Below are positions 1-16,420 of a stretch of DNA of 16,420 nt, piece after piece. The translations under genes and the position numbers were made by a program. Where the stretch lies: contig JAGOGU010000012.1 of NCBI GenBank assembly GCA_017996515.1, positions 1-16,420 of the forward strand, given 5' to 3'. Origin of the DNA: Allobrachymonas sp. (lineage in GTDB: Bacteria; Pseudomonadota; Gammaproteobacteria; Burkholderiales; Burkholderiaceae_C). The notes below the pieces were generated by a model. It was not told where the DNA came from, did not search any database, and saw nothing but the letters and a program-made list of their open reading frames with translations. Each line of letters starts with the position of its first letter. Position 1 is the stretch's first letter.

Positions 1-774
1 ACTGTTTGCCCCCAGCGGCCAGCCAGAGGTATGCACCACCAACCCGGGCTGCGCCTTGTCGGCAGGCACTTCCCACAGCTCCTTGATGCCGATCGACCAG
101 CTGGGCGCATCGCGCCCCTCGTCCAGTTGGTAGTGCGCGATCAGTTGTTTGCCCAAATGGCCGCGTGCGCCTTCGGCAAACACGGTGTATTTGCCACGCA
201 ACTCCATGCCGCGCTGGAAATTCGGCAGCGGCTGCCCGCTTTTGTCGATGCCCATATCGCCGGTGGCGATGCCACATACGCGGTCAGCCTCGTCATACAG
301 CACTTCGGCTGCGGCAAAGCCGGGAAAAATGTCCACCTCCAGGCGCTCGGCCTGCTCGGCCAACCATTGGCACAAGCCACCCAGGCTGATGATGAAATTG
401 CCCTCGTTGCGCAAAGATTGGGGCAGCAGCCAATGCGGTGTGGCCAGACTTTTGCTGGCCGACAAAAATAGCACCTCATCGCGCACCACAGGCTGGCGCA
501 CCGGCGCGCCTTGCTGCTGCCAATCGGGCAGTAACTCGTTGAGTGCGCGTGGATCCATCACTGCGCCCGACAGGGTATGCGCGCCAATCTCTGCGCCTTT
601 GTCCAGCACCACGACTGAAATATCCTGTTGCTGTGCAGCGGCCAGTTGCTTGATATGAATAGCCGTTGCCAGCCCAGCCGGACCGCCGCCCACCACTACC
701 ACGTCGTACTCCATCGATTCGCGGGGGCTGTGCAACAAGGCGTGGTTGGATGCGCTGGGCAGGGTTGGATTCAT
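1..774 (-). CDS. Electron-transfer flavoprotein:ubiquinone oxidoreductase (ETF-QO), N-terminal part, cut by window edge
   Basis: The reverse strand is open from an ATG at 774 to the window edge, giving the first 258 codons. The product should pass electrons from reduced electron-transfer flavoprotein to ubiquinone at the inner membrane, serving fatty-acid and amino-acid oxidation. Visible evidence is a Rossmann FAD motif (YDVVVVGGGPAGLATA, about residues 22-37) followed by the family-typical block GAHTLSGAVMDPRAL, and further on a YTVFAEGARGHLGKQL segment typical of ETF-QO and geranylgeranyl-reductase-like flavoproteins. The quinone-binding region and the C-terminal [4Fe-4S] ferredoxin-like domain lie outside the window and cannot be checked. 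A second in-frame ATG at 714 starts directly before the FAD motif (MEYDVVVVGG) and is an alternative start; neither has a strong Shine-Dalgarno sequence. The gene is transcribed away from the urease cluster and is probably unrelated to it. Confidence 0.85.
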   Translation of the reverse strand, partial: MNPTLPSASNHALLHSPRESMEYDVVVVGGGPAGLATAIHIKQLAAAQQQDISVVVLDKGAEIGAHTLSGAVMDPRALNELLPDWQQQGAPVRQPVVRDEVLFLSASKSLATPHWLLPQSLRNEGNFIISLGGLCQWLAEQAERLEVDIFPGFAAAEVLYDEADRVCGIATGDMGIDKSGQPLPNFQRGMELRGKYTVFAEGARGHLGKQLIAHYQLDEGRDAPSWSIGIKELWEVPADKAQPGLVVHTSGWPLGANS

Positions 775-1583
775 CGTCGGTTCAAAAAAATGTGAGACTG
801 TGCGGGCCTGCAGCATGGGCAAAACGCCAAGGGGGGCTGCGTGCAGCATGAATTATCGCTGCAAGGGTTGTCGAGGGGGTGGCGGAGGGAGAGTACGCAG
901 TCCCTAGCGTTTGTCGCGTATCAATTAGTGTAGGGGCAAGCGCAAGCGGCGTCGTTCTGGTGTCTTCAATTCCGAGGGGATGGTGCGGTTGTGCCAGAGT
1001 CTTTTTTCACCCAGCCGTTTCTGTGTGTGAGCAGATTTTATGGTTTGCCGACTGATGTACATCATGCTTTAACCGAGGCAGAGGCCGTGAGCATGCTCGC
1101 CATCTGGTACGCGACGCTTGTTTTTGTATGGCTTGGCTGGCGGGCCTTCGCGTGTGTAGCGGGCTGGAAAAACCGGTTTTTGGCATTCCGTCGGGACTTA
1201 TATAGCCCGCGCAAATCTCAAAAAAACGGGCTTGGGCAGCACGATGCCGACTTTGTGGGGCCGTTTGGGGGCCGCAGGCCTGTTTTTAAGGTGTTTTAAT
1301 TCCATGCCGTTTTGTCGGGATTCGTGGTCCACGCATAAACGGTACATTTTTTTTAATTATCATTAATTTAAAGTTACATCATATGCTTTAATTTTTCAGT
1401 CATTGTTTCCTTCTTTGTTTTTTTGAAAAAATCAAGAACATCAAGTGATTGTGAGGCGCTTTAATCATTATTAATGAATGTTTTATTTGATGTCCAACAG
1501 AGTCTTCTATAAGAGTCGCCGCCTACGGTACTTGCTCCTTTTGGGATGTATGTAAATATTTGTAAAAACTTTATTTCAGAACG
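775..1583. other. Long divergent intergenic region upstream of the urease cluster
   Basis: About 0.8 kb separates the flavoprotein start from the urease promoter. The part to about 1300 has ordinary base composition. The part from about 1335 to 1580 is strikingly AT-rich, with T-runs and short palindromes, as expected for a regulated promoter region. One frame from a GTG at 991 to 1299 (102 codons) has a GAGGGGA ribosome-binding-like site 10 bases upstream and a hydrophobic stretch (SMLAIWYATLVFVWLGW), so a small membrane protein is possible. I recognise no family and do not call it a gene. No RNA gene was recognised. Confidence 0.5.
1353..1474. promoter_or_regulatory. Pair of TTAAT-N4-ATTAA palindromes (candidate operator)
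   Basis: TTAAT-TATC-ATTAA lies at 1353-1366 and TTAAT-CATT-ATTAA at 1461-1474, so two sites with identical 5-base arms and the same 4-base spacer lie 108 bp apart. The second overlaps another inverted repeat, TCATT-ATT-AATGA at 1465-1477. The pair lies in the AT-rich tract upstream of the urease promoter, where a nickel-, nitrogen- or pH-responsive regulator could bind. The regulator is unknown, and short AT-only palindromes do arise by chance in such DNA. Confidence 0.3.
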
Positions 1584-1613
1584 TTGCTTTTATCCGTGAC
1601 CCGTGCCTACAAT
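1584..1613 (+). promoter_or_regulatory. Candidate sigma70-type promoter of the urease cluster
   Basis: TTGCTT (1584-1589) and TACAAT (1608-1613) are separated by 18 bases, a reasonable -35/-10 pair. It would give a leader of roughly 75 bases before ureA. An alternative weaker pair lies upstream near 1487-1513 (TTGATG and TATAAG, spacing 15). I saw no convincing sigma54 -24/-12 motif. Confidence 0.45.
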
Positions 1614-1696
1614 CAGGGGCGCTGTGCAGAAGTGCAGTTGTTATCCTCACAGTGTTTTTTATCATTAGTTGGTGTATCAAAATATAGGAGGTACCT

Positions 1697-1999
1697 ATGT
1701 TGCTCACGGAAAGAGAGCTTGAAAAGCTGGTCGTTTTCAATATGGCCGCTGTGGCCGAGAAGCGCAAGGCTAAAGGCCTGAAGTTGAATTTCCCCGAAGC
1801 TGTTGCCCTGATCACTGCCGCCGCTCTGGAAGGCGCACGCGAAGGCAAAACGCTGGAACAGGTCATGGCATCTTCTGCCAAAGTGGTTTCGAAGAAAGAC
1901 GTGATGGACGGCGTGGCTGATCTGGTTCCCCTGATCCAGGTTGAAGGCGTGTTCACTGATGGCAGTAGGCTCATCACTGTGCACGATCCTATCCAGTAA
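1697..1999 (+). CDS. ureA: Urease subunit gamma
   Basis: This 100-residue protein has exactly the usual length of the urease gamma subunit, the smallest structural part of the cytoplasmic nickel enzyme that hydrolyses urea to ammonia and carbamate. The family pattern is clear: an N-terminal LTERELEKL segment, then [20 protein letters not shown] (about residues 22-41), [14 protein letters not shown], and the closing block [18 protein letters not shown]. The ATG at 1697 is preceded by a strong ribosome site, TAGGAGGT at 1685-1692. It is the first gene of the cluster and lies 56 bases before ureB. Gamma and beta are separate genes here, unlike Helicobacter, where they are fused. The codons favour GGC/GGT, GCT and CGC and look well adapted for expression. 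Confidence 0.97.
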
Positions 2000-2055
2000 T
2001 TGCGCGTTTTTATTTTCAAGAACAGACCAAATTCATTCTTTTTAAGGAGATCGAC

Positions 2056-2472
2056 ATGTCTGGAGGTGGAGCTTTTGGTGCTGGCCGCATTGGCGGCATC
2101 ATTCCGGCTAAAGGTGAGATTGAAATCAACGCCGGCCGTCCCGTAACAAAACTGAAAGTGCGCAACACAGGTGACCGTCCTGTGCAAATCGGTTCGCACT
2201 TCCACTTCTTCGAAGTGAACCGCGCTATCGAGTTCGATCGTGAAAAAGCTTTCGGCAAACACTTGAACATTCCTGCTGCCACCGCTGTGCGTCTGGAGCC
2301 CGGTATGGAGCAAGAAGTTGAACTGGTTCCCTACGCTGGCAAGCAAGTGGTTTATGGCTTCAACAACCTGGTTGACGGCTGGGCTGGCGCTGAAGGCAAG
2401 AGCGCTTACAACCCTGACCTGATCAAGGCCATGAAAAAAGTTGCAGAGCTTGGCTTCTCTAACAAGAAGTAA
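2056..2472 (+). CDS. ureB: Urease subunit beta with C-terminal extension
   Basis: The product is 138 residues; many bacterial beta subunits are about 100-106. The core is unmistakable: [17 protein letters not shown] (residues 13-29), [21 protein letters not shown] (35-55) and an [15 protein letters not shown] run (60-74). After the usual end near GFNN (101-104) the chain continues for about 34 residues (NLVDGW, then a basic helix [11 protein letters not shown] and SNKK). Helicobacter pylori UreA, a gamma-beta fusion, ends in a comparable GFNALVD-type extension that mediates assembly of its large supercomplex, and gamma plus beta here total 238 residues, the length I recall for that fusion. 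The residues before the core ([12 protein letters not shown]) are Gly-rich. The start is supported by TAAGGAGA about 6 bases upstream. Confidence 0.96.
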
Positions 2473-2492
2473 GTCTCGCGCAGTGTTTAGTG

Positions 2493-2508
2493 TGTTTCCA
2501 GTGAAACA
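2493..2508. promoter_or_regulatory. parS-like palindrome / small hairpin between ureB and ureC
   Basis: TGTTTCCAGTGAAACA matches the widespread parS consensus TGTTTCACGTGAAACA at 14 of 16 positions. Both differences are in the central CACGTG, where CA replaces AC. The arms TGTTTC and GAAACA are perfectly complementary with a 4-base CAGT loop. It could be a weak ParB site (parB lies about 11 kb away) or simply an RNA hairpin in the 64-base ureB-ureC spacer. No better parS was seen in the window. Confidence 0.3.
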
Positions 2509-2536
2509 TTCCTGATATTTGAGAGGAAAGCATAAA

Positions 2537-4273
2537 ATGGCTAAGATTTCTCGTGAACAATATGTAGGTCTGTACGGCCCCACAGTAGGCGACAAAATTC
2601 GCCTGGGCGACACCGACCTGTTTGTTGAAATTGAAAAAGACCTGCGCGCCAGCTATGGTGACGAGGCCGTGTTCGGTGGTGGTAAAACACTGCGTGACGG
2701 CATGGGCTTCGACAACACGGCTACCAGCGGTGCTGGCTGCTTGGACTTGGTTCTGACCAACGCCACCATCATTGACCCTATCCAGGGCGTGATCAAGGCC
2801 GACATCGGTATCAAAGACGGCAAAATCGCCGGTATCGGTAAAGCCGGTAACCCCAACACCATGCAAGGCGTTACTCCTGGCATGGCTTGCGGCCCAGCTA
2901 CCGACGCCATCAACTGCGGTTCTACCATCGTAACTGCCGGTGGTATCGATACCCACGTTCACTCCATCTGCCCGCAGATCGACAACACCGCTCTGGCTGG
3001 TGGCTGTACCACTCTGGTGGCTGGTGGTTTTGGTCCTACTGACGGTACCAACGCTACTACCGTAACTTCCGGTGTGTGGAACGTTGAGCAAATGCTGCGC
3101 AGCCAGGAAGCCATGCCTTTGAACATGTGCTTGATGGGTAAAGGTCAAGCTGCTGCTGGTCAAGGCGCTGGCAAAGCCACTCTGGTTGAGCAAATCGAAG
3201 CCGGCGTTGGCGCATTCAAGATCCACGAAGACTGGGGTACAACTCCCAACGCGATTCGTGCCTGCTTGCGCGTAGCCGACGAATACGATGTGCAAGTTGC
3301 CATCCACACCGACACGCTGAACGAATCCGGCTATGTGGAAGACTCCATTGCCGCTTTCGAAGGTCGTGCAATCCACACATTCCACACGGAAGGTGGCGGT
3401 GGCGGTCACGCTCCTGACATCATCCGTACAGCCGGCTTCATGAACGTGCTGCCTTCTTCGACCAACCCCAGCCTGCCATTCGGCGTGAACACACAGGCTG
3501 AGTTGTTCGACATGATCTGCGTGTGCCACCACTTGAACCCAGCTATTCCTTCCGACGCTGCCTTCGCTGAAAGCCGCGTTCGTTCGGAAACCATCGCTGC
3601 GGAAAACGTGCTGCACGATCTGGGCGCTATCTCCATGTTCTCGTCCGACACCCAAGCCATGGGTCGTATCGGTGAAAACTGGCAACGTGCCATCCAGACT
3701 GCTCACGCCATGAAACAAGCTCGTGGCAAGCTGCCTGAAGATGCGAAAGACAACGACAACTTCCGCGTTCTGCGCTATGTTGCCAAAATGACCATCAACC
3801 CCGCTATCACTCACGGTATCGGCCATGTAGTCGGTTCTATCGAAGTGGGCAAAATGGCTGACTTGGTGCTGTGGGCTCCTGAAATGTTCGGCGCCAAACC
3901 CAAGATGATTATCAAGGGCGGCATGATCAGCTACAGCGTAATGGGTGACCCCAACGCTTCGCTGCCAACTTGCCAGCCATTGGTGTATCGTCGCATGTAC
4001 GGCGCTCTGGGCGGCGCGATTGGTGCAACATGTGCCAACTTCGTTTCCCAGGCTGCTCTGGACCGCAACATCAACGAGCGTCTGGGCTTGGCCAAGCAGG
4101 CAATTGCTGTGAAGAACTGCCGTTCCATCAGCAAAGCCGACATGGTTCTGAACAACTATGCGCCTGTGATCAAGGTCAATCCTGAGACCTTCGCGGTAAC
4201 CATTGACGGCGTGCACCTGACAGTGCCTCCAGTCAAGGATGCCAAACTCAACCAGCTGTACTTCTTCAGCTGA
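2537..4273 (+). CDS. ureC: Urease subunit alpha (catalytic, dinuclear nickel)
   Basis: This 578-residue protein is the catalytic subunit. By alignment to the Klebsiella enzyme, all expected ligands are present: His140 and His142 (THVHSICPQ), Lys228 (the carbamylated bridging lysine in FKIHEDWG), His257 (AIHTDTLNE), His283 (HTFHTEG) and Asp371 (SSDTQAMGR). The catalytic and flap residues His230, Asp232, Cys330-His331 (CVCHH) and Arg347 are also present, so it should be active. Departures include Ser143 where an aromatic residue is common, GGGGGHAPD for GAGGGHAPD, and GENWQRAIQTAHAMK where most ureases have GE-(V/T)-x-x-RTWQ. These blocks resemble the Yersinia-type alpha subunit as I recall it. 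The ATG at 2537 is chosen because GAGAGGA at 2521-2527 is correctly spaced; an in-frame TTG at 2519 overlaps that site. It lies 64 bases after ureB. Confidence 0.97.
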   Translation: MAKISREQYVGLYGPTVGDKIRLGDTDLFVEIEKDLRASYGDEAVFGGGKTLRDGMGFDNTATSGAGCLDLVLTNATIIDPIQGVIKADIGIKDGKIAGIGKAGNPNTMQGVTPGMACGPATDAINCGSTIVTAGGIDTHVHSICPQIDNTALAGGCTTLVAGGFGPTDGTNATTVTSGVWNVEQMLRSQEAMPLNMCLMGKGQAAAGQGAGKATLVEQIEAGVGAFKIHEDWGTTPNAIRACLRVADEYDVQVAIHTDTLNESGYVEDSIAAFEGRAIHTFHTEGGGGGHAPDIIRTAGFMNVLPSSTNPSLPFGVNTQAELFDMICVCHHLNPAIPSDAAFAESRVRSETIAAENVLHDLGAISMFSSDTQAMGRIGENWQRAIQTAHAMKQARGKLPEDAKDNDNFRVLRYVAKMTINPAITHGIGHVVGSIEVGKMADLVLWAPEMFGAKPKMIIKGGMISYSVMGDPNASLPTCQPLVYRRMYGALGGAIGATCANFVSQAALDRNINERLGLAKQAIAVKNCRSISKADMVLNNYAPVIKVNPETFAVTIDGVHLTVPPVKDAKLNQLYFFS

Positions 4274-4285
4274 TCCACGATGCGT

Positions 4286-4317
4286 CGGGTCATGAGGCGT
4301 CATGCTTTAATGACCCG
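4286..4317 (+). other. Hairpin 1 in the ureC-ureE spacer
   Basis: CGGGTCAT (4286-4293) and ATGACCCG (4310-4317) form a perfect 8-base-pair stem with a 16-base loop, starting 13 bases after the ureC stop. No T-run follows, so it is not a standard intrinsic terminator. It may protect the 3' end of the structural-gene message. Confidence 0.55.
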
Positions 4318-4322
4318 CCATC

Positions 4323-4370
4323 TGGTTTTACCCCCTGTTGTGCTGCAAGGCATTGCAGGGGGTATTACCA
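4323..4370 (+). other. Hairpin 2 in the ureC-ureE spacer
   Basis: TACCCCCTG (4329-4337) pairs perfectly with CAGGGGGTA (4356-4364). Beyond a two-base T/T mismatch, TGGT (4323-4326) pairs with ACCA (4367-4370), making 13 pairs in total. The loop can form a competing inner hairpin, CTGCAA-GGCA-TTGCAG. There is no U-tract. Its position between the structural genes and the accessory genes suggests RNA processing, message stabilisation or partial attenuation that sets subunit-to-chaperone ratios. Confidence 0.6.
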
Positions 4371-4407
4371 GCATCTTTAAGTAGTGTTAACCGGAGTTGA
4401 AGTAAAA

Positions 4408-5061
4408 ATGCTGATCGTCGATACCGTTTTGGGTAACACCAGCGACAAGCAATGGCAAGATCGTGCCGCTGCAGCTAAAGTAGATTATTTGGCGCTGGAT
4501 CAGTGGGATGCTCAAAAGAACCGTCTGCGTCGTAAAACAGAACAAGGCAATGACATCGCGGTTTCGCTGCCCCGCAATACTTTTTTGCAAAATGGGGACG
4601 TGTTGGCGTTTGATGAAGCCAGCCAATCGATGATCGTCGCAAAAATCAATTTGCGCGATGTATTGATTATCGAAATCAAAGAACTGCTGAAAAAAGACCA
4701 GTCTGAACTGGTTCGTCTGTGCATTGAGTTGGGTCATGCCTTGGGCAACCAGCATTGGCCCGCCGTCGTGCGCGACAACAAGATCATTCTTCCGCTTACG
4801 GTAGATAAAAAGGTCATGACATCGGTTATGCGCACGCATGCTTTCCCCGATATCACTTACGACTTCCATCCTGCGGAAGTTGCTATTCCCTATTTGCTAC
4901 CGCATGAGGCGCGTCGCTTGTTTGGTGGCGCGGATCAAGGCTCGGTGGATATGTCGCATCATGTACATGGCGCACACGGAGGTCATGGTGCTGTCCCTCC
5001 CGGGCATCACAGCCACGATGGCGGCTTGACGCACCATGCCGATCATGGGCATAGCCATTAA
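4408..5061 (+). CDS. ureE: Urease nickel metallochaperone UreE with His-rich tail
   Basis: The product is 217 residues. UreE dimers bind nickel and hand it to UreG during urease maturation. The N-terminal peptide-binding domain is followed by the metal-binding domain, which shows the family signature LGHALGNQHWP (residues 108-118); His115 corresponds to the conserved interface His of Klebsiella UreE (His96). PYLLPHEARRLFG (161-173) is the usual end of the core. A tail of about 40 residues follows with 13 histidines (from H184 in SHHVHGAHGGHG to the terminal HGHSH), a typical nickel-buffering tail. The ATG at 4408 is preferred: it starts the typical MLIVDTVLGN sequence, with GGAG 11 bases upstream. 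An in-frame GTG at 4384 would add eight unlikely residues. A 134-base spacer with two hairpins separates it from ureC. Confidence 0.94.
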   Translation: MLIVDTVLGNTSDKQWQDRAAAAKVDYLALDQWDAQKNRLRRKTEQGNDIAVSLPRNTFLQNGDVLAFDEASQSMIVAKINLRDVLIIEIKELLKKDQSELVRLCIELGHALGNQHWPAVVRDNKIILPLTVDKKVMTSVMRTHAFPDITYDFHPAEVAIPYLLPHEARRLFGGADQGSVDMSHHVHGAHGGHGAVPPGHHSHDGGLTHHADHGHSH

Positions 5062-5093
5062 TATCACATGGGATGACGTTAGTAACCTATTGA

Positions 5094-5122
5094 TTGTAAA
5101 AGAATTGTCGGGTTGCGATAAT
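5094..5122 (+). promoter_or_regulatory. Candidate internal promoter before the His/Cys-rich gene
   Basis: TTGTAA (5094-5099) lies 17 bases before GATAAT (5117-5122). The -10 box is preceded by TGC, giving an extended -10 element. It sits in the 120-base ureE to His/Cys-gene spacer, unusually long for this cluster. If active, it would give the His/Cys-rich gene and downstream ureFGD their own transcript with a leader of about 50 bases. Confidence 0.4.
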
Positions 5123-5181
5123 TCCGTCGGCAGCCAGATCAGTGCTGCTGTTTCAATCATCAAGTAAAGGAAGTTTTAATC

Positions 5182-5502
5182 ATGACTAACACACAACATA
5201 CCCATACCCATACCCATGCAGACGGCACCAAGCATGCGCACGAACATGCTGAGTGCTGCGGCAAAACCGATTGTTGCGATCACAACCACGAGCATCAGCA
5301 CGCGCATGCGCATACCCATGCCGACGGTACAGCGCATACCCATGCGCATGACGAATGCTGCGGCAAAACCGATTGTTGCGATCACAGCCATGAGCATAGA
5401 CACGATCACGCACATACGCATGCCGACGGCACAGCGCATACCCATGCGCACGACGAATGCTGCGACAAGGGTGACTGCTGTGGTCACGATCACAAGCACT
5501 GA
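5182..5502 (+). CDS. Small His/Cys-rich tandem-repeat protein, probable nickel-binding protein
   Basis: The product is 106 residues, with 30 His and 12 Cys. After a short lead (MTNTQHTHT) it consists of three 34-residue repeats (residues 10-43, 44-77 and 78-106, the last truncated). Each has the plan HTHADGT, an HxHxH run, a Cys pair, G/DKxD, a second Cys pair, then an HxHxH run. There is no signal peptide or membrane segment, so it should be cytoplasmic. I recognise no named family. The composition resembles Helicobacter Hpn, a His-rich nickel-storage protein that also has Cys pairs, but the repeat design differs and the likeness may be convergent. Position between ureE and ureF implies a role in nickel buffering for urease; zinc or copper binding is an alternative. 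AAAGGAAG about 9 bases upstream supports the ATG. A candidate promoter lies at 5094-5122. Confidence 0.85.
   Translation: MTNTQHTHTHTHADGTKHAHEHAECCGKTDCCDHNHEHQHAHAHTHADGTAHTHAHDECCGKTDCCDHSHEHRHDHAHTHADGTAHTHAHDECCDKGDCCGHDHKH
5209..5499 (+). repeat. Three tandem 102-bp repeats within the His/Cys-rich gene
   Basis: Units start at 5209, 5311 and 5413 (period exactly 102 bp, 34 codons); the third stops after 87 bp at the stop codon. Units 1 and 2 share an identical 31-base run over the Cys-pair region (5254-5284 and 5356-5386). Units 2 and 3 are nearly identical over their first 50 or so bases. Unit 3 differs in its second Cys-pair segment. This indicates growth by tandem duplication, so the copy number may vary between strains. 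Confidence 0.9.
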
Positions 5503-5516
5503 TTGATTTGTTAACT

Positions 5517-6281
5517 ATGAATACCGCAGTTCAAGAAAACAAAAGCAATGCCGCTACAGGCGTTGAGCGTCGGATAGCCGATATGTCTTTGCTGCACTGG
5601 GTGCAGGCATTGCAATTTGGCGACTCTACGCTTCCAACAGGGGCGTTCACTTTCTCGCATGGGCTGGAGTCGGCTATTGAGCGCGGTCTGGTCACTGATG
5701 CCAAAACGTTGCACAGCTTTACCAAAACGGCTGTGGAGCAAGCAGCCAGCGGTGACGCCATTGCGGTGCTGCATGCTTGGCGTGCAGCACGTAAAGGCGA
5801 TCTGCAAAAACTGATACAAATTGACCGTGCGGTATTCAACCGCAAGCTCAACGAAGAGTTTCGCAGCATGACGATCAAAACCGGCAAGAAACTCATTGAG
5901 TTGGCCGACAAGGTCGTCAATGCTTCACGCGATGCGGACCTGTTGAGCCAGTGGCGCGCCAAAGTGGCCGGTGGCGAAACGGAAGGTACCTATCCGGTTT
6001 GTTTGGCCATCATTTTTGCCGTGCTTGATATTCCGGAGGAAGGTTGCTTTATGGTGCACCAGTATGGTGTGTCCATGGCAATCTTGAGTGCGGCTTTGCG
6101 TCTGGTGAAAGTGGATCACGTTGATACACAGACCATTTTGTTCAAGCTCAATGACACCATTGAGCATGACTATGCCGTTGCGGCCAAGCGTCGCCTGGAG
6201 GACATGGTTGGATTCGCGCCGATGGTGGATATGCTCGCCGCCGTGCATGTCCGTGCGCACGTTCGTATGTTCATGAATTGA
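5517..6281 (+). CDS. ureF: Urease accessory protein UreF
   Basis: The product is 254 residues from the ATG at 5517. UreF binds UreD and UreG on apo-urease and gates GTP hydrolysis by UreG. The family pattern is visible: LHWVQALQFGDSTLPTGAFTFSHGLE (about 26-51, equivalent to the usual L-x-D-S-x-L-P-x-G-x-F-S-H-S-x-GLE block), then an all-helical protein with an EGTYPVCLAI segment and a C-terminal FAPMVDMLAAVH. The start is uncertain. ATG 5517 lies only 14 bases after the previous stop and has no clear Shine-Dalgarno site; ATG 5583 (MSLLHW), preceded by CGGAT, would give 232 residues and fits the family N-terminus better. Initiation at 5517 could be coupled to the preceding gene. Confidence 0.92.
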   Translation: MNTAVQENKSNAATGVERRIADMSLLHWVQALQFGDSTLPTGAFTFSHGLESAIERGLVTDAKTLHSFTKTAVEQAASGDAIAVLHAWRAARKGDLQKLIQIDRAVFNRKLNEEFRSMTIKTGKKLIELADKVVNASRDADLLSQWRAKVAGGETEGTYPVCLAIIFAVLDIPEEGCFMVHQYGVSMAILSAALRLVKVDHVDTQTILFKLNDTIEHDYAVAAKRRLEDMVGFAPMVDMLAAVHVRAHVRMFMN

Positions 6282-6312
6282 TTTTTTTGTAGCCTGAGAG
6301 AGATTTAGCATC

Positions 6313-6951
6313 ATGTCCGAAAAGAAAATTACACGTATTGGTGTTGGCGGTCCTGTAGGTTCCGGCAAAACAGCCATCATTGAAGCGATTACGCCTATCC
6401 TGCTCGACATGGGTGTGCGCGTGGTCATCATCACCAATGACATCGTAACCACCGAAGACGCCAAGCACGTCAAACGCACGCTCAAAGGCATTCTGGCTGA
6501 AGAGCGCATCATTGGCGTGGAAACCGGTGCTTGCCCGCACACAGCCGTGCGCGAAGACCCCAGCATGAACCTGGCGGCTGTTGAAGACATGGAAAACAAA
6601 TTCCCTGATACCGATCTGGTTATCATGGAAAGCGGCGGCGACAACCTGACCCTGACGTTCAGCCCTGCATTGGTTGACTTCTTCATCTACGTGATTGACG
6701 TGGCCGCCGGCGAGAAAATTCCTCGTAAAAACGGTCCCGGCATCACCCAGTCGGACATTCTGGTCATCAACAAAACAGATTTGGCGCCGATGGTTGGCGC
6801 CAGCTTGGAAGTGATGGATCATGACTCCAAAGTCATGCGTGGCGAGAAGCCTTACATCTTCACCAATTGCAAAACCGGTGAGGGCATCCGCGAGCTGGCG
6901 GAGTTGATCCACCGCGACTGTCTGTTTGACGTGCCCCGTGCTGACAAATAA
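6313..6951 (+). CDS. ureG: Urease accessory GTPase UreG
   Basis: This 212-residue SIMIBI-class GTPase drives nickel insertion into urease. The P-loop GPVGSGKT is at residues 13-20. The metal-binding motif Cys74-Pro75-His76 is in [22 protein letters not shown] (about 105-112) is the switch/Walker B region, and NKTD at 153-156 is the guanine-specificity motif. The length is typical, and this is the best conserved accessory protein. GAGAGAG upstream serves as ribosome site, and 31 bases separate it from ureF. It would receive nickel from UreE and dock on the UreD-UreF complex. Confidence 0.97.
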
Positions 6952-6981
6952 GCACATGCGTTTTTGACCATTGCCTGGCCT

Positions 6982-7008
6982 GCTCCTGCTATCTGTATAG
7001 ATAGGAGC
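6982..7008 (+). other. Hairpin in the ureG-ureD spacer
   Basis: CTATCT (6989-6994) pairs with AGATAG (6999-7004) around a GTAT loop, and GCTC (6982-6985) pairs with GAGC (7005-7008) across a three-base bulge. It lies in the 85-base ureG-ureD spacer and has no T-run. It may tune expression of the distal genes. Confidence 0.4.
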
Positions 7009-7036
7009 GGGAAACGGCAAGACTAACGAATAGAAA

Positions 7037-8167
7037 ATGGATATGCCGACAAACCAACAGAAGGACAAAGCGCCAGAGCAGCAAATTGATGCTGCCAGTG
7101 CCGCAGCGCCTGCATCGTCAGGGTTGCTGGACAACTTCATGCCGGAAGCCGAGTTCCAGGCTTTTCTCAAAACCTTGCCTGAATCTACGCAATGGCTGGG
7201 CGATGGCATTCCCCGTGATTGCGAGCCTTGGCGTCGCGCCCAGGTACTGGGTACGGAAGCGGCCGAGTTTGATAACTACCGCGATGAACCAGGCCAGTTC
7301 CACAGCGCGGGCTTGGGTAAAAACGGCTTTATCCGTTTCCGCATGGATCTGGATATGGACGGCAAGCGCACCGTCATGAAAGAGCTGGAGCGCCGCGCGC
7401 CATTCCTGGCGCTCAAGGCGCGGCCTTGGGATGAGGCCATGCCTGAAATGTGCTGCATGTACATCTGCTCCACAGGTGGCGGCATGCTGCAGGGCGACCG
7501 TTACAGCATCGAGTTCACCGTGGAAGAAGGCGCAACAGCCTACGTTTCCACGCAAAGCGCCAACAAGATTCAGGCCATGAACGCCAACTATGCGGTACAG
7601 GCGCAAACGGTGCATGTGAAAGATAACGCCTATCTCGAATACATGCCCGACCTGACCATTCCCTGCAAAAACTCGCGTTTCCTGACCGACACGCGCTTGG
7701 AAGTAGGGGATAACTCCACCGTGCTGTACGGCGAGATTCTGGTTCCAGGGCGCATTCACCACAGTCCGGAAGAGTACTTCGGCTTTGATGTGTATTCGGC
7801 TTGTGTACGTGCCTATAACAAGCAGGGCAAGGAACTATTCTGCGAAAAATTCGTGATTGAGCCGAAAAAGCAGGACTTGCAGCAGTTGGGCATGTTGCAG
7901 GGCTTCGAAATTTATGGCAATGTGATATTGCTGACGCCCAAAGAGCATGCAGATGCGATTTTCGAGCAAATGGATGCGAAATTCAGTGTGAAAGATCAGG
8001 TGGCGAGTGGTGTAAGCCGTTTGCCAAATGACGCAGGACTCATATTCAAAGTTCTTGGCAAAGAGGTCAAGCCTGTGCGAGAACGGATCCATGAGTTCTG
8101 GCGAGTGGTGAGAAAGGTTGTCAAGGGGGCGGAACTACCTGATCCGTTCTTGTGGCGCCCATACTGA
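7037..8167 (+). CDS. ureD: Urease accessory protein UreD (UreH) with long N-terminal extension
   Basis: The product is 376 residues; many UreD proteins are about 270-280. UreD is the scaffold linking apo-urease to UreF and UreG and provides a nickel tunnel. Family features are STGGGMLQGDRY (145-156, matching the usual PPGGxxxGD turn), an ATAYVSTQSANKI segment, LEYMPDLTIPCKNSRF (the usual EWLPQExIxFxxA block) and a C-terminal FLWRPY. The first 90-100 residues are extra: a low-complexity, Ala/Gln-rich start (to about residue 28) and then a region (FMPEAEFQAFLKTLP) I cannot assign. ureD follows ureG rather than preceding ureA as in many betaproteobacteria. The ribosome site is weak. Start codons further in cannot be excluded, but sequence similarity to the family begins well after residue 90. 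Confidence 0.93.
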   Translation: MDMPTNQQKDKAPEQQIDAASAAAPASSGLLDNFMPEAEFQAFLKTLPESTQWLGDGIPRDCEPWRRAQVLGTEAAEFDNYRDEPGQFHSAGLGKNGFIRFRMDLDMDGKRTVMKELERRAPFLALKARPWDEAMPEMCCMYICSTGGGMLQGDRYSIEFTVEEGATAYVSTQSANKIQAMNANYAVQAQTVHVKDNAYLEYMPDLTIPCKNSRFLTDTRLEVGDNSTVLYGEILVPGRIHHSPEEYFGFDVYSACVRAYNKQGKELFCEKFVIEPKKQDLQQLGMLQGFEIYGNVILLTPKEHADAIFEQMDAKFSVKDQVASGVSRLPNDAGLIFKVLGKEVKPVRERIHEFWRVVRKVVKGAELPDPFLWRPY

Positions 8168-8186
8168 GCTGACGCTCGGGTTTTTT
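8164..8186 (+). terminator. Short terminator-like hairpin at the ureD stop
   Basis: CTGAGC (8164-8169) pairs with GCTCGG (8174-8179), one pair being G-T, around a TGAC loop; G and six T residues (8181-8186) follow. The stem overlaps the ureD stop codon. The stem is short, so termination would be partial and would lower expression of the urea channel relative to urease. Confidence 0.5.
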
Positions 8187-8204
8187 CATAAAAAGGAGAG
8201 AGAG

Positions 8205-9200
8205 ATGGTAGATGCTGCAAATGCCCAGTCCGGCAATCCTTGGACCCGGGCGGCCAATAGCAATCCGGTCGTGGAGTTTATCGACAATGTCCTGCGCGGT
8301 TCTGGTCAGGTCATTTTCATGAACAATCCTTTGACAGGTTTGCTCAACTTTATCGCTATGTTTGTGGGTGCTTACAACGGTGGTACATCCTTCGCGGTAG
8401 CCATTGGTTCCGTCATTGGTACCGTAGCTTCCACAGCCATGGCCTACATCATGAACTCGAACCGTGACAACCTCAGAGCAGGTATTTACGGCTTCAACGG
8501 CATGCTGGTAGGCGCTTGCTTGCCAACATTCCTGACACATACCGCTTTGATGTGGGTGTTTGTGGTAGTGGGTTCGATGTTCTCGACGTTGGTTATCATG
8601 GCGGTGGGCAATTTCCTGACACCGTACAAAATGCCTGCGTTCACATTCCCCTTCGTGCTGATCTGCTGGATCATCGTGGCATTCAGCTACAAAGTGGGTG
8701 GCCTGAACACCGGCGGTTTGGCTCCTGCCATGCTGACGGACTACACGGCGCAAGAAGGCGTGATGCAAGCTGGTGATTTCATCAAAGCCGGCCTGACCAG
8801 CATGTCGCAAGTCTGGTTCGTGGCTGACTGGATGGCTGGCATCATCTTCATCGTTGCACTGCTGGTGGAATCTTTCTGGTGTGCCGGTTTGAGCGCTTTG
8901 GGTGCCTTCCTGGGCCCCGTAATTGCTTACCTGTGCGGCGCAAGCGTTGCTGACATCAACTTCGGTCTGTGGGGCTTTACGGCTGCGCTGACTGCTCCTG
9001 CTGTTGGCTGCGTATTCCTGCAAACCAATGCGAAGAATGTGGCCTTGGCCGTGTTCTCGATCTTCGCAACAGTCGTGGTACACGGTGCGGTTGTGGCATT
9101 CCTGACACCTGTTGGTCTGCCTGCCTTTACCTTCCCGTTCAACCTGACTGGCTGGTTGTTCCTCTTTGCCGTGATGACATGGTCTACTGAGGCGAAATAA
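8205..9200 (+). CDS. yut: Urea channel of the UT/Yut family
   Basis: The product is a 331-residue inner-membrane protein with about ten hydrophobic segments and the inverted two-half design of urea transporters (mammalian UT, Yersinia Yut, Actinobacillus ApUT, Desulfovibrio DvUT). Half one has QVIFMNNPLTGLL (35-47), GFNGMLVG (97-104) and PAFTFPF (144-150). Half two has QVWFVADW (202-209), GFTAALTA (257-264) and PAFTFPF (306-312). These line the narrow pore that conducts urea passively. AAAAGGAGAG immediately upstream fixes the ATG at 8205; a longer reading from 8118 would overlap ureD and has no family support. It is the last gene of the cluster. The pairing of urease with a UT-family channel is known from Yersinia, where nixA follows; no nickel permease follows here. 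Confidence 0.94.
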   Translation: MVDAANAQSGNPWTRAANSNPVVEFIDNVLRGSGQVIFMNNPLTGLLNFIAMFVGAYNGGTSFAVAIGSVIGTVASTAMAYIMNSNRDNLRAGIYGFNGMLVGACLPTFLTHTALMWVFVVVGSMFSTLVIMAVGNFLTPYKMPAFTFPFVLICWIIVAFSYKVGGLNTGGLAPAMLTDYTAQEGVMQAGDFIKAGLTSMSQVWFVADWMAGIIFIVALLVESFWCAGLSALGAFLGPVIAYLCGASVADINFGLWGFTAALTAPAVGCVFLQTNAKNVALAVFSIFATVVVHGAVVAFLTPVGLPAFTFPFNLTGWLFLFAVMTWSTEAK

Positions 9201-9231
9201 AGCAAAGCTGATTTAGCTTAGCTTTCTATCC

Positions 9232-9266
9232 ATCGGCCAAGGCGCAAGCCTTGGCCGATTGTTTTT
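9232..9266 (+). terminator. Strong intrinsic terminator closing the urease cluster
   Basis: ATCGGCCAAGGC (9232-9243) pairs perfectly with GCCTTGGCCGAT (9248-9259) around a GCAA tetraloop. TGTTTTT follows (9260-9266). It lies 31 bases after the yut stop. A smaller AAGCT-GATTT-AGCTT hairpin precedes it. Confidence 0.92.
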
Positions 9267-9790
9267 GGTTGCTCGCTGTATGCGCTGCGTTCCAAAAGTT
9301 GTCATATTGCGTTGCCCTCGGAATCAATTTTTGAGCATGTGAAAAATATATTTTTGAACGCTGCATGCTTTTTGTTCTGCGTTTTTCCAGTGGCAACAGA
9401 TATATTGGCTGAAATGCAGGCGATCACTTACATCAGGCGATTGAATCTTCTTGCATTTCTCCCTTTCCCACTGGCAGGCGAGGGGCAGGGTAAGAGAGCA
9501 TTTGTTGTTGAAAAATACCGAGGGCGGCAAGCCTTCTCAGCCCCTTCCTGATCTTTCCTCGCCAGCGGAGGAAGGAGCGTGCTTTGTTTTGGGCGGTGTT
9601 CGCTTAAACAACAGGTGGAAGGAACAGATCGCTGAAAAAATCAAGAGCCAAGTCGGTTTGTGTGTCTGCGGTGTTTTTACCCAAAGCTAGCAGGATTGCT
9701 TGATCACCAAGTAGCAAGAGCAAGATGAGTTTGCCCTGATTTTTCGGTCGGTACCGCGTCCATTGCGCAAGCAGCGTGGCAACGGATTTT
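9267..9790. other. Intergenic region between yut and ruvC (convergent ends)
   Basis: About 520 bases with no gene that I can support. It contains a perfect AT palindrome, AAAAA-TATA-TTTTT (9342-9355), and GC-rich palindromic repeat material around 9465-9500 and 9553-9575. Reading frames here have no recognisable family. A frame extending on the minus strand from inside ruvC to 9604 overlaps ruvC and is not credible as a separate gene. Confidence 0.5.
9553..9575. repeat. Intergenic palindromic repeat, copy 1
   Basis: CTTTCCTC and GAGGAAGG form an 8-pair stem (one G-T pair) around GCCAGCG, preceded by GAT. It is related to 15270-15294 (GAT then CCTTCCCTCGC-AGG-GCGGGGGAAGG). A looser relative is at about 9468-9500. 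These look like members of the short GC-rich palindromic families common between genes in proteobacteria. Confidence 0.5.
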
Positions 9791-10372
9791 TCAGTAACTG
9801 CGCCCGCTTTTGTAAAGTGCGTGGGTGCGTCTTTGCAGAGCAGTGGTTTTTGCCAGTTGTGCCATGGCGCTGCCCGCATGGGCGTGGGTAATGGCCAGGC
9901 CCAGTGCGTCGGCTGCATCGGTTCCGGGCAAGCCGGAAAGCTGCAGCAGGCGGCGCACCATTTCCTGAATTTGCGATTTGGCGGCGCGTCCGTGACCGGC
10001 TACGGCTTTTTTCATTTGCAGGGCAGTGTATTCAGCCACAGGCAGTTGCTGGCTGACCAAAGCGGCCAGGCAGGCGCCCCGTGCTTGCCCTAACAGCAGG
10101 GTGGCCTGCGGGTTGACGTTGACAAAAACTATTTCCAGCGCGGCAACCGTGGGGCGATAGGTTTGCACCACTTCGGTGAGGCCTTCGCACAACAGCTGAA
10201 TGCGCGCGGGCAGGTTGCCGGTGTCGGGCAAGATGTTGTCTGGATCGCAGCGCTTGCTGCGGCTTGCGGTTCCAATGGTGCCGCTGGCCACATAGTGCAG
10301 GCGTTGACCATGCATATCGATGATGCCAAAGCCGGTGGTGCGCAAGCCGGGGTCTATGCCAAGAATTCGCAT
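9791..10372 (-). CDS. ruvC: Holliday junction resolvase RuvC
   Basis: The product is 193 residues. RuvC cuts Holliday junctions symmetrically, working with RuvAB in recombinational repair. The N-terminus [16 protein letters not shown] carries catalytic Asp7. Glu80 ([23 protein letters not shown]) and Asp152 and Asp155 ([13 protein letters not shown]) complete the four acidic residues. [14 protein letters not shown] (126-139) matches the usual GxGxAxKxQVQxMV segment. The protein is longer than the usual 170-180 residues because of an insertion of about 15 residues (roughly 36-52, ending [11 protein letters not shown]) in the first third. ruvA and ruvB are not in the window. It lies downstream of mtgA in the same direction, separated by 395 bases, so it probably has its own promoter. 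Confidence 0.95.
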
Positions 10373-10767
10373 GGTGCAGAAGTGAAATGGAGCAAGGGGC
10401 GCAGCATTGGATAAAGGGACAACAGAAGCAGCATAGGCTGCTGCGGCTCATATCCGGCAATGATAGCGAAGGCCGAGTAAGCAACCGGTCACATTTCCAT
10501 TTTGCTTGGCTATCAAACACAGCAAAAACCATGCAGGGCGGCTGGCCAAACACAAGAAAACACTATGGGCAAATCCGCTGGAGACGAGAATGAGCCGGTT
10601 GATGGGTGCAAAAAATGGCTCGGACGGCGAAAAAAGTCACAAACGCTGCCGCTTAAAAGTTGGATGAAAACAACAAAACTTGAGGTTTGTTCAAAATTTT
10701 TTCGGTTGCGGAAGTCAGTCATGAGCAACCATGAATCGGGCACGAAACAGTATGGAGGCGACACCAC
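10373..10767. other. Intergenic region between mtgA and ruvC
   Basis: About 395 bases without a supportable gene; both neighbours are on the minus strand. It should hold the ruvC promoter and leader. A weak hairpin, AACAAAAC-TTGA-GGTTTGTT, followed by CAAAATTTTTT, is present near 10668-10700 on the plus strand. Short plus-strand frames here run into the end of mtgA and have no family likeness. Confidence 0.45.
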
Positions 10768-11619
10768 TTATGGCAGTTCCACATCGCGCATCCATGCCGC
10801 AATGGTGGCGGAGCGCGATGCCAGGTAACGCGAGTTGCGGTGCTGTTCGAAATATTTGGGCCGCGGCAGCATCACTGCCAAGCGGGCCGCTTCTATGGCG
10901 CTGAGTCGGGCGGCGGGTTTGCCAAAGTAGTGTTGCGCGGCGGCTTCGGCGCCAAATACGCCTTCGCCCCACTCCACGTTGTTGAGATAGATTTCGAGAA
11001 TGCGGCGCTTGCCCAGCATCCACTCGAGGTAGTAGGTGAGCGCGACCTCTTGCGCCTTGCGAAACAGGGTGCGCTCGCCAGACAGAAACAGGTTTTTGGC
11101 CAGTTGCTGGCTGATGGTGGATGCGCCAACGATTTTGGGTTGAACAGCGGCTGGGGTTGATGCGCCACTGGCTGCGGCCTGCAAGGCCGGGCTGACAGGT
11201 CGGCCGGCTTTTTGCAGGCGTTCCATGCGGCGTTGCGCACGTTCTTGCGCCAGTTTTTGCTGGCGTTGCAGGCGTTCTGTTTGTGTTTGCGCGCGCGCTT
11301 CGGCAGCGGCATTGCGGCTGCGGGCGCTGTTGATGGCTTCCCAATCGATGCCGGAGTGATTGAGAAAATCGCCATCTTCCGACGCGATGACTGCGCGTTT
11401 GAGGTGGTCGGAAATGGCGTTTTCAGACACCCACTGTTGCTTCCACGTCATTTCCCCGTTGACTGCCAGTTGCGCCATTTCCGAGCGCTGAAAGGTGGTG
11501 GATTGCGGATCCACCCACGCCATCAGCCCGATGCGGGCGATGAAATACAGTTGCAAGGCCACGCCGGCCAGCAGCACCCAGCTCAGGATGCGGAGCAGGG
11601 AGGCGCGGAGGGGTTTCAT
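10768..11619 (-). CDS. mtgA: Monofunctional peptidoglycan glycosyltransferase (GT51)
   Basis: The product is 283 residues, with one N-terminal membrane anchor (about residues 8-32). It polymerises lipid II into glycan strands at the periplasmic face. The GT51 motifs are in order: ASEDGDFLNHSGIDW (79-93, catalytic Glu81), GASTISQQLAKNLFLSGER (165-183), a RKAQE segment with LEWMLGKRRILEIYLNNVEWG, and the AARLAVMLPRPKYF region. An unusual insertion of about 60 residues lies between the first two motifs (about 98-161). It is rich in Arg, Gln, Ala and Glu, probably helical, and ends in an Ala/Pro-rich stretch. The ATG at 11619 is preferred because it overlaps the aroE stop as ATGA, indicating translational coupling; a longer in-frame start at 11700 lies inside aroE. 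Confidence 0.94.
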   Translation of the reverse strand: MKPLRASLLRILSWVLLAGVALQLYFIARIGLMAWVDPQSTTFQRSEMAQLAVNGEMTWKQQWVSENAISDHLKRAVIASEDGDFLNHSGIDWEAINSARSRNAAAEARAQTQTERLQRQQKLAQERAQRRMERLQKAGRPVSPALQAAASGASTPAAVQPKIVGASTISQQLAKNLFLSGERTLFRKAQEVALTYYLEWMLGKRRILEIYLNNVEWGEGVFGAEAAAQHYFGKPAARLSAIEAARLAVMLPRPKYFEQHRNSRYLASRSATIAAWMRDVELP

Positions 11620-12530
11620 GCGGCAGGTGGTGTTTCGGCGTCTACCAGGGCGCGCAGTTCGGCCAATATCTGTGCGGTGCGTGGGCGCACATCGCGCCAT
11701 ACAGAGAACGACAGCGCCGCTTGCTCCACCAGCATGCCCAGGCCGTCGCGCACTTTGATGTCGGGGCGTTTGGTGCGATCAATGGATTGCAAAAAAGGCT
11801 GCGCCGCTGCGCCGTACATCATGTCGTACAGCATGCCGTTGGCACTGATTTTTTCGGCCGGAAAGGTCAAGGGTTCGTTCTGCAGGCTGCTGGATGTGGC
11901 GTTGATGACCAAGTCAAACGTGGCCGGCCCGTCGGCCGTGCTGCCGAGCAGTGCCTCGTCGAGCGTGCAGGCATGCAGGGCGACGGAATGCATATTGGCC
12001 CAGTCGTAATGGCGCTCGATCAAGGTGCGCGCTTTGTCCAGATTGCGGTTGGCAACCGTGACACTGGCGGGGCAGATGGCGATGAGCGCATTCAGCACAC
12101 CAGCAGCAGCGCCGCCCGCGCCCAGCAGTAGCAAATGCAGGCGGCCAAAAACAAAACCGGCGTTGAAGACAATGTCGCGCACGATGCCGGGGCCATCGGT
12201 GTTGTCGGCGTGCAGCACCAGACTGCGCTTGCCGGGCACACGCTGCCACACCAGGGTGTTGGCTGCTTGCGCCAAGGTGGCGCGCGGTGTGTGGCTTTGC
12301 GCGGCGGCAAAGGCTTCGTGCTTGAACGGAACCGTCACATTGCAGCCAGCGTAGCCTGCTTTTTTCAGGCGCTGCAAGGTGGCGGCAAAAGCATCGGGTG
12401 GGCTGTCGATCGCTTCGTAGCGGATGGACTGGCCGGTTTGCTCGGCAAAGCGTGCATGGATCCAGGGAGAGCGGCTGTGCGCAATCGGGTGGCCAATCAC
12501 ACAGTAGCGGGCAATGGATGTGTCAGTCAT
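11616..12530 (-). CDS. aroE: Shikimate dehydrogenase
   Basis: The product is 304 residues. It reduces 3-dehydroshikimate to shikimate with NADPH in aromatic amino-acid synthesis. The substrate-binding N-terminus shows VIGHPIAHSRSPWIH (11-25). NVTVPFK (64-70) supplies catalytic Lys70, NTDGPG (110-115) contains the partner Asp112, and GAGGAAAG (137-144) with VANRNLDKA forms the NADP site. DLVINATSSSL and DMMYGAAAQPFL match the later conserved blocks. It is somewhat longer than the E. coli enzyme (272). The ATG at 12530 gives the standard start; the frame extends further upstream without family likeness. It overlaps mtgA by four bases and lies 79 bases after tonB, so tonB-aroE-mtgA probably form one transcript. 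Confidence 0.95.
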   Translation of the reverse strand: MTDTSIARYCVIGHPIAHSRSPWIHARFAEQTGQSIRYEAIDSPPDAFAATLQRLKKAGYAGCNVTVPFKHEAFAAAQSHTPRATLAQAANTLVWQRVPGKRSLVLHADNTDGPGIVRDIVFNAGFVFGRLHLLLLGAGGAAAGVLNALIAICPASVTVANRNLDKARTLIERHYDWANMHSVALHACTLDEALLGSTADGPATFDLVINATSSSLQNEPLTFPAEKISANGMLYDMMYGAAAQPFLQSIDRTKRPDIKVRDGLGMLVEQAALSFSVWRDVRPRTAQILAELRALVDAETPPAA

Positions 12531-12609
12531 GGGTGTTGATGATGAGAGGGTGATGAATGCAGGGCGTTTTACGGCGCATCCTGAAAAAGGGCGAGCGTCA
12601 TGTGTATGC

Positions 12610-13647
12610 TCATGGCGCAGGGGGTGATGCGGGAGCAGCTTCTGCCGCATCCACCAAATCCTGGGCGGTGCTGACTTGCGTGGCCAAGGTATTGTTGTGC
12701 TCGAACTTGAAGCGCGAGATCACGGACAGCTCATCGGTGTAGCGGCGCAGCGCCGTATCGAAATGCCCAAACGGCCCGGCCGTTACGGCAATGGCTTCGG
12801 CGCGGCGATCCAGCATGCGGTTGCCCGAGCTTCTCATCACCTGGGTTTCGATCACGCGGCCATCGTGGTTGACGACCATGCGCAGCGTCAACTCGCCATA
12901 GAGTTTGACGCCGTTGTGCGTCGGAAAATTGGCTGTGCCTTTTTCTTCGATTTTGGTTTTGAGATTGTCGTAATACAAGGCCTGTGGCCCGCGCACCGTG
13001 GACGGACTGATGTGACGGCGGCGCGGGCGCGAGTTTTCGTAATTGATGCGGCGCTCGATCTCGCCCACGATGCTCAGCATGAGTTGGCGCTTTTTCTTCA
13101 TCTCTTGCGCTTGTGCCGACGAGGCGGGCAGCTTGGCTGCTGCTGCGTCCAGATTGTCCAGCTGCTGCTTGACGCGTGCCAGCAAATCCATCTGTTCGCG
13201 TTGCAGGGCATCCAGCTGCTGGAAGGTGGGCGCATCGCCGGATGCGTTTTGCGCGCGCTGTTCGGTCGTGCCATCGTCATCGGTCTGGCCGGTGCTGGGG
13301 CCCAGCTCGGTGCCAAAAGAATCGTAGGGGGATGGCAGCAAGGGCGATGTGGCGCGAATGCCTTTTTCATCCAGATTGCCGCCGCCCACCAGATTGTGTT
13401 GGGCGATGGCCTGCGCATCGGTCGGGGCTTCTTCATCCGTGCTGGCGTTGACCAGAATCACATCCAGCGGTGTGTCTTCAAAAATGCGGTTGTAGATGCC
13501 GGGCGCCAGTTTGTCGAGCTGGCTGAAAACCACAGGCACAGCCACCAGATGAAATGCCAGCGAAATACCCACTGCAATGCCCATGGGCGAACGGGGCGAG
13601 CGCAGAGGAGCGAGCGAAAATTTCGACGCGGCGGATGTGCTTGTCAT
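12610..13647 (-). CDS. TonB-family energy transducer with coiled-coil spacer
   Basis: The product is 345 residues. A short cytoplasmic N-terminus with basic residues is followed by one membrane segment (about 22-41, MGIAVGISLAFHLVAVPVVF). The periplasmic part has an acidic, low-complexity region, then a likely coiled coil (142-200, heptad-like LQREQMDLLARVKQQLDNL). The C-terminal TonB-like domain is at about 247-315 (LYGELTLRMVVNHDGRVIE, SGNRMLDRRAEAI, ISRFKF). Such proteins transmit proton-motive force to outer-membrane receptors. The usual Pro-Glu/Pro-Lys spacer is absent and replaced by the coiled coil, so a TolA-like role is possible. No exbB or exbD is adjacent. ATG 13647 is chosen over an upstream in-frame start because it gives a normal short cytoplasmic tail. 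It is upstream of aroE in the same direction. Confidence 0.82.
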   Translation of the reverse strand: MTSTSAASKFSLAPLRSPRSPMGIAVGISLAFHLVAVPVVFSQLDKLAPGIYNRIFEDTPLDVILVNASTDEEAPTDAQAIAQHNLVGGGNLDEKGIRATSPLLPSPYDSFGTELGPSTGQTDDDGTTEQRAQNASGDAPTFQQLDALQREQMDLLARVKQQLDNLDAAAAKLPASSAQAQEMKKKRQLMLSIVGEIERRINYENSRPRRRHISPSTVRGPQALYYDNLKTKIEEKGTANFPTHNGVKLYGELTLRMVVNHDGRVIETQVMRSSGNRMLDRRAEAIAVTAGPFGHFDTALRRYTDELSVISRFKFEHNNTLATQVSTAQDLVDAAEAAPASPPAP

Positions 13648-13786
13648 GACAACGTACAAAGGCAAAACAACCCTGCATTGTAGGGCCTGGCTGCCCATGC
13701 GGACGCGGGCTGGCAAGGGCGATGAAAAGGCGTCTGGCTGACGGGCATGGCGTGAGCGACTTGCAGGGTCGAGAGCGCGCTTTCAG

Positions 13787-13821
13787 TGCAAGCATGCAAT
13801 GCGATGCAGTACATGCTTGCA
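13787..13821. other. Perfect 10-bp inverted repeat just downstream of parB
   Basis: TGCAAGCATG (13787-13796) and CATGCTTGCA (13812-13821) are exactly complementary around a 15-base loop. It lies 12 bases past the parB stop on the transcribed strand. There is no T-run on the minus strand. It may be a message-end hairpin or a protein-binding palindrome. Confidence 0.45.
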
Positions 13822-13833
13822 GCGTGTATGTTT

Positions 13834-14745
13834 TCAGCCACGCAAGCGGGCAATCAGGCCGTTGAGTGCATCGATCGACCCAAATTGAATGGCCAGCTCG
13901 CCTGTCTCTTCCACCTTGCCGTGGCGCTTGACGCGCTTTTTGATGCGTACCTCAACCTGTGCCATCAGCAGGTCAGATAGCTCTTCTTCTACGCTGCGCA
14001 CATCGGCCGATTTGGCGGCGGCGTTGCGCGGTTTTTGCGCCGTCAATTCAAAACTGGCGCCCAGGCGTTTGGCCAGGCTTTCGGCCTCGCGCACCGAAAG
14101 TTTTTTGCCGCTGATCTGGTTGGCGGCCGTGATTTGCACGCCGCGCTCCAGCGCCAGCAGCGCGCGGGCGTGGCCCATTTCGATATCGCCCGCCAGCAGC
14201 ATGGTTTGCACAGGCTCGGCCAGGTTCAGCAGGCGCAGCAAATTGCTGGTGGCGCTGCGGCTGCGCCCCACGGCTTGCGCGGCCTGCTCGTGCGTCAGAC
14301 CAAACTCGTTGATCAGGCGCTGCAAGCCCTGTGCCTCTTCCAGCGGATTGAGGTCTTCGCGCTGCATGTTCTCGATCAGCGCCATGGCTGCAGTGGCGTG
14401 GTCATCCACATCGCGCACCAGCACCGGCACCTGGCTCAGTCCGGCCAAATGGGCGGCACGGAAACGCCGTTCGCCTGCGATGATTTCGTACTTGCCCGCA
14501 TGCGGCCCTTTGGCGAGCTTGCGCACCAGAATGGGCTGCATGATGCCTTGCGCCTTGATGCTTTCGGCCAGTTCGTACAACGCGCCTTCATCCATGCGGG
14601 TGCGCGGCTGGTATTGTCCGGCAACCATTTCTGCCAGCCGCAATTCCGAAGGGGAGCCTTCTGCACGGGCTGCTTCCGTGGTGCTTGTGCTGGGGCCAAG
14701 CAGGGCTTCCAGCCCGCGGCCGAGGCCTTTTTTTCTGGTTGCCAT
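13834..14745 (-). CDS. parB: Chromosome-partitioning protein ParB
   Basis: The product is 303 residues. ParB is a CTP-dependent clamp that loads at parS and spreads, working with ParA in origin segregation. The N-terminus MATRKKGLGRGLEALLGP is the typical ParA-contacting tail. LRLAEMVAGQYQPR begins the N-terminal domain, GERRFRA (91-97) is the arginine-rich CTP-binding box, ENMQREDLNPLEEA (125-138) is the second conserved box, and THEQAAQAVGRSRSATSNLLRL (151-172) is the helix-turn-helix. The C-terminal part (after about 245) should dimerise. ATG 14745 gives the canonical start, with an AGGA-type site upstream; the longer in-frame reading has no family support. Unusually, 664 bases separate it from parA. 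Confidence 0.96.
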   Translation of the reverse strand: MATRKKGLGRGLEALLGPSTSTTEAARAEGSPSELRLAEMVAGQYQPRTRMDEGALYELAESIKAQGIMQPILVRKLAKGPHAGKYEIIAGERRFRAAHLAGLSQVPVLVRDVDDHATAAMALIENMQREDLNPLEEAQGLQRLINEFGLTHEQAAQAVGRSRSATSNLLRLLNLAEPVQTMLLAGDIEMGHARALLALERGVQITAANQISGKKLSVREAESLAKRLGASFELTAQKPRNAAAKSADVRSVEEELSDLLMAQVEVRIKKRVKRHGKVEETGELAIQFGSIDALNGLIARLRG

Positions 14746-15409
14746 GGTGATTCGTATCCTTTTCGTGTGCTGCCAAACTGTACAAAAAACGGGCGGTTTG
14801 CGCTGCTCCATGCTTGCTGCTGCTGCTGGGGCTTCGTTGGTCTGCAGTTTGACAAAAACATGGTCTGTGTCAGACGCGCCAAGCGCGAGCCAAACAGCAA
14901 GCACGCATCGCAATCAGTGGGCTGAAAACAAGGGATGCCGCAAAACCCGAATGGGTGGAAGTCTAGCGCAGCCACACGGACGAAATCCTGATGCGCACCA
15001 CCTTGACCGCAACCTTTTGTGTGCGCGCTGCGGTGATGCTGGATTTAACCGGAAAACTCCTTACCTCCGTTTGCGGCGGGAAGGTTAGATGGGGCAAGGG
15101 TTTGTCATTGAAACCATCAATTTTTTCAACAGTCGCAAGCCGTCCTTTCCCTCCCCCTTCTCACGTCAGAGTCAGAAGAGGGAATATTTGGGGTGTTTGA
15201 ATGCTCTTTGGAAAACAGACGGTATTGATAGTGTCGATGTAAACGATGTGGTGAAGCAGCACCCAAGATCCTTCCCTCGCAGGGCGGGGGAAGGTCAGGA
15301 TGGGGGGAAGGCTTGTTTACTGTCTGTCATCTCTTCCAACCAGCATCGTCCCGGCACTTCCCCGAAAGCAAGAGAGGAAGATGATGCATGACGCGAACAG
15401 CTTGCCGCA
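14746..15409. other. Intergenic region between parA and parB
   Basis: A 664-base gap inside what is usually a tight parAB operon. No gene on either strand is supportable. It contains GC-rich palindromic repeat material around 15148-15184 and 15270-15294 and a degenerate GGGGGAAGG/GGGGGGAAGG duplication to about 15312. The parB promoter probably lies in its left part. No parS match was found. Confidence 0.5.
15270..15294. repeat. Intergenic palindromic repeat, copy 2
   Basis: CCTTCCCTCGC (15270-15280) and GCGGGGGAAGG (15284-15294) form an 11-pair stem (one T-G pair) with an AGG loop. TCAGGATGGGGGGAAGG follows, a tail often seen attached to such repeats in Burkholderiales-type genomes as I recall. 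It is related to 9553-9575 in the yut-ruvC gap. Confidence 0.6.
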
Positions 15410-16180
15410 TCACAGCGTCTGGATGCGCTCTACCATCTCTGCGGCAAATTCCAGAAAAGCCTTGCTGCCTTTGGCATTCGGGTCAAACACTACACCGGGC
15501 AGCGCATAGCTGGGTGCTTCGGCCAGCCGCACATTGCGCGGAATCACCGTGTTAAATACCTTGTCGCCAAAATGCTGCTTCAATTGCTCGCTCACCTGCT
15601 GTTGCAATGTGATACGCGGATCGAACATCACGCGCAGCAGGCCAATGACCTTGAGTTGCGGGTTGAGGTTGGCGTGCACTTGCTTGATGGTATTGACCAA
15701 ATCGGTCAGCCCTTCCAGCGCGAAGTATTCGCACTGCATCGGTACGATCACGCCGTGCGCGGCGCACAGGCCGTTGAGCGTCAGCAGGCTCAACGCGGGC
15801 GGGCAGTCGATCAGGATGAAGTCGTAATCGGCATCCACTTTGGCCAAGGCTTCTTTCAGGCGGGTTTCGCGCCGCTCCTGATCCACCAGCTCTACTTCTG
15901 CACCTGCCAGCTCGCGGTTGGCGCCCAGCAACTGGTAACCGCATTTTTCGGCGGCCACGCTGGCCTGCGCCACGCTGGCTTGCTCCAGCAGCACGTCGTA
16001 CACGCTGTGTGCCAATTGGCGCTTGTCCACGTTGGAGCCCATGGTGGCATTGCCTTGCGGATCCAGATCAATCAGCAATACGCGTTGCCCCAGGCGCGCC
16101 AAACCGGCAGCGAGGTTTACGCTGGTGGTGGTTTTGCCAACGCCGCCTTTTTGATTGGCGATGCAGAAAATCTTGGCCAT
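15410..16180 (-). CDS. parA: Chromosome-partitioning ATPase ParA
   Basis: The product is 256 residues. ParA is a dimerising, DNA-binding ATPase that positions ParB-parS complexes. The deviant Walker A motif KGGVGKTTTSVNLA begins at residue 11, the A' motif IDLDPQGNAT is at 38-47, and the Walker B region DFILIDCPPALSLLT is at 121-135. There is no N-terminal helix-turn-helix extension, so this is the short chromosomal (Soj-like) type. Conserved late features are EYFALEGLTDL and TVIPRNVRLAEAPSYALP, the latter near residue 225. The start MAKIFCIANQKGG is standard. The upstream neighbour lies outside the window; rsmG is common there in related genomes. Confidence 0.96.
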   Translation of the reverse strand: MAKIFCIANQKGGVGKTTTSVNLAAGLARLGQRVLLIDLDPQGNATMGSNVDKRQLAHSVYDVLLEQASVAQASVAAEKCGYQLLGANRELAGAEVELVDQERRETRLKEALAKVDADYDFILIDCPPALSLLTLNGLCAAHGVIVPMQCEYFALEGLTDLVNTIKQVHANLNPQLKVIGLLRVMFDPRITLQQQVSEQLKQHFGDKVFNTVIPRNVRLAEAPSYALPGVVFDPNAKGSKAFLEFAAEMVERIQTL

Positions 16181-16187
16181 GAAGCTT

Positions 16188-16253
16188 CAGCCTTGCAGGT
16201 TCAAAGTGGTTGAATCAGCACCTTGCACCAGAGGAAAAGGCCTGCAAGGGCTG
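16188..16253. promoter_or_regulatory. Long inverted repeat upstream of parA
   Basis: CAGCCTTGCAGG (16188-16199) pairs with CCTGCAAGGGCTG (16241-16253): 12 pairs with one bulged G and a 41-base loop. A further CCTTGCA lies between the arms at 16221-16227. The left arm is only 8 bases from the parA start. It is a candidate operator or leader structure; its binding partner is unknown. Confidence 0.35.
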
Positions 16254-16280
16254 GGCAAACGGATGCGCTTGGCGCAATAA

Positions 16281-16303
16281 AAGCGATGCAGCTACCATCG
16301 CTT
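16281..16303 (-). terminator. Candidate terminator of the gene upstream of parA
   Basis: AAGCGATG (16281-16288) and CATCGCTT (16296-16303) form a perfect 8-pair stem with a 7-base loop. On the minus strand the stem runs into CTTTTATT, a short T-rich tract. It could end a minus-strand gene lying beyond the window. The rest of 16304-16420 shows no recognisable gene. Confidence 0.4.
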
Positions 16304-16420
16304 GATCAGGCGAACATGGCCTGTTGTGTTCAGGTAATCACGCATCGGAAGCGATTGTAGCGAGGACATGGTACAGAAAAAGTATGAGCAGAGTATGTTA
16401 GCCGCCACAGAACGCGCAAA

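Follow-up and report, generated by a model that had tools for sequence, protein, structure and literature searches.

A His/Cys repeat protein encoded between ureE and ureF as a probable nickel reservoir for urease maturation

Why should a urease operon carry, between the genes for two of its maturation proteins, a separate gene for a small protein dense in histidine and cysteine? In the window (the whole stretch of DNA analysed, 16,420 nucleotides), the genes run on the plus strand in the order ureA-ureB-ureC-ureE-HC-ureF-ureG-ureD-urea transporter, where HC stands for the His/Cys repeat protein (Table 1). The preliminary description had placed between ureE and ureF of a urease operon a protein of 106 residues made of three 34-residue units, its 30 His accompanied by 12 Cys arranged as six CC pairs; translation of 5182-5502 gave exactly that composition, and Pfam and NCBIfam matches on the neighbours confirmed the setting. 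The UreE of the window has the core motif GNQH, read from the sequence, and a His-rich C-terminal tail, and its UreE_C match (Pfam, 2.4e-4, 21.7 bits) falls under the cut-off of 23. The listed start of the urea transporter ORF is mechanical, and the true start is probably later. The gap between ureE and HC holds a single promoter-like site, TTGTAA-17-GATAAT at 5094-5122, which is not above expectation, as shuffled sequences gave a mean of 0.8. A similar site, TTGCAA-17-AATAAT, can be read from the sequence at the matching place in the G005 genome, described below.

Table 1. Positions of the features discussed, counted from the first nucleotide of the window.
Feature	Position	Strand	Details
ureA, ureB, ureC (urease gamma, beta, alpha subunits)	1697..4273	+	Pfam
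ureE, nickel metallochaperone	4408..5061	+	Pfam UreE_N 3.2e-17
Ribosome-binding-site-like AAAGGAAG	5166..5173	+	ATG of HC 8 bases on; read from sequence
His/Cys repeat protein (HC protein) gene	5182..5502	+	106 aa, 30 His, 12 Cys
HC repeat unit 1, residues 6-39	5197..5298	+	
CCGKTDCC, unit 1 of HC	5254..5277	+	
HC repeat unit 2, residues 40-73	5299..5400	+	
CCGKTDCC, second copy in HC gene	5356-5379	+	
HC repeat unit 3, residues 74-106	5401..5499	+	
CCDKGDCC in HC gene	5458-5481	+	
ureF	5517..6281	+	Pfam UreF 1.1e-34
ureG	6313..6951	+	TIGR00101 4.7e-84
ureD	7037..8167	+	Pfam UreD 3.8e-45
Urea transporter	8118..9200	+	Pfam UT 3.3e-79

Each HC unit joins a run of alternating histidines, HxHxHADGTxHxHxH, to a CC-x4-CC clip. 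The HADGT motif recurs at residues 12, 46 and 80, the six CC pairs begin at residues 25, 31, 59, 65, 93 and 99 of the translation, and comparison of the protein with itself at a shift of 34 gave 54 identities in 72 positions (75%), marking out the three 34-residue units. Domain searches assigned HC to no family: Pfam gave nothing at E up to 1, with both UreE_N and UreE_C absent; NCBIfam gave nothing above cut-off, its one weak match (E 0.051) scoring 10.9 bits where 650 are required; and the single match in the PDB, at E 3.1, is not meaningful.

Strong HC homologues came from one genus. Six short peptide patterns run against GTDB species genomes retrieved one relative, a MAG named Brachymonas sp. 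(L005), which we treated as one genome with G003. When 60 genomes were searched, the genome of the window included, strong matches were found in that genome, G003 and G005, all of the same genus; 36 of the 60 gave a match of some strength at E of 1 or less, and every one beyond these three was at 0.00276 or worse. The preliminary description had pointed to the context of homologues as informative, and all three strong homologues lie between ureE and ureF, with 14 bases from the HC stop to the ureF start in the window, 5 in G003 and 10 in G005. The G003 protein has three units, and that of G005 has four (143 aa, 40 His, 16 Cys), its gene also being preceded by a sequence, AAAGGAA, that can be read as a ribosome-binding site. 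In P0001, a copy of the G003 protein from a metagenome, the reading frame shifts after the second unit or CC-x4-CC motif, which looks like either faulty assembly or a gene that is broken.

Low-complexity DNA such as this, overlapped by further ORFs of 107 and 96 aa in antisense and in another frame, could in principle produce a spurious ORF out of its repeats, a reading to which we give next to no credence and which was rejected. The codon pattern rules strongly against it: between the window and G003, the His/Cys codons show 17 synonymous and no non-synonymous changes, and the remaining codons show 19 synonymous and 20 non-synonymous, and therefore selection acts on the His/Cys ligands. Of the 105 columns without gaps in an alignment of the three proteins, the 42 with His/Cys were all invariant and 32 of the other 63 variable, with a hypergeometric value of 1e-9 that serves as a guide only, the columns being non-independent within repeats and across three related sequences. 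The number of units changes by whole, in-frame units, the gene has a ribosome-binding-site-like sequence, and it occupies the same operon slot in each genome, all of which argue against a spurious frame. The HC ORF is a real gene. Units within the HC genes are 66-85% identical to one another in DNA, reaching 91% for units 2 and 3 of G005, and these values would fit gain and loss of whole units.

Presence of HC follows that of ureE within the genus: both occur in three of nine genomes and neither in the other six, four of which are at least 94% complete and two 71-76%. The three HC-bearing genomes are themselves incomplete (62% for that of the window, 86% and 83%) and amount to one operon lineage in one genus for the free gene. 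At its 62% completeness, the genome of the window yielded neither a NicO nickel permease nor a [NiFe] hydrogenase large subunit, absences that say little in so incomplete a genome.

The origin of HC is best read from UreE itself. A full-length metagenomic UreE of 254 aa (P0018, seven member sequences) ends in one complete HC unit, ...HADGTAHAHDHDECCGKADCCDHNHKHA, and its last 34 residues match units 1-3 of the window at 25, 25 and 24 of 34 positions and those of G003 at 27, 26 and 25 of 34; in the comparison with G005, 22 of 35 columns were identical for unit 1 and 25 of 34 for unit 4. P0002, a C-terminal piece of UreE that runs into one HC unit, is a near-identical partial copy of P0018 on a separate contig. 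As these contigs are short, unplaced and metagenomic (1195 bp for P0018, 1377 bp for P0002), there is some room for assembly error in the fused form, although the two agree. In another UreE cluster (P0019, 179 member sequences, on a contig of 3973 bases) the His tail carries DCCSKEECCG, a CC-x4-CC with a further Cys. Such cysteines are rare in UreE tails, where CC was present in 2 and absent in 118 of the 120 relatives listed out of 2576 found. The His half of the unit also occurs in UreE tails, as HTHTHADGTVHAHPH in P0003 and HQHDDGTEHAHPH in G750 and G877. Because P0018 ends in a complete unit and the P0019 tail has the CC-x4-CC motif, HC is most likely a detached and amplified UreE tail.

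A FastTree of UreE cores placed P0018 with G003, P0020 and P0021 (support 0.965), apart from the group of the window and G005; the tree is small, midpoint-rooted and includes P0023. That last sequence joins a Brachymonas-like N-terminal part of UreE to a G877-like tail and is probably an assembly chimera. From the tree, free and fused states therefore seem to mix within one clade, and the position of P0018 beside G003 and away from the window and G005 suggests at least one switch between fused and free forms there. More broadly, the His/Cys unit could be a detachable metallochaperone tail that moves between a state fused once to UreE and a free, expandable array acting in trans, the number of units setting how much nickel can be bound while UreE stays unaltered; we hold this wider view tentatively, giving it a little less than even weight.

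In other genera of the family, a similar gene was not seen. Of 250 genomes of the family, 199 contained a UreF match and 202 a UreE_N match; with 150 places listed for each gene, 117 genomes stood in both lists, and ureE and ureF were adjacent in 113. None of these 113 pairs, all from other genera, had an HC-like gene between them, 7 being judged by sequence and 106 by spacing alone, a measure that might miss a His-rich ORF if it were very short or overlapped its neighbours. The UreE_N and UreF matches were 383-746 bases apart in 111 of the 113, against 1074 in the window; the two exceptions, G205 and G100 at ~1.4 kb, belong to one other genus. Scanning the seven widest gaps revealed no separate His-dense ORF between the genes, and the His-dense frames in the coding direction were UreE itself and, in G100 and G205, long alternate frames outside the gap. 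The ORF in the G100 gap (L020 720-1631, minus strand) is His-poor, with 6 His in a frame of 304 aa, and presumably resembles a SHOCT-type protein.

The UreE of the window is of type NF011299 (E 1e-25), which was found in three genomes out of 349 in the order, its own included. In the other two, G750 and G877, ureF follows ureE at a distance of 16 bases and the space between them lacks an HC gene. G750 also has two small membrane proteins between ureC and ureE (L029 625-1458), which we take to resemble a CrcB fluoride-exporter pair. A UreF query at 1e-20 against 369 genomes of the class sample matched the genome of the window alone and thus gave no comparison. Given how few genomes of the order have this UreE type and that UreF had no other match among the 369, the operon (1697-9200) may be foreign to its family.

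A degenerate DNA pattern for CC-x-K-x-D/E-CC matched three times in the HC gene of the window and once each in 4 of 368 other genomes of the phylum sample and 2 of 334 other genomes of the order sample, the samples overlapping. We regard these six outside matches as background, because the same pattern run backwards as a control matched two genomes and one genome, respectively; none of the six lies in a His-rich ORF, their frames are of at most 68 aa, and one has a stop inside the motif. Protein searches with the single HC sequence gave no match at 1e-3, and a profile built from three sequences returned 11 proteins at E up to 10: P0001, the UreE-related P0002 and P0003, two other His-repeat proteins (P0005, P0007) and six that appear to be of low complexity, with a source name, 'hypothetical protein', on 1 of the 11. 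P0005 and P0007, both metagenomic, carry HTHADGT repeats at the N-terminus, followed by another domain to which a precomputed annotation assigns PF26551, although our own Pfam search found nothing at 0.01; they represent His half-units similar to those of HC outside urease proteins. On plasmids, no match to HC was found, and UreE relatives occurred on five, all below 60% identity.

Among the closest known systems are the His-rich C-terminal tails of UreE in K. aerogenes and P. mirabilis, which belong to the same pathway and to the neighbouring gene, and to which an HC unit is found fused in P0018. A nickel-binding role has been reported for these tails (PMC13044922). HC differs from them in being a separate gene of three or four units that has a start codon and a ribosome-binding-site-like sequence to itself and lacks a UreE domain, and in its CC-x4-CC clips. 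Hpn of gastric Helicobacter, compared here by its published description, is also small, stand-alone and strongly His-rich, has -CC- motifs and is linked to the nickel supply of urease. One or two -CC- motifs were described in every gastric Helicobacter Hpn sequence of one study, and an origin by tandem duplication was proposed for Hpn (PMC4671568), a further likeness to the HC repeats. In contrast to Hpn, HC has six CC pairs, a His share (30/106) below the 47% reported for Hpn, 34-residue units and a place inside the urease operon. In H. pylori the GroES protein HspA carries a nickel-binding C-terminal extension rich in His and Cys, deletion of which was reported to impair maturation of hydrogenase and not of urease (PMC3856676); that segment extends a chaperonin, whereas HC is a protein of its own. 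Similarly, the His-rich N-termini of HypB in Bradyrhizobium and Rhizobium, for which nickel storage or buffering has been proposed (PMC7055735), lie within the maturation protein itself and serve the hydrogenase pathway, unlike the separate HC protein of the urease operon.

Taken together, we consider it likely that HC resides in the cytoplasm, is probably disordered and buffers nickel specifically for the maturation of urease, in effect as the metal-binding tail of UreE detached, multiplied and co-expressed with it. A dedicated nickel reservoir had been suggested in the preliminary description, and it gains support from the co-occurrence with ureE, the same slot in three of three genomes and the unit fused to UreE in P0018. 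The two-tier buffering also raised there, with HC paired to the His-tailed UreE, is conjectural. As a close relative's UreE includes one such unit, this role is most likely, and the operon context and the invariance of His and Cys point the same way. The His tail of P. mirabilis UreE is reported to account for two Ni per dimer (PMC13044922), and efficient nickel binding is reported for the CC motifs of Hpn and HspA (PMC8028610). In the proposed mechanism, HC units would take up Ni(II) whenever the cell has it, hold down the level of free Ni and hand the metal to UreE (through its GN-x-H site and His tail), from which it would go on to UreG-UreF-UreD and apo-urease. Against this reading, His/Cys-rich sequences bind many metals, nickel being the putative one for HC, and the need for a second reservoir is hypothetical, the UreE proteins of the HC genomes being already His-tailed. 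In a two-hybrid study of H. pylori, the reported contacts of Hpn were with UreA, and those of Hpn and Hpn-2 with HypA/HypB, with no contact of either to UreE, UreF, UreG or UreH (PMC4671568), which, by analogy, would speak against a simple hand-over from HC to UreE.

Since the composition of HC would suit several metals, the protein might be mainly a detoxification sponge for Ni, Zn, Cu or Co that is merely co-expressed with urease, which we judge unlikely. Hpn is described as guarding H. pylori when nickel is in excess, and both it and Hpn-2 are reported to have bound Ni, Zn, Co, Cu and Bi in vitro (PMC4671568), but the linkage of HC to ureE in the genus and the unit fused to UreE point to delivery to urease, and HC shares its operon with urease genes and a urea transporter. 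Another reading, decidedly improbable in our estimate, is that HC restrains urease maturation by competing with UreE for nickel and limiting urease when nickel is low. A large reservoir could act as such a competitor, and loss of Hpn-2, which would be the model, was reported to double urease activity in H. pylori under nickel restriction (PMC4671568); UreE itself would however be an odd place to fuse a competitor, and no sequence feature separates restraint from reservoir.

The CC-x4-CC clips might also bind zinc or respond to redox state, either to control the release of nickel or to keep a structural metal in place, leaving nickel to the His runs alone, a division of labor that we find very improbable. 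Thiols are redox-sensitive, and the three HC proteins keep their CC pairs without change. The preliminary description had allowed for another metal or a redox-sensitive site on the Cys pairs; this part is not favoured, because the CC motifs of Hpn and HspA are reported to prefer nickel to zinc, peptides with such a motif forming a more stable complex with Ni(II) than with Zn(II), also where His is available (PMC8028610, citing others).

As for novelty, we found no description of such a His/Cys gene between ureE and ureF in the open-access literature, most subscription papers lying outside that scope. Mixed His/Cys nickel proteins are known from Hpn and HspA, and as a stand-alone His/CC nickel protein HC adds a variant to a type already represented by Hpn. 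It may be the second stand-alone His/CC protein tied to urease after that of gastric Helicobacter, and, we infer, one independent of Hpn. As nature offers the unit in one copy on UreE and in three or four as a free protein, it lets us ask whether a reservoir acts in cis, in trans or by its capacity, a question that bears on the role of UreE His tails and Hpn-type proteins in urease maturation, be it storage, delivery or restraint.
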